Shown here: in pieces, positions 1 through 45,351 of the stretch
Position numbering within the stretch: the stretch's first letter is position 1
Layout: each line of letters begins with the position of its first letter
Source: Oscillospiraceae bacterium
Lineage (GTDB): Bacteria; Bacillota; Clostridia; Oscillospirales; SIG530
NCBI GenBank assembly: GCA_015067075.1
Contig: SVND01000019.1
Span: forward strand, 1 to 45,351
Direction: 5' to 3'
Length of the DNA stretch: 45,351 nucleotides
Made by a program: the position numbers and the translations under genes
The notes under the pieces: model-generated
What the model saw: only the letters and a program-made list of their open reading frames with translations
Database searches by the model: none
Told to the model about the DNA's origin: nothing

Positions 1-392
1 ATGTAAGCCTGGAACGTGTATGTCTTGCCTGCTTCAAGTAGCTCGGACGGTATGTAGAGAGTTGCGCATTCATGAGGCTTTGCTTTGTCAACGAGCTTGA
101 TTCTGATGGACTTTGTGCCGAACTTAACAGTTTCCGTGTCAAAGCTCATGTAATCAGAGGGGAACCAGCCGCCTTCGATATTTTCGCCGCCGTTGATCCA
201 GCTACCAAATGCCGGAAGAGGAATTTGACCTTCTCCGTTACCAAAGCTGCCCATATAAGCGCTCTGGTGAATTGTGTCTGCGTACTCTTCGTCAAGAGGA
301 AGAAGATTCTTTGCTTCTGCGCTACCGCCAAAACCGACACAAAGTGTCATAAGCATTGCAAGCGCAAGGACGAGGGATAATGCCTTTTTCAT
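1..392 (-). CDS. Secreted carbohydrate-binding-like protein, N-terminal 130 residues (cut by window edge)
   Basis: Only the first 130 codons are in the window; the gene continues past position 1. The start is ATG at 392-390, preceded by AAGGAG about 9 nt upstream. The N-terminus is a typical signal peptide (MKKALSLVLALAMLMTLCVG, cleavage probably after GGSAEA). The mature part reads GSWINGGENIEGGWFPSDY, followed by TVKFGTKSIRIKLVDKAK and TLYIPSELLEAGKTYTFQAY. This wording (enclosed Trp residues, 'G.KSI.I', 'L.AGKTYTF.AY') is what one sees in CBM4/9-like beta-sandwich carbohydrate-binding domains, so a secreted glycosidase or surface sugar-binding protein is likely. What lies C-terminal is unknown. 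A promoter is seen 171 nt upstream of the start, giving an unusually long leader. Confidence 0.7.
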   Translation of the reverse strand, partial: MKKALSLVLALAMLMTLCVGFGGSAEAKNLLPLDEEYADTIHQSAYMGSFGNGEGQIPLPAFGSWINGGENIEGGWFPSDYMSFDTETVKFGTKSIRIKLVDKAKPHECATLYIPSELLEAGKTYTFQAY

Positions 393-557
393 TGTTGTGT
401 TCTCCTTTTTGTTTTATAATTACTCTTTCATTAAGCTTTTTATGAAAGAGATGTTTACCACATCTTAAAACTATTCAGTTTGTACTTCGGCAAGCGGAAA
501 TGAAAAAAATTAGTACCACTTTGAAATAAGCGAATTAAATTCACTAAATGATTACAT
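393..557 (-). promoter_or_regulatory. Long hairpin-rich 5' leader of the CBM-like gene
   Basis: Between the predicted start site (about 556) and the ATG at 392 lie about 165 nt. On the minus strand they contain three small stem-loops in series: AAACT-GAAT-AGTTT (468-481), AGATGT-GGTAA-ACATCT (448-464) and a 9-bp stem CTCTTTCAT/ATGAAAGAG with a loop of about 10 nt (423-450). The Shine-Dalgarno follows. I do not recognise a riboswitch family. No U-tract follows the last stem, so it is not a simple attenuator. It may control mRNA stability or translation (inference). Confidence 0.4.
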
Positions 558-562
558 TAATT

Positions 563-591
563 ATTATAATAAATGGAAAAACAGTTGTAAA
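563..591 (-). promoter_or_regulatory. Promoter for the CBM-like gene
   Basis: The minus strand reads TTTACA (591-586), a 17-nt spacer, then TATAAT (568-563), matching the housekeeping sigma consensus. It is the only good match between the gene and the structured element further upstream. Confidence 0.55.
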
Positions 592-648
592 CCTAAAAAA
601 GAAAAGTTTTTTCCCGAAAAAAATAGTTTATAAATAGGGAAGTGCGGG

Positions 649-820
649 GTTACGCATCCTCAAGGCGAAGATGCAATAAAACCTCCTCTGACGAGAAAGT
701 TACGCACAGGGATGAAAATCCCTGCTCTTTTGTTTTTTGACGAACGCAGTTCGTCCCTTCTTCAGTTACAAAACAATAGCTGTCACTTCGGTGACAGCTA
801 TTGCAGGAGAAATGCGTAAC
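649..820. repeat. 172-bp element bounded by inverted GTTACGCAT and packed with stem-loops
   Basis: The outer arms GTTACGCAT (649-657) and ATGCGTAAC (812-820) are perfect inverted copies. Another GTTACGCA sits inside at 699-706. Within the element are CAGGGAT-GAAA-ATCCCTG (707-724), GACGAA-CGCAG-TTCGTC (739-755) and a perfect 13-bp stem closed by a TTCG tetraloop (774-803). The first bases also form a short GCATC/GATGC stem. No reading frame of interest crosses it. The organisation resembles a MITE-like or REP-like interspersed repeat, or a structured RNA. Its position just downstream of the SLH gene stop means it also ends that transcript. Confidence 0.55.
774..803 (-). terminator. UUCG-capped hairpin downstream of the SLH protein gene
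   Basis: A perfect 13-bp stem with a C(TTCG)G loop on the plus strand lies 46-75 nt beyond the stop codon at 849. On the minus strand it is followed by TTTTG, a short U-tract, so it can serve as an intrinsic terminator, though a modest one. It forms part of the 649-820 element. Confidence 0.5.
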
Positions 821-848
821 TATTTACGCAAAAAGCATTATTCACTTA

Positions 849-3800
849 TTACAGAGCATTGAAAAGTCTGTAAACCGTAAGGATAGACTGCTCTCTTGTG
901 TATGTGCGAAGGGGGCTGAAGTTGGGAGGTGTTGTCGTGCTTGTGCCGTTCATTACACCAATCGTATTTACATAGTAAATAAACTCTTTTGCCCATGCAT
1001 AGATATCGTCTGCGTCTGCGAAGGCTACTTCGCTTGCTGTGATGTCAGCGCCAAGTACCTTTGCCGCAAGTGCAAGCATCTTCGCAGCTTCCTGTCTTGT
1101 GATGTTTGCTTTGGGATCAAATGCACCGCTGGATCTGCCGTTTACGATACCAAGCTTTGCTGCTGCGATTACGTTTGCGCTATCTGTATCGGGGAAGGAT
1201 ACCTCTGCCTTTGCATCTGCGTAGCCTGCGATCACGTCAGCGATAGCCTTGCCGCTCTTTTTCTCAATCATCTTGATGATAAGATCGCAGAAATCACTTC
1301 TTGTGATATCCGTTGTGTAATTGCTGTTAACATGAGCGGGAACAAGGTCTGCTTCGAGAGCCTTGAGAATCTCTTCCTTTGCCCATGCAGAAGGCTCGCC
1401 GTTAAGTGTCGGGCTTGCGGGAACGTATGTTGATGCACCGCTTATTTTGACGGAGCTGTAGATATTAACCTTATCAACAGTAATAGTTGCCCATCCGTCA
1501 GCGACAACGGGCGTGACGTTATAATTTCCGTCAGGTGAAAGAACTTCTGCCTTGACGTTTGTAAGGCCGACGGGAAGCTTCACCTTAAACGTGAGCTTAC
1601 CTGTAGGTGTAACTGTGTCGGAAGAAATATTGCAATTATAGTTTACAAGGTCAACGAAAACAGACTGTCCGTCTGCGGACTGCATAAGGTATGCACCAAC
1701 TGTTTTAGGAAGCTGGCTTGCATCAAGAAGCGTTACGGTGTTGCCAACCATCTCCAAAATAAGAGGACGAAGGTCATCGCGATATCCCTGCATTGAGAAA
1801 TAAGTATGGCCGACAGGCTCGCCTGTCCAGATTATCGTGCCCTTGCCGCATTTTGCGGTTACATATTCCTCGCTGTATTCAGCGGAATATTCAAGGCTGA
1901 TGCCCGGTGTATTTGAAGAGTCAACACCAACGTACTTATCGAAAAGCGCCTCGTCGCGAAGCATGAATGCGCCGTCACTGCCGTAACGTGCGCCTGTAGG
2001 ACCTGTGATAACAAGTCTGCCGCCGTTTTGAGCATATCTGAGATAGTAAGCAAACATATCTTCATCCATTGCTTCAACATTGGGCAGGATAAGTGTCTTT
2101 ACGTTTTTGAGTGTCTGATCGTTTATCTTCCATTCGGGAATGATTCTGTACGGTACGTTTGCATCGGTGAGCGCGTGGGCAAAGCCCCAAATGCCCTGCA
2201 TATGATACTGCTTGTTCATATCGGAGCCTGTCATATTGGCAGGAACCATATTTGCAAGCTGGTTTTCGGTTGAAAGCACGATAGCTATTTCATAGCGGGT
2301 GTAACGAGTGCCGAAGGCTTCCTCGTTAGCGTAGAGGAATCTGTTGAGCCAACGCTGAGATTCATCCGTCGTTACAGTGTTGTCTGCGCGCTTGATAAAG
2401 AAGTTGTTTGCAAAAGCTTCAGCCGCCAAAACCTTGCCTGTTTCTGTTTTGCCGCCTGCAAGCTCTCCGTCAGCGTAAAACCACGTTGCGCCGTATCTGC
2501 CTGACTGCATTTCCGTGCCTGCGTGATACATAACGGACATTTTACCGTCGGGAATATTTCCAAGCCCCTTAGAGCCAAATGTAAGGCTCCAGCCTGTACC
2601 GATCTCCGTGCCGCACATATCGAGCCATTCGTCGGTAATCCAGCCGTGGTTGATAGCAGGCATATCGTTACCGATAACCATAAAGCCTTCTGTATTGCCT
2701 GCAAGCTCCGATTCTTCCTTCATAATGTTGTACATATTGCGAAGGTATGTACTGCCGACCTCTGCCTTGAATACCTTGTAAAGGTTCCAAATGATGTCAT
2801 CGTGCCATATTGTAAGTGCATATATGGGACTGCCTGAGGATTCAGCGTCTGTAACGCCCCATTCCTTTGCCACGTTCACCATGTACTGACGAATGTTAAA
2901 GCTGTTAAGCGAATCAATGCCGAAGGAGCTGAGCTGAGAAGGTGTGTACTTTTCTGAAAGCCATGTGTTGAACTTTGCTTCGCTCCATTTTCCAAAGCCG
3001 TTGTACACGCCCTGGAAGTTATCCCACGGAGACATATTGTCAAACCACGCGCCGTCCATTCCGTTTTTAGCAAATTCTCTGCCAACAACGTGGGCGTGTT
3101 CAAGCCAGAAAGGCGCAGCAACGTCCTTGGACATACCAACACTTAAAAAGCTTACCTTATCGCCTGCATTTTTGCCTGCATATGTGGGGAGATACTTTGA
3201 GCCGACTGTCATGGTAATTATATCGCCCTGAAGGTCGGGAGCTGAATATTCCATGCTGAAATCCAAGACCATGTTACCTGAAATTCCGCGAGTGACAGCC
3301 ATGTCATAAAATCTTGCATTAAGCGGATAAGGAAGGTCGGAATTGCTGTTGAAGCCGAGCGCCGAAGAGCCATCGGGATAAGTGGGAATGCTGTAACCAA
3401 GCTGCTCGCGCGGTGCGATATTCTTGGAAACGTCTTCATCGTTTATTTCGTTGTGAATGCCGACGTATGTTACGTACTGAGAGCCGTTTTTGCCGACTAT
3501 CTGAAACGCCCATGCGTTAAGGTCGTAGAGCTTTGAAAAATCACCGGGATTTTTGTAGCCGACAGCGAAGGTGCTGATAGTACCGGAAGCCTCGAAATAT
3601 GAAAGGAGACGGATACCGTCGGCTTGCTTTTTCCTGATATCTTTTATAGTTTCGTTAAGGCTTGCACGCTGTGCCAGAATACCCCAAGCAAAGTCTGCGC
3701 CGTAATTCTGACGTGATGTATTAGTTTCGCTGGAATCAACATAGCCCGATTCCGCCTGAGTGGGAAGCTCCTTAAACCACCATTCGCTGCCTTCCTTCAT

Positions 3801-4484
3801 GCCAACGGAGCATATCTTAGCCTCGGCGTTGTAAGTGAACTTGTAATCGAAAGCCTCGGCAACAGTCTTGACGGATATATCCATCGTATCCTTGTCAAGC
3901 TCAAGGCTGTCACGGCTTTTTGTAAGCAAAAGCTTGTCATTTTCAACGGCGTAATGAATGTTGAGCGCATCGGCAAGCTCAAAAAGCGGAACGATGACCT
4001 CGCCGTTTTTATCATAAGCCGCCGTGCTGAATTTTTGCGCGACGCCGTCGATGTAAACACGAATACCTGCAACGGAGGCTTCGTAGTCCGTCATATCGGA
4101 AACGATATTTCCGCTGGCACCTGCGAAGGGATTGTCGTTTTCGGGACGTTTTGTTACGTTGAATGTCATTTCAAGCGTATTGTCAACGACAACACGGTAT
4201 GTGCCAACGACGTCCTCGGGCAGAGTGACGCGCCATGAATACGTATGGTTAGGCGCGATGGAAACAGTGTTTTCTTTCCACACGGAAGAAGAGTTTGGCG
4301 CATATATCTTGATATTTACCATGCCGTCGGTCTTTATACCGCCGATGTAAATGTCATCGCCTGCGTATTGATCTTCTATCTGCGTGATGGTAAGATTTGC
4401 CGCGAATGCTGTGCCTACCGAGAGCATCGTAAACAAAAAAGATGCCGCAAGGATAAAGGCAAACAGTTTTTTGAGCTTGTGCAT
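849..4484 (-). CDS. Large secreted SLH-domain protein with GH42-like glycosidase architecture
   Basis: This 1211-residue protein starts at ATG 4484 after AAGGAG. It has a signal peptide (residues 1-28, ending VGTAFAA) and an N-terminal beta-sandwich-like region. Around 140-230 is a copper-amine-oxidase-N-like domain (DGVAQKF, EVIVPLFELADALNI). The central part, about 265-745, reads like a TIM-barrel glycosidase: NGMDGAWFDNMSPWDNFQG, FNTWLSEKYTPSQLSSFGI, GFMVIGNDMPAINHGW. It is followed by a Rossmann-like region (LILPNVEAMDEDM, NGGRLVITGPTGARYG) like the trimerisation domain of GH42 beta-galactosidases. The C-terminal 180 residues carry SLH repeats (FPDTDS..VIAAAKLGIVNGRSSGAFDPKAN and a second copy), which bind cell-wall polymers. 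It is therefore probably a wall-anchored glycosidase. I could not assign catalytic glutamates, so activity and substrate are unknown. It has its own promoter and is monocistronic. Confidence 0.75.
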   Translation of the reverse strand: MHKLKKLFAFILAASFLFTMLSVGTAFAANLTITQIEDQYAGDDIYIGGIKTDGMVNIKIYAPNSSSVWKENTVSIAPNHTYSWRVTLPEDVVGTYRVVVDNTLEMTFNVTKRPENDNPFAGASGNIVSDMTDYEASVAGIRVYIDGVAQKFSTAAYDKNGEVIVPLFELADALNIHYAVENDKLLLTKSRDSLELDKDTMDISVKTVAEAFDYKFTYNAEAKICSVGMKEGSEWWFKELPTQAESGYVDSSETNTSRQNYGADFAWGILAQRASLNETIKDIRKKQADGIRLLSYFEASGTISTFAVGYKNPGDFSKLYDLNAWAFQIVGKNGSQYVTYVGIHNEINDEDVSKNIAPREQLGYSIPTYPDGSSALGFNSNSDLPYPLNARFYDMAVTRGISGNMVLDFSMEYSAPDLQGDIITMTVGSKYLPTYAGKNAGDKVSFLSVGMSKDVAAPFWLEHAHVVGREFAKNGMDGAWFDNMSPWDNFQGVYNGFGKWSEAKFNTWLSEKYTPSQLSSFGIDSLNSFNIRQYMVNVAKEWGVTDAESSGSPIYALTIWHDDIIWNLYKVFKAEVGSTYLRNMYNIMKEESELAGNTEGFMVIGNDMPAINHGWITDEWLDMCGTEIGTGWSLTFGSKGLGNIPDGKMSVMYHAGTEMQSGRYGATWFYADGELAGGKTETGKVLAAEAFANNFFIKRADNTVTTDESQRWLNRFLYANEEAFGTRYTRYEIAIVLSTENQLANMVPANMTGSDMNKQYHMQGIWGFAHALTDANVPYRIIPEWKINDQTLKNVKTLILPNVEAMDEDMFAYYLRYAQNGGRLVITGPTGARYGSDGAFMLRDEALFDKYVGVDSSNTPGISLEYSAEYSEEYVTAKCGKGTIIWTGEPVGHTYFSMQGYRDDLRPLILEMVGNTVTLLDASQLPKTVGAYLMQSADGQSVFVDLVNYNCNISSDTVTPTGKLTFKVKLPVGLTNVKAEVLSPDGNYNVTPVVADGWATITVDKVNIYSSVKISGASTYVPASPTLNGEPSAWAKEEILKALEADLVPAHVNSNYTTDITRSDFCDLIIKMIEKKSGKAIADVIAGYADAKAEVSFPDTDSANVIAAAKLGIVNGRSSGAFDPKANITRQEAAKMLALAAKVLGADITASEVAFADADDIYAWAKEFIYYVNTIGVMNGTSTTTPPNFSPLRTYTREQSILTVYRLFNAL

Positions 4485-4515
4485 GATGTTTTTCTCCTTT
4501 TTAAATAGTAAAGGT

Positions 4516-4544
4516 ATTATACAATAAATAAATCAAATTTGCAA
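4516..4544 (-). promoter_or_regulatory. Promoter of the SLH protein gene
   Basis: The minus strand reads TTGCAA (4544-4539), a 17-nt spacer, then TATAAT (4521-4516), about 30 nt upstream of the ATG. Confidence 0.6.
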
Positions 4545-4588
4545 GACCTTTTTTGCAATTCAAAACAGCTCCATGGCTTTAATTATAC

Positions 4589-4619
4589 AAAAAGCTCCAT
4601 GGCTGTTCCATGGAGCTTT
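4589..4619 (-). terminator. Intrinsic terminator ending the eight-gene operon
   Basis: A 12-bp stem (4591-4602 with 4608-4619, core AGCTCCATGG/CCATGGAGCT) is followed on the minus strand by TTTTT. It starts 5 nt past the amidohydrolase stop codon. Part of the stem sequence is duplicated just downstream at 4567-4579. Confidence 0.8.
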
Positions 4620-4623
4620 GACT

Positions 4624-5775
4624 TCATTTAACCTGTTCGCCGTTTACAAAAACAGCTTTTACTTCACTCATTATATCAAGAGGATCGCCGTCAAGCACAA
4701 CTATATCGGCATCCTTTCCTACGGCAAGCGATCCAACCTTGTCATTGATCCCGCAAAGCGTTGCGGGATTTTTTGTTATGGACTTGAGCGCTTCCTTGCG
4801 CGACATACCGTATTTTACTGCCATTATAGCGCAAAGACGCAGATACTGCTGAGGAATTTCGGGGTGGTCGGTGATTATGGCAACGGGTACGTTTGCTTTT
4901 TCAAGCATGGCAGGTGCAGACGGTGTAAGATTCTTAAGCTCAGGCTTTGTTCTTGAGCAAAGGATCGGGCCTAAAAACGCCTGCACGTTTTCCTTGGCAA
5001 GCTTATCCGCCATCAAATGTCCTTCCGTACAGTGGACTATCTGATATTTCAAATTAAATTCCTTCGCTATTCTGATAGCCGTTGCAATATCGTCCGTTCT
5101 GTGCGCATGAAAATGCACGGGAAGCTCCCCTCTTATAACAGGTAAAAGCGCCTCGCATTTCATATCAAAATCGGGCGGATCGTAATCCTCGTCATCCTCT
5201 GCCTTTTCAATATCTTCATTATAGCGCTTTGCTTTCAAAAGCGCCTCTCTTATGACAGCCGCTGTCGCCATTCTCGTTGAAGGCGCTTGGCTTTTTCCGT
5301 GGTAAACACTTTTCGGGTTTTCACCAAAAGCCATTTTCATTGCTACCGGCGATTTTACAATCATTTCATCGGCATATTTGCCTGCAGTTTTAAGTGCCAC
5401 CATCATTCCGCCGATAGGATTTGCACTTCCCGGACCCGTTACGACGCACGTTACACCGTCTTCAATAGCTTCTTTAAAGCAAATATCATCAGCGTAAACA
5501 GCATCTATCGCCGACAAATGCGGCGTTACGGGATCCGTATCTTCATTTCCGTCGTCACCTTCAAATGCAAGCGAATCGTCAAAAACGCCGATGTGGCTGT
5601 GTGCATCTATCATACCGGGAATAACGTAAGCGCCCTTTGCATCGTATGCGCTTTCTCTTTCAGTAAGCTCCGACATATCGCCCAATGCGGTTATTTTTCC
5701 GTTTTCAAAGGAGATATATCCATTTTCAAACTCACGATCTTCCATCGTAACAATATGAGCATTTTTAATAATCAT
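4624..5775 (-). CDS. Amidohydrolase (imidazolonepropionase/dihydroorotase-like metal-dependent hydrolase)
   Basis: This 383-residue cytosolic protein shows the amidohydrolase fold. An N-terminal beta-sandwich strand set (MIIKNAHIVTMEDREFENG) is followed by the metal-binding DAHSHIG, then HFHAHR, IVHCTEGH and ITDHPEI as later metal and catalytic positions. It ends in the usual C-terminal sandwich (VGSLAVGKDADIVVLDGDP, VKAVFVNGEQV). An acidic insert (EKAEDDEDYDPPDFD) sits near residue 195. The natural substrate cannot be read from sequence; relatives hydrolyse cyclic amides or imides. It is the last gene of the operon, 75 nt after tsaE, and is followed by a strong terminator. The Shine-Dalgarno (AGGT) is weak. 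Confidence 0.85.
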   Translation of the reverse strand: MIIKNAHIVTMEDREFENGYISFENGKITALGDMSELTERESAYDAKGAYVIPGMIDAHSHIGVFDDSLAFEGDDGNEDTDPVTPHLSAIDAVYADDICFKEAIEDGVTCVVTGPGSANPIGGMMVALKTAGKYADEMIVKSPVAMKMAFGENPKSVYHGKSQAPSTRMATAAVIREALLKAKRYNEDIEKAEDDEDYDPPDFDMKCEALLPVIRGELPVHFHAHRTDDIATAIRIAKEFNLKYQIVHCTEGHLMADKLAKENVQAFLGPILCSRTKPELKNLTPSAPAMLEKANVPVAIITDHPEIPQQYLRLCAIMAVKYGMSRKEALKSITKNPATLCGINDKVGSLAVGKDADIVVLDGDPLDIMSEVKAVFVNGEQVK

Positions 5776-5850
5776 ATTAACCTAAAACCATGCCTTTCAT
5801 CATCTGTAGAGCTATTCTACTGTCGAGCAACTGTACACTTCGCGGCATTT

Positions 5851-6264
5851 TTACCGTTCAACTGTAATTATCCGCTCTTCATCGCCGCTTCCCTGTATGG
5901 AAATACGAATCGTATTTTCAGGCAGCGCATATTCAATATTTTCGCTCCACTCAATAATACATATGCCGCCGTTTTCCAAATAATCAAAAAAACCTATTCC
6001 GTAAAGCGCATCCTCACTGTCAATACGGTACATATCAAAATGATACACCGTAGGCTTTGTTTCGTATTCGTTTACCACGGCAAAGGTGGGGCTTGTTACA
6101 TAACCGTCATAGCCAAGAGCGTTCACGATAGCTCGGGTGAAAACCGTTTTCCCTGCACCAAGATCTCCGAAAAACGCAACAACATCGCCACCTTTAAGTG
6201 CTGCGGCAAGTGCCTTTGCTATTTCCTGTGTTTCATTTACAGTTTTACTGATATACTTTTCCAT
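5851..6264 (-). CDS. tsaE: tRNA threonylcarbamoyladenosine biosynthesis ATPase TsaE
   Basis: TsaE is the small ATPase that works with TsaB and TsaD to build the t6A modification next to ANN-decoding tRNA anticodons. The 137-residue protein, of usual family length, has the Walker A loop GDLGAGKT (33-40), the family signature TSPTFAVVNEYE, and the conserved HFDMYRIDS and IIEWSE segments. The start codon lies 1 nt after the fhs stop codon, so translation is probably coupled. TsaB and TsaD are not in this window. Confidence 0.93.
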   Translation of the reverse strand: MEKYISKTVNETQEIAKALAAALKGGDVVAFFGDLGAGKTVFTRAIVNALGYDGYVTSPTFAVVNEYETKPTVYHFDMYRIDSEDALYGIGFFDYLENGGICIIEWSENIEYALPENTIRISIQGSGDEERIITVER

Positions 6265-6265
6265 T

Positions 6266-7933
6266 TTAAAACAATCCGCTTATATTAAAATCGTCGTCAA
6301 TATCTATTATCTGCGCCGCAGGTGCTTTAGGAAGTCCGGGCATCGTCATAATATCGCCTGCCAAAGCAACGATAAAGCCTGCGCCTGCAGAAACGCGCAT
6401 CTGGCGGATAGTGAATTCAAAACCGTTGGGACGGCCTAAAAGCTTCGCATTATCCGACATTGAATACTGTGTTTTCGCAATACATACGGGAAGCCTGTCA
6501 AGTCCAAGCTCCTCTATCTGTACCATGGATTTTTTCGCTTCGGCAGAAAGATTGATTGTTTTCGCGCCGTAATAATCCATTGCAAGTGTTTTCAGTTTAT
6601 TCTCGATACTATCATTTTCATCGTAAAGATACTTAAACTGAGACGGCTTTTCACACGCCGCACAAACTGCCGTTGCAAGCTCCTTTGCACCATCGCCGCC
6701 TTTTGCAAACGCATCGCAGACTACGAAATCGGCGTTTTTCGCCTCACATACCTTGCGTATGAAATCTATTTCAGCTTCAGTATCCGTTCCAAAGCGGTTG
6801 AGCGCCACAACTGTCGGCAAGCCGAATTTGCTGAGATTTTCAATATGTGCTTCAAGGTTGCAAGCACCCTTTTCAAGCGCCTGAAGATTTTCCTCTGCAA
6901 GCATCGCTTTTTCCACGCCGCCGTTATATTTAAGCGCGCGCACCGTTGCCACAAGCACTACCGCATCTGGCTTAAGCCCTGCCTTGCGGCACTTGATATC
7001 GAAAAATTTTTCCGCGCCAAGGTCTGCGCCAAATCCTGCTTCCGTTATAGTATAATCCGCCATTTTAAGCGCCAGCTTCGTCGCTCTTACGGAGTTGCAG
7101 CCATGGGCAATATTTGCGAAAGGTCCGCCGTGAATAAGGCACGGAGTATTTTCAAGCGTCTGCACAAGATTAGGCTTTATTGCATCCTTCATCAGCGCAG
7201 TCATAGCACCGTTCACCTTAAGGTCACGGCACCATACAGGCTCGCCGTCCATATTATACGCCACAAGAATGTTGCCAAAGCGCTCCTTCATATCGGAGAT
7301 GCTTTCGGAAAGGCAAAGTATCGCCATGACCTCACTTGCAACGCTTATCATAAATCCTTCTTCTCGCGGCATACCGTTTGTTTTTCCGCCAAGTCCTACA
7401 ACTATCTTACGCAAAGCTCTGTCGTTCATGTCCATTACTCGGCTAAAAAGCACTCTGCACGGGTCGATACGCAGCGCGTTACCCTGATGTATATGATTGT
7501 CAATGGCGGCGCAAAGAAGATTATTTGCCGCAGTTACAGCGTGAAGGTCGCCTGTAAAATGAAGATTTATATCCTCCATCGGTACGACCTGCGAATATCC
7601 GCCGCCTGCCGCGCCGCCTTTTACGCCAAAAACAGGACCCAAAGACGGCTCACGCAAGGCGATAACAGCTTTTTTACCTATTTTCGCCATGCCTTGTCCA
7701 AGTCCGACTGTGGTCGTCGTTTTGCCTTCGCCTGCAGGAGTTGGGTTTACTGCCGTTACAAGCACAAGCTTACCGTCTTTTTTGCCCGCAAGCTTTTTAT
7801 AAAGTGACTCCGACAGCTTCGCCTTATACTTTCCGTAGCATTCTATATCGTCTGCGTCGATATCAAGCTGTTTTGCAATTTCAGTTATTGGCAGCATTTT
7901 CGTCGCAGATGCAATTTGAATATCAGATAACAT
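6266..7933 (-). CDS. fhs: Formate-tetrahydrofolate ligase
   Basis: This enzyme joins formate to tetrahydrofolate at the cost of ATP, giving 10-formyl-THF for purines and, in acetogens, the methyl branch of the Wood-Ljungdahl pathway. The 555-residue length matches the family. The P-loop [15 protein letters not shown] lies at 64-78, followed by [21 protein letters not shown] (catalytic loop) and [18 protein letters not shown]. The C-terminus has [12 protein letters not shown]. The start is ATG 7933 with an AAGGAA Shine-Dalgarno. It sits 32 nt after the Gx-transporter gene and is coupled to tsaE. No other Wood-Ljungdahl genes are nearby, so acetogenesis cannot be concluded. Confidence 0.97.
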
Positions 7934-7965
7934 TTACAACATTCCTTCTCGCTATTTTATATAAA

Positions 7966-8478
7966 CTAAATTATTTTCATATTTTTCAGCCGTGCTGACA
8001 CAGCCTGCGCGCATAATCCAACGCCCGCACCGCAAATTATCGCCGATATAGTAAGCGTCGGCAAATATCCTATCACAGCGCCAAATCCCAAAAGCCGCAT
8101 TGCCACTAAAAGCTGACCTGCATTATGGGCAATAGCGCCCAAAACACTTATCGCCCATAGCTTTGATGAGCCTAAAAGCTTGTGTACCATGCACATCACC
8201 GCTAAACTGAGCACACCGCCGCAAAGACTGTACAAAAACGACATGAGCGTCCCCGTTAAAACGGCGGAAAGCACGATTCGCAAAAGCACTAAACCAGCCG
8301 CATATCTTTTCCCTAAAAGCTCCATGGCGATAAGCGTTATTGCGTTTGCCAAGCCAAGCTTTATTCCCGGAAGGGGCACTATTGGCGGAATTTGTGCCTC
8401 GACCACAAAAACTATTAGCGCAACTGCCGTCAGCACAGCCGTTGCAGTAAGTTTTCGCAAGCTATCCCGAAACTGCAT
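7966..8478 (-). CDS. Gx transporter family membrane protein (EetB-like; formerly heptaprenyl diphosphate synthase component I)
   Basis: I take ATG 8478 as the start (170 residues, beginning MQFRDSLRKL) because GGAGG lies 11 nt upstream. A longer frame from 8532 has no such site. The protein is almost entirely hydrophobic, with about five or six membrane segments and the family segment PLPGIKLGLANAITLIAMEL. It overlaps the end of the NusG-II gene by 17 nt. In Listeria the same two families, EetA (NusG domain II) and EetB (Gx transporter), stand beside the ApbE-type FmnB in the flavin-based extracellular electron-transfer locus. I infer the same membrane redox role here. The old name as a prenyl-transferase subunit is probably misleading. 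Confidence 0.82.
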   Translation of the reverse strand: MQFRDSLRKLTATAVLTAVALIVFVVEAQIPPIVPLPGIKLGLANAITLIAMELLGKRYAAGLVLLRIVLSAVLTGTLMSFLYSLCGGVLSLAVMCMVHKLLGSSKLWAISVLGAIAHNAGQLLVAMRLLGFGAVIGYLPTLTISAIICGAGVGLCAQAVSARLKNMKII

Positions 8479-8824
8479 CGTAGCTACCGCCTCCCGTGAC
8501 CGTAACGTATATTTTATTTGGCAAGCATACAATAGGCAAAGCGCCCGTACTTACAGCTCCGCGTTTAACGCAAAGCTTATCGGGACAATCAGCGCTTTCC
8601 ATACATATGCGCCCGTTTTCAATACGTACCGTATTCGTTCCAAGGTCAATGGTATAGCTTTCTGTCACAGCGTCAAGGTCAACGCTGTAAAGAAGCTCAT
8701 TTCCCCTGTATATTTCAGCAATATGCGCCGTCTGCGCTGTCGTCTGCATTATAACTATAGCCGCAACGCAAACGAGCATCAGCAGAGCAAATATCAATAT
8801 AAGCTTTTTATTCGTTATATTCAT
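8462..8824 (-). CDS. NusG domain II-containing membrane-anchored protein (EetA-like)
   Basis: The protein has 120 residues from ATG 8824; a TTG four codons earlier at 8836 is an alternative, and neither has a strong Shine-Dalgarno. It overlaps or abuts the apbE stop at 8829, so coupled translation is likely. One N-terminal membrane segment (LILIFALLMLVCVAAIVIM) is followed by an extracytosolic NusG-II domain. That domain carries the diagnostic pair of cysteine segments SADCPDKLCVKRG and ALPIVCLPNKIYV. It is unrelated in function to transcription factor NusG. In electron-transfer loci this family partners with the Gx membrane protein encoded next. Confidence 0.85.
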   Translation of the reverse strand: MNITNKKLILIFALLMLVCVAAIVIMQTTAQTAHIAEIYRGNELLYSVDLDAVTESYTIDLGTNTVRIENGRICMESADCPDKLCVKRGAVSTGALPIVCLPNKIYVTVTGGGSYDAVSG

Positions 8825-8828
8825 ACGT

Positions 8829-9824
8829 TTATTCAATGTACGTCAAATCATATTTTGCCGATGACGCATCAATACCCTTTGTCACGTACATTTTCTCGTC
8901 CTTTGTTATAAAAACAGCTTCAAATCCGCCGTTTTCCTTGTAAAATTCCGTACCGCAGTCAAGTCCCATGACGAAAAGCGCCGTGGAAAGTCCGTCGGCA
9001 TACGCGCCGTCTTCACAAACCACCGTCACCGAAACAAGCTCATTATCAGCGGGGTATCCGATTTTCGGATCAATAATGTGATGGTACATCACACCGTTTT
9101 CCGTAAAATTCCGCTGATAGCTTCCGCTTGTCACAACAGCCGTGTCACAAACACTCAGCGTTACTGCCACACCGCCGTTTTCAAACGGATCCTGCACTCC
9201 TATTCGCCATTTTTCGCCGTCAGCTTTCTTGCCATGCACGTAAATATTTCCGCCAAGATCAATAACAGCCGAGCTTATTCCTTTTTCGGAAAGAAGCTGT
9301 GCCACCTTTTGAGAGGCATATCCCTTTGCAATGCTTGCAAGTGAGATTTGAGTGCCGCTGTCCACCATGACGGTATTGTTTTCGCCTATATGTACCCTTT
9401 CACCGCCGACTTTTTCAAGAAGCTGGTGAATAATTTCATCCTCGGGCACTTTCGCATTTTCTTTTGTAAAGCCCCATGCATCATACACGGAATGAACGGT
9501 TATATCGTAATCCCCGAGACTTTTTTCGCAAATTTCCTTTGCTTTTTCAATCTGTTCTACAGTAGAATTCGACACCGTAACATATTTCCCGCTGTTCGAA
9601 TTTATTTTTCCTATATCGCTTTTTTCGTCATATGCGTCAGCAAGGCTTGCAAGGTGAAAAATCAGCTTTTCCGCCGCTTGGCAAGCGTCCTTTGCGCCGT
9701 CGCCGTAAGCCGTTACCGTCATAACGGTATCCATAGCGAAAAAATGTGATGTATGGCTTTTCGGCGTGCAGCCGCAAAACAAAGAAACAACAGCCGCCAT
9801 CAGCAAGCAAATTATTTTTTTCAT
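8829..9824 (-). CDS. apbE: FAD:protein FMN transferase (ApbE/FmnB family), exported lipoprotein-like
   Basis: ApbE enzymes cut FAD and attach FMN through a phosphodiester bond to Ser/Thr of extracytosolic proteins. The 331-residue product begins with a signal sequence ending SLFCGC, so it is probably lipid-anchored outside the membrane. Family motifs are present in order: FFAMDTVMTVTAYG, SLASIAKGYASQKV, VIDLGGNIYVHG, HHIIDPKIGYPA, and the metal-binding DGLSTALFVMG near the end. Its ATG overlaps the upstream zincin stop (ATGA). No FMN-acceptor protein with the D-x-x-[ST]-G-A-[ST] motif is encoded in the operon; the acceptor must lie elsewhere. Confidence 0.93.
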   Translation of the reverse strand: MKKIICLLMAAVVSLFCGCTPKSHTSHFFAMDTVMTVTAYGDGAKDACQAAEKLIFHLASLADAYDEKSDIGKINSNSGKYVTVSNSTVEQIEKAKEICEKSLGDYDITVHSVYDAWGFTKENAKVPEDEIIHQLLEKVGGERVHIGENNTVMVDSGTQISLASIAKGYASQKVAQLLSEKGISSAVIDLGGNIYVHGKKADGEKWRIGVQDPFENGGVAVTLSVCDTAVVTSGSYQRNFTENGVMYHHIIDPKIGYPADNELVSVTVVCEDGAYADGLSTALFVMGLDCGTEFYKENGGFEAVFITKDEKMYVTKGIDASSAKYDLTYIE

Positions 9825-10639
9825 TTTGCTTCACCTGCCCTCGTGTCCGCAAGCCCTACGCAAAAAGCAGTAAAAGCTTCAATAGAAACGTCCGTCATAT
9901 CAAAAGGCGTTTTGTTCATTATATCTTTTTCATAAATACTGCCCATATCTTCATGCTTACTGCCTTGATACATATCGGCAGCACCGAAAAGGTGTAAAAT
10001 TTCATGGGCATATACAGCCGCATTTGCGCAATATTTATAGTTTCTGTCCGTATTGTAAAACAAGACAGACCGTTCTGAAAAAAACTCCTCGCAGTCGCTG
10101 TATTGGCTGTCGTACATCAAGGAATAACTTCTTCCCTGCTTATTTACAAATATCAGAAAAAAAACGTTATCGTAAAGCTCAAGCATATTCTCAAGTCCGC
10201 ATTTTTCTTCAAGCCGTTTTATCGACATTCCGCTTTCTTCCATCATGGAAAAAAGCTTGTTCATTCCTTCAGAATCGTTTGGAAGCTCCCCACTCACCTT
10301 TATATTAGCGGAGGCATCCTCGTCCGTAAAAGAAAACGAAAGCATCTTGCCGTATCTATCCGCCTGCGCCATTAAAAACTCCAACGCATTTTCAAGATAA
10401 ACCAGTGCTCCGTGCTTATCCTCGTCAGACCACTTGGAGCTGTCGTCGCTCAAAAACACGTTGACGATAAAACAGCTTCCTTCAAGTGTCTTTGCCGATC
10501 CGACACCTTTCGCCGTATATCCTTCAATTACCGTTGGTACAGGTGTATTTTTCTCACCAAGGGGCTGTCCTATAGCAGAACAGCCACTCATTGAGATTAC
10601 AACAGCTAATATAATTGATATAATTTTATAGAAACGCAT
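9821..10639 (-). CDS. Zincin-type metalloprotease-like lipoprotein
   Basis: The 272-residue protein has a lipoprotein signal (ISMSGC, lipid-attached Cys20), so it is anchored on the outer face of the membrane. Residues 212-222 read HEILHLFGAAD, a perfect HExxHxxGxxD zinc-site motif with two His ligands, catalytic Glu213 and Asp222 as third ligand. The segment after it (DMYQGSKHEDMGSIYEKDIM) contains the Met expected for a Met-turn. No named family is obvious to me. It precedes and overlaps apbE by 4 nt, which suggests a role connected with the flavin-transfer or NusG-II/Gx system, for example processing a surface redox protein (inference). The start is supported by GGAGG 9 nt upstream. Confidence 0.75.
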   Translation of the reverse strand: MRFYKIISIILAVVISMSGCSAIGQPLGEKNTPVPTVIEGYTAKGVGSAKTLEGSCFIVNVFLSDDSSKWSDEDKHGALVYLENALEFLMAQADRYGKMLSFSFTDEDASANIKVSGELPNDSEGMNKLFSMMEESGMSIKRLEEKCGLENMLELYDNVFFLIFVNKQGRSYSLMYDSQYSDCEEFFSERSVLFYNTDRNYKYCANAAVYAHEILHLFGAADMYQGSKHEDMGSIYEKDIMNKTPFDMTDVSIEAFTAFCVGLADTRAGEAK

Positions 10640-10665
10640 AAAGCCTTTCCTCCAAGGCTTAACGG

Positions 10666-13587
10666 TTATTGAACTGCATCGTAAAGCGATGTATCAACCT
10701 TAATAACGTAAGTCGGGTTGCCGTTTACAAGCTTGCTGTCGCACGAATATACGACCTCACCAAGAGAAAGAAGCTTTTCTTCGTTAAGCTCAGGCAATGC
10801 GGAGCGTTCAAGATCGCCCAAAATAATGTATTCAACATTATACTTTTTCAAAATACTCATTGCCGCCTGTTCATCGCTGAACATATACGCCGTATCAACT
10901 TCCTTCTGTCTGTCTACGACCATCTGGTAAGAGCTGTTCTGGCTGTCGGGATCAAAGCGCCACAAGCGCTCGTGTGTTTCCCAGCCGACTATGGTCGGAA
11001 GTCCAGTGTACGCGGAAATAACGCAGTTATCCGTATAGCTCTTTCCGTGCATTTCCACGATAACGGGCAAGCCCTCTATATTTTCATTTATCCAACGGGC
11101 AGTTTCAACGTAAGACCATGTGTCACCTACACCGCTGCCGTCGTTTGTTACCCTGTTGCTGTTAAGCGTGCCGTAATATGTCAAGCCCTCAAGACCGTCG
11201 TAATTTTCGCTTGTAAGCTTACCCATGCATTGCTCCGTTGTGTAGAACGGATAGCAAGCGGGGATTATAAGACAAAATGCCAATATTATCGCAATCACTC
11301 GCCAAGCTTTGCTTCCCTTGCGCTTCGGAGCTTTTTCATCTTTTTCACGCAAAACGGGAATTCTCAAAACAGCGTATGCTATGACGATGCCGAAAAGCAT
11401 GAACGCCTGATAAGTGAATTTGAACATCGTGTTTGAGCGAACGTGACCTGAATAAATATCAACAACGTAAAACAGCTCAGGCACATATACGCAGAACAGT
11501 GCCCATACGGCTAAAAGGCCTGCAAAAAGATCGACTGTCGTAATATTTTTGCCAAAATCAAACGGTGCTCTCTTGAATGCTTTTTCGTCCTTTTTGTCCT
11601 TCTTCTGGAACTTTTCCCATAAAATATATCCGATAAGTGAAAACGCCGCCAAAAGAGATACGCCCCAAAGCACCAAAAACTGTGCGTTGCTTGTGTTATA
11701 AGGAACGATATTTATCTTGTTGGACATCATTGTAAAGCCAATGTTGAAGCCAAGTGCCGTAAGGGACGACAGCGACATTACGGAGCCTGCATAAGCGGCA
11801 GTACGGACAAGAGGAGTATCGTGCTTATATACATAATATATACCTGCCGCCGCGCTAAGCACATAAAGTGGGAAAGCTACAAGCGGCTTTTCATTGAACA
11901 GCAGGAACGTAAGTCCGATAACTGCAATTATACCGCCCGCAATAAGCCACGACGTTTTGTCGAAAAGCTTTTGCCCGTTTTTATCCGCATCATAAAGACT
12001 TTTTACAAGGATCACAACGCCGCTGAAAAGTGTATAAATGATATAGTCCCAGAAATTCGTCATCTGGAAAATACCCAGCATCACACCGAAAACTATTACC
12101 TGAAGGGGAAGCACGGATCTAATAACAGCAGACGGCTTTTTCTCAAGCGTTGTGAAAATATACTCCGTGTTTCTCATAAACAGCGCCATTACAACTGCAA
12201 CGCCGACGATTACAAAGGCAAGGTCGCATACGTGTGCGTGAAGGTCACCCAAAAGGAAAGAGTAATAAGGGAACTCATGTATTACCTTGTCCTGTGTTTC
12301 GGGGTTATATCCGATATAACGTGTGGCATCGGGATACCAATAAGTGTCGTTTGCATTGCTGTAGGGATCGCCCTGCATAAGTCCGAGCGTTTTCAGTATC
12401 TGCAATATCCAGTTGCCGGGGTGGTTTTTTCCGTAGAAAAAGCTGTGGCCGTTACCGCCGACTGCGATAAGGAACGAACCGATAATTCCGCCTGCGACAG
12501 GCATGGCGCGCTTAGGCAATATGCCTTTACCGTATATGGGATTTCCCGTTGACAGCGCGCAGGAAATAAGGTTATAGCAAAGATTAAAAGAGAAGCCTAT
12601 GGTCGCCGCAAATGTGGTACCAAGTGCAAGCTGATATCCGCCTGACGCTTCTATTCCGAGCGTCTTTATCATAAACGTATAGATATACTGACCGAAATAA
12701 TAATAATTGATGTTCTCCCCTGCAAGCCAAAGGTCAGGTGACGGGAGATAATCCGTGCGCAAAAGCGTCATTATAAAGCCGTAATCCATAAACTTTTCAA
12801 TGGAATATATTTCGGGGCGCAAGCCTCTTACAAAAGTCCAGAAAAGCAGCAACGCTGCGAAAAGGATCTCCTGACCTACGATTATCTTCATAGCAGACGA
12901 TCCGTCAGGCTTTGTAAACGGTGCAAAATCCTTTCTGCCGACGATCACGGAAACCACGAGGACTATCACTATGGATACAACGCAAAACAACGCAGAAAAC
13001 GGCATTATGTGTGTTATGGACAGCGTCCACATTGTTATACACGCAAATAAAAGTCCGATTCCTTTTGAAAGGCCCCAGCCCTTGTCGGCAAACTTTGGGA
13101 ATATCTTATTGGTAAGCGGAAGAGCCGCGATACCTAAAACAAACAGCAAGCCCCACCACATAAGGAACATCAGCAGATCGTTATTTGCAACTCGAACGGT
13201 AACTCCGTTTTCGTCGTAAACAGCCTTATGAAAAAGATTATCGGTAGTATAACCGTTTTTCATCTTTTCCGTTATGGTGTATCCGTCAGCTTCCGTTATA
13301 CCGTCAATTCGCAGTGTCTTTCCTGCCTTCACGACAACGGAACCGTCGGACACGGCAACAGCTTTTCCTCCGACCGTGCATTCACCAACGTAAGGAACAC
13401 CGTCTTTTTCAAGCTTGAACGTATATTCCGCTACAAGAATATTGGAGGCAATGATGAAAATAACAGCCAGCGCTATTATTCCAAAAACCAATACAGTCCA
13501 CGAGCCTTTATCCAATCCGCAGTGAAGCTTTGCGGCAGGCTCATTTTTAGCCGAAGCTTTCGTTGCGGCTTTTTTTGAATTGCCCAT
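10666..13587 (-). CDS. DUF2298 polytopic membrane protein (putative lipid-linked-sugar glycosyltransferase)
   Basis: This 973-residue protein has well over a dozen hydrophobic segments. It shows the family signatures SIEKFMDYGFIMTLLRTDYL, PDLWLAGENINYYYFGQY and HEFPYYSFLLGDLHAHVCD, which place it in the DUF2298 (Chlor_Arch_YYY) group. Members resemble GT-C glycosyltransferases: conserved acidic residues in the outer loops and a C-terminal extracytosolic domain (here TWSYVETARWINENIEGLPV, TGLPTIVGWETHERLWR). No substrate is known, so a glycosyltransferase role is inference. It is the first gene of the operon, with GGAGG before ATG 13587 and a promoter about 85 nt upstream; the zincin gene follows after 26 nt. 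Confidence 0.85.
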   Translation of the reverse strand: MGNSKKAATKASAKNEPAAKLHCGLDKGSWTVLVFGIIALAVIFIIASNILVAEYTFKLEKDGVPYVGECTVGGKAVAVSDGSVVVKAGKTLRIDGITEADGYTITEKMKNGYTTDNLFHKAVYDENGVTVRVANNDLLMFLMWWGLLFVLGIAALPLTNKIFPKFADKGWGLSKGIGLLFACITMWTLSITHIMPFSALFCVVSIVIVLVVSVIVGRKDFAPFTKPDGSSAMKIIVGQEILFAALLLFWTFVRGLRPEIYSIEKFMDYGFIMTLLRTDYLPSPDLWLAGENINYYYFGQYIYTFMIKTLGIEASGGYQLALGTTFAATIGFSFNLCYNLISCALSTGNPIYGKGILPKRAMPVAGGIIGSFLIAVGGNGHSFFYGKNHPGNWILQILKTLGLMQGDPYSNANDTYWYPDATRYIGYNPETQDKVIHEFPYYSFLLGDLHAHVCDLAFVIVGVAVVMALFMRNTEYIFTTLEKKPSAVIRSVLPLQVIVFGVMLGIFQMTNFWDYIIYTLFSGVVILVKSLYDADKNGQKLFDKTSWLIAGGIIAVIGLTFLLFNEKPLVAFPLYVLSAAAGIYYVYKHDTPLVRTAAYAGSVMSLSSLTALGFNIGFTMMSNKINIVPYNTSNAQFLVLWGVSLLAAFSLIGYILWEKFQKKDKKDEKAFKRAPFDFGKNITTVDLFAGLLAVWALFCVYVPELFYVVDIYSGHVRSNTMFKFTYQAFMLFGIVIAYAVLRIPVLREKDEKAPKRKGSKAWRVIAIILAFCLIIPACYPFYTTEQCMGKLTSENYDGLEGLTYYGTLNSNRVTNDGSGVGDTWSYVETARWINENIEGLPVIVEMHGKSYTDNCVISAYTGLPTIVGWETHERLWRFDPDSQNSSYQMVVDRQKEVDTAYMFSDEQAAMSILKKYNVEYIILGDLERSALPELNEEKLLSLGEVVYSCDSKLVNGNPTYVIKVDTSLYDAVQ

Positions 13588-13669
13588 AAAAAATCCTCCG
13601 TAAAAATGCTGATTTTATCGCAGATATTATCTGCATACACGTGAGCATATAAACCCATACTAATATTAT

Positions 13670-13698
13670 ATTTTACCCTTTTTACACCATAATGTCAA
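13670..13698 (-). promoter_or_regulatory. Promoter of the DUF2298-to-amidohydrolase operon
   Basis: The minus strand reads TTGACA (13698-13693), a 17-nt spacer, then TAAAAT (13675-13670). No terminator hairpin is seen inside the downstream genes until 4619, so all eight could be one transcript. The 329-bp gap between this operon and topA holds this promoter, the divergent topA promoter and AT-rich sequence, with no gene. Confidence 0.6.
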
Positions 13699-13790
13699 GT
13701 TTTTTCGCTTTAATATGTAGATATACTTATATTATTTTACTCAAATCGCCGACATTTTCAAAAAAAATTAAAAAAAATTAAAAAAAGATA

Positions 13791-13819
13791 TTGATAAATT
13801 CAAAAAAAGCTGTTATGAT
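13791..13819 (+). promoter_or_regulatory. Promoter of the topA-trmFO-plsX block
   Basis: TTGATA (13791-13796), a 17-nt spacer and TATGAT (13814-13819) lie about 98 nt upstream of the topA start. An A-rich tract (13760-13788) directly upstream could act as an UP-like element. Confidence 0.6.
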
Positions 13820-13916
13820 AAAGAGTAAAATGATAATGCACTAACTTTTCCGCTTGTTTTTCAGCCTGCGGAGAACAGTCATAAATAAGTTTTTAACGAA
13901 AGAGGAACACTGCACA

Positions 13917-16010
13917 ATGTCTAAGCTCGTAATCGTCGAGTCACCTTCAAAAGCAAAAACAATCAAAAAATACCTTGGAAGCGGATACAGCGTTATCGCC
14001 TCCAACGGTCATATCCGCGACCTGCCCACAAGCAAGCTCGGTGTAGACCTTGAAAACAATTTCAAGCCTGAATACATCAACATCGTCGGCAAGGGCGCGC
14101 TTATAAAGGATCTTAAAGCCGCGGCCGAAAAAAGCGAAGCTGTTTTTCTCGCAACTGACCCGGACCGCGAAGGCGAAGCTATCTCATGGCACCTTGCCCA
14201 TATACTTTCTCTGCCCGCAAGCGCCAACAACCGCGTCACTTTCAATGAAATAACAAAAAACGCCGTCATCAGCGGCATGGCTAACGCCCGCCCTATTGAT
14301 ATGAACGTAGTCGATGCACAGCAGGCGCGCCGTGTACTCGACCGTATAGTCGGCTATAAGATAAGCCCGTTTTTATGGCGCAAGGTACGCAAGGGGCTTT
14401 CCGCAGGACGTGTTCAATCCGTTGCAACGCGTCTTGTCGTAGACCGTGAAAATGAGATACGAGCATTTGTTCCCGAGGAATTTTGGAAAATAGATGCCGT
14501 ATTAAAAGGCGGCAAGCCCGCAAAGAGCTTTGAAGCGCGTCTTTATTCTTACTGCGGCAAAAAGCTCACGGTAAAAAGCGAGGCAGAAGCCAAAAAGGTA
14601 GAAAAGGAGCTCGAAAGCGCATCATACAGCGTCGCTTCCGTCAAGGAAACTGAGAAGAAGCGCAACCCTGCGCCTCCTTTTATCACCTCCACCCTTCAGC
14701 AGGAAGCCTCCAGACGCTTTGGCTTTTCCGTTAAAAAGACCATGCAGATAGCACAGATGCTCTATGAAGGCGTAGACCTTCCCGATATCGGCACTACAGG
14801 TCTTATCACTTATATGCGTACCGACTCTCCGCGTATTTCCGACGATGCTAAGGCAGCGGCAAAAAAGTATATTCTTTCCGCATACGGAAGCGAATATTAT
14901 CCCAACGGCGGAAGAAGCTATACCACAAAAGCAGGCGCACAGGACGCGCACGAAGCTATTCGTCCCTCTATGCCCGAGCTTACTCCCGCATCCGTTAAAG
15001 CAAGCCTTAATTCCGACCAATATAAGCTTTATAAGCTGATTTGGGAAAGATTTATTGCAAGCCAGATGGCTGCCGCTAAGATAGATAGTATTCAGTATGA
15101 GATCGAGGCAGGAGATTACATTTTCCGTGCCAGCGACGAAAAGGTTTCCTTCCCCGGATTTTTATGCCTTTACGAGGAAGCTCAGGATGATGAAAAAGAT
15201 AAAGAAAAGAAAAAGAAGCTTCCCGTTATGAAGCAAGGCGATACTCTTGCATTTGAAAAGCTTCTGACGGAACAGAATTTTACTCAGCCTCCTTTAAGAT
15301 ATACGGAAGCAACACTTGTTAAAGCTCTTGAAGAACGCGGTATCGGCAGACCCAGCACATACGCGCCCACGATCACCACCATAATCCAGCGTGAATACGT
15401 TGCGAAAAACGGCAAGCATCTTGAGCCCACCCATCTCGGCGAGGTAACGACGGATATTATGCTCAAGCATTTTTCAGATATTGCCGACTATAAATTCACA
15501 GCCGATATGGAAATGAAGCTTGACGATATCGAAAAGGGTACGAATTGGATATCCGTTCTTGACAGCTTCTATAAGGATTTTAAAAACACTCTTTCTGCCG
15601 CAGAAAAGGATCTTGACGGTGTAAAGATCGCCGTGCCCGACGAGGTCACAGATCAGGTTTGTGAGTTTTGCGGAAGAAATATGGTCATAAAATCAGGTAA
15701 ATTCGGCAAGTTCCTTGCCTGCCCAGGCTATCCCACTTGCAAAAATACAAAAGCGATAGTTGTGGAAACGGACGGCAAATGCCCCAAGTGCGGCGGTAAA
15801 ATGCTTGCACGCAAATCCAAAAAGGGCGATCGCTACTACGCCTGTGAAAACCACGGAAAATGCGATTTCATGACATGGGATACTCCTATCAAGGATGCTT
15901 GCCCCAAGTGCGGCTCCCCGTTGTTTAAAAAGTCACGTTCTCGCGGTGTGACACATTGCCTTAAGGACGGTTGCGGATACACAACTGAAAGAAAAAACGG
16001 GGAGAAATAA
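13917..16010 (+). CDS. topA: DNA topoisomerase I (type IA)
   Basis: TopA relaxes negative supercoils by a 5'-phosphotyrosine strand-passage reaction. The 697-residue protein begins MSKLVIVESPSKAKTI. I chose ATG 13917 over the upstream 13854 codon because the family starts here and AGAGG precedes it. The TOPRIM motif is ATDPDREGEAISWH, and the catalytic tyrosine is Tyr299 in GLITYMRTDSPR. The C-terminus (from residue 582) carries three zinc-ribbon units: CEFC with CPGYPTC, CPKC with CENHGKC, and CPKC with CLKDGC. trmFO starts 1 nt after the stop codon, the order common in Firmicutes. Confidence 0.97.
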   Translation: MSKLVIVESPSKAKTIKKYLGSGYSVIASNGHIRDLPTSKLGVDLENNFKPEYINIVGKGALIKDLKAAAEKSEAVFLATDPDREGEAISWHLAHILSLPASANNRVTFNEITKNAVISGMANARPIDMNVVDAQQARRVLDRIVGYKISPFLWRKVRKGLSAGRVQSVATRLVVDRENEIRAFVPEEFWKIDAVLKGGKPAKSFEARLYSYCGKKLTVKSEAEAKKVEKELESASYSVASVKETEKKRNPAPPFITSTLQQEASRRFGFSVKKTMQIAQMLYEGVDLPDIGTTGLITYMRTDSPRISDDAKAAAKKYILSAYGSEYYPNGGRSYTTKAGAQDAHEAIRPSMPELTPASVKASLNSDQYKLYKLIWERFIASQMAAAKIDSIQYEIEAGDYIFRASDEKVSFPGFLCLYEEAQDDEKDKEKKKKLPVMKQGDTLAFEKLLTEQNFTQPPLRYTEATLVKALEERGIGRPSTYAPTITTIIQREYVAKNGKHLEPTHLGEVTTDIMLKHFSDIADYKFTADMEMKLDDIEKGTNWISVLDSFYKDFKNTLSAAEKDLDGVKIAVPDEVTDQVCEFCGRNMVIKSGKFGKFLACPGYPTCKNTKAIVVETDGKCPKCGGKMLARKSKKGDRYYACENHGKCDFMTWDTPIKDACPKCGSPLFKKSRSRGVTHCLKDGCGYTTERKNGEK

Positions 16011-16011
16011 A

Positions 16012-17319
16012 ATGACTGTAAATGTTATCGGCGCAGGTCTTGCGGGCTGTGAAGCCGCATACCAGCTGGCGCGCCACGGCATTGATGTAACGCTTTATGA
16101 AATGAAGCCCGAAAAGTATACTCCCGCTCACAGCTGTGAGGGATTTGCAGAGCTTGTTTGCTCCAATTCCTTCCGTGCCGAAGGGCTTGAAAGCGCTATT
16201 GGTGTACTTAAGCAGGAGCTTTCTGAGCTTGGCTCACTCATTATGGACTGTGCCCGTCAAACGAGAGTGCCTGCAGGCGGCGCAATGGCTGTCGACCGCG
16301 AAGGCTTTTCATCTCTCGTCACAAGCCGCATCAAAAACGACCCGCATATCACCGTTGTCAGCGGTGAGGTCACTCAAATTCCCGACGGTTACGTTATCAT
16401 CGCCACAGGGCCGCTTACGTCAGACGGGCTTTCCCCTGAAATTGAACGCATTTGCGGTACACCCTTGCACTTTTTTGATGCCGCAGCTCCCATTGTGCAA
16501 TTCGATTCCATTGACCTTGACAAAGCGTACTTCAAAGCGCGCTATGACAAAGGCGGTGCTGATTACATAAATTGTCCCATGGACAAGGACGAATACGACA
16601 GATTTTATAACGAGCTTATCTCCGCAGAGGAAGCACAAGTACACGGCGCAGACGAAGGAATAAACGTATTCGAAGGCTGTATGCCCATTGAAATAATGGC
16701 AAAGCGCGGTTACGATACAATGCGCTTCGGTCCTTTAAAGCCTGTCGGCCTTGAAGACCCGAAAACAGGCAAAACGCCTTACGCCGTTGTACAGCTTCGC
16801 CGCGACAATGCAGAAGGCACAATGTATAATATCGTCGGATTTCAGACTCACCTTAAATTCGGCGAGCAAAAACGCGTGTTTTCCATGATTCCCGGTCTTG
16901 AAAACGCCGAATTTTTCCGTTACGGCGTTATGCATAGGAACACGTATCTTCAATCTCCCGGCCTTTTATCTTCGGATTACAGTCTGAAAAAGGACTGCCG
17001 CATATATTTCGCAGGTCAGATGACAGGTGTTGAGGGGTACATAGAATCAGCTTCATCGGGATTTGTCGCGGGGCTTTCATTGGCTCGCCGTATCAAGGGC
17101 GCAGAACACATTGATTTCAGCTCAAAAACAGCAATCGGCTCTCTCGCTCATTATATCAGCGAGTATAATTGCGGCGATTTTCAGCCGATGAATGTAAATT
17201 TCGGTATTTTTGCTTCCATCGAAGGAAAGGTCAAAAAGAGCGACCGAAAGCGTCTTTACGGAGAACGGGCTCTCAAGGAAATTTCAATTATAAAAGAAAA
17301 AGTAAACGCTGTGCTTTAA
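16012..17319 (+). CDS. trmFO: Methylenetetrahydrofolate-tRNA-(uracil-5-)-methyltransferase TrmFO
   Basis: TrmFO makes 5-methyluridine at position 54 of tRNA, using methylene-THF as carbon donor and FAD. The 435-residue protein begins with the Rossmann FAD motif VIGAGLAGCEAA (residues 5-16). It has the family segment AHSCEGFAELVCSNSFRAEG with its conserved cysteine, and ends with YFAGQMTGVEGYIESASSG. It is directly downstream of topA (1-nt gap). Like fhs, it ties this region to one-carbon metabolism, though the two genes are on opposite strands. Confidence 0.96.
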   Translation: MTVNVIGAGLAGCEAAYQLARHGIDVTLYEMKPEKYTPAHSCEGFAELVCSNSFRAEGLESAIGVLKQELSELGSLIMDCARQTRVPAGGAMAVDREGFSSLVTSRIKNDPHITVVSGEVTQIPDGYVIIATGPLTSDGLSPEIERICGTPLHFFDAAAPIVQFDSIDLDKAYFKARYDKGGADYINCPMDKDEYDRFYNELISAEEAQVHGADEGINVFEGCMPIEIMAKRGYDTMRFGPLKPVGLEDPKTGKTPYAVVQLRRDNAEGTMYNIVGFQTHLKFGEQKRVFSMIPGLENAEFFRYGVMHRNTYLQSPGLLSSDYSLKKDCRIYFAGQMTGVEGYIESASSGFVAGLSLARRIKGAEHIDFSSKTAIGSLAHYISEYNCGDFQPMNVNFGIFASIEGKVKKSDRKRLYGERALKEISIIKEKVNAVL

Positions 17320-17363
17320 CGCACAAAGAAAGGATGCCTTTTTACAAGGCGCGGTAAATTTAT

Positions 17364-18374
17364 ATGAGAATTATAGTCGATGTTATGGGAAGCGATCTCG
17401 GATGCGCTGAGCTCGTCAAGGGCGCATTGGACGCAAAAACACAATTTGGTGATGAACTCGAGCTTACTCTCGTCGGCAAGGAAAGTGAAATACGCGGAGC
17501 AATTACAGCAAATAAAGCTGATGCAAGCACCGTAACGATCGTTGATGCCGCTACCGTTATGGATATGAACGACGCTCCCACAGACGTTATAAAGGCAAAA
17601 AAAGACTCTTCCATGGCTGTTGCGCTCACTCTGCTTCGCAACGGTGAGGGTGACGGACTTGTTTCCTGCGGTAACACGGGCGCGTTGCTCACAGGTGCTA
17701 CAATGATAGTAAAGCGCATTAAGGGTGTTCGCCGTGCCGCACTTGCTCCCAGCGCGCCAAATCTTCAGGGCAGATTTTTGATAATCGATTCAGGGGCAAA
17801 CGTCGAGTGCAAGCCTGAATATCTGCTTCAGTTCGGACTTATGGGCACTATCTACGCAAGCAAGGTTCTCAAGGTCAATAATCCCCGCGTCGGACTTTTG
17901 AATAACGGTGCCGAGGAAACGAAGGGGACAGACCTACATATAGAAAGCCATCAGCTTCTTAAAACATCGGGGCTCAACTTCGTCGGCAACATCGAAGGAC
18001 CTGCCGCCTTCTCCGCCGAATGCGACGTACTCGTTTCCGACGGATTTTCAGGCAATATCTTTATAAAAGCCTGCGAGGGTATGTCTTTGCTGGTAAACAA
18101 CCTTATAAAGGACGTTTTCGTCGGAAGCTTCAGCGGAAATATTGCAGCGCTCCTTGTAATGAAGGGCATAAAGAATATGCGCAAGAAGACAAGCTCCAAA
18201 GAGGTCGGCGGCGCTCCCTTGCTCGGCGTTTGCAAACCCGTAATAAAGGGCCACGGTAACTCCGATGCGTACGCACTTAAAAATGCGATCAAGCTCGCTT
18301 GCGAATACTCAAAAAGCGGCGTTATCGACGATATACAAGAGTCAGTTGCCAATTACACAGATGACAAAGAGTAA
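17364..18374 (+). CDS. plsX: Phosphate acyltransferase PlsX
   Basis: PlsX converts acyl-ACP to acyl-phosphate, the first step of phospholipid synthesis in Gram-positives. The 336-residue protein shows MRIIVDVMGSDLG at the start (family form 'DAMGGD'), then GDGLVSCGNTGALLTGAT, LLNNGAEETKGTDLHIESHQ, and DVLVSDGFSGNIFIKACEG. It lies 44 nt after trmFO. The leader carries AAGGCGCGGTAAA (17346-17358) 5 nt before the ATG. The same 13-mer stands before the U32 peptidase gene. acpP follows after its own promoter. Confidence 0.96.
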   Translation: MRIIVDVMGSDLGCAELVKGALDAKTQFGDELELTLVGKESEIRGAITANKADASTVTIVDAATVMDMNDAPTDVIKAKKDSSMAVALTLLRNGEGDGLVSCGNTGALLTGATMIVKRIKGVRRAALAPSAPNLQGRFLIIDSGANVECKPEYLLQFGLMGTIYASKVLKVNNPRVGLLNNGAEETKGTDLHIESHQLLKTSGLNFVGNIEGPAAFSAECDVLVSDGFSGNIFIKACEGMSLLVNNLIKDVFVGSFSGNIAALLVMKGIKNMRKKTSSKEVGGAPLLGVCKPVIKGHGNSDAYALKNAIKLACEYSKSGVIDDIQESVANYTDDKE

Positions 18375-18411
18375 TTTTTATAAATTTTTTTAAAAATTTT
18401 ATAAAAAAGAC

Positions 18412-18440
18412 TTGACAAGAAGCCTCAATATGAATATTAT
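18412..18440 (+). promoter_or_regulatory. acpP promoter
   Basis: TTGACA (18412-18417), a 17-nt spacer and TATTAT (18435-18440) precede the perfect Shine-Dalgarno AAGGAGGTG (18475-18483). This fits the very high expression expected of acyl carrier protein. An AT-rich inverted stretch (18374-18407) lies just upstream. Confidence 0.7.
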
Positions 18441-18490
18441 CTTATATATAAATCTATTTAGGCGTTAATTACCGAAGGAGGTGCTCAATA

Positions 18491-18715
18491 ATGATTTTTG
18501 AAAAGCTTACAGCTATCGTCGCTGAACAGTTCAGCGTTGATGAAAGCGAAATAACAGAAAACACTACATTTGAAGATCTCGGTGCAGACTCTCTCGACGT
18601 TGTCGAGCTGATAATGGCTGTTGAAGAGGAATTCGATGTTCAGGTTGCCGATGAAGATGCGGAAGGTATCGAAACTATCGGTGATGTAGTAAATTTTTTG
18701 AGGGATAAGGTTTAA
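18491..18715 (+). CDS. acpP: Acyl carrier protein
   Basis: The 74-residue acidic protein carries growing fatty acyl chains on a 4'-phosphopantetheine attached to the serine of [18 protein letters not shown]. Length and composition are typical. A strong ribosome binding site precedes ATG 18491, and a strong terminator follows. It lies after plsX, as expected for lipid synthesis genes, but it is transcribed from its own promoter and is not followed by rnc. Confidence 0.97.
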
Positions 18716-18728
18716 CCCAAAAATTCAT

Positions 18729-18766
18729 AACACCCGTACAGCTTTTTTGCTATACGGGTGTTTTTT
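18729..18766 (+). terminator. Intrinsic terminator of acpP
   Basis: The 10-bp stem AACACCCGTA/TACGGGTGTT (18729-18738 with 18753-18762) is followed by TTTTTT. It starts 14 nt after the acpP stop codon. Confidence 0.9.
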
Positions 18767-18771
18767 CAAGC

Positions 18772-18800
18772 AAATAGCACGGAAGCTTTCCGTGCTATTT
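18772..18800 (-). terminator. Hairpin ending the phosphohexomutase gene
   Basis: A 13-bp perfect stem (18772-18784 with 18788-18800) has core TAGCACGGAA. It lies 7 nt past the minus-strand stop at 18807, in the convergent gap with acpP. The minus-strand U-tract is short; the same hairpin can also back up the acpP terminator. Confidence 0.65.
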
Positions 18801-18806
18801 TGTCAT

Positions 18807-20309
18807 TTATGCGATTATTTCAGCGAGCTTTGCCGTATCCAAGCCGTCGCAAGCCATGAGAAAGCCTGCAAGCTCTTTTATAATAGTGATCGCGCCTCCC
18901 TTTGAGTCAGACTCAACGTTAAGAGGCATAAGGGGATCATGCAAGCTGAGACGAAGCAGGAACCAGCCGTCGCCATGCTCTTTGTCAAGGTTTACACGGA
19001 CACCCTCGTAATTGTTGGGTGCAATGGACCAGCCTTCCTTCTCCTGAGCATATTTTTCAAGCTTTGCAAGCACATCCTGACCGTAAGTCTTGAAGTCCTC
19101 GGGGATTATATTAAAACGAAGCTCCTTGCTTTCCGCAGGCTCTGCAAGGTCGGCAATAAGCGATTCAAGCGTATATCCCTCTTTCTTGCCGCGTGCAAGC
19201 TCAATAAGAAGCTTTGTAACAAGGTACGCACCGTCGTCAAGGAAATAATTTTCCATCAGCGCGCCATGGCCCGAAGTTTCCATTGCAAGCTGGCAATCCT
19301 GTCCGTTATTGTTAAGGCGTATAGCCTCGTTAATTACGTTGCGATAGCCCCTTTTGAAGCGATGATGAATACCGCCGCGGTTTTCGATAAATGCGGCAAG
19401 TCCCGTTGAGGTGATAGAGTCTGTAACGATAGTTGTGCCCGGATGCTCGCGAAGCAAAATAGCCGCAAGCATTGCGATGATTCTGTTTCTGTTAAGCTCG
19501 CTTCCATCGGAAAGCACGGCGCCTGCACGGTCAACGTCTGTGTCGAAAATAATACCGAGATCAGCCTTTGTTTCGGCAACAGCCTCCATTATCGCCGCCA
19601 TAGCCGTAGCATCCTCAGGGTTGGGAATATGATTGGGGAACGAACCGTCAGGATCAAGGTAACGGCTTCCCTTTGTGTCAGCGCCCAAGGGGGCAAGCAC
19701 CTTTTCTACATAGAAACCGCCTGCGCCGTTTCCTGCGTCAACGACTACTTTAAATCCTTCAAGAGGCTTTTGTTCTCCTGTCGCCGTGCGCACCTTATCG
19801 ACCAAAACAGCAGCGTATGCGTCCATAAATTCACCGCTTGCTACATCAGACGGTGCAAGACCTGTCTGTTCATCCGCTTCGGCATAAGCGAGTATGGCAG
19901 CAATATCCTGCTTTTCAAGTCCGCCATCCTTTGTGAAAAACTTAAATCCGTTGCGGTTAAAGGGCAAATGGCTTGCCGTTATCATAACGGATGCGTCATA
20001 AGGCTCCTCACCCACAACCGTGCTCATAAACATGGCAGGTGTTGAAGCCATACCGATATCGGTAACCTTCATGCCCTGCTGTGCCATCGCACCGCATATC
20101 CATTTTGACAAAGCTTCGCCCGACAAACGCGAGTCGCGGCCTACGGCGATGCGTATATCGTCCTTGCCGAGACGCGCACGTATCCACAGTGCAAAGCCGC
20201 GACCTATATCGACGCAAGCCTGCTCCGTCAGATTTATATGCTGTCCTTCGATACCCTCAAGTGCAACTCCGCGAATATCGCTTCCGTTTTGCAGTTTTTT
20301 GTAATCCAT
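18807..20309 (-). CDS. Phosphomannomutase/phosphoglucomutase family enzyme
   Basis: This alpha-D-phosphohexomutase moves a phosphate between C1 and C6 of hexose phosphates. From ATG 20309 (500 residues) I see the catalytic phosphoserine loop ITASHLPFNRNGFKFF (Ser113), the Mg-binding DTDVDRAG and the sugar-binding METSGHGA. A GTG two codons upstream (20315) is a weaker alternative; AAGGGG fits the ATG better. It is shorter than eukaryotic PGMs and near the usual bacterial ManB-type size. Whether glucose- or mannose-phosphate is preferred cannot be read. It has its own promoter and is monocistronic. Confidence 0.9.
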   Translation of the reverse strand: MDYKKLQNGSDIRGVALEGIEGQHINLTEQACVDIGRGFALWIRARLGKDDIRIAVGRDSRLSGEALSKWICGAMAQQGMKVTDIGMASTPAMFMSTVVGEEPYDASVMITASHLPFNRNGFKFFTKDGGLEKQDIAAILAYAEADEQTGLAPSDVASGEFMDAYAAVLVDKVRTATGEQKPLEGFKVVVDAGNGAGGFYVEKVLAPLGADTKGSRYLDPDGSFPNHIPNPEDATAMAAIMEAVAETKADLGIIFDTDVDRAGAVLSDGSELNRNRIIAMLAAILLREHPGTTIVTDSITSTGLAAFIENRGGIHHRFKRGYRNVINEAIRLNNNGQDCQLAMETSGHGALMENYFLDDGAYLVTKLLIELARGKKEGYTLESLIADLAEPAESKELRFNIIPEDFKTYGQDVLAKLEKYAQEKEGWSIAPNNYEGVRVNLDKEHGDGWFLLRLSLHDPLMPLNVESDSKGGAITIIKELAGFLMACDGLDTAKLAEIIA

Positions 20310-20343
20310 TTTCACGATCCCCTTGTATAAAATCTTTTATAAT

Positions 20344-20372
20344 ATTATACCACTATTTCAATTCCTGTGCAA
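20344..20372 (-). promoter_or_regulatory. Promoter of the phosphohexomutase gene
   Basis: The minus strand reads TTGCAC (20372-20367), a 17-nt spacer, then TATAAT (20349-20344), in the 74-bp gap after the alcohol dehydrogenase gene. Confidence 0.6.
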
Positions 20373-20383
20373 TGCTTTTTTAA

Positions 20384-21553
20384 TCAAAATGTTACGTCAT
20401 TTCCGTAAAACGCACATTCCATAAGCTTTTTCATATTGTTAAAATCAATTTCACGGGGATTTGAACCTGTGCACGGGTCAAGCAAAGCGTTTTCGCATAT
20501 TTTATCTATTGCCGCGTCAAAATGCTCCTGTGTCACACCGTTTTCGCGGAAGGTAGCACCGATACCGAGCATTCCGTTAAGCTTTCTTATTTCACAAACA
20601 AGAGAATTTGTAAGCTGTCTGTCCGTTGCGCCGCAAAGTCCTATATAACGCGCTATTTGAGCAAATCTATCCATACAGATCTTTGAATTATACTGTATAA
20701 CAAAAGGTAAAAGTATGGCGTTACAGCAACCGTGAGGAATTTTGAATTCAGCTCCCGTTTTATGAGCAAGGCTGTGTACAATACCTAAAAGAGCGTTGGA
20801 AAAAGCCATTCCCGCAAGGCACTGCGCCATATGAACGGCACATCTTGCATCGGCGTCACCGTTATATGATGCGACGATATTGCCGTAAATATCAGATATT
20901 GCCTGCAAAGCAAGGGGGTCGGAAAAAGCAGACCTGCCCGATGCAACGTACGCCTCCACTGCATGGGTAAAAGCATCCATTCCCGTATGCGCCGCAAGCG
21001 CTTTCGGCATAGTCATGGGGATATCCGTATCTAAAACGGCAATATCAGGCGTTATCTCAAAATCAGCCAAGGGATATTTAATTTTCGTCGTATAATCTGT
21101 TATAACGGAAAAAGCCGTGACCTCCGTAGCCGTGCCGCTTGTAGACGGTATGGCAACAAATATAGCTTTTTTCCGCAGCTTCGGTATGGAAAAAGGCTCT
21201 TTTATATCGTCGAAGCTTCTTTCGGGATGCTCATAAAATACCCACATGGCTTTTGCCGCATCAATGGGCGAGCCTCCGCCGATAGCTACTATCACGTCAG
21301 GCTGATATTGCTGCATCATCTCGGCGCCGCGCATTACCGTTTCAATAGACGGGTCAGGCTCAACACCTTCGAAAATTTTCGTTTCAAGCCCCGCTTGGCG
21401 CAGTACTGTTTCCGTTTTTTGCAAAAACCCATGCTTTTGCATGGAGCTTCCGCCTGTAACGATTATCGCTTTTTTGTGCCCTTGAAGGTTTTTAAGCTCG
21501 CTTATGGCGTTTGCACCGAAATAAATATCTCTCGGTAAAGTAAATCTTGACAT
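20384..21553 (-). CDS. Iron-containing alcohol dehydrogenase
   Basis: This group III NAD(P)-dependent alcohol dehydrogenase interconverts alcohols and aldehydes. I place the start at ATG 21553 (389 residues, MSRFTLPRDIYFGANAI) because AAGGAG precedes it; the 28 codons further upstream read like leader. The nucleotide-binding GGGSPIDAAKAMW is followed by TGMDAFTHAVEAYVASG and SLAHKTGAEFKIPHG, which provide the Asp and His iron ligands. The sequence most resembles butanol- or 1,3-propanediol-type dehydrogenases of Clostridia; substrate not determined. Confidence 0.92.
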   Translation of the reverse strand: MSRFTLPRDIYFGANAISELKNLQGHKKAIIVTGGSSMQKHGFLQKTETVLRQAGLETKIFEGVEPDPSIETVMRGAEMMQQYQPDVIVAIGGGSPIDAAKAMWVFYEHPERSFDDIKEPFSIPKLRKKAIFVAIPSTSGTATEVTAFSVITDYTTKIKYPLADFEITPDIAVLDTDIPMTMPKALAAHTGMDAFTHAVEAYVASGRSAFSDPLALQAISDIYGNIVASYNGDADARCAVHMAQCLAGMAFSNALLGIVHSLAHKTGAEFKIPHGCCNAILLPFVIQYNSKICMDRFAQIARYIGLCGATDRQLTNSLVCEIRKLNGMLGIGATFRENGVTQEHFDAAIDKICENALLDPCTGSNPREIDFNNMKKLMECAFYGNDVTF

Positions 21554-21672
21554 AATAATGCTCCTTTTCTTTGTTACTGCATTTATTATGCGCCAAAAAA
21601 AGGTAATATATACTGTAAAACATTTAAATATATTCATTCATCATAAGGATATACAAAAAGCCAACAACAAAG

Positions 21673-21701
21673 TTGTCTCTTTGTATATTTTGTGTTATAA
21701 T
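21673..21701 (+). promoter_or_regulatory. Promoter of the DUF559 gene
   Basis: TTGTCT (21673-21678), a 17-nt spacer and TATAAT (21696-21701), then GGAGGAG 8 nt before the ATG at 21731. Confidence 0.65.
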
Positions 21702-21730
21702 AAACTAATAAAAATTCAGGAGGAGTAAAT

Positions 21731-22114
21731 ATGTCGCTTAATTATAATGAGAAAAATATTACTCTTGCAAAAAATCTTCGCAAAAATGCAACGCCACAAG
21801 AAAATCATTTATGGTATGATTTTTTATCAAAATATGAAATTAGATTTCAGCGTCAAAAAGCAATAGATAATTTTATAGCAGATTTTTACTGTCACAAAGC
21901 AAAGCTCGTTATAGAAATTGACGGCTCACAGCACTTTACCGAAAAGGGTAGCCAAAAGGATGAATTTCGCACAGAAATCCTCGAAGGATATAACCTTAAA
22001 ATTATACGGTTTACAAATCATCAGGTTAATACAAATTTTCAAGGAGTATGTGAGTATATCGACTCCGTCGTAAAAGCCTTCCTCCGAGAGGAAGGTGGCA
22101 CGGCAAAGCCGTGA
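21731..22114 (+). CDS. DUF559 (Vsr-like restriction-endonuclease fold) protein
   Basis: The 127-residue protein has the DUF559 pattern: NLRKNATPQENHLWYDFLS, RFQRQKAIDNFIADFYC, LVIEIDGSQHF and GYNLKIIRFTNHQV. The FIADFYC...IEIDGSQH segment corresponds to the D...ExD/Q nuclease core related to very-short-patch-repair endonucleases. The cellular role of this family is not established. The last residues (AFLREEGGTAKP) are encoded by two back-to-back palindromes, so the repeat element starts inside the gene. Its low GC contrasts with the GC-rich palindromes. It has its own promoter and is probably an accessory gene. Confidence 0.85.
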   Translation: MSLNYNEKNITLAKNLRKNATPQENHLWYDFLSKYEIRFQRQKAIDNFIADFYCHKAKLVIEIDGSQHFTEKGSQKDEFRTEILEGYNLKIIRFTNHQVNTNFQGVCEYIDSVVKAFLREEGGTAKP

Positions 22115-22210
22115 CGGAAGGAGCTTTCGCAGCTAAAAAATATCAATTAGCTTAATTCAACCGCATTCTCCCTCAGTCAGCTTCGCTGACAGCTCCCTCC
22201 CGGAGGGAGC
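22077..22210 (+). repeat. Palindrome array overlapping the DUF559 3' end
   Basis: Four near-perfect stem-loops lie in 134 bp: CCTTCCTC-CGA-GAGGAAGG (22077-22095), CACGGC-AAA-GCCGTG (22099-22113), GTCAGC-TTC-GCTGAC (22176-22190) and GCTCCCTCC-C-GGAGGGAGC (22192-22210). The first two encode the C-terminus of the DUF559 protein, and its stop codon lies in the second stem. The block is GC-rich in an AT-rich neighbourhood, which suggests an interspersed REP-like or MITE-like repeat rather than ordinary coding sequence. Confidence 0.65.
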
Positions 22211-22232
22211 CTTTAAAAATTCTGAACATAGC

Positions 22233-22269
22233 AAAAAAGAACCGTTTCGGTGCAGTGCGGTTCTTTTTT
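22233..22269. terminator. Bidirectional intrinsic terminator between DUF559 and the small-gene pair
   Basis: The 12-bp stem AAAAAAGAACCG/CGGTTCTTTTTT (22233-22244 with 22258-22269) has A/T tracts on both sides, so it can stop both the plus-strand DUF559 transcript and the minus-strand small-gene transcript. Confidence 0.85.
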
Positions 22270-22324
22270 TGCCATATGTTTATAATCCAAGCAGAGATTT
22301 TTTCTTTGCATCAAATTCTTCTTG

Positions 22325-22480
22325 TCAATTATCTTTATACCAAGAATGATTACCATTTGCAGATTTTGGACACTTGCCCGTTGTTTGCTTTAAAGGTCTT
22401 GACGACCATCTAATACTTCTTCCGCAGTTTGTACATACATAACGTTCAGGTCCAGATATTTTTTTTACAGGTGTTCCCAT
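22325..22480 (-). CDS. Small zinc-ribbon-like protein (51 residues)
   Basis: This short gene starts at ATG 22480, with GGGAGG 9 nt upstream, and ends at TGA 22325. The product begins MGTPVKKISGPERYVCTNCG, then has RSIRWSSRPLKQTTGKCPKS and ANGNHSWYKDN. Cys16-x2-Cys19 and Cys37 with His45 could form a small zinc-binding knuckle. I do not recognise a family. It lies 30 nt after the 78-residue gene, shares its transcript, and is followed by a bidirectional terminator. The good ribosome binding site and the Cys pattern argue that it is real. Confidence 0.7.
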   Translation of the reverse strand: MGTPVKKISGPERYVCTNCGRSIRWSSRPLKQTTGKCPKSANGNHSWYKDN

Positions 22481-22510
22481 ATTATATTCCTCCCTTTAAT
22501 AATAAAACTA

Positions 22511-22747
22511 TCAGTTTTCGTCATACTCTTCGTCACAGTTTTCGTCATAGTCTTCCTCCTGCGGTCCTTCTAAATGCCACATGTTTCGAATTTCATTAAG
22601 GCTGTACTCTTTAGTCGCACCAAACAATTCAGTTCCGATTTCAAATCCAACAGTATCAGACATATCTTTGAGAATAGTTGATGCTGTTCCTGTCGCAACC
22701 AAAACGGCACTTGCACCTACCTTCAAAATTCCTTTGAATAGTCCCAT
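22511..22747 (-). CDS. Small protein with hydrophobic N-terminus and very acidic tail (78 residues)
   Basis: The start is ATG 22747 with GGAGG 8 nt upstream; a TTG in the Shine-Dalgarno itself is not a sensible start. The product reads MGLFKGILKVGASAVLVATG, then ASTILKDMSDTVGFEIGTEL, and ends in an acidic stretch (EEDYDENCDEEYDEN). The first 30 residues are a hydrophobic or amphipathic helix, so membrane association is possible. I know no family. Directly upstream stands an intrinsic terminator whose U-tract almost touches the ribosome binding site, so the gene can only be expressed by read-through. It is paired with the zinc-ribbon gene. Confidence 0.65.
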   Translation of the reverse strand: MGLFKGILKVGASAVLVATGTASTILKDMSDTVGFEIGTELFGATKEYSLNEIRNMWHLEGPQEEDYDENCDEEYDEN

Positions 22748-22762
22748 TTTTCTTTCCTCCAA

Positions 22763-22797
22763 AATAAAAAAGTGCGTACAACCGAAGCTATACGCAC
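22763..22797 (-). terminator. Intrinsic terminator or attenuator just before the small-gene ribosome binding site
   Basis: On the minus strand GTGCGTATAGC and GTTGTACGCAC (22797-22787 with 22782-22772) form an 11-bp stem, including two G-U pairs, capped by UUCG, then UUUUUU-A-UUUU. GGAGG of the next gene (22760-22756) follows at once, leaving no room for a promoter in between. Either this is a regulated attenuator or the end of a separate small RNA with read-through. Confidence 0.75.
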
Positions 22798-22972
22798 CGA
22801 AAAACGCAAACTCCGATTGCTGCTACACAAACTGAAGTTAGAATTAGGGCATCTCTACCATAATCACTTCATGGAATTTGCGCTTTTACCAAAGCCTAAA
22901 AATGATTATGGCAAAAAAAGGTATAATTATTCCCTAAAGAAAAAAGATACCGCCATTCTAACTATTCAGTTT
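22798..22972 (-). ncRNA. Structured leader RNA or small RNA upstream of the two small genes
   Basis: On the minus strand, from a predicted start near 22970, I can draw P1 (22977-22965 with 22836-22824, 13 bp, extended by GTTAGAAT/ATTCTAAC), a small P2 (22951-22947 with 22924-22920) and P3 (22912-22900 with 22869-22857, 13 bp, two G-U). Inside the P3 loop is GCTTT-GGTA-AAAGC. A further 11-bp pairing (22883-22873 with 22814-22804, two G-U) links the P3 loop to sequence 3' of P1, a possible pseudoknot or alternative fold. In P3, this pairing and the terminator, every non-Watson-Crick pair is G-U on this strand and would be A-C on the other, which favours a minus-strand RNA. If transcription starts at 22970, the first bases of P1 are lost. 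No known class recognised; a 6S-like RNA or a TA-flanked MITE are alternatives. Confidence 0.5.
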
Positions 22973-22976
22973 GTGT

Positions 22977-23005
22977 ATCATAATCAGTAAAGCAATTTTT
23001 GTAAA
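22977..23005 (-). promoter_or_regulatory. Promoter of the structured leader and small-gene pair
   Basis: The minus strand reads TTTACA (23005-23000), a 17-nt spacer, then TATGAT (22982-22977). The predicted start site falls in the 5' arm of P1. From 23006 to 23158 I see AT-rich sequence without a gene. Confidence 0.55.
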
Positions 23006-23158
23006 GAGAATTTTTATAAAACGTCGCATTTATCAGCGCAAAAACATTCATATATACCGCAAACTCTGTCCAAATTCATAAAAAAAATGTCCGATTTCGT
23101 ATTGTAATTCGCATTCAAATATTATAGAATAATGTCGTGCTCTTTCCTTTGGAAACAG

Positions 23159-23187
23159 TTGACACCTGCCTTTTTATGTGTTAAAAT
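23159..23187 (+). promoter_or_regulatory. Promoter of the U32 peptidase gene
   Basis: Perfect TTGACA (23159-23164), a 17-nt spacer, then TAAAAT (23182-23187), about 38 nt before the start codon. Confidence 0.65.
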
Positions 23188-23224
23188 AATATTTATACTA
23201 TTAACGAAAGGCGCGGTAAACAAT

Positions 23225-24451
23225 ATGCCTGAGCTTTTATCACCTGCGGGTAATTTTGAAAAAATGAAGGCCGCTATTTTATATGGTGCCGATGCCGTAT
23301 ACCTTGCCGGAAATGAATTCGGTATGCGCGCGGCGGCAGATAATTTCACGTTTGAGGAGCTTTGCGAAGCTGTAAAATACGCCCACGAAAGAAACGTCAA
23401 GGTTTATCTCACTTTAAACACTATGCCGAGAACGACGGAATATCCTCGTTTGCGAGCTTTCCTCGACAAGATAAAGGACATCGGACTCGACGCTTTCATC
23501 GTTGCAGATATCGGCGTTATATCTCTTTGCAAGGAACTTGCTCCGAACGTGCAGATACACATTTCAACTCAGGCTTCCGTTGTCAGCGCGCAGACCTGCA
23601 CGGCGTTTCAGCGTATGGGAGCAACGAGGATCGTGCTCAGCCGTGAGCTTTCCTTCAGCGAAATAAAAGCTATTCGCTCCGAAATATCAAAGGAGCTTGA
23701 GCTTGAAGCCTTTATACACGGTGCAATGTGCGTAGCCTACAGCGGAAGGTGCTTGCTTTCCAACCATTTTGTAGGACGTGACGGTAACCGCGGTGCTTGC
23801 GCTCAGCCTTGCCGCTGGAATTATAAGCTTTACGAAGCCGTCGAGGAAAAGCGCCTTGACGACCGTCTGGGTATAATGCAAACGGAGCACGGCACGTTTA
23901 CCTACAGCTCACGCGACCTTTGCATGATAGAGCATATTCCAGAGCTTTGCGAAAGCGGTATCGACAGCTTTAAGATAGAGGGGCGCATGAAAAGCGCGTA
24001 TTACGCGGCTGTCGTTACAAATACGTACCGCATGGCGATAGATAAATACTACGCTTCGCCCTTAGATTATAAATATGACCCCGTCTACATGAACGAGCTT
24101 TGCAGTGTAAGCCACCGAGAGTACGACACGGGATTTTTCTTTGACGATCCTATGAGCGACGCAAAAGTAACGGAGTTCAAGGGCTATATCCGTGAAAAAG
24201 CATACCTTGCAACAGTTCTTTCCTGTGACGAAAACGGCGTTGCAACGCTTGTTCAGCGTAACAAGCTCATTGCAGGACAAAGTGCCGAGATTCTGTCTCC
24301 CGGCAAGACGGGACAAGCTTTGACAATAACAGAGCTTTACAACGAAAGCGGCGAGCCCATTGAATCTGCTCCCCACCCCGGTATGATATTCACGGCAAAG
24401 CTTCCCTTTGCGGTAAAGCCCGGCGATATTTTACGAGGCGGCGGCGAATAA
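23225..24451 (+). CDS. U32 family peptidase-like protein (radical/hydroxylation-type U32)
   Basis: The U32 family includes collagenase-like PrtC as well as the TrhP/RlhA/UbiU group that acts in RNA or quinone hydroxylation. The 408-residue protein starts at ATG 23225 (MPELLSPAGNFEKMKAAILY, the family N-terminus) rather than the upstream 23132 codon. The U32 signature HGAMCVAYSGRCLLSNHFVG is followed by GNRGACAQPCRWNY, which supplies further conserved Cys residues, and by FKIEGRMKSAYYAA. The conserved cysteines in U32 proteins of this kind hold an Fe-S cluster, so tRNA hydroxylation (TrhP-like) is more likely than proteolysis (inference). The beta-helix protein gene follows after 46 nt. Confidence 0.9.
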   Translation: MPELLSPAGNFEKMKAAILYGADAVYLAGNEFGMRAAADNFTFEELCEAVKYAHERNVKVYLTLNTMPRTTEYPRLRAFLDKIKDIGLDAFIVADIGVISLCKELAPNVQIHISTQASVVSAQTCTAFQRMGATRIVLSRELSFSEIKAIRSEISKELELEAFIHGAMCVAYSGRCLLSNHFVGRDGNRGACAQPCRWNYKLYEAVEEKRLDDRLGIMQTEHGTFTYSSRDLCMIEHIPELCESGIDSFKIEGRMKSAYYAAVVTNTYRMAIDKYYASPLDYKYDPVYMNELCSVSHREYDTGFFFDDPMSDAKVTEFKGYIREKAYLATVLSCDENGVATLVQRNKLIAGQSAEILSPGKTGQALTITELYNESGEPIESAPHPGMIFTAKLPFAVKPGDILRGGGE

Positions 24452-24497
24452 AGCAATAACGGCGAAAGCCTTATATAAAAAGAAATGAGGAGTTAAT

Positions 24498-26201
24498 ATG
24501 AAAACGGTACACATTGATTCATACTTAAAATACGCTGACGGCACAAATATAACGCCTTGCGTCGTAAAAGCCATCGAAGAACTTAAGGCAAACGGCGGCG
24601 GCACGCTTGTTTTCGACAAAAAGACGTATTTTTTCAAGGAAAGCGGCTCTGTAAAGCACGTTTGCAACGTATCAAACAATTCCCACGGTGAAAAATCAGT
24701 TATTTTCCCCATTATCAACGCCTCTGACATTACCATCGACGGCGGCGGTGCAACTTTCCTTTTCAGCGGCGGCATCTTCCCCGTTGCAGGCGACGGCTCA
24801 AAGAACGTAACCGTTCAGAATTTCAACATCGCATACGATCGTCCTTTCCATACGGAAGGTCTTGTCGTTGCTAACAATGACGACGAGGATTATTTTGACA
24901 TTGCAATTGACGAGAAAAAATACCCCGTACATATCCGCGGCGACAGATTTATTGCTTATTCCGAAAATTACGAGGCGCACCCCGATATCGGCTTCCTTGT
25001 AACAGAATTTGACATCAAGCGCAAAGCCATGGCTATCGGTCACGATTATTTCTGTCTCAGAAGCGGCAAGCCCGATGAAAACAGCGATGAATTTTTCAAA
25101 AACAACTATTTTATTCCCGAGCGTTTGGAAAACGGCAACATCCGCATCCATATGCCGAACAGAACACAGCCTTACGTAGGAAGCGTTATGACGTTCCAGA
25201 ACGAAGGCAGAATGAATTGCGGTCTGTTCTTTAACCGTTGCGAAAACGTCACTCTTCGCAATATAAACATATTTGAATGCGCCGGTATGGGCGTCGTTAT
25301 GCAACGCACCCGTAATATTCTCTTAGACAAGGTCGACGTACGTCTTCGCCGCGAGGATGAGGAAGGCTACGATGCAGACCGCTGTGTTTCCATCACCGCA
25401 GACGCAACCCACTTCGTCAACTGCATGGGCAGCTTCGAGATGAAGGATTGCGAGCTTATGAATATGCTTGACGACGGCACGAATATCCATGGCGTATACA
25501 CCTTGTTTGAAAAGCGCCTTGCCTCTGATAAGCTCCTTGTAAACTATCCCAACAACAATATCGCCGCTTACAACGAGGGTGAAGCCGTTTATTTTGTTGA
25601 GCAAAGCATTATGAAGCGCACCTTTGAAGCTGTTATAACAAGCGTCGAGTTCGTTGACTATAAGCACGATATCCTTACCTTCGACAGACCGCTCCCCGAA
25701 TATATCGGCAAGGGCTTTGCAATTGAAAATCACACCGCAATGCCTGAAAGCGTTCATCTTCACGGCTGTAAAACAGGTAATAACCGTCCCCGCGGATTCC
25801 TTATTACCACTCGCGGCAAGGTTCTTATCGAAAACAACACCTTCTGCAATCCCAGCTGCGGCATAGAAATGGCGGCTGACGCTAACTTCTGGTATGAAAG
25901 CGGTCCCGCTGACGACGTTGAGATAAGAAATAATAAGTTTATCGCCTGCGGTCACCTTTGGAACGGCAACGCAATCGAAATCGTTCCCTCCGTACCGGGC
26001 GGCGAGGAAAAGTTCCACGATAAGGTCTGCATCCACCATAATGAATTCATCTCAGGCCACAAGGCTGTTTTGGGCGCACACCGCGTAAAGCATCTGTCCT
26101 ATTACGATAATGTGTACACCCATACGGATGAGTATCCCTCCTACGGCGAGCGTGCCTTGGTTACAGTTGAAAACTGCAACATTGATAAAATGTCATACTA
26201 A
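24498..26201 (+). CDS. Right-handed parallel beta-helix protein, GH110-like (putative alpha-1,3-galactosidase)
   Basis: The 567-residue protein has no signal peptide, so it is probably cytosolic. Recurrent beta-helix rungs appear as ASDITIDGGGATFLFSGG, SKNVTVQNFNIAY, CENVTLRNINIFECAGMG, TRNILLDKVDVRL, GKVLIENNTFCNPSCGIEM and DVEIRNNKFIACG. The segment CELMNMLDDGTNIHGVYTLF resembles the acidic 'DD.xNxHGxY' region of GH110 alpha-1,3-galactosidases. Catalytic assignment is inference, since pectate-lyase-like folds share the rungs. It starts at ATG 24498 behind GAGGAG and probably shares a transcript with the U32 gene. A terminator follows. Confidence 0.7.
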   Translation: MKTVHIDSYLKYADGTNITPCVVKAIEELKANGGGTLVFDKKTYFFKESGSVKHVCNVSNNSHGEKSVIFPIINASDITIDGGGATFLFSGGIFPVAGDGSKNVTVQNFNIAYDRPFHTEGLVVANNDDEDYFDIAIDEKKYPVHIRGDRFIAYSENYEAHPDIGFLVTEFDIKRKAMAIGHDYFCLRSGKPDENSDEFFKNNYFIPERLENGNIRIHMPNRTQPYVGSVMTFQNEGRMNCGLFFNRCENVTLRNINIFECAGMGVVMQRTRNILLDKVDVRLRREDEEGYDADRCVSITADATHFVNCMGSFEMKDCELMNMLDDGTNIHGVYTLFEKRLASDKLLVNYPNNNIAAYNEGEAVYFVEQSIMKRTFEAVITSVEFVDYKHDILTFDRPLPEYIGKGFAIENHTAMPESVHLHGCKTGNNRPRGFLITTRGKVLIENNTFCNPSCGIEMAADANFWYESGPADDVEIRNNKFIACGHLWNGNAIEIVPSVPGGEEKFHDKVCIHHNEFISGHKAVLGAHRVKHLSYYDNVYTHTDEYPSYGERALVTVENCNIDKMSY

Positions 26202-26207
26202 CAAATT

Positions 26208-26240
26208 ACAGCGCACGTTTTTGTGCGCTGTTTTTGTTTT
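26208..26240 (+). terminator. Terminator of the U32/beta-helix transcript
   Basis: The 9-bp stem ACAGCGCAC/GTGCGCTGT (26208-26216 with 26223-26231) is followed by TTTTGTTTT. Confidence 0.85.
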
Positions 26241-26278
26241 ATATAAAAACGGAGACAGCCTAAAAGCCGTCTCCGTTT
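26241..26278 (-). terminator. Terminator of the GLUG-repeat gene
   Basis: The 10-bp stem AAACGGAGAC/GTCTCCGTTT (26247-26256 with 26269-26278) is followed on the minus strand by TTTTTATAT. It lies 4 nt past the stop codon at 26283. Confidence 0.85.
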
Positions 26279-26282
26279 AATA

Positions 26283-29200
26283 TTATACTTGTGTAATCTT
26301 CTTAAGCACGGCGAGAATATCATTGATGTTAAACGAATCGTTACCGTCAACGTCATTCAGCGACGATACTTCTTCAGCATCTGATACCATCTTAAGCAGA
26401 CCGAGAACATCGTTGATATTTACCTGAAGGTCAAAGTTTACGTCACCGACATCAACCTGAACTATGGCATATACGCCGCCTTCTTCAGCCGTGAAGCTTA
26501 TTACGTTGCCAACAGATGCACGAGAAACAAGGGCAAATGTGGATGCTGCCATATCGATTTCATATGGAACAGGCGTGTATTCACCCGTCTCTGTGTTGAC
26601 CTTGTACATAGCTGTACGTTCTGCATCAAATTCTTCAGGCATAGGTACGCTGTAATTACCCGTCTGTTTGACATTGTATGCTACATTTTCCTTGCCCTTA
26701 AGCACAGTTGTTACAGAGCTTATTGTGTTTGAATCTGTTATTTCAGTAATATCTTCACTTACAAAAGCTCTGAGCTCGGGATAGGGATAATCAGGGTTGC
26801 CCTCCATCGTCCAGACCGTGTCAAAATCAAATCCGACAAAACTCGACTGCTGACACATTTCGGCATCGGTCAAAAGCGTACCGCCATATGTCATATCATC
26901 CGCCGCAGATGTATCGAGAATATAAACGTAGTTTACATCAACATTATTGTTCGTTTCATCAATTGCACCGATAGCAACATCCTTCGGCGTACCGTTTACT
27001 GTAACAGCACCAACGGAATAACATTTTTCGATAGTTGTCTTGTTTGCTTCTGTACCATAGCACTCTCCCACAATGCCGCCGACATTTGAACTACCGCTTA
27101 CATCTCCGCTGTTTTCACAGTTGCTTATTGTGCCACCACAATATCCCGCAATGCCGCCGACATCATAGCTACCGCTTACAGCACCGCTGTTTTCGCAGTT
27201 GCTTATTGTTATTGTGCCATAGCAATATCCCACAATGCCGCCGACATAATCATAGCTACCACTTACATCACCGCTGTTTGCACAGTCGCTTATTGTGCCA
27301 TAAAAGCAATATCCCGCAATGCCGCCGACATCATAGCCGCTACTACTTACATCGCCTCTGTTTACGCAGTTGCTTATTGTGCCATTATGGCAATATCCCA
27401 CAATGCCGCCGACACGATTGCCGCCACCGCTTACAGCACCGCTGTTTTCGCAGTTGGTTGCAAAACCACTACCCACAATGCCGCCGACAAATTCGCCGCT
27501 ACCGCTTACATTGCCGCTGTTTTCGCAGTTGGTTGCAAAACCACTACCCACAATGCCGCCGACATTATTGCCGCTACCGCTTACATTACCGCTGTTTTCG
27601 CAGTTGGTTGCACTACCACTACCCGCAATGCCGCCGACATAATCGCCGCTACCGCTTACAGCGCCGCTGTTTACGCAGTTGCTTATTGTGCCACTGCAAT
27701 CTCCCGCAATGCCGCCGACACGATAGCCGCTTACAGCACCGCCGTTTACACAATCGCTTATTGTGCCACCATCGTCGCAATATCCCACAATGCCGCCGAC
27801 ATAATTGCCACCGCGGATATAGGAATTTTCAATCGTTACGTTAGAAATTGTTCCGTCATAAACATATCCGAAAAGACCTTGATAATTTTCGTTTGTGTTA
27901 ATTAAAATACCGCTTATTGTATGTCCGTCGCCGTCGAAGCTTCCTTTAAAATTATTGGAGGAAGTACCTATCGGTGTCCATGACGTAATCTCGCCTGTAT
28001 ATGTACCGAGATATCCCTCATTTGTGCCGTCCGTTACCTTAACAAGCCCTGTATCAGGCATAAACTCGAAGGTTTCATCGTTGAGTATGATATCAGCACC
28101 AAGTTTATACGCTTTCGTCGAATAAAGCTCGCCGTCGGTATAGACCTCGCTTGTATTTACAAGTTCAGCCATTTTGAAAAGCTCTTCCGCCGTATATATC
28201 ACGAAAGGATCAGCTTCTGTACCCGTACCTTCCGTAAACGTCACACTCGGTGTGGGTGTTGCCGTGGGCGTGGGCGTTGCCGTGGGGGTCGGCGTTACAG
28301 GACCATTCCAATCGCCGTCAAACTCCACACCTATAAGCTCAGGGTACGGATAATCAGGATTACCATCCATCGTCCAGACTGTTTCGAAATCAAATCCCAC
28401 AAAGCTTGCCTGCTGACGCATCTCAGCATCGGTCAAAAGCGTGCCGCCGTAGGTAGTGTTATCTTCCGCCGATGTGTCGAGGATATAGATGTAGTCAACA
28501 TTGACATAGTCATTTGTGTTTATATATCCTATTGCACAATCTACGACTACGCCGTCTGCCGTAATCTTGCCTATCGTGTAACATGTTGCAATAGTTACTT
28601 CATCCCCTTCAATTCCGTAGCAATTTCCCACAATGCCACCAACACAGTAGCTATAGTGATCATTACCACCACCTACATCTCCTCTATTTAAGCAGTTACT
28701 TATTGTTGCACCAGCGTCACAACCTCCTGCAATTCCGCCGATAGAATAGTCACCGATTACATTGCCGATGTTTGTGCAGTTGGTTATTTCTCCATCGGCA
28801 CAATATCCTACAATGCCACCGACATCTTCGACGCCACTTATATTGCCGATGCTTGTGCAGTAGCTTATTGTTATACCTTCGCTGACTCCCGCAATTCCTC
28901 CAATTGTACTACTTCCGCTTATATCGCCACTATTGTTGCAGTTACTTATTGTAGTACCTCCACCACAAATTCCCACCATTCCGCCGATAGAATAGCCGCC
29001 GCTTACATTTCCGATGTTTGTGCAATTACTTATTGTTACATAATAGCACACTCCCACTATACCGCCGACCCCGTCACTACCGCTTATATTGCCGCTATTT
29101 GCGCAGTTGGTTATTTCTCCATCGGCACAATATCCTACAATGCCACCCGCCATGTATCTACTGCTTATATTGCCGCTATTTATGCAGTTGCTTATTGCTC

Positions 29201-30371
29201 CACCAAGACAATCTCCTACAATGCCACCGACCCTGTCACCACCGCTTATATTGCCACTATTGTTGCAGTTGCCTATTATGTTATATTCGCAAATTCCTAC
29301 TATGCCGCCTACATAATAGATTCCTCTTACATTACCATTGTTTGTACAGTCACTTATTGTAGTATCAATACAGCAGCCCACTATACCGCCGACATAGGTG
29401 TCACCGCTTACATTACCGATGTTTGTGCAATAGCTTATTGTAGTACCATTACACCAGCCCACAATACTACCAACAGCACCTTCCTCACCACTTACATCAC
29501 CATTGTTTGTGCAATTATTTATTGTAGTACCACTATCGCTCCAGCCTACAATACCACCGCTCCAGCCACCATTGCTAACATATCCGTTGTTTGCACAGTT
29601 GCTTATTGTTCCATCACAGCACCAACCAGCTATGCTGCCTACACAATAGTTTCCTCTTATATAAGAGCTTTCGATATTTACATTGGAAACTTCTCCACTA
29701 TCAACATATCCAAAAAGACCTTGGTTATTTTCACCAGTGTTGATATATACGCCACTCACCGTAAAATTCGCGCCGTCAAAGTTGCCTTTAAACTTCGCGT
29801 TCTCTTTTCCTATCGGCGTCCAAATATTAAGCGTGCCGTTATACGCACCTGCCGTCGTTGCCTCTTCGGATGCGTACCACTTTCCGCGTTCACTTGCAGT
29901 TTCGTCAAAAACTGTATTTTCGCCGCTACTGTCACCACATGTACCCGTTCCGAGATATGCAACATTCGTGCCATCCGTTACCTTGACAAGTCCTGTATCC
30001 GGCATAAACTCAAAGGTTTCGTCGTTGAGCATAATATCTGCGCCGAGCTTATATGCCTTTGTTGCATAGAGAGCACCGTCGATATCCTCCGCACCTGTGT
30101 TTACAAGCTCCGACAAAAGTGCAAGCTGCTCCGCTGTTTTGATAATATACGGATCAGCTTCCGTGCCGCTTCCGCTTTCGAAACTTTCAGCTACACTGCC
30201 GTCCCAGACATCGGCAGTATTTACGCTTGCCTTCGGTGCATCTGCCAAGACTTTTTCCGCCACAAGCTGGGCATCCGTTTCAAGCTCTTCCGCCATTACA
30301 TTTATGGGCAAGCAAGTAAGTATCATCATGATTGCCAAGAGCTTTGCAATAGTCTTCTTAAAAGATTCCAT
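26283..30371 (-). CDS. Giant secreted GLUG-repeat protein with dockerin-like C-terminus
   Basis: The 1362-residue protein starts at ATG 30371 with an AAGGGG Shine-Dalgarno and a signal peptide (residues 1-27, ending INVMAEE). It is built as two similar halves. Each begins with GTEADP.(I/F).(I)..TAE(Q/E)L and ADI(M/I)LNDETFEFMPDTG, then runs into short repeats of the type VGGIVGYC..GTISNC.NSG.VSG. I count about 13 units in the first half and 10 in the second. A TP-rich linker (PTPTATPTPTATPTPS) separates the halves. Near the end a non-repeated domain precedes a dockerin-like pair of segments (DVNFDLQVNINDVLGLLKMV and DVDGNDSFNINDILAVLKKI). Dockerins normally bind cohesins in cellulosome-type assemblies; no cohesin is encoded here. 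Function is likely surface adhesion or polysaccharide binding (inference). Confidence 0.85.
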   Translation of the reverse strand: MESFKKTIAKLLAIMMILTCLPINVMAEELETDAQLVAEKVLADAPKASVNTADVWDGSVAESFESGSGTEADPYIIKTAEQLALLSELVNTGAEDIDGALYATKAYKLGADIMLNDETFEFMPDTGLVKVTDGTNVAYLGTGTCGDSSGENTVFDETASERGKWYASEEATTAGAYNGTLNIWTPIGKENAKFKGNFDGANFTVSGVYINTGENNQGLFGYVDSGEVSNVNIESSYIRGNYCVGSIAGWCCDGTISNCANNGYVSNGGWSGGIVGWSDSGTTINNCTNNGDVSGEEGAVGSIVGWCNGTTISYCTNIGNVSGDTYVGGIVGCCIDTTISDCTNNGNVRGIYYVGGIVGICEYNIIGNCNNSGNISGGDRVGGIVGDCLGGAISNCINSGNISSRYMAGGIVGYCADGEITNCANSGNISGSDGVGGIVGVCYYVTISNCTNIGNVSGGYSIGGMVGICGGGTTISNCNNSGDISGSSTIGGIAGVSEGITISYCTSIGNISGVEDVGGIVGYCADGEITNCTNIGNVIGDYSIGGIAGGCDAGATISNCLNRGDVGGGNDHYSYCVGGIVGNCYGIEGDEVTIATCYTIGKITADGVVVDCAIGYINTNDYVNVDYIYILDTSAEDNTTYGGTLLTDAEMRQQASFVGFDFETVWTMDGNPDYPYPELIGVEFDGDWNGPVTPTPTATPTPTATPTPSVTFTEGTGTEADPFVIYTAEELFKMAELVNTSEVYTDGELYSTKAYKLGADIILNDETFEFMPDTGLVKVTDGTNEGYLGTYTGEITSWTPIGTSSNNFKGSFDGDGHTISGILINTNENYQGLFGYVYDGTISNVTIENSYIRGGNYVGGIVGYCDDGGTISDCVNGGAVSGYRVGGIAGDCSGTISNCVNSGAVSGSGDYVGGIAGSGSATNCENSGNVSGSGNNVGGIVGSGFATNCENSGNVSGSGEFVGGIVGSGFATNCENSGAVSGGGNRVGGIVGYCHNGTISNCVNRGDVSSSGYDVGGIAGYCFYGTISDCANSGDVSGSYDYVGGIVGYCYGTITISNCENSGAVSGSYDVGGIAGYCGGTISNCENSGDVSGSSNVGGIVGECYGTEANKTTIEKCYSVGAVTVNGTPKDVAIGAIDETNNNVDVNYVYILDTSAADDMTYGGTLLTDAEMCQQSSFVGFDFDTVWTMEGNPDYPYPELRAFVSEDITEITDSNTISSVTTVLKGKENVAYNVKQTGNYSVPMPEEFDAERTAMYKVNTETGEYTPVPYEIDMAASTFALVSRASVGNVISFTAEEGGVYAIVQVDVGDVNFDLQVNINDVLGLLKMVSDAEEVSSLNDVDGNDSFNINDILAVLKKITQV
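27050..27815 (-). repeat. GLUG tandem repeat block 2 (second half of the protein)
   Basis: About ten imperfect units of roughly 60-80 bp encode VGGI(V/A)G..., with the recurring plus-strand words AATGCCGCCGACA and CCGCTGTTTTCGCAGTTG. Three adjacent units (27440-27640) are almost identical at the DNA level (encoding VGGIVGSGFATNCENSGNVS), which suggests recent duplication. This is coding sequence, not a CRISPR. Confidence 0.85.
28610..29665 (-). repeat. GLUG tandem repeat block 1 (first half of the protein)
   Basis: About thirteen more diverged units of roughly 75-85 bp encode VGGIVG.C..(T/A)ISNC.N.GN(I/V)SG. The units differ more from each other than those of block 2, so this block appears older or under stronger diversification. 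Confidence 0.8.
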
Positions 30372-30427
30372 TTTCCATTCCCCTTTATTTATTATATTTT
30401 ATAATTATACGCGCAATGTATAATATG

Positions 30428-30456
30428 ATTATACAGCCAAAGCGCCCATATGTCAA
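30428..30456 (-). promoter_or_regulatory. Promoter of the GLUG-repeat gene
   Basis: The minus strand reads TTGACA (30456-30451), a 17-nt spacer, then TATAAT (30433-30428), a full consensus match. A second TATAAT lies closer to the gene at about 30404-30409. Confidence 0.75.
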
Positions 30457-30516
30457 CACTTATATTATCAATTTGTAAAAAATTATATTAATTCATTATG
30501 CAAAATCTTGTATTTC

Positions 30517-30555
30517 AAAAAAGGTGCCTGCGGAACATCCGTAAGCACCTTTTTT
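30517..30555 (-). terminator. Terminator of the hydrolase-GH2 operon
   Basis: The 11-bp stem AAAAAAGGTGC/GCACCTTTTTT (30517-30527 with 30545-30555) lies just past the GH2 stop codon at 30561, with A/T tracts on both sides. Confidence 0.85.
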
Positions 30556-30560
30556 GCACG

Positions 30561-32291
30561 TTATTTTAAGTTTTCCTCAAATCTTTTTTCAAGCTTTTTT
30601 GCCAGTGTTTTCATTCTTTCCGCATTCACCTTAAGCACCTTGCGGTCGTATGTCAAAAGTCCGTTCGTTTCGTCCTCAACGTCGCTTACCTGCGTCAGCA
30701 CAGCCGCGCAAAGCCCTTGATCTATTGCAGACGCTACCTCGTTCTCATACAGCTTGATAAGTTCATCTTCAAAAGCTTTTTGCTCCGTAAAAAACCTGTA
30801 TCCGTATGTTTTATCAAGATTAAAGGAATGTCCCTCCACCTTATAGGAGTAGCCGCCGAATTCCGACAGCACCATAGGTCTTTCCTTAACACTTTTCAGC
30901 TTTACGGGCTTAAAATAAATATGATCGCTTTCAACGTCCGTCCATTTCGTCTTAAACCAGCCCGACGTCGTGTCATAAACACGCGTCCCATCCCATTTTT
31001 TCATAAGCTCATAGCATTTTTTCTCCTCAAACTGTCCCCAGCCCTCGTTGAAGATCGTATAGTAACAAACGCACGGATGGTTATATAAATTGTCGATTAT
31101 CCCTTTCGACGTTTTCAAAAACTCTTCACGCCTTCTTTTCGTCACCCTATGGCTTATTCCACGGCGCAAAAATACTGTCGGAAGTGCCGTATCTATAAAA
31201 AAGCTGTATTTCCCGCTGTTTATCATATCCTGAAAAACTATCATTCCATGCTTGTCGCAGTAATAGTAAAACAGCTCGGGTTCCAGCTTAATATGCTTTC
31301 TCAGCATATTAAAGCCGCATTTTTTCATCATGATTACGTCATTTTCGAAGCCTTTTTCCGTAGCAGGCAGAAAAATTCCGTCGCTGAAATAGCCCTGATC
31401 CAAAAGCCCGTTAAAAAACACGGGCTTTCCATTAAGGCAAATATACGATTTTCCGTTTTTGCTTTCCACGGAAATTGTTCTGAGGGCAAAATACGAATTC
31501 AGTTTATCTTCGCCGCATATCAAGGTGAACTCATAAAGATACGGATCGTCAGGCGACCACAAATGAGGCTCGTCTATTTTAAGCTCAAATTCATTTCCCG
31601 CAAAGCTGTATTCACGTTCGCCTTGCTCCGTGTTCACAATAAGCTTCTTTTCTTTCGCTCCGCCTTCAACCTCAATCTTAACGCTTTCAAGACTCGGTGT
31701 CATGCGCAAGCTACGCACATACTCCGTCGGCACGCTTTCAAGCCACACCGTTTGCCATATCCCGCTTGTTTTCGTGTACCACATTCCGCCGCGCTTGTTG
31801 CTCTGTTTTCCATAGGGAAGCTCCATATCCAGCGCGTCTGTCGCCGTGACCAAAATCGTATTTTCACCATCAGTAACAGCATCGGTTATATCAAAGGAAA
31901 ACGGAAGATATCCGCCCACGTTTTCGCCAACTCTCGTGCCGTTTACGTAGATCTCACAGCGCTGATCAACAGCACCGAAATGCAAAATCACCCTGCCTTT
32001 GTTAAACCCTTCGGGCAAAGCAAAGCTTCGGCTGTATATCATCACATCTTCTTTGCCAACTTCACGCATAGCGCCCGAAATTCTGCTTTCAGGGGGAAAA
32101 GGCACTGTTATTTCCCCTGAAAAAACTGATTTTCCATTGTTTTTAAGCTCAAATTGCCATTTTCCGTTCAGGCAAAGGTATGATTCTCTTTTCATCTGCG
32201 CTCGCGGATATTCAGAAAACGGCACATCCGCTTTTTTCATTTCCGCTTCAAACTCTGTTTCAAGGGCAACCGTGCGCACTTTATTTTCCAC
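30561..32291 (-). CDS. Glycoside hydrolase family 2 enzyme (beta-galactosidase/beta-glucuronidase-like)
   Basis: This retaining beta-glycosidase has 576 residues and is shorter than LacZ, close to GUS-like GH2 enzymes. Domain order: N-terminal sugar-binding jelly roll (LCLNGKWQFELKNNG, YVNGTRVGENVGGYLPFSFD), a beta-sandwich, then a TIM barrel. The acid/base is Glu416 in TIFNEGWGQF and the nucleophile Glu477 in VLSEFGGYSY. There is no signal peptide, so it acts on imported oligosaccharides. It starts with GTG 32291 behind AGAGG, overlapping the hydrolase gene by 11 nt. The exact sugar is not determined. Confidence 0.92.
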   Translation of the reverse strand: MENKVRTVALETEFEAEMKKADVPFSEYPRAQMKRESYLCLNGKWQFELKNNGKSVFSGEITVPFPPESRISGAMREVGKEDVMIYSRSFALPEGFNKGRVILHFGAVDQRCEIYVNGTRVGENVGGYLPFSFDITDAVTDGENTILVTATDALDMELPYGKQSNKRGGMWYTKTSGIWQTVWLESVPTEYVRSLRMTPSLESVKIEVEGGAKEKKLIVNTEQGEREYSFAGNEFELKIDEPHLWSPDDPYLYEFTLICGEDKLNSYFALRTISVESKNGKSYICLNGKPVFFNGLLDQGYFSDGIFLPATEKGFENDVIMMKKCGFNMLRKHIKLEPELFYYYCDKHGMIVFQDMINSGKYSFFIDTALPTVFLRRGISHRVTKRRREEFLKTSKGIIDNLYNHPCVCYYTIFNEGWGQFEEKKCYELMKKWDGTRVYDTTSGWFKTKWTDVESDHIYFKPVKLKSVKERPMVLSEFGGYSYKVEGHSFNLDKTYGYRFFTEQKAFEDELIKLYENEVASAIDQGLCAAVLTQVSDVEDETNGLLTYDRKVLKVNAERMKTLAKKLEKRFEENLK

Positions 32292-33279
32292 AAGCTATTC
32301 CTCTTTCCGTCAAAATATCACCTTCATAAACGTATGTATCAAGCCCTATCTTCGTGGAAAACTCCGCTACCTTTTCAAGATACAGCTTTCCGTCAACGAG
32401 ATAGCTCATTCCATGCTCCGCATTCGGTATAGTAACGACAGCCTTTTCCGACACGCACGCATCGTAATTTTCATAGCTCATTTCGCAGGGAACAAACCCA
32501 TCCTTTTCGCCATGAAAAAGTATGACGGGTATCTTACTTGATGCCACCGCTTTTTTCGGTGTCAAGCTTTCAAGGTCAAATTTTCCGTAAAGCCTTGCAC
32601 CAAGCACGACAAACGGGTACAATATATCGGCAGGCAGCTTCATTTCGCAGATAACCTTTTTGATAATATCCCGTGCGCTCGTATAGCCGCAATCGGCAAG
32701 CACGCATACAACGCTTTCCGGAAGCTCCCTTGCCGTCGCCATCATCACGGTCGAAGCGCCCATGGATATGCCCGAAAGAATTATTTTTCTATCATTTCCG
32801 AAGCGCTCCGCCGCATATTTTGCCCAAGATGCGCAGTCAATACTCTCGTTCACACCAAAGGTTATCACATTTCCGCCGCTTCTTCCATTTCCGCGCTGGT
32901 CCGTTATGATAACGCTTCTGCCGAGCTTAAAGCATCTTTCAACTCCTCCGCAAAGGTCGCGCTCCGCGCTTCCCCTGTAGCCGTGGAACATTATTTCCAT
33001 CGGTGAATCCGGGGAAAACTCATAATATTTACCGTAGAGCTTAAGTCCGTCAAAGGATGTAATAGTTATCTCTTCATATTTGATCTTACTTACCTTTTCC
33101 GTCCAATTTTTCATCACATCTGCGTATTTTGCGTATATTTCACCCATGGGTAAAACACTGCTGCTGCCGCGTTTATCTCTTTTAGAGTAAAACGCCATAC
33201 GAAAGCATATATATGCAACAAGCAAAGCAAGACACACTATGCCTGCCAAAATACAAATAAGGACTAAAAACAGTTTCAT
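32281..33279 (-). CDS. Membrane-anchored alpha/beta hydrolase
   Basis: From ATG 33279 (332 residues; a GTG three codons earlier is possible) an N-terminal membrane helix (LVLICILAGIVCLALLVAYI) is followed by an alpha/beta-hydrolase core. The nucleophile elbow is LSGISMGAST, the oxyanion region MEIMFHGYRGSAERD, the acid DGFVPCEMS and the histidine NAEHGMSYL. This resembles the BEM46/YqkD-type family of serine hydrolases. It is likely an esterase or deacetylase; coupling to the GH2 gene (11-nt overlap) suggests removal of acyl groups from glycans (inference). Confidence 0.85.
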   Translation of the reverse strand: MKLFLVLICILAGIVCLALLVAYICFRMAFYSKRDKRGSSSVLPMGEIYAKYADVMKNWTEKVSKIKYEEITITSFDGLKLYGKYYEFSPDSPMEIMFHGYRGSAERDLCGGVERCFKLGRSVIITDQRGNGRSGGNVITFGVNESIDCASWAKYAAERFGNDRKIILSGISMGASTVMMATARELPESVVCVLADCGYTSARDIIKKVICEMKLPADILYPFVVLGARLYGKFDLESLTPKKAVASSKIPVILFHGEKDGFVPCEMSYENYDACVSEKAVVTIPNAEHGMSYLVDGKLYLEKVAEFSTKIGLDTYVYEGDILTERGIACGK

Positions 33280-33306
33280 TAAAACCACTCCGTTTCTATT
33301 TTTATA

Positions 33307-33335
33307 ATTATATCATTTTACACCTCATAATTCAA
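33307..33335 (-). promoter_or_regulatory. Promoter of the hydrolase-GH2 operon
   Basis: The minus strand reads TTGAAT (33335-33330), a 17-nt spacer, then TATAAT (33312-33307). It is back-to-back with the plus-strand plsC promoter, with only 17 nt between the two -35 boxes. Confidence 0.6.
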
Positions 33336-33352
33336 GCAGTTAAATTAAATAC

Positions 33353-33381
33353 TTGCTTTTTCTATGTAAATCATGTATAAT
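33353..33381 (+). promoter_or_regulatory. Promoter of the acyltransferase gene
   Basis: TTGCTT (33353-33358), a 17-nt spacer and TATAAT (33376-33381), about 27 nt before the start codon. Confidence 0.6.
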
Positions 33382-33407
33382 GACTATAGATATAAGGGGG
33401 AGAAAAA

Positions 33408-34679
33408 ATGGATGTAAATTATAAAAACAAAAAGCGGTACAATACCGCCAAATATCCCATACGTCAGCCGCTGATAATTTCTGCACTGATCTCGCTTCTT
33501 TCCAAAATCGTACTTATTGGGAAAAAGTACAAGGTAGAAAAAATAAATATGGACGGACTTAAGCCGCCCTATATGATGCTGAGCAATCATATGTATTTCA
33601 TCGACTTTGAGCTTACTGCTCTTGGCACATTTCCTCACCGTGTCAGCAACGTAGTAAGCATCGACGGATACTATCGCCGCCCGTGGCTTTTGGAGCTCAT
33701 CGGCGCTATCTGTACGCGAAAATTCACCATGGACCTGCATCTTATAAAATCCATAAACCATGTACTCAAGCGCGGCGACATTCTTTCCATGTATCCCGAA
33801 GCAAGATACTCGCCCTGCGGCACGACCTCGTATATGCCCGAATCACTTGGCAAGCTTATCAAAATGAACAAAGTGCCCGTAGTAGCAGTTGTACATCACG
33901 GAAATCACCTTCATTCACCTTTCTGGAACTTCCGTAAAAAGCGCAAAGTGCCCCTTCATACGACCATGACGCAGATCTTGACTGCCGAGCAGATACAGAG
34001 TATGAGTGTTGACGAGATAAACGCCGCCGTCAGAAAAGCTCTTGATTACGATGACTATCGCTATCAGAAGGAAAACAACATTCTTATTACGGAGCCGTTC
34101 CGCGCGGAGGGCTTACACAAGGTGCTTTATCAGTGTCCCCATTGCCTTACCGAGTCGCAAATGGCGTCAAGCGGTACGGAGCTTTATTGCAAAGCCTGCT
34201 CAAAGCGCTGGAATCTTGGCGAGGACGGAACACTTTCCGCTTTAAGCGGCGAAACGGAGTTTTCCCACGTGCCCGATTGGTTTGAATGGGAACGCAATCA
34301 AGTACGCCAGCAAGTTTTATCAGGTACGTACAGCTTTGGAAGCGATGTCGAGGTATATTCCCTGCCTCGCTGCTGGCGCTTTATAAAGCTGGGCAACGCC
34401 AAGCTTACCCACGATATAGAAAATGGCTTTGCGCTGGAGGGCTTTTATAACGGAGCACCCTATCGCATTGAGCGTGCGCCCATTTCCAGCAACAGCCTTC
34501 ATATCGAGTACGATTACTGCTACATAAAGCCTTTCGACTGCGTTGATATATCAACGGAAAACGATTCATTTTACTGCTATCCATCGAATGAAAACGTGGT
34601 CACGAAGCTCGCCTTCGCAACTGAGGAGCTGTATCAGCTTCACTTACGCCGCAAAAAAGGCGAAAAACAAGCCAAATAG
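33408..34679 (+). CDS. PlsC-type acyltransferase with C-terminal zinc-ribbon extension
   Basis: The 423-residue protein begins with a PlsC/LPLAT domain (about 1-210): motif I is LSNHMYFIDFEL (NHxxxxD) and motif III MYPEARYSP. It could acylate lysophosphatidate or another hydroxylated lipid. The C-terminal half is unusual: a four-Cys zinc ribbon (QCPHC...YCKAC, about 243-263) followed by a beta-rich region (FSHVPDWFEWERNQVRQQVL, KLTHDIENGFALEGFYNG). Normal PlsC proteins are about 200-250 residues, so this is a fusion. The start at ATG 33408 has GGGGGAG upstream. Monocistronic. Confidence 0.8.
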   Translation: MDVNYKNKKRYNTAKYPIRQPLIISALISLLSKIVLIGKKYKVEKINMDGLKPPYMMLSNHMYFIDFELTALGTFPHRVSNVVSIDGYYRRPWLLELIGAICTRKFTMDLHLIKSINHVLKRGDILSMYPEARYSPCGTTSYMPESLGKLIKMNKVPVVAVVHHGNHLHSPFWNFRKKRKVPLHTTMTQILTAEQIQSMSVDEINAAVRKALDYDDYRYQKENNILITEPFRAEGLHKVLYQCPHCLTESQMASSGTELYCKACSKRWNLGEDGTLSALSGETEFSHVPDWFEWERNQVRQQVLSGTYSFGSDVEVYSLPRCWRFIKLGNAKLTHDIENGFALEGFYNGAPYRIERAPISSNSLHIEYDYCYIKPFDCVDISTENDSFYCYPSNENVVTKLAFATEELYQLHLRRKKGEKQAK

Positions 34680-34683
34680 CATC

Positions 34684-34721
34684 AAACCGACAGGTATTTT
34701 AAACGCCTGTCGGTTTGTTTT
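34684..34721 (+). terminator. Terminator of the acyltransferase gene, overlapping the end of the AraC gene
   Basis: The 11-bp stem AAACCGACAGG/CCTGTCGGTTT (34684-34694 with 34706-34716) is followed by GTTTTT. The convergent AraC gene ends at 34699, so its last codons and stop are written inside this hairpin. Confidence 0.85.
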
Positions 34722-35556
34722 TACTTGTTTTTTGTCTGTATTCCAGCGGCGACATACCGTGTACACTGCGGAAAACCTTTGAAAAATACGATGCGGTCAT
34801 GTACCCCGTCCGCAAGGCTATTTCCTCCATGGAAAGACTTGTTGAGGATAAAAAAGCCGCCGCAACGTTACAACGAAGCCTGTTAAGATATTGCATAAAG
34901 CGCATATTCATATTTTGCTTGAAGTATCGGCTGAAATACGTCGGTACCATTTCAGCCTCTGCCGCCGTTTGCTCAAGAGTTATCTGGCTTGCATAGTTTT
35001 TATGCATAAAATCAAGTGCCTTTTGAAGCGGACGTAAATTTCCGCTTGTATTTTTTTGCTTTCCACTTAATGAAATATAGTCCAAAAACAAAAGCAATGT
35101 CTTTTCAAAAGAAATGCGCAAAAGATCATTTTCGCTCATTTTAGGAGATTTTTCATACTGCTGTTTTAAAAATTCAAGCTCCCTGTATATGGTTTTAAAC
35201 TGATTTACATCAAGGGATACGCTTGAAAAATCAAGAGCCATCACTTTATCCGCTAAATATGTCGGTATCGCCTGAGGAGTAAAGCCCAAGGAAGCCATTT
35301 TAACGTCATCCGTATCAAAATTTATGGAATGAAAGTCCGCCACGGTCACAAGATATACGTCCCCGCGCTTTGCTTTATATTGCTTATCATTGACAGTATG
35401 CGTTATCTCGCCCTCAACAATAAGCTCCATTTCATAATAATCATGCCGATGATACGTTATTTTTCTGTTGCGATCGAAGCTGTTGATTCCTACTCCAACG
35501 GATATGTCATTTTCATCGCTGATATATGCAAGATCGATATCCTTATTCCGTTTCAC
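34699..35556 (-). CDS. AraC-family regulator with cupin sensor domain (second of a tandem pair)
   Basis: The N-terminal cupin-like sensor (ITYHRHDYYEMELIVEGEIT, YKAKRGDVYLVTVADFHSI) precedes two C-terminal HTH motifs (ITLEQTAAEAEMVPTYFSRYFKQN and SMEEIALRTGYMTASYFSKVF). I start at GTG 35556 (285 residues). It aligns with the ATG of the upstream paralogue (KRNKDIDLAYI with KVVGNIDLTFY) and has AGAGG before it. Upstream ATGs at 35628 and 35583 lie within the neighbour gene. It overlaps that gene by 14 nt, so translation is coupled. Many such cupin-AraC proteins control sugar-utilisation genes; targets here are not known. Confidence 0.85.
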   Translation of the reverse strand: MKRNKDIDLAYISDENDISVGVGINSFDRNRKITYHRHDYYEMELIVEGEITHTVNDKQYKAKRGDVYLVTVADFHSINFDTDDVKMASLGFTPQAIPTYLADKVMALDFSSVSLDVNQFKTIYRELEFLKQQYEKSPKMSENDLLRISFEKTLLLFLDYISLSGKQKNTSGNLRPLQKALDFMHKNYASQITLEQTAAEAEMVPTYFSRYFKQNMNMRFMQYLNRLRCNVAAAFLSSTSLSMEEIALRTGYMTASYFSKVFRSVHGMSPLEYRQKTSKNKPTGV

Positions 35557-36430
35557 TCTTTTCACCTCTTTGGTCAAATCCATCTCTTCGCTGTTTTCGA
35601 TAGCTCGCAGGAGATTGACCGTATGCATTATTAAACACCTTTGAAAAATACGACGAGGACGCATACCCCGTCAAGGCAGCGATCTGCTCAACGGGCATTT
35701 CCGTCGACGATAAATACGCTTCAGCCACGCTACAACGTATCTTGTTAAGATACGGCACGAAGCGCAGACTCATGTTTTGCTTGAAATATCGGCTGAAATA
35801 CGTGGTTTCCATTCCCGCAACCCTTGCCGCATCTTCAAGCGTTATTTGCTTTGCATAGTTTTCCATTACATATGCCAGTACCTTTTGAATTGGCTGAACG
35901 TGTTTCATTTGCTTGTCAGCGTCACCATTTGGAAACAGGTACTGCAAATATAAAAGCAAAATACGCTCAAAGGCATTCTTTTCAAGGTGCTTTTCAGTCG
36001 TTCGCTTCTCGGCTTCATGTTGTTCAATGAAAAAATCAAGCTCGCTTCGCATCCGTTCAAATTGTTTTTTAGACAGCGATATACAGGAAAATCCAAGATT
36101 CGATATTTTTTTCATAAGAAAAGCAGGAAGAGCTCTCGACAAAAAGCTTATACTGTATAGAGTTACATTCGGTGTGTCAAAGCGCAAAGAGTGAAAATCC
36201 GACGAGGTAACAAGATACATATCACCGGGCGTAAGTGTATACGTTTTGCCGTTGACAGTATGAAGCGCTTTTCCTTCAACGACAAGCTCCATTTCATAAA
36301 AATCATGCCAATGGTACGTTATAATATCCTTTGGCGTACAATTATGACGGTTTACGCAAAAGCCCATCTCGTTTGTCAAATGCTCGCGCTCAGCATAAAA
36401 AGTCAGATCAATATTTCCGACGACCTTCAT
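35543..36430 (-). CDS. AraC-family regulator with cupin sensor domain (first of a tandem pair)
   Basis: The 295-residue protein starts at ATG 36430 behind GGGAGG (a GTG three codons earlier is less likely). The cupin motif (ITYHWHDFYEMELVVEGKAL, YTLTPGDMYLVTSSDFHSL) and HTH pair (ITLEDAARVAGMETTYFSRY, PVEQIAALTGYASSSYFSKV) match the downstream gene throughout, so the two arose by tandem duplication. Both keep intact DNA-binding regions. Confidence 0.87.
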   Translation of the reverse strand: MKVVGNIDLTFYAEREHLTNEMGFCVNRHNCTPKDIITYHWHDFYEMELVVEGKALHTVNGKTYTLTPGDMYLVTSSDFHSLRFDTPNVTLYSISFLSRALPAFLMKKISNLGFSCISLSKKQFERMRSELDFFIEQHEAEKRTTEKHLEKNAFERILLLYLQYLFPNGDADKQMKHVQPIQKVLAYVMENYAKQITLEDAARVAGMETTYFSRYFKQNMSLRFVPYLNKIRCSVAEAYLSSTEMPVEQIAALTGYASSSYFSKVFNNAYGQSPASYRKQRRDGFDQRGEKSETE

Positions 36431-36456
36431 ACATGTCACCTCCCGAAACTACAAGT

Positions 36457-36485
36457 ATTATATCCCTGTTTTCAAAAAAGTGCAA
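36457..36485 (-). promoter_or_regulatory. Promoter of the AraC pair
   Basis: The minus strand reads TTGCAC (36485-36480), a 17-nt spacer, then TATAAT (36462-36457), 27 nt before the ATG. From 36486 to 36605 there is no gene; TGTTCTATAGTAGAACA near 36572-36588 is a short palindrome, possibly an operator or weak terminator. Confidence 0.6.
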
Positions 36486-36605
36486 GTAAAACGAGCGAAA
36501 AACACATAAATTTACAACTTATGTCTATATTTTTGCTTTTATCAATTTAACCTTCCCTAAAGCTTCCCACGCTGTTCTATAGTAGAACACGCCTACCGAC
36601 ACATA

Positions 36606-38423
36606 TTATTTAACCAATACGCCTATGAGATCCCGTCTTCCCGCTTTTTCAAGGGCTTTCATTACGAGCTTTCTGTTTTGCGGCTTTGTATATTGCAAAA
36701 GCGCTCGTTGCATAGCCTTATCCTCCGCCGTTTTCGGCACATAAACAGGATTCAAGGTAAACGGATCAAGCTCCGTATAGAACATACAAGTTGAAACCGT
36801 GCCCGGCGTGGGATAAAAATCCTGCACCTGCTCGGGATGGTAGTTTATCTTTTTCAGGTAAAGCGCAAGCTCAATAGCGTCGTTGAGCGTAGAGCCGGGA
36901 TGGGACGACATGAGATAAGGAACTAAATACTGCTTTTTCCCTGCTTTTTTCGTCAGCATATAAAACCTTTCGCAAAACGCTTCATAAACGCTGTGAGGCG
37001 GCTTGCCCATTTTGCGAAGCACCTTATCCGACGCGTGCTCCGGCGCCACCTTAAGCTGTCCGCTGACGTGATTTCTGACAAGTGTATCAAAAAGCATAGT
37101 ATTTTTATCGAGCATAAGGTAATCGAAACGAATACCCGAGCGGACGAAAACCTTTTTGATACCTTTGATTTTTGCTACACGCTGTAAAAGACGGGCATAT
37201 TCAGTCTGGTCTGCCTCAATATTTTTACAGGGCGTAGGTGCAAGGCAACGCTTACCCTTGCAAAATCCGTGTTCCGTTTGCTTTTTGCAGGCAGGATAAC
37301 GAAAATTTGCCGTCGGACCGCCTACATCGTGGATATAGCCCTTGAAATTCGGAAGCGTTGTCAAAAGCTCCGCTTCCTTTACAACGGAATCCTCACTGCG
37401 CGAGGTGACCATTCTGCCTTGATGCATTGTCAGCGCGCAGAAATTGCAATCGCCGAAGCATCCGCGATTATGAGTAATGGAAAATTCCACCTCTTCAAGA
37501 GCAGGTATACCGCCGTCCTTTTCATACATGGGATGATATGTGCGCGTATACGGCAAAGCATAAACTGCATCCATCTCCTCGCGGGAAAGGGGCGTTTGCG
37601 GAGGATTTTGTATAACGAAGCTGTTGCCATGCTCCTGCAAAATCGCTTTCCCCTTTACAGGGTCTTGCTCATTATACTGTATAGCGCAGGCTTTTGCATA
37701 ATCCACCTTCGACTTTTTTATGCTTTCCGCTGACGGACAAATAACGTAATCATATGCGCAGGCATCAGGCTTTCCAAGCACACAGGTGCCGCGCACGTCC
37801 GTTATCGTCGAGCAAGGCTCGCCCGACATAAGACGCTTTACTATTTCACCGACGGAGCGCTCACCCATGCCGTAGCTGAGAATATCCGCGCCGCTGTCGA
37901 CCAAAATCGAGCTTCTTACGCTGTCGCTCCAATAATCGTAATGGGCGAAACGGCGCAAGGAAGGCTCAAGTCCGCCGATAATTATGGGAATATCGCCAAA
38001 AGCTTGGCGTATACGGTTGCAATATACTATCGCCGCACGGTCGGGACGTTGTCCTGCCTTGCCGCCCGGGCTGTATTCATCCTCACTGCGTTTTTTCTTA
38101 TTTACGGTATAGTGTGCGACCATCGAGTCAATGTTTCCTGCGCTGACGAGAAAGCCGTATTTCGGTCTGCCCAGCTTTTCAAAATCAGCCGTGCTTTTCC
38201 AATCAGGCTGTGCAATTATCGCAACTTTTGCGCCCAAGCTTTCAGCAACTCTCGATATTATGGATATACCAAAAGAAGGATGGTCAACGTACGCGTCGGC
38301 TGAAACGCAGATAAAATCGGGTGCATCCCAGCCAAGAGCTTTTATCTCCTTTGCCGTTACAGGTAAAAAGGTTTTATTAAGCTTTGGTGCTTTTTGTTTG
38401 TTTTCGTTTTTATGTTCGTTCAT
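36606..38423 (-). CDS. YgiQ family radical SAM protein
   Basis: The 605-residue protein has an N-terminal YgiQ domain (FICVSADAYVDHPSFGISII, VAIIAQPDW) and a radical SAM core. The Fe-S cluster motif is Cys322-x3-Cys326-x2-Cys329 in HNRGCFGDCNFCALTMHQGR. A C-terminal region with LKVAPEHASDKVLRKMGKPP and YPTPGTVSTCMFYT is also typical of the family, and KKQTEHGFCKGKRCLAPTPC adds further Cys. The biochemical function of YgiQ proteins is not established. It follows the ppiC terminator, has an AAGGGG ribosome binding site, and no clear promoter is seen, so it may rely on read-through. Confidence 0.93.
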   Translation of the reverse strand: MNEHKNENKQKAPKLNKTFLPVTAKEIKALGWDAPDFICVSADAYVDHPSFGISIISRVAESLGAKVAIIAQPDWKSTADFEKLGRPKYGFLVSAGNIDSMVAHYTVNKKKRSEDEYSPGGKAGQRPDRAAIVYCNRIRQAFGDIPIIIGGLEPSLRRFAHYDYWSDSVRSSILVDSGADILSYGMGERSVGEIVKRLMSGEPCSTITDVRGTCVLGKPDACAYDYVICPSAESIKKSKVDYAKACAIQYNEQDPVKGKAILQEHGNSFVIQNPPQTPLSREEMDAVYALPYTRTYHPMYEKDGGIPALEEVEFSITHNRGCFGDCNFCALTMHQGRMVTSRSEDSVVKEAELLTTLPNFKGYIHDVGGPTANFRYPACKKQTEHGFCKGKRCLAPTPCKNIEADQTEYARLLQRVAKIKGIKKVFVRSGIRFDYLMLDKNTMLFDTLVRNHVSGQLKVAPEHASDKVLRKMGKPPHSVYEAFCERFYMLTKKAGKKQYLVPYLMSSHPGSTLNDAIELALYLKKINYHPEQVQDFYPTPGTVSTCMFYTELDPFTLNPVYVPKTAEDKAMQRALLQYTKPQNRKLVMKALEKAGRRDLIGVLVK

Positions 38424-38444
38424 TGTTTTCCCCTTGCTCTTCCA

Positions 38445-38472
38445 TAAAAAACGGGAGGCTGTTGCCTCCCGT
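38445..38472 (-). terminator. Terminator between ppiC-type gene and ygiQ-type gene
   Basis: The 9-bp stem ACGGGAGGC/GCCTCCCGT (38451-38459 with 38464-38472) with loop TGTT is followed on the minus strand by TTTTTT. It lies 30 nt after the foldase stop at 38503 and 22 nt before the YgiQ start. Confidence 0.85.
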
Positions 38473-38502
38473 AAGCGAGCATACAGCCCGTTTTTTCCTG
38501 AT

Positions 38503-39615
38503 TTACTTGGACGGTGTCGGAGTTGCCGTTACCGTTGTGTCGTAGGATGTGGAGATGTATTCAAACTTGATCTTTGCAAGCTCGTCTTCCATTTCAACAA
38601 CGTCAGCCTCTTCTACCCAGCCGTCAAACATTTCCTGGAAACGAAGAACAGCCATCTCATTGTAAACATCGTCATGCTTGATATCGAAAAGAGTAGACGT
38701 CTCGTTTATATCGTACTTTTTCATGATGTGATAGCCGTAAGCAGTTTCGATCATGCGGATCTCGCCGACCTGCATATCAACAGAAGCTTCGTTGAACTCT
38801 ACGGGGAAGGACGTTTCATTTTCCGTGAAAATATATCCGTCAGGATAAGACTTGGAGCCGCTGTCCTCAGAAAGCTCGGTTACAAGAGAATCGAACTCCT
38901 CCTGACCAGATGTAGCTCTTTCGTATGCTTTATCTGCACGAGCCTTTGCATCTTCAAGCTCTTCGCCTTCCATCTTTTTACCGTCGCTGTTATAAACGCT
39001 GATAAGTATGTGCTTTACGCGAACATAGTTGTCGTCGTAATACTGCTTTATCTCGTCCTGAGTAATTTCATTGGACTTGCCTGCGGAATAGAGCTCGTCG
39101 ATCATCGTCTGAGCCATTGCGCCTGTAGCCTGCATGGAATAGAAAATATCATATGTAAGACCTGAATCCTTGAGAGCTTCTTTGAAAAGCTTCGTGCCGT
39201 TCTTTGTATCTTCATAGTCAAAGCCCATGATGTAGTAATCCATGAGAGTCTGCATCGTTTCAAGGTCAGACTCAGAAAGCTTAAAGCCGTATTCCTTCAT
39301 CTTTTGTTCAAGAATAACTCTGTTTATCGCCTTGTTCTTTGCAAGATAAATAGCATATTCCTGATTGTTCATGCCTGTATCGCCAAAGGGCAGCTTCCAA
39401 TATTCGCTTGCAGCGCGGACTGTGTCAAGAGAACGGATGGACTCCTTCGTTTCACTCAGATAATAGAGGTATTCACCTGCAGTTATCTTTGTGCCGTTGA
39501 TGGTCATAACTGTAGCAAAGTTCGGGTTGTCAGCGTTACTGTCGCAAGCGACAAATGTTAATAAGAGCATTACTGCGGCGAGCATAACTGCAAACGCCTT
39601 GAGGACTTTTTTCAT
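38503..39615 (-). CDS. PpiC/PrsA-type peptidyl-prolyl isomerase lipoprotein
   Basis: This foldase acts outside the membrane, helping secreted proteins fold. The 370-residue product has a lipoprotein signal (MLLLTFVAC, lipidated Cys24), an N-terminal SurA/PrsA-like helical domain (FATVMTINGTKITAGEYLYY), and a parvulin PPIase domain. The parvulin domain carries VRVKHILISV, SGQEEFDSLVTELSEDSGSK, GYIFTEN and YGYHIMKKYDIN. A poorly conserved Thr/Pro-rich tail (TTVTATPTPSK) follows. It has its own promoter. Such a chaperone suits a genome with large exported repeat proteins. Confidence 0.92.
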   Translation of the reverse strand: MKKVLKAFAVMLAAVMLLLTFVACDSNADNPNFATVMTINGTKITAGEYLYYLSETKESIRSLDTVRAASEYWKLPFGDTGMNNQEYAIYLAKNKAINRVILEQKMKEYGFKLSESDLETMQTLMDYYIMGFDYEDTKNGTKLFKEALKDSGLTYDIFYSMQATGAMAQTMIDELYSAGKSNEITQDEIKQYYDDNYVRVKHILISVYNSDGKKMEGEELEDAKARADKAYERATSGQEEFDSLVTELSEDSGSKSYPDGYIFTENETSFPVEFNEASVDMQVGEIRMIETAYGYHIMKKYDINETSTLFDIKHDDVYNEMAVLRFQEMFDGWVEEADVVEMEDELAKIKFEYISTSYDTTVTATPTPSK

Positions 39616-39661
39616 GTGAAATCTCCTTTAAAAAACTTTTTGCTTAATTCATGTAAGGTAT

Positions 39662-39690
39662 ATTATATAATATTTTTCAAATAAAGTCCA
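39662..39690 (-). promoter_or_regulatory. Promoter of the PrsA-like gene
   Basis: The minus strand reads TGGACT (39690-39685), a 17-nt spacer, then TATAAT (39667-39662), about 45 nt upstream of the start. The -35 is one base off TTGACT. Confidence 0.5.
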
Positions 39691-39790
39691 TACAAAAATC
39701 AAAAAAAATTTAAAAATATCGCAAAAAACTGTGGCAAATTTAAAAGATTTTTAAAAACAACACTTTTTACAGTATATTTTTACATAATAA

Positions 39791-39819
39791 TTGACCTTTT
39801 TCTTTATTTTTGTTATAAT
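39791..39819 (+). promoter_or_regulatory. Promoter of the YhhN-like gene
   Basis: TTGACC (39791-39796), a 17-nt spacer and TATAAT (39814-39819), then GGAGGAAG before ATG 39880. The 264-bp gap also holds the minus-strand foldase promoter and AT-rich sequence. Confidence 0.7.
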
Positions 39820-39879
39820 GTTTGCATCGTGCTTTCATATCCTTTTGAAAACATACTCTTTGTAACAGTCGGAGGAAGT

Positions 39880-40572
39880 ATGAAAAAAGCTCTTAATCTT
39901 TACAGCATTGTTTTCGCTTTAAATCTGCTCGTATTTTCTGCCGTTTTGGTGGGAAATTACTTTTACCAAGGCGGCGGATTTGATTTCATCTTAAAGTGTC
40001 TTTGCAGTAGCGGCTTTGCGCTTATGGGTATTATCAATTTTACATATGCTTTGGCATCAAAGCAGAAAAACGTCAAGTTTTACGCCGTTATGTCATTGGG
40101 GCTGATCTGCGCTTTGCTTGGCGATGCGCTCATCAATTCAAACTTCGTTTTGGGTGCAGGCGTTTTCGCCTTAGCTCACGTATTTTTCATCATCGGCTAC
40201 TGCTTTTTGCAAAAGATCACCTTGCGCGATATAGCTTTGTCGCTCATTTTATGTGCGCTCGGCGTTGCATTTTTACTGCTTTATCCCGATTTTGACTTTA
40301 GAAGCGACATATTCAAGCTCGTTTGCATCGTTTATGCGCTCATTATAACATCCATGCTCACAAAATCCCTTACAAATCTTATTCACGGTCCTTCATCGGC
40401 TACGCTTTCCGCTTTTATCGGAAGCCTATTCTTTTTCACTTCCGATCTTATGCTTGTTTTCGCTTGGTTTTCAAGCGCAGGCGGCTGGACGAACCATTTA
40501 TGCATGGCTCTTTATTATCCCGGCGTTTGCCTCATCGCTTTATCAACGCTTCTTAACTGCAAAAAATCTTAA
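39880..40572 (+). CDS. YhhN/TMEM86 family integral membrane protein (lysoplasmalogenase-like)
   Basis: I start at ATG 39880 (230 residues) because GGAGG lies 7 nt upstream; the frame from 39829 lacks one. The protein has about eight hydrophobic segments and the family core LICALLGDALINSNFVLGAG with ALAHVFFIIGYC. Relatives hydrolyse the vinyl-ether bond of lysoplasmalogens, which occur in many anaerobic Clostridia; whether this member does is not known. Monocistronic between its promoter and a bidirectional terminator. Confidence 0.8.
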   Translation: MKKALNLYSIVFALNLLVFSAVLVGNYFYQGGGFDFILKCLCSSGFALMGIINFTYALASKQKNVKFYAVMSLGLICALLGDALINSNFVLGAGVFALAHVFFIIGYCFLQKITLRDIALSLILCALGVAFLLLYPDFDFRSDIFKLVCIVYALIITSMLTKSLTNLIHGPSSATLSAFIGSLFFFTSDLMLVFAWFSSAGGWTNHLCMALYYPGVCLIALSTLLNCKKS

Positions 40573-40581
40573 ACTAAAAAC

Positions 40582-40624
40582 AAAAAAAGCTTTGCACTCC
40601 TTAAAGTAATGCAAAGCTTTTTTT
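40582..40624. terminator. Bidirectional terminator between the YhhN-like gene and the aconitase X operon
   Basis: A 15-bp A/T-flanked stem (AAAAAAAGCTTTGCA with TGCAAAGCTTTTTTT, 40582-40596 with 40610-40624) serves two convergent genes. Confidence 0.88.
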
Positions 40625-40625
40625 A

Positions 40626-41069
40626 TTATTCTACCTCTACCACGCCGTTTTCTTTAACCGTTATTTTCATGCCGTCCTTGACGTATTCGAGAAATTCCTC
40701 TCCGAGGCAATCGACGACAGGCATTGAAACGCCGTCCACCCAAACGTCAGCCAAAACTGCACCTGCGGCGGCAAGGGAGTCGATATGGTTTGCAAAAAGC
40801 ATACAAGCGGGATTTTTCTCCATTGCGCAAGCACAATAAAGTACGAGTCCACCCGTTGTTGAGCCGATAGTTTGCGGAAGGCAAAGAGCTTTGCCGATAA
40901 GTGGCTTTCCATGCAACTCTTCGTTGTTCTGATCTCCGCATTTTACATCCTTATCACCAAATTGGAGCGCCATTTGAAGGGATGCAAGTGTATTGAAGCC
41001 TTGTTTTGTGACAACAGCCTCGGCTGTTACACAGCCTGCTGTAACTACTCTTCCCTGAAACGTTTTCAT
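40626..41069 (-). CDS. Aconitase X small (swivel) subunit, DUF126
   Basis: Aconitase X enzymes are Fe-S (or mononuclear iron) dehydratases made of a large and a small subunit. The 147-residue protein is the swivel part: FQGRVVTAGCVTAEAVVTKQ, GFNTLASLQMAL, GKALCLPQTIGSTTGGLVLY and the C-terminal VDGVSMPVVDCLGEEFLEYV. The gene begins 2 nt after the large-subunit stop codon. Known members include cis-3-hydroxy-L-proline dehydratase and archaeal mevalonate-5-phosphate dehydratase; the substrate here is open. Confidence 0.9.
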   Translation of the reverse strand: MKTFQGRVVTAGCVTAEAVVTKQGFNTLASLQMALQFGDKDVKCGDQNNEELHGKPLIGKALCLPQTIGSTTGGLVLYCACAMEKNPACMLFANHIDSLAAAGAVLADVWVDGVSMPVVDCLGEEFLEYVKDGMKITVKENGVVEVE

Positions 41070-41071
41070 GT

Positions 41072-42346
41072 TTATTTACCTCCCTTTGTAAGTATATCCA
41101 AAATCTCGCCGTCTGTATAATACTTTGCGCTTGTATACGTACGAAGCTTGTTGGACGAGGTAATAACAGGCATTTTCTTGCAAAGAGGATTGTTCATATA
41201 CATGAGCGGACAGATATACGAGGTAATAACACCCGTTGCCTTAAGGCGAGCGGCATATTCCGTCTTTTCAAAAGCTTCAAGCACCTTCGGAGCAGCAGTA
41301 AATACCGTCGGTATGCTTACCTTTTTATTGCTGTTTTCCTTGAGCTTTTCCTCGATATTCACAGTCCACGTCTTGAGCTGTTCAAGGGAAAGATGTGGAC
41401 AGCCGACAAAGCAAAGCTTTGGCTTCGCATCGGGATTTTTCCATACGACGGGGTAATTTTTCTGAACTCTTTCAAGCTCCGCATCGTCGATGATATATTC
41501 CTTCGCGTCCTCTGCAATAAGTGCGCTTGCAAGCTCAACAGCTTCAGGTGTAAGATTTTCGATATGATAAAGACCTACTGCGCCGTTTGATGCAGTTGCC
41601 GCGCCGAAATCCTTAAGATAAGCCTTTGCGTTATCGTCAAGCTCCGTGCCTATCCACTTGTCAAGTCCAACAACGTAAGGCACGTCCTCCATGACCTTCA
41701 TGCCGATAGCCGAGCCCAAAAGCTGAGCCTCAGGCTTTTTCGTCGTTTGTACCTTGACTACCCACGTGGCTTTTCTGCCTTCATCGGTCAAAAGTCCGAA
41801 ATACGGAACGTAACCGACTATAGAGCCCATAATATCAATAATGCCCGAGTTGCGATTGCATCTTGCGCCAAGCACAGAGTTTGCATACACTACAGCGCTG
41901 GACTCCGCCCACGAAAGCACATCGCCTTTTTTCGGAGTATTGCCAACCTCGTCCATATAACAGGTACAGGTGAAGGCATCTTTATCCATAAGGCCCAGCT
42001 TTTCAAGCTGTTTTTCATAAAAATCCTGCTTTGTGTACATAAATTTATTAAACACAAAATTCTGTAAAAAATTTGCGGGTACGTTTTTATCAATAGGACG
42101 GGGATCAACGGAAAACTTCTGCTCCGATGCAACGTCCGCGTCAAGGATCTTCTGCATAAGGTCGTATACAGGTGACATTACCTTAAGTCCGAAGGATGTT
42201 ACAAGGTGGTTATATTTCGACGTAATGGGGACAAGCTTTTCCGCTTCAAATGCGTCGCCGTACATCACAAGCGTTTTCATTACCTTTGCAAGTGTTTCGC
42301 CCCTTGCTCCGTCAAGGATGGCTTGCTGTTCTTGCGTTAATATCAT
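41072..42346 (-). CDS. Aconitase X catalytic subunit, DUF521
   Basis: The 424-residue protein aligns with AcnX large subunits: LDGARGETLAKVMKTLVMYG, ITSKYNHLVTSFGLKVM, ANSVLGARCNRNSGIIDIMG and FVGCPHLSLEQLKTW, whose cysteines bind the Fe-S cluster, and PVITSSNKLRTYTSAKYYTD. It removes water from a hydroxy acid or hydroxyproline-like compound. It lies 20 nt after the flavoenzyme gene and 2 nt before the small subunit. Confidence 0.9.
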   Translation of the reverse strand: MILTQEQQAILDGARGETLAKVMKTLVMYGDAFEAEKLVPITSKYNHLVTSFGLKVMSPVYDLMQKILDADVASEQKFSVDPRPIDKNVPANFLQNFVFNKFMYTKQDFYEKQLEKLGLMDKDAFTCTCYMDEVGNTPKKGDVLSWAESSAVVYANSVLGARCNRNSGIIDIMGSIVGYVPYFGLLTDEGRKATWVVKVQTTKKPEAQLLGSAIGMKVMEDVPYVVGLDKWIGTELDDNAKAYLKDFGAATASNGAVGLYHIENLTPEAVELASALIAEDAKEYIIDDAELERVQKNYPVVWKNPDAKPKLCFVGCPHLSLEQLKTWTVNIEEKLKENSNKKVSIPTVFTAAPKVLEAFEKTEYAARLKATGVITSYICPLMYMNNPLCKKMPVITSSNKLRTYTSAKYYTDGEILDILTKGGK

Positions 42347-42366
42347 TTTTCTCTCTCCTTTTCAAA

Positions 42367-44436
42367 TCAAAGCTTCATACATACGTCCCACGCGCCCCAG
42401 ATAACGCTGCGAAGATTGCCAACCTTCTGTGCATCACCGATAACATGGACGTTCTTGCCCTCCTGCGCCACAGGTGCAGGATTATAGCCCACAGACATAA
42501 TGACGGAATCTGCCTGTATATCAAAGGTTTTTCCATCCTTATCCTTTACCTTGACTGCGCCGTCAGATATTTCGCAAACGCCCGTTTCAAGGTGTACGGG
42601 AACTTTATTCGTCTTGAAGAAATCGCGGAGATAGCTGGTGTTTGCAAGGCATATGCCCTTAGTCGTTATCAGGTCATCCTGCATTTCCACGATAGTGGGC
42701 TTTTTGCCCTTAAGATAAAGCTCATATGCAATTTCACATCCCGTAAGACCGCCGCCGATAACCGTCACGTTTTCACCGACCGGTTCTTTTCCAAGCAGGT
42801 AATCAATGGCTTCTATCGCCTTTTCCGCGCCCTTTACAGGTATCTTTTTCGCTACAGCGCCTGTCGCCACGATTATTTCGTCAGCATCCAGCTTGCCAAG
42901 GTCAGTCACGGCTGTATTCAGCTTTACTTCAATGGGATATTTCAATATTTCACGGTTATACCACTCGATAAGTGCGCGATCCTTTTCCTTGAACGACGGA
43001 GTTGCCGCCGCGATAAATACACCGCCCAATTTGTCACTCTTTTCATAAAGCGTTACCGTATGTCCGCGCTTTGCGCAAACGATAGCCGCTTCCATGCCGC
43101 CTATACCGCCGCCGATAACAGCGATCCTCTTCGCTTTTTTAGCAGGCTTTATGCTATACTTTTTCGACTGCATCGTCTCGGGATTAAGTGCACACCGTGC
43201 AAGTCCCATAGTGTCCGTAAGGTCCTGTGTATTCGCGTGGCCCTTTGACGAGGAGAAGTTGAAGCATCCGCTGTGACAGCAGATACAGGGCTTTATGTCC
43301 TCAAGTCTGTCCTCAATGAGCTTCGTTATCCATTCGGGGTCTGTAAGGAATTGGCGCGCAACACCTACAGCGTCAATTCTGCCCTCTGCCACAGCCTTTG
43401 CACCGACCTCTGCATCCATTCTTCCTGCGCAAACAACGGGAATATCAACAAACTTCTTAATGTGCGAAACATCATCAAGGTTGCAGTTTTCAGGCATATA
43501 CATAGGCGGATGCGCCCAATACCAAGAGTCGTATGTACCGTTATCAGCGTTGAGCATATCGTATCCCGCATCCTGAAGATATTTTGCCGCCTTTTCCGAC
43601 TCTTCCATAGCTCTGCCAACCTCAGTATATTCCTCGCCAGGCATTGCGCCTTCGCAAAAGCCCTTCATCTTTGATTCAACGGAATAGCGAAGGGATACGG
43701 GGAAATCCTCTCCGCAAGCTTCCTTGATAGCTTTTACGACCTGTACTGCAAATCTATAGCGGTTTTCAAAGCTTCCGCCGTATTCATCGGTACGCTTGTT
43801 GAAAAATTCAATGGAGAATTGGTCAAGCAAATAGCCCTCGTGTACGGCATGGACTTCTACGCCGTCAACTCCCGCCTGTTTGCAAAGCTTTGCCGTTTTT
43901 GCAAATGCTTCAATTATTTCATGTATCTGCTCCACCGTCATTTCAGGGCATATTATATCGTGCGCCCAGCGTGACGGCTGCTCGCTTGGGCTTGCAAGCT
44001 CGTGGGACGTATCAATGATCGGCTTTATCAAAGCGCGTGTAAATTTATTTTTGTGCAAAGGCGCAACAAGCTCCGTTATCGCCCAAGAGCGTCCCATACC
44101 TGCCGTAAGCTGTACAAACAGCTTTGCGCCCGTTTTATGGAGCTCATCCATAAACTCCTTCAGCTCGTCAAACATTTTGGGATTTTGCCAAAGCCATTTG
44201 CCCCAAAATGTGTCGCGCAAGGGTGCAATTCCAGGGATAATAAGTCCCACGTTGTTTTGCGCTCTTTTCAGAAACAGGTTTGCCGCTTCCTTGTCAAAAT
44301 GACATCCGCCAAGCTCAAACCAGCCGAAAAGCGACGTGCCGCCCATGGGACACATGACAATGCGGTTTTTTATCTCCACATTACCTATCTTCCACGGTGT
44401 AAACAGCGCCTCGTATTTTTTGTCTGTTTTGTTCAT
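42367..44436 (-). CDS. Two-domain NADH:flavin oxidoreductase (2,4-dienoyl-CoA/enoate reductase family, BaiCD-like)
   Basis: The 689-residue protein has an old-yellow-enzyme TIM barrel (about 1-370; NRIVMCPMGG, GVDGVEVHAVHEGYLLDQF, IDAVGVARQFLTDPEWI). It also has a 4Fe-4S site (Cys384, Cys387, Cys391 in PCICCHSGCF, then Cys415) and a Rossmann FAD/NAD half (RIAVIGGGIGGMEAAIV, VTVIGGGLTGCEIAYELY). Such enzymes reduce C=C bonds of unsaturated acids or CoA esters, or oxidise amines. The segment ADNGTYDSWYWAHPP is reminiscent of clostridial BaiCD/BaiH enzymes (family impression only). It starts at ATG 44436, overlapping the marR stop (ATGA). Confidence 0.9.
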   Translation of the reverse strand: MNKTDKKYEALFTPWKIGNVEIKNRIVMCPMGGTSLFGWFELGGCHFDKEAANLFLKRAQNNVGLIIPGIAPLRDTFWGKWLWQNPKMFDELKEFMDELHKTGAKLFVQLTAGMGRSWAITELVAPLHKNKFTRALIKPIIDTSHELASPSEQPSRWAHDIICPEMTVEQIHEIIEAFAKTAKLCKQAGVDGVEVHAVHEGYLLDQFSIEFFNKRTDEYGGSFENRYRFAVQVVKAIKEACGEDFPVSLRYSVESKMKGFCEGAMPGEEYTEVGRAMEESEKAAKYLQDAGYDMLNADNGTYDSWYWAHPPMYMPENCNLDDVSHIKKFVDIPVVCAGRMDAEVGAKAVAEGRIDAVGVARQFLTDPEWITKLIEDRLEDIKPCICCHSGCFNFSSSKGHANTQDLTDTMGLARCALNPETMQSKKYSIKPAKKAKRIAVIGGGIGGMEAAIVCAKRGHTVTLYEKSDKLGGVFIAAATPSFKEKDRALIEWYNREILKYPIEVKLNTAVTDLGKLDADEIIVATGAVAKKIPVKGAEKAIEAIDYLLGKEPVGENVTVIGGGLTGCEIAYELYLKGKKPTIVEMQDDLITTKGICLANTSYLRDFFKTNKVPVHLETGVCEISDGAVKVKDKDGKTFDIQADSVIMSVGYNPAPVAQEGKNVHVIGDAQKVGNLRSVIWGAWDVCMKL

Positions 44437-44894
44437 AGATGTTCTTCCTTCCTATAATGATTTTTTGTTATTCGTTCAAGATTTTCGCTTATAGTATTAA
44501 GTCCCCGATAAAAAACGGCTCTTTCCTCTTCAGTCATTCCAAAGCCGCCTTCATCGAGAAAAAAACTCACCTTATCTACTATCTTTTTTCCGATCTCCCG
44601 CCCCTTTTCCGTCAAAGCAAGGGGCGTTTTATATCTTTTTTTATCCGTCGTTTCGCAAGCTATATAATCATTCTTCTCAAGATATTCCAGCGAGCGCGAG
44701 ATAGTCGCTTTATCCTCCTCGCATTTTTCGCAAAGCTCCTTAGCCGTCAGTCTTTCATCCAGATAAAGATAATACAGACAAGAAATATGCGGACTTTTAA
44801 GCCCGTATTCAAGCATTTCGTGATTTTTAATTTTCCTCATGTTTTTGCTTATTTTCGCGATAAGCACGGTAAAGCTTTCAAAGCGTTGCTCCAT
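44433..44894 (-). CDS. MarR-family transcriptional regulator
   Basis: From ATG 44894 (153 residues; AGAGGG upstream) the protein has the winged-helix core LKSPHISCLYYLYLDERLTA, CEKCEEDKATISRSLEYLEK, and the wing YIACETTDKKRYKTPLALTE. MarR proteins usually repress their own operon and are released by a small ligand. The gene overlaps the next one by 4 nt, so it heads the operon. A perfect palindrome covers its promoter, a ready-made operator. The ligand is likely the substrate of the downstream enzymes (inference). Confidence 0.9.
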   Translation of the reverse strand: MEQRFESFTVLIAKISKNMRKIKNHEMLEYGLKSPHISCLYYLYLDERLTAKELCEKCEEDKATISRSLEYLEKNDYIACETTDKKRYKTPLALTEKGREIGKKIVDKVSFFLDEGGFGMTEEERAVFYRGLNTISENLERITKNHYRKEEHL

Positions 44895-44927
44895 CCCTGT
44901 CCCTCTCCGTCTGTTAAAGCTGTATAT

Positions 44928-44963
44928 ATTATACTCCAAACTTGTTGAAAAGTCAACAAGTTT
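44928..44963 (-). promoter_or_regulatory. marR promoter with overlapping palindromic operator
   Basis: On the minus strand TTGACT (44956-44951), a 17-nt spacer and TATAAT (44933-44928). The perfect 11-bp inverted repeat AAACTTGTTGA/TCAACAAGTTT (44938-44948 with 44953-44963, spacer AAAG) covers the -35 box and part of the spacer, where MarR binding would block RNA polymerase. The stretch 44964-45132 has no gene, only two hairpins. Confidence 0.75.
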
Positions 44964-45018
44964 TATGTGTCAAAAAAGAGCGATACTTAGAGCGTCACTC
45001 TAAAGGACAGTTTTCAGA

Positions 45019-45054
45019 AATACGGTATATCTCGAAAGGGATATGCCGTATTTT
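45019..45054 (+). terminator. Hairpin with T-tract between marR and the IS30 fragment
   Basis: The 13-bp stem AATACGGTATATC/GATATGCCGTATT (45019-45031 with 45040-45052), followed by TT and GTATTT, contains one pair that is U-G on the plus strand and A-C on the minus, so it best fits a plus-strand RNA, yet no plus-strand gene lies upstream. A second, smaller hairpin (TTAGAG-CGTCA-CTCTAA, 44987-45003) precedes it. Confidence 0.45.
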
Positions 45055-45132
45055 GTATTTGTGTTCACAAATGCAGTGCTTGTCAGGAAAATTGACAAGT
45101 CATAGATGAACAAAAAAAGGCTCGTCAGATTG

Positions 45133-45351
45133 TCAAGCCAAGTGCAACACTTTTTTCAAAAAATCATTGGGAGACAAAAAACCAAGACATTTACGAGGAC
45201 GATTGTTAATCAGAGAAACAACAACGTCCAACTGTTCCTGCGTCACCTTATTGAAATCAGTTCCTCTTGGGAAGAAAAAACGAACTAATCCATTTATGTT
45301 CTCATTACTACCACGTTGCCAAGGCGCATGAGAGTCGGCAAAATAAACTTT
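45133..45351 (-). mobile_element. IS30-family transposase, C-terminal fragment (cut by window edge)
   Basis: The minus strand reads, in frame to a TGA at 45135-45133, KVYFADSHAPWQRGSNENIN, GLVRFFFPRGTDFNKVT, then NNRPRKCLGFLSPNDFL and KKVLHLA. The HAPWQRGxNENxNG and FP.GTDF motifs are those of IS30 transposases, and the Glu in SNENIN is the last of the DDE catalytic triad. The gene continues past the window edge, so intactness cannot be judged. The element's terminal repeat should lie between about 45060 and 45132; no confident inverted repeat is seen with one end only. Confidence 0.85.

Follow-up and report, generated by a model that had tools for sequence, protein, structure and literature searches.

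A multicopy leader RNA family, apparently undescribed, with a covarying pseudoknot and predicted terminator and antiterminator folds in uncultured gut and rumen Clostridia

Architecture of the locus

The window considered here is the whole stretch of DNA that was analysed, positions 1 to 45,351 (45,351 nucleotides) of contig SVND01000019.1 from Oscillospiraceae bacterium GCA_015067075.1. On its minus strand, a structured element at 22980-22766 precedes two small genes, and the parts of the element and both genes are read from this strand. Gene 1 (22511-22747) encodes a 78-aa protein without a Pfam, NCBIfam or PHROGs family; in another genome a 56% identical homologue occurs without the leader, and leader and gene are therefore separate modules. 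Gene 2 (22325-22480) encodes a 51-aa protein with one CxxC and no significant family, its zinc-finger-like matches being weak and non-significant.

Three other features of the surrounding sequence may be recorded. A palindromic sequence, GCTGTCAGCGAAGCTGACTGAGGGAG, lies at 22168-22193, 3' of both small genes, and has two copies in the genome. Just past the two genes, 21731-22114 encodes a 127-aa DUF559 endonuclease-like protein (PF04480, 7.5e-28), and at 26283-30371 the minus strand encodes a 1362-aa protein rich in GLUG motifs, with a C-terminus that appears dockerin-like by eye.

The minus-strand RNA folds at -81.4 kcal/mol (z = -8.5), and none of 200 shuffled sequences folds as well. The plus strand folds more weakly, at -56.5 kcal/mol (z = -6.0), in agreement with an argument from G-U pairs, made in an initial annotation of the sequence, that the functional strand is the minus strand. 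The element is closed by P1, whose 5' arm (22955-22978) and 3' arm (22822-22844) are defined by the fold and by covariation among homologues; near its base, a C-G pair of the family is replaced by an A.G mismatch in the window copy. The P2 hairpin (22920-22951), recognized from the fold and from size classes, is found in the longer, type A members. The P3 hairpin (22857-22912), supported by the fold and by covariation, carries in its apical part both the P4 hairpin GCUUU-GGUA-AAAGC (22882-22895; fold and family-level pair counts) and the P3-loop strand AAAAGCGCAAAUUCC (22873-22887; energy and family covariation). The latter pairs with the linker in a pseudoknot of 15 bp, 22887-22873 with 22814-22800, at -20.6 kcal/mol. 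P4 and the pseudoknot strand have bases in common and are mutually exclusive.

The switching linker, GCAAUCGGAGUUUGCGUUUUU (22800-22820), has two possible partners, the P3 loop in the pseudoknot and the terminator 5' arm and loop in an antiterminator. By folding and coordinates, the antiterminator hairpin (22778-22820, 17 bp, -20.2 kcal/mol) is incompatible with both the pseudoknot and the terminator. The intrinsic terminator (22766-22797), identified by sequence, folding and covariation, has an 11-bp stem, a UUCG loop and a U6 tract, with the hairpin at 22797-22772, the U tract at 22771-22766 and a stability of -15.5 kcal/mol. The GGAGG ribosome binding site, assigned by sequence, lies at 22756-22760 and is followed by an ATG start at 22747.

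The initial annotation had listed three helices, an 11-bp UUCG-capped terminator, a U-tract and GGAGG, all of which are present as described, and its possible pseudoknot is borne out as the 15-bp helix that joins the P3 loop to the linker. It had also held that no promoter fits between terminator and ribosome binding site, and this stands, since only 5 nt separate the U tract from GGAGG and leave no room for one. The antiterminator and the extent of the family had been missed.

A large family in uncultured Clostridia

The window sequence is a true member of a large leader-RNA family in uncultured gut and rumen Clostridia that appears to be undescribed. The model R1 was built from 28 short type B members (alignment A1), none of them from the window genome, and it matches the window, a type A member in a genome outside the training set, at E = 4.9e-14. 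Scanning the window genome (2.26 Mb in 85 contigs, 96% complete) with R1 revealed two further copies, on contigs C70 and C67, making three in total, the closest of them 71% identical to the window copy. A blastn search of 147 relatives gave a match in 54. A short sequence pattern applied to named genomes led to gut and rumen assemblies labelled Oscillospiraceae, Ruminococcus, Ruminiclostridium, Monoglobus and Clostridia; pattern matches from unrelated phyla did not show the structure and were excluded.

In all, 185 distinct elements were gathered, mostly from metagenome assemblies. Within the order, R1 identified 102 carriers among 295 genomes, and within the class 79 among 291; the only carrier in a sample of 398 genomes spanning the phylum was the window's own genome. 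The highest copy numbers, 29, 27 and 20, come from three genomes within one genus. Two size classes are seen, with about 100 nt (type B) or about 150 nt (type A) between the P1 arms, and the extra length of type A includes the P2 hairpin.

Among viral contigs, a first pattern found no match, and a second recovered one true element, L156, alongside what were mostly chance hits to phage genes. Good family members are present on two viral-labelled contigs (L231:2076-2231 and L156:6411-6578), and whether these reflect host contamination or prophage cargo is unresolved.

At gathering thresholds, Rfam 15 gave no match over the element in the window or at 20 homologous loci, and permissive Rfam scans returned only chance or sub-threshold matches. 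The 6S model RF00013 matched neither the element nor, at E 0.001, any part of the window genome; the same search was positive in 5 of 14 control genomes. Literature searches for the motif, sequence and gene set found no description, although an unnamed entry in the supplementary tables of PMC8040213, a human-microbiome RNA survey, remains possible. The leader class is apparently undescribed, and the restriction of the family to mostly uncultured lineages is a likely reason for its absence from the literature.

Covariation of the helices and the pseudoknot

The 105 distinct homologues show strong covariation. For P1, P3, the pseudoknot and the terminator together, 96.5% of cells are paired, with 530 double-change cells compared with 121 in shuffles, and in every control where the pairing was slid out of register it drops to 33-56%. 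Because the model used for alignment contained P1, P3, P4 and the terminator, counts for those helices are biased in that direction; the pseudoknot formed no part of that model. A tree-based null, in which substitutions were dropped again on the tree and the lowest attainable value was p = 0.003, gave this floor for the pairs tested in P1, P3 and the terminator. Against the same null, the pseudoknot pairs 198-292, 199-291 and 203-285 gave p = 0.003, 0.003 and 0.013, respectively. P1, P3, the pseudoknot and the terminator are supported by covariation, in part against a null that accounts for the tree. The initial annotation had named a lack of covariation in homologues as grounds for rejecting its structured leader, and that refutation is not met.

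P4 (A1 columns 44-52 with 63-70) and an extended pseudoknot (64-70 with 143-149) share a strand and are both retained in the family. The conservation of two pairings on one strand indicates two alternative folds.

These data bear on the possibility, also raised in the initial annotation, that the sequence is a MITE-like mobile repeat or gene-cassette element that folds by chance. Multiple and tandem copies, unrelated downstream genes and the inverted repeat formed by P1 would fit this view. Against it, the window genome has only three copies, and these are diverged (71% at best) with compensatory changes; both arms co-vary on the tree, and promoter, terminator and gene spacing are conserved. 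There is no plasmid match, and the phage-labelled records number just two, both unannotated. We regard a mobile repeat as very unlikely.

The antiterminator

When the pseudoknot is left out, the minimum-energy fold of the window contains the antiterminator instead of the terminator, with the linker paired to the terminator 5' arm and loop. A first test, which compared 8-nt terminator arms with swapped leaders, gave no signal, because the true partner (the loop and flanking arms) was left out and both sides are near-constant family-wide. Over 157 elements, the duplex between linker and terminator apex has a mean energy of -12.5 kcal/mol, compared with -6.3 for shuffled sequences. The fit of linker and apex within elements (-1956.6) exceeds that of permuted pairs (-1842.2, sd 16.3) by seven standard deviations, in a test without correction for relatedness. 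The six core antiterminator pairs are paired in about 95% of cells.

Free folding of linker plus terminator abolishes the terminator stem in 111 of 154 elements, as against 3.3% with shuffled linkers, and at least half of the stem is retained in the other 43; with the linker blocked in the way the pseudoknot would occupy it, all 154 form the terminator. Averaged over the family, the pseudoknot helix has an energy of -16.4 kcal/mol, the freely folded linker and terminator -19.0 and the terminator alone -14.8. In silico folding of growing transcripts of the window segment places formation of the antiterminator before completion of the terminator 3' arm. Compensated examples are also found. Copy L003, in the window genome, departs from the consensus in its linker (CAAGGC), its apex (GCUUUG) and its P3 loop (GCUUU), and both pairings are kept; several elements without a UNCG loop (L003, L033, L217, L226, L061 and L032) are still complementary to their own linkers.

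Tree-aware pairwise covariation of the antiterminator is weak, with 2 of 8 pairs at p < 0.05, in part because the linker is nearly invariant. The case for this hairpin consequently rests on complementarity, permutation and the compensated examples, and conservation of the UNCG loop could have another cause, namely stability. On the energy and permutation tests we consider the antiterminator likely, and the exclusive on and off structures of the expression platform are present in silico only.

Promoter and state of the window copy

In 148 of 179 copies the family -10 hexamer begins 11 nt before the element; it is a TG-extended -10 in 149, accompanied by a TTGA-like -35. In most tandem pairs the second element has its own promoter. 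The tandem elements themselves (L046, L202, L173 and L175) are about 50-150 nt apart, and often nothing follows the first except a ribosome binding site with a tiny ORF, of 6 codons in L046; this arrangement could represent a lost gene or the insertion of a new unit.

In the window copy, the family -10 position (22991-22986) reads TTTACT and no TATAAT is present. The initial annotation had proposed TTTACA-N17-TATGAT (22977-23005) as the promoter. Judged by the sequence, a seven-homologue alignment and the family promoter statistics, this promoter-like sequence exists and its role is uncertain, as its TATGAT is off the family position and overlaps the P1 5' arm, such that a start there would trim the first bases of P1. 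Given this degenerate promoter and its P1 mismatch, the window copy may be altered, through either a shifted start or partial decay. Its pseudoknot, antiterminator and terminator are intact.

Downstream genes

An ORF with a ribosome binding site lies 3' of 165 of the 180 elements (among 185) that have enough flank, within 40 nt in 123 cases. The genes are mutually unrelated and mostly encode secreted or surface proteins. In a simple scan, a signal or N-terminal membrane segment was found in 69% of downstream products of at least 100 aa, compared with 17% of control ORFs, the controls being other ORFs at the same loci; lipobox-like motifs occur in 26% and 5%, respectively. BspA-type leucine-rich repeats are present in 24 of 141 downstream proteins, and the remainder include zinc ribbons, copper amine oxidase N-domains, SLH, AbrB-like regulators, AMP-binding enzymes, many lipoproteins and small unknowns. 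The proposal that the attenuator controls two tiny genes therefore describes this locus only, other copies mostly preceding genes for secreted or surface proteins. As a separate observation, the gene behind copy L003 (L003:1556-1825) encodes a product whose first 63 residues are common to several phage protein families of varied lengths.

The arrangement of promoters and genes must be weighed against a rival in which the product is the terminated RNA itself, about 200 nt long, as either a multicopy trans-acting small RNA or a 6S-like RNA that binds polymerase, with the genes expressed by leaky read-through. In its favor are the promoter at nearly every copy, including the second of tandem pairs, together with a terminator; a CUC strand that could pair with ribosome binding sites; and the lack of an RF00013 match in the window genome. 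However, nearly all elements have a gene with a ribosome binding site behind them, mostly for exported products, and an antiterminator is hard to explain for a plain small RNA. The 6S alternative had been put forward in the initial annotation with an RF00013 search as a check, and that search gave no match. We consider this rival unlikely.

A second rival is a variant c-di-GMP-sensing riboswitch governing surface proteins, as the gene set (BspA-type LRR, lipoproteins, SLH) is like that of known c-di-GMP regulons. However, no GGDEF domain was found in 7 of 24 element-carrying genomes tested, the window genome among them (some assemblies are incomplete), and no Rfam c-di-GMP family, including RF01051 and RF01786, was matched. 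This too is very unlikely.

A model for attenuation

We suggest that the element is a switch acting in cis by transcription attenuation, of a class that appears to be undescribed; we consider this likely in the absence of expression, probing or binding data. The initial proposal, that the minus strand encodes an undescribed structured leader working as a riboswitch or attenuator, is supported by the lack of an Rfam match, the covariation and the antiterminator. Transcription would start at or near P1, with P1 and P3/P4 folding first. The linker, GCAAUCGGAGYNNUGCRUUUUU, would emerge next and find two exclusive partners. Pairing with the P3-loop strand AAAAYGCAnnCUCC would form the pseudoknot, leaving the terminator hairpin free to form and the gene off. 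When the pseudoknot is absent, for example when P4 retains its strand, the linker would instead pair with the terminator 5' arm and loop as the antiterminator, polymerase would read through and the ribosome binding site just beyond the U tract would be transcribed. The elements, their helices, the pseudoknot and their position before genes are shown by sequence comparison; a regulated choice between the folds is inferred.

Because the downstream genes are unrelated, a general cell-state signal is probable. We lean only slightly toward the pseudoknotted off state as the fold bound by this still unidentified signal. It is possible that the same attenuator responds to a protein (an antiterminator, RNA-binding regulator or polymerase-associated factor) and not to a small ligand, a variant that overlaps with our main explanation. 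One leader common to unrelated genes is regulon-like, and the near invariance of the linker also fits a protein trigger. Against this, the size, several helices, pseudoknot and bistability are closer to riboswitch aptamers than to short protein-binding hairpins, and no linked regulator gene was seen; a protein trigger is nevertheless not excluded.

A bolder form of the attenuation model would make the family a new riboswitch class responding to a general intracellular signal other than c-di-GMP and determining which proteins uncultured Clostridia of the gut and rumen secrete or display on their surface, with as many as 29 copies in a genome and one linker strand serving both pseudoknot and antiterminator. 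This falls slightly short of an even chance in our judgement. The regulon that the family marks in these uncultured bacteria comprises adhesin-like proteins, lipoproteins and uncharacterized small proteins. Orphan multicopy RNA switches before unrelated genes have led from several second messengers to their targets; a covariance model is now at hand for mapping the regulon, and ligand screening could address which signal controls the cell surface.

Comparison with known systems

The trpB motif (RF04312) is likewise a cis-regulatory leader with a terminator and antiterminator, but the only match to it is sub-threshold, scoring 21.2 bits where the gathering score is 59, and spans just the 3' half of a single member. 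6S RNA (RF00013) has a similar length of about 200 nt, a long closing helix and its own promoter, whereas the element has no match to its model, is multicopy, lies nearly always before genes and has a pseudoknot and an antiterminator. Leaders of type III toxin-antitoxin systems (ToxI and kin) have the same succession of promoter, pseudoknotted RNA, terminator, ribosome binding site and gene, but the genes downstream of the element are unrelated to each other. This candidate was rejected, as the window genes have no family and nothing ToxN-like appears among the 25 families found most often in 141 downstream proteins.

The c-di-GMP-I and -II riboswitches (RF01051, RF01786) occur in many copies per clostridial genome with a surface-protein regulon, and class II has a pseudoknot. 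The element shares these traits and differs in having no covariance-model match, and no GGDEF domain was found in its genome. It resembles in organization the riboswitches that work by terminator and antiterminator, which have their own promoter, a structured 5' leader, exclusive terminator and antiterminator folds and a gene directly after. In contrast to these, it has no known ligand and belongs to no Rfam aptamer class, its linker is common to pseudoknot and antiterminator, and up to 29 copies per genome precede unrelated genes. The riboswitch criterion of a complex, covarying structure in the 5' leader is met.
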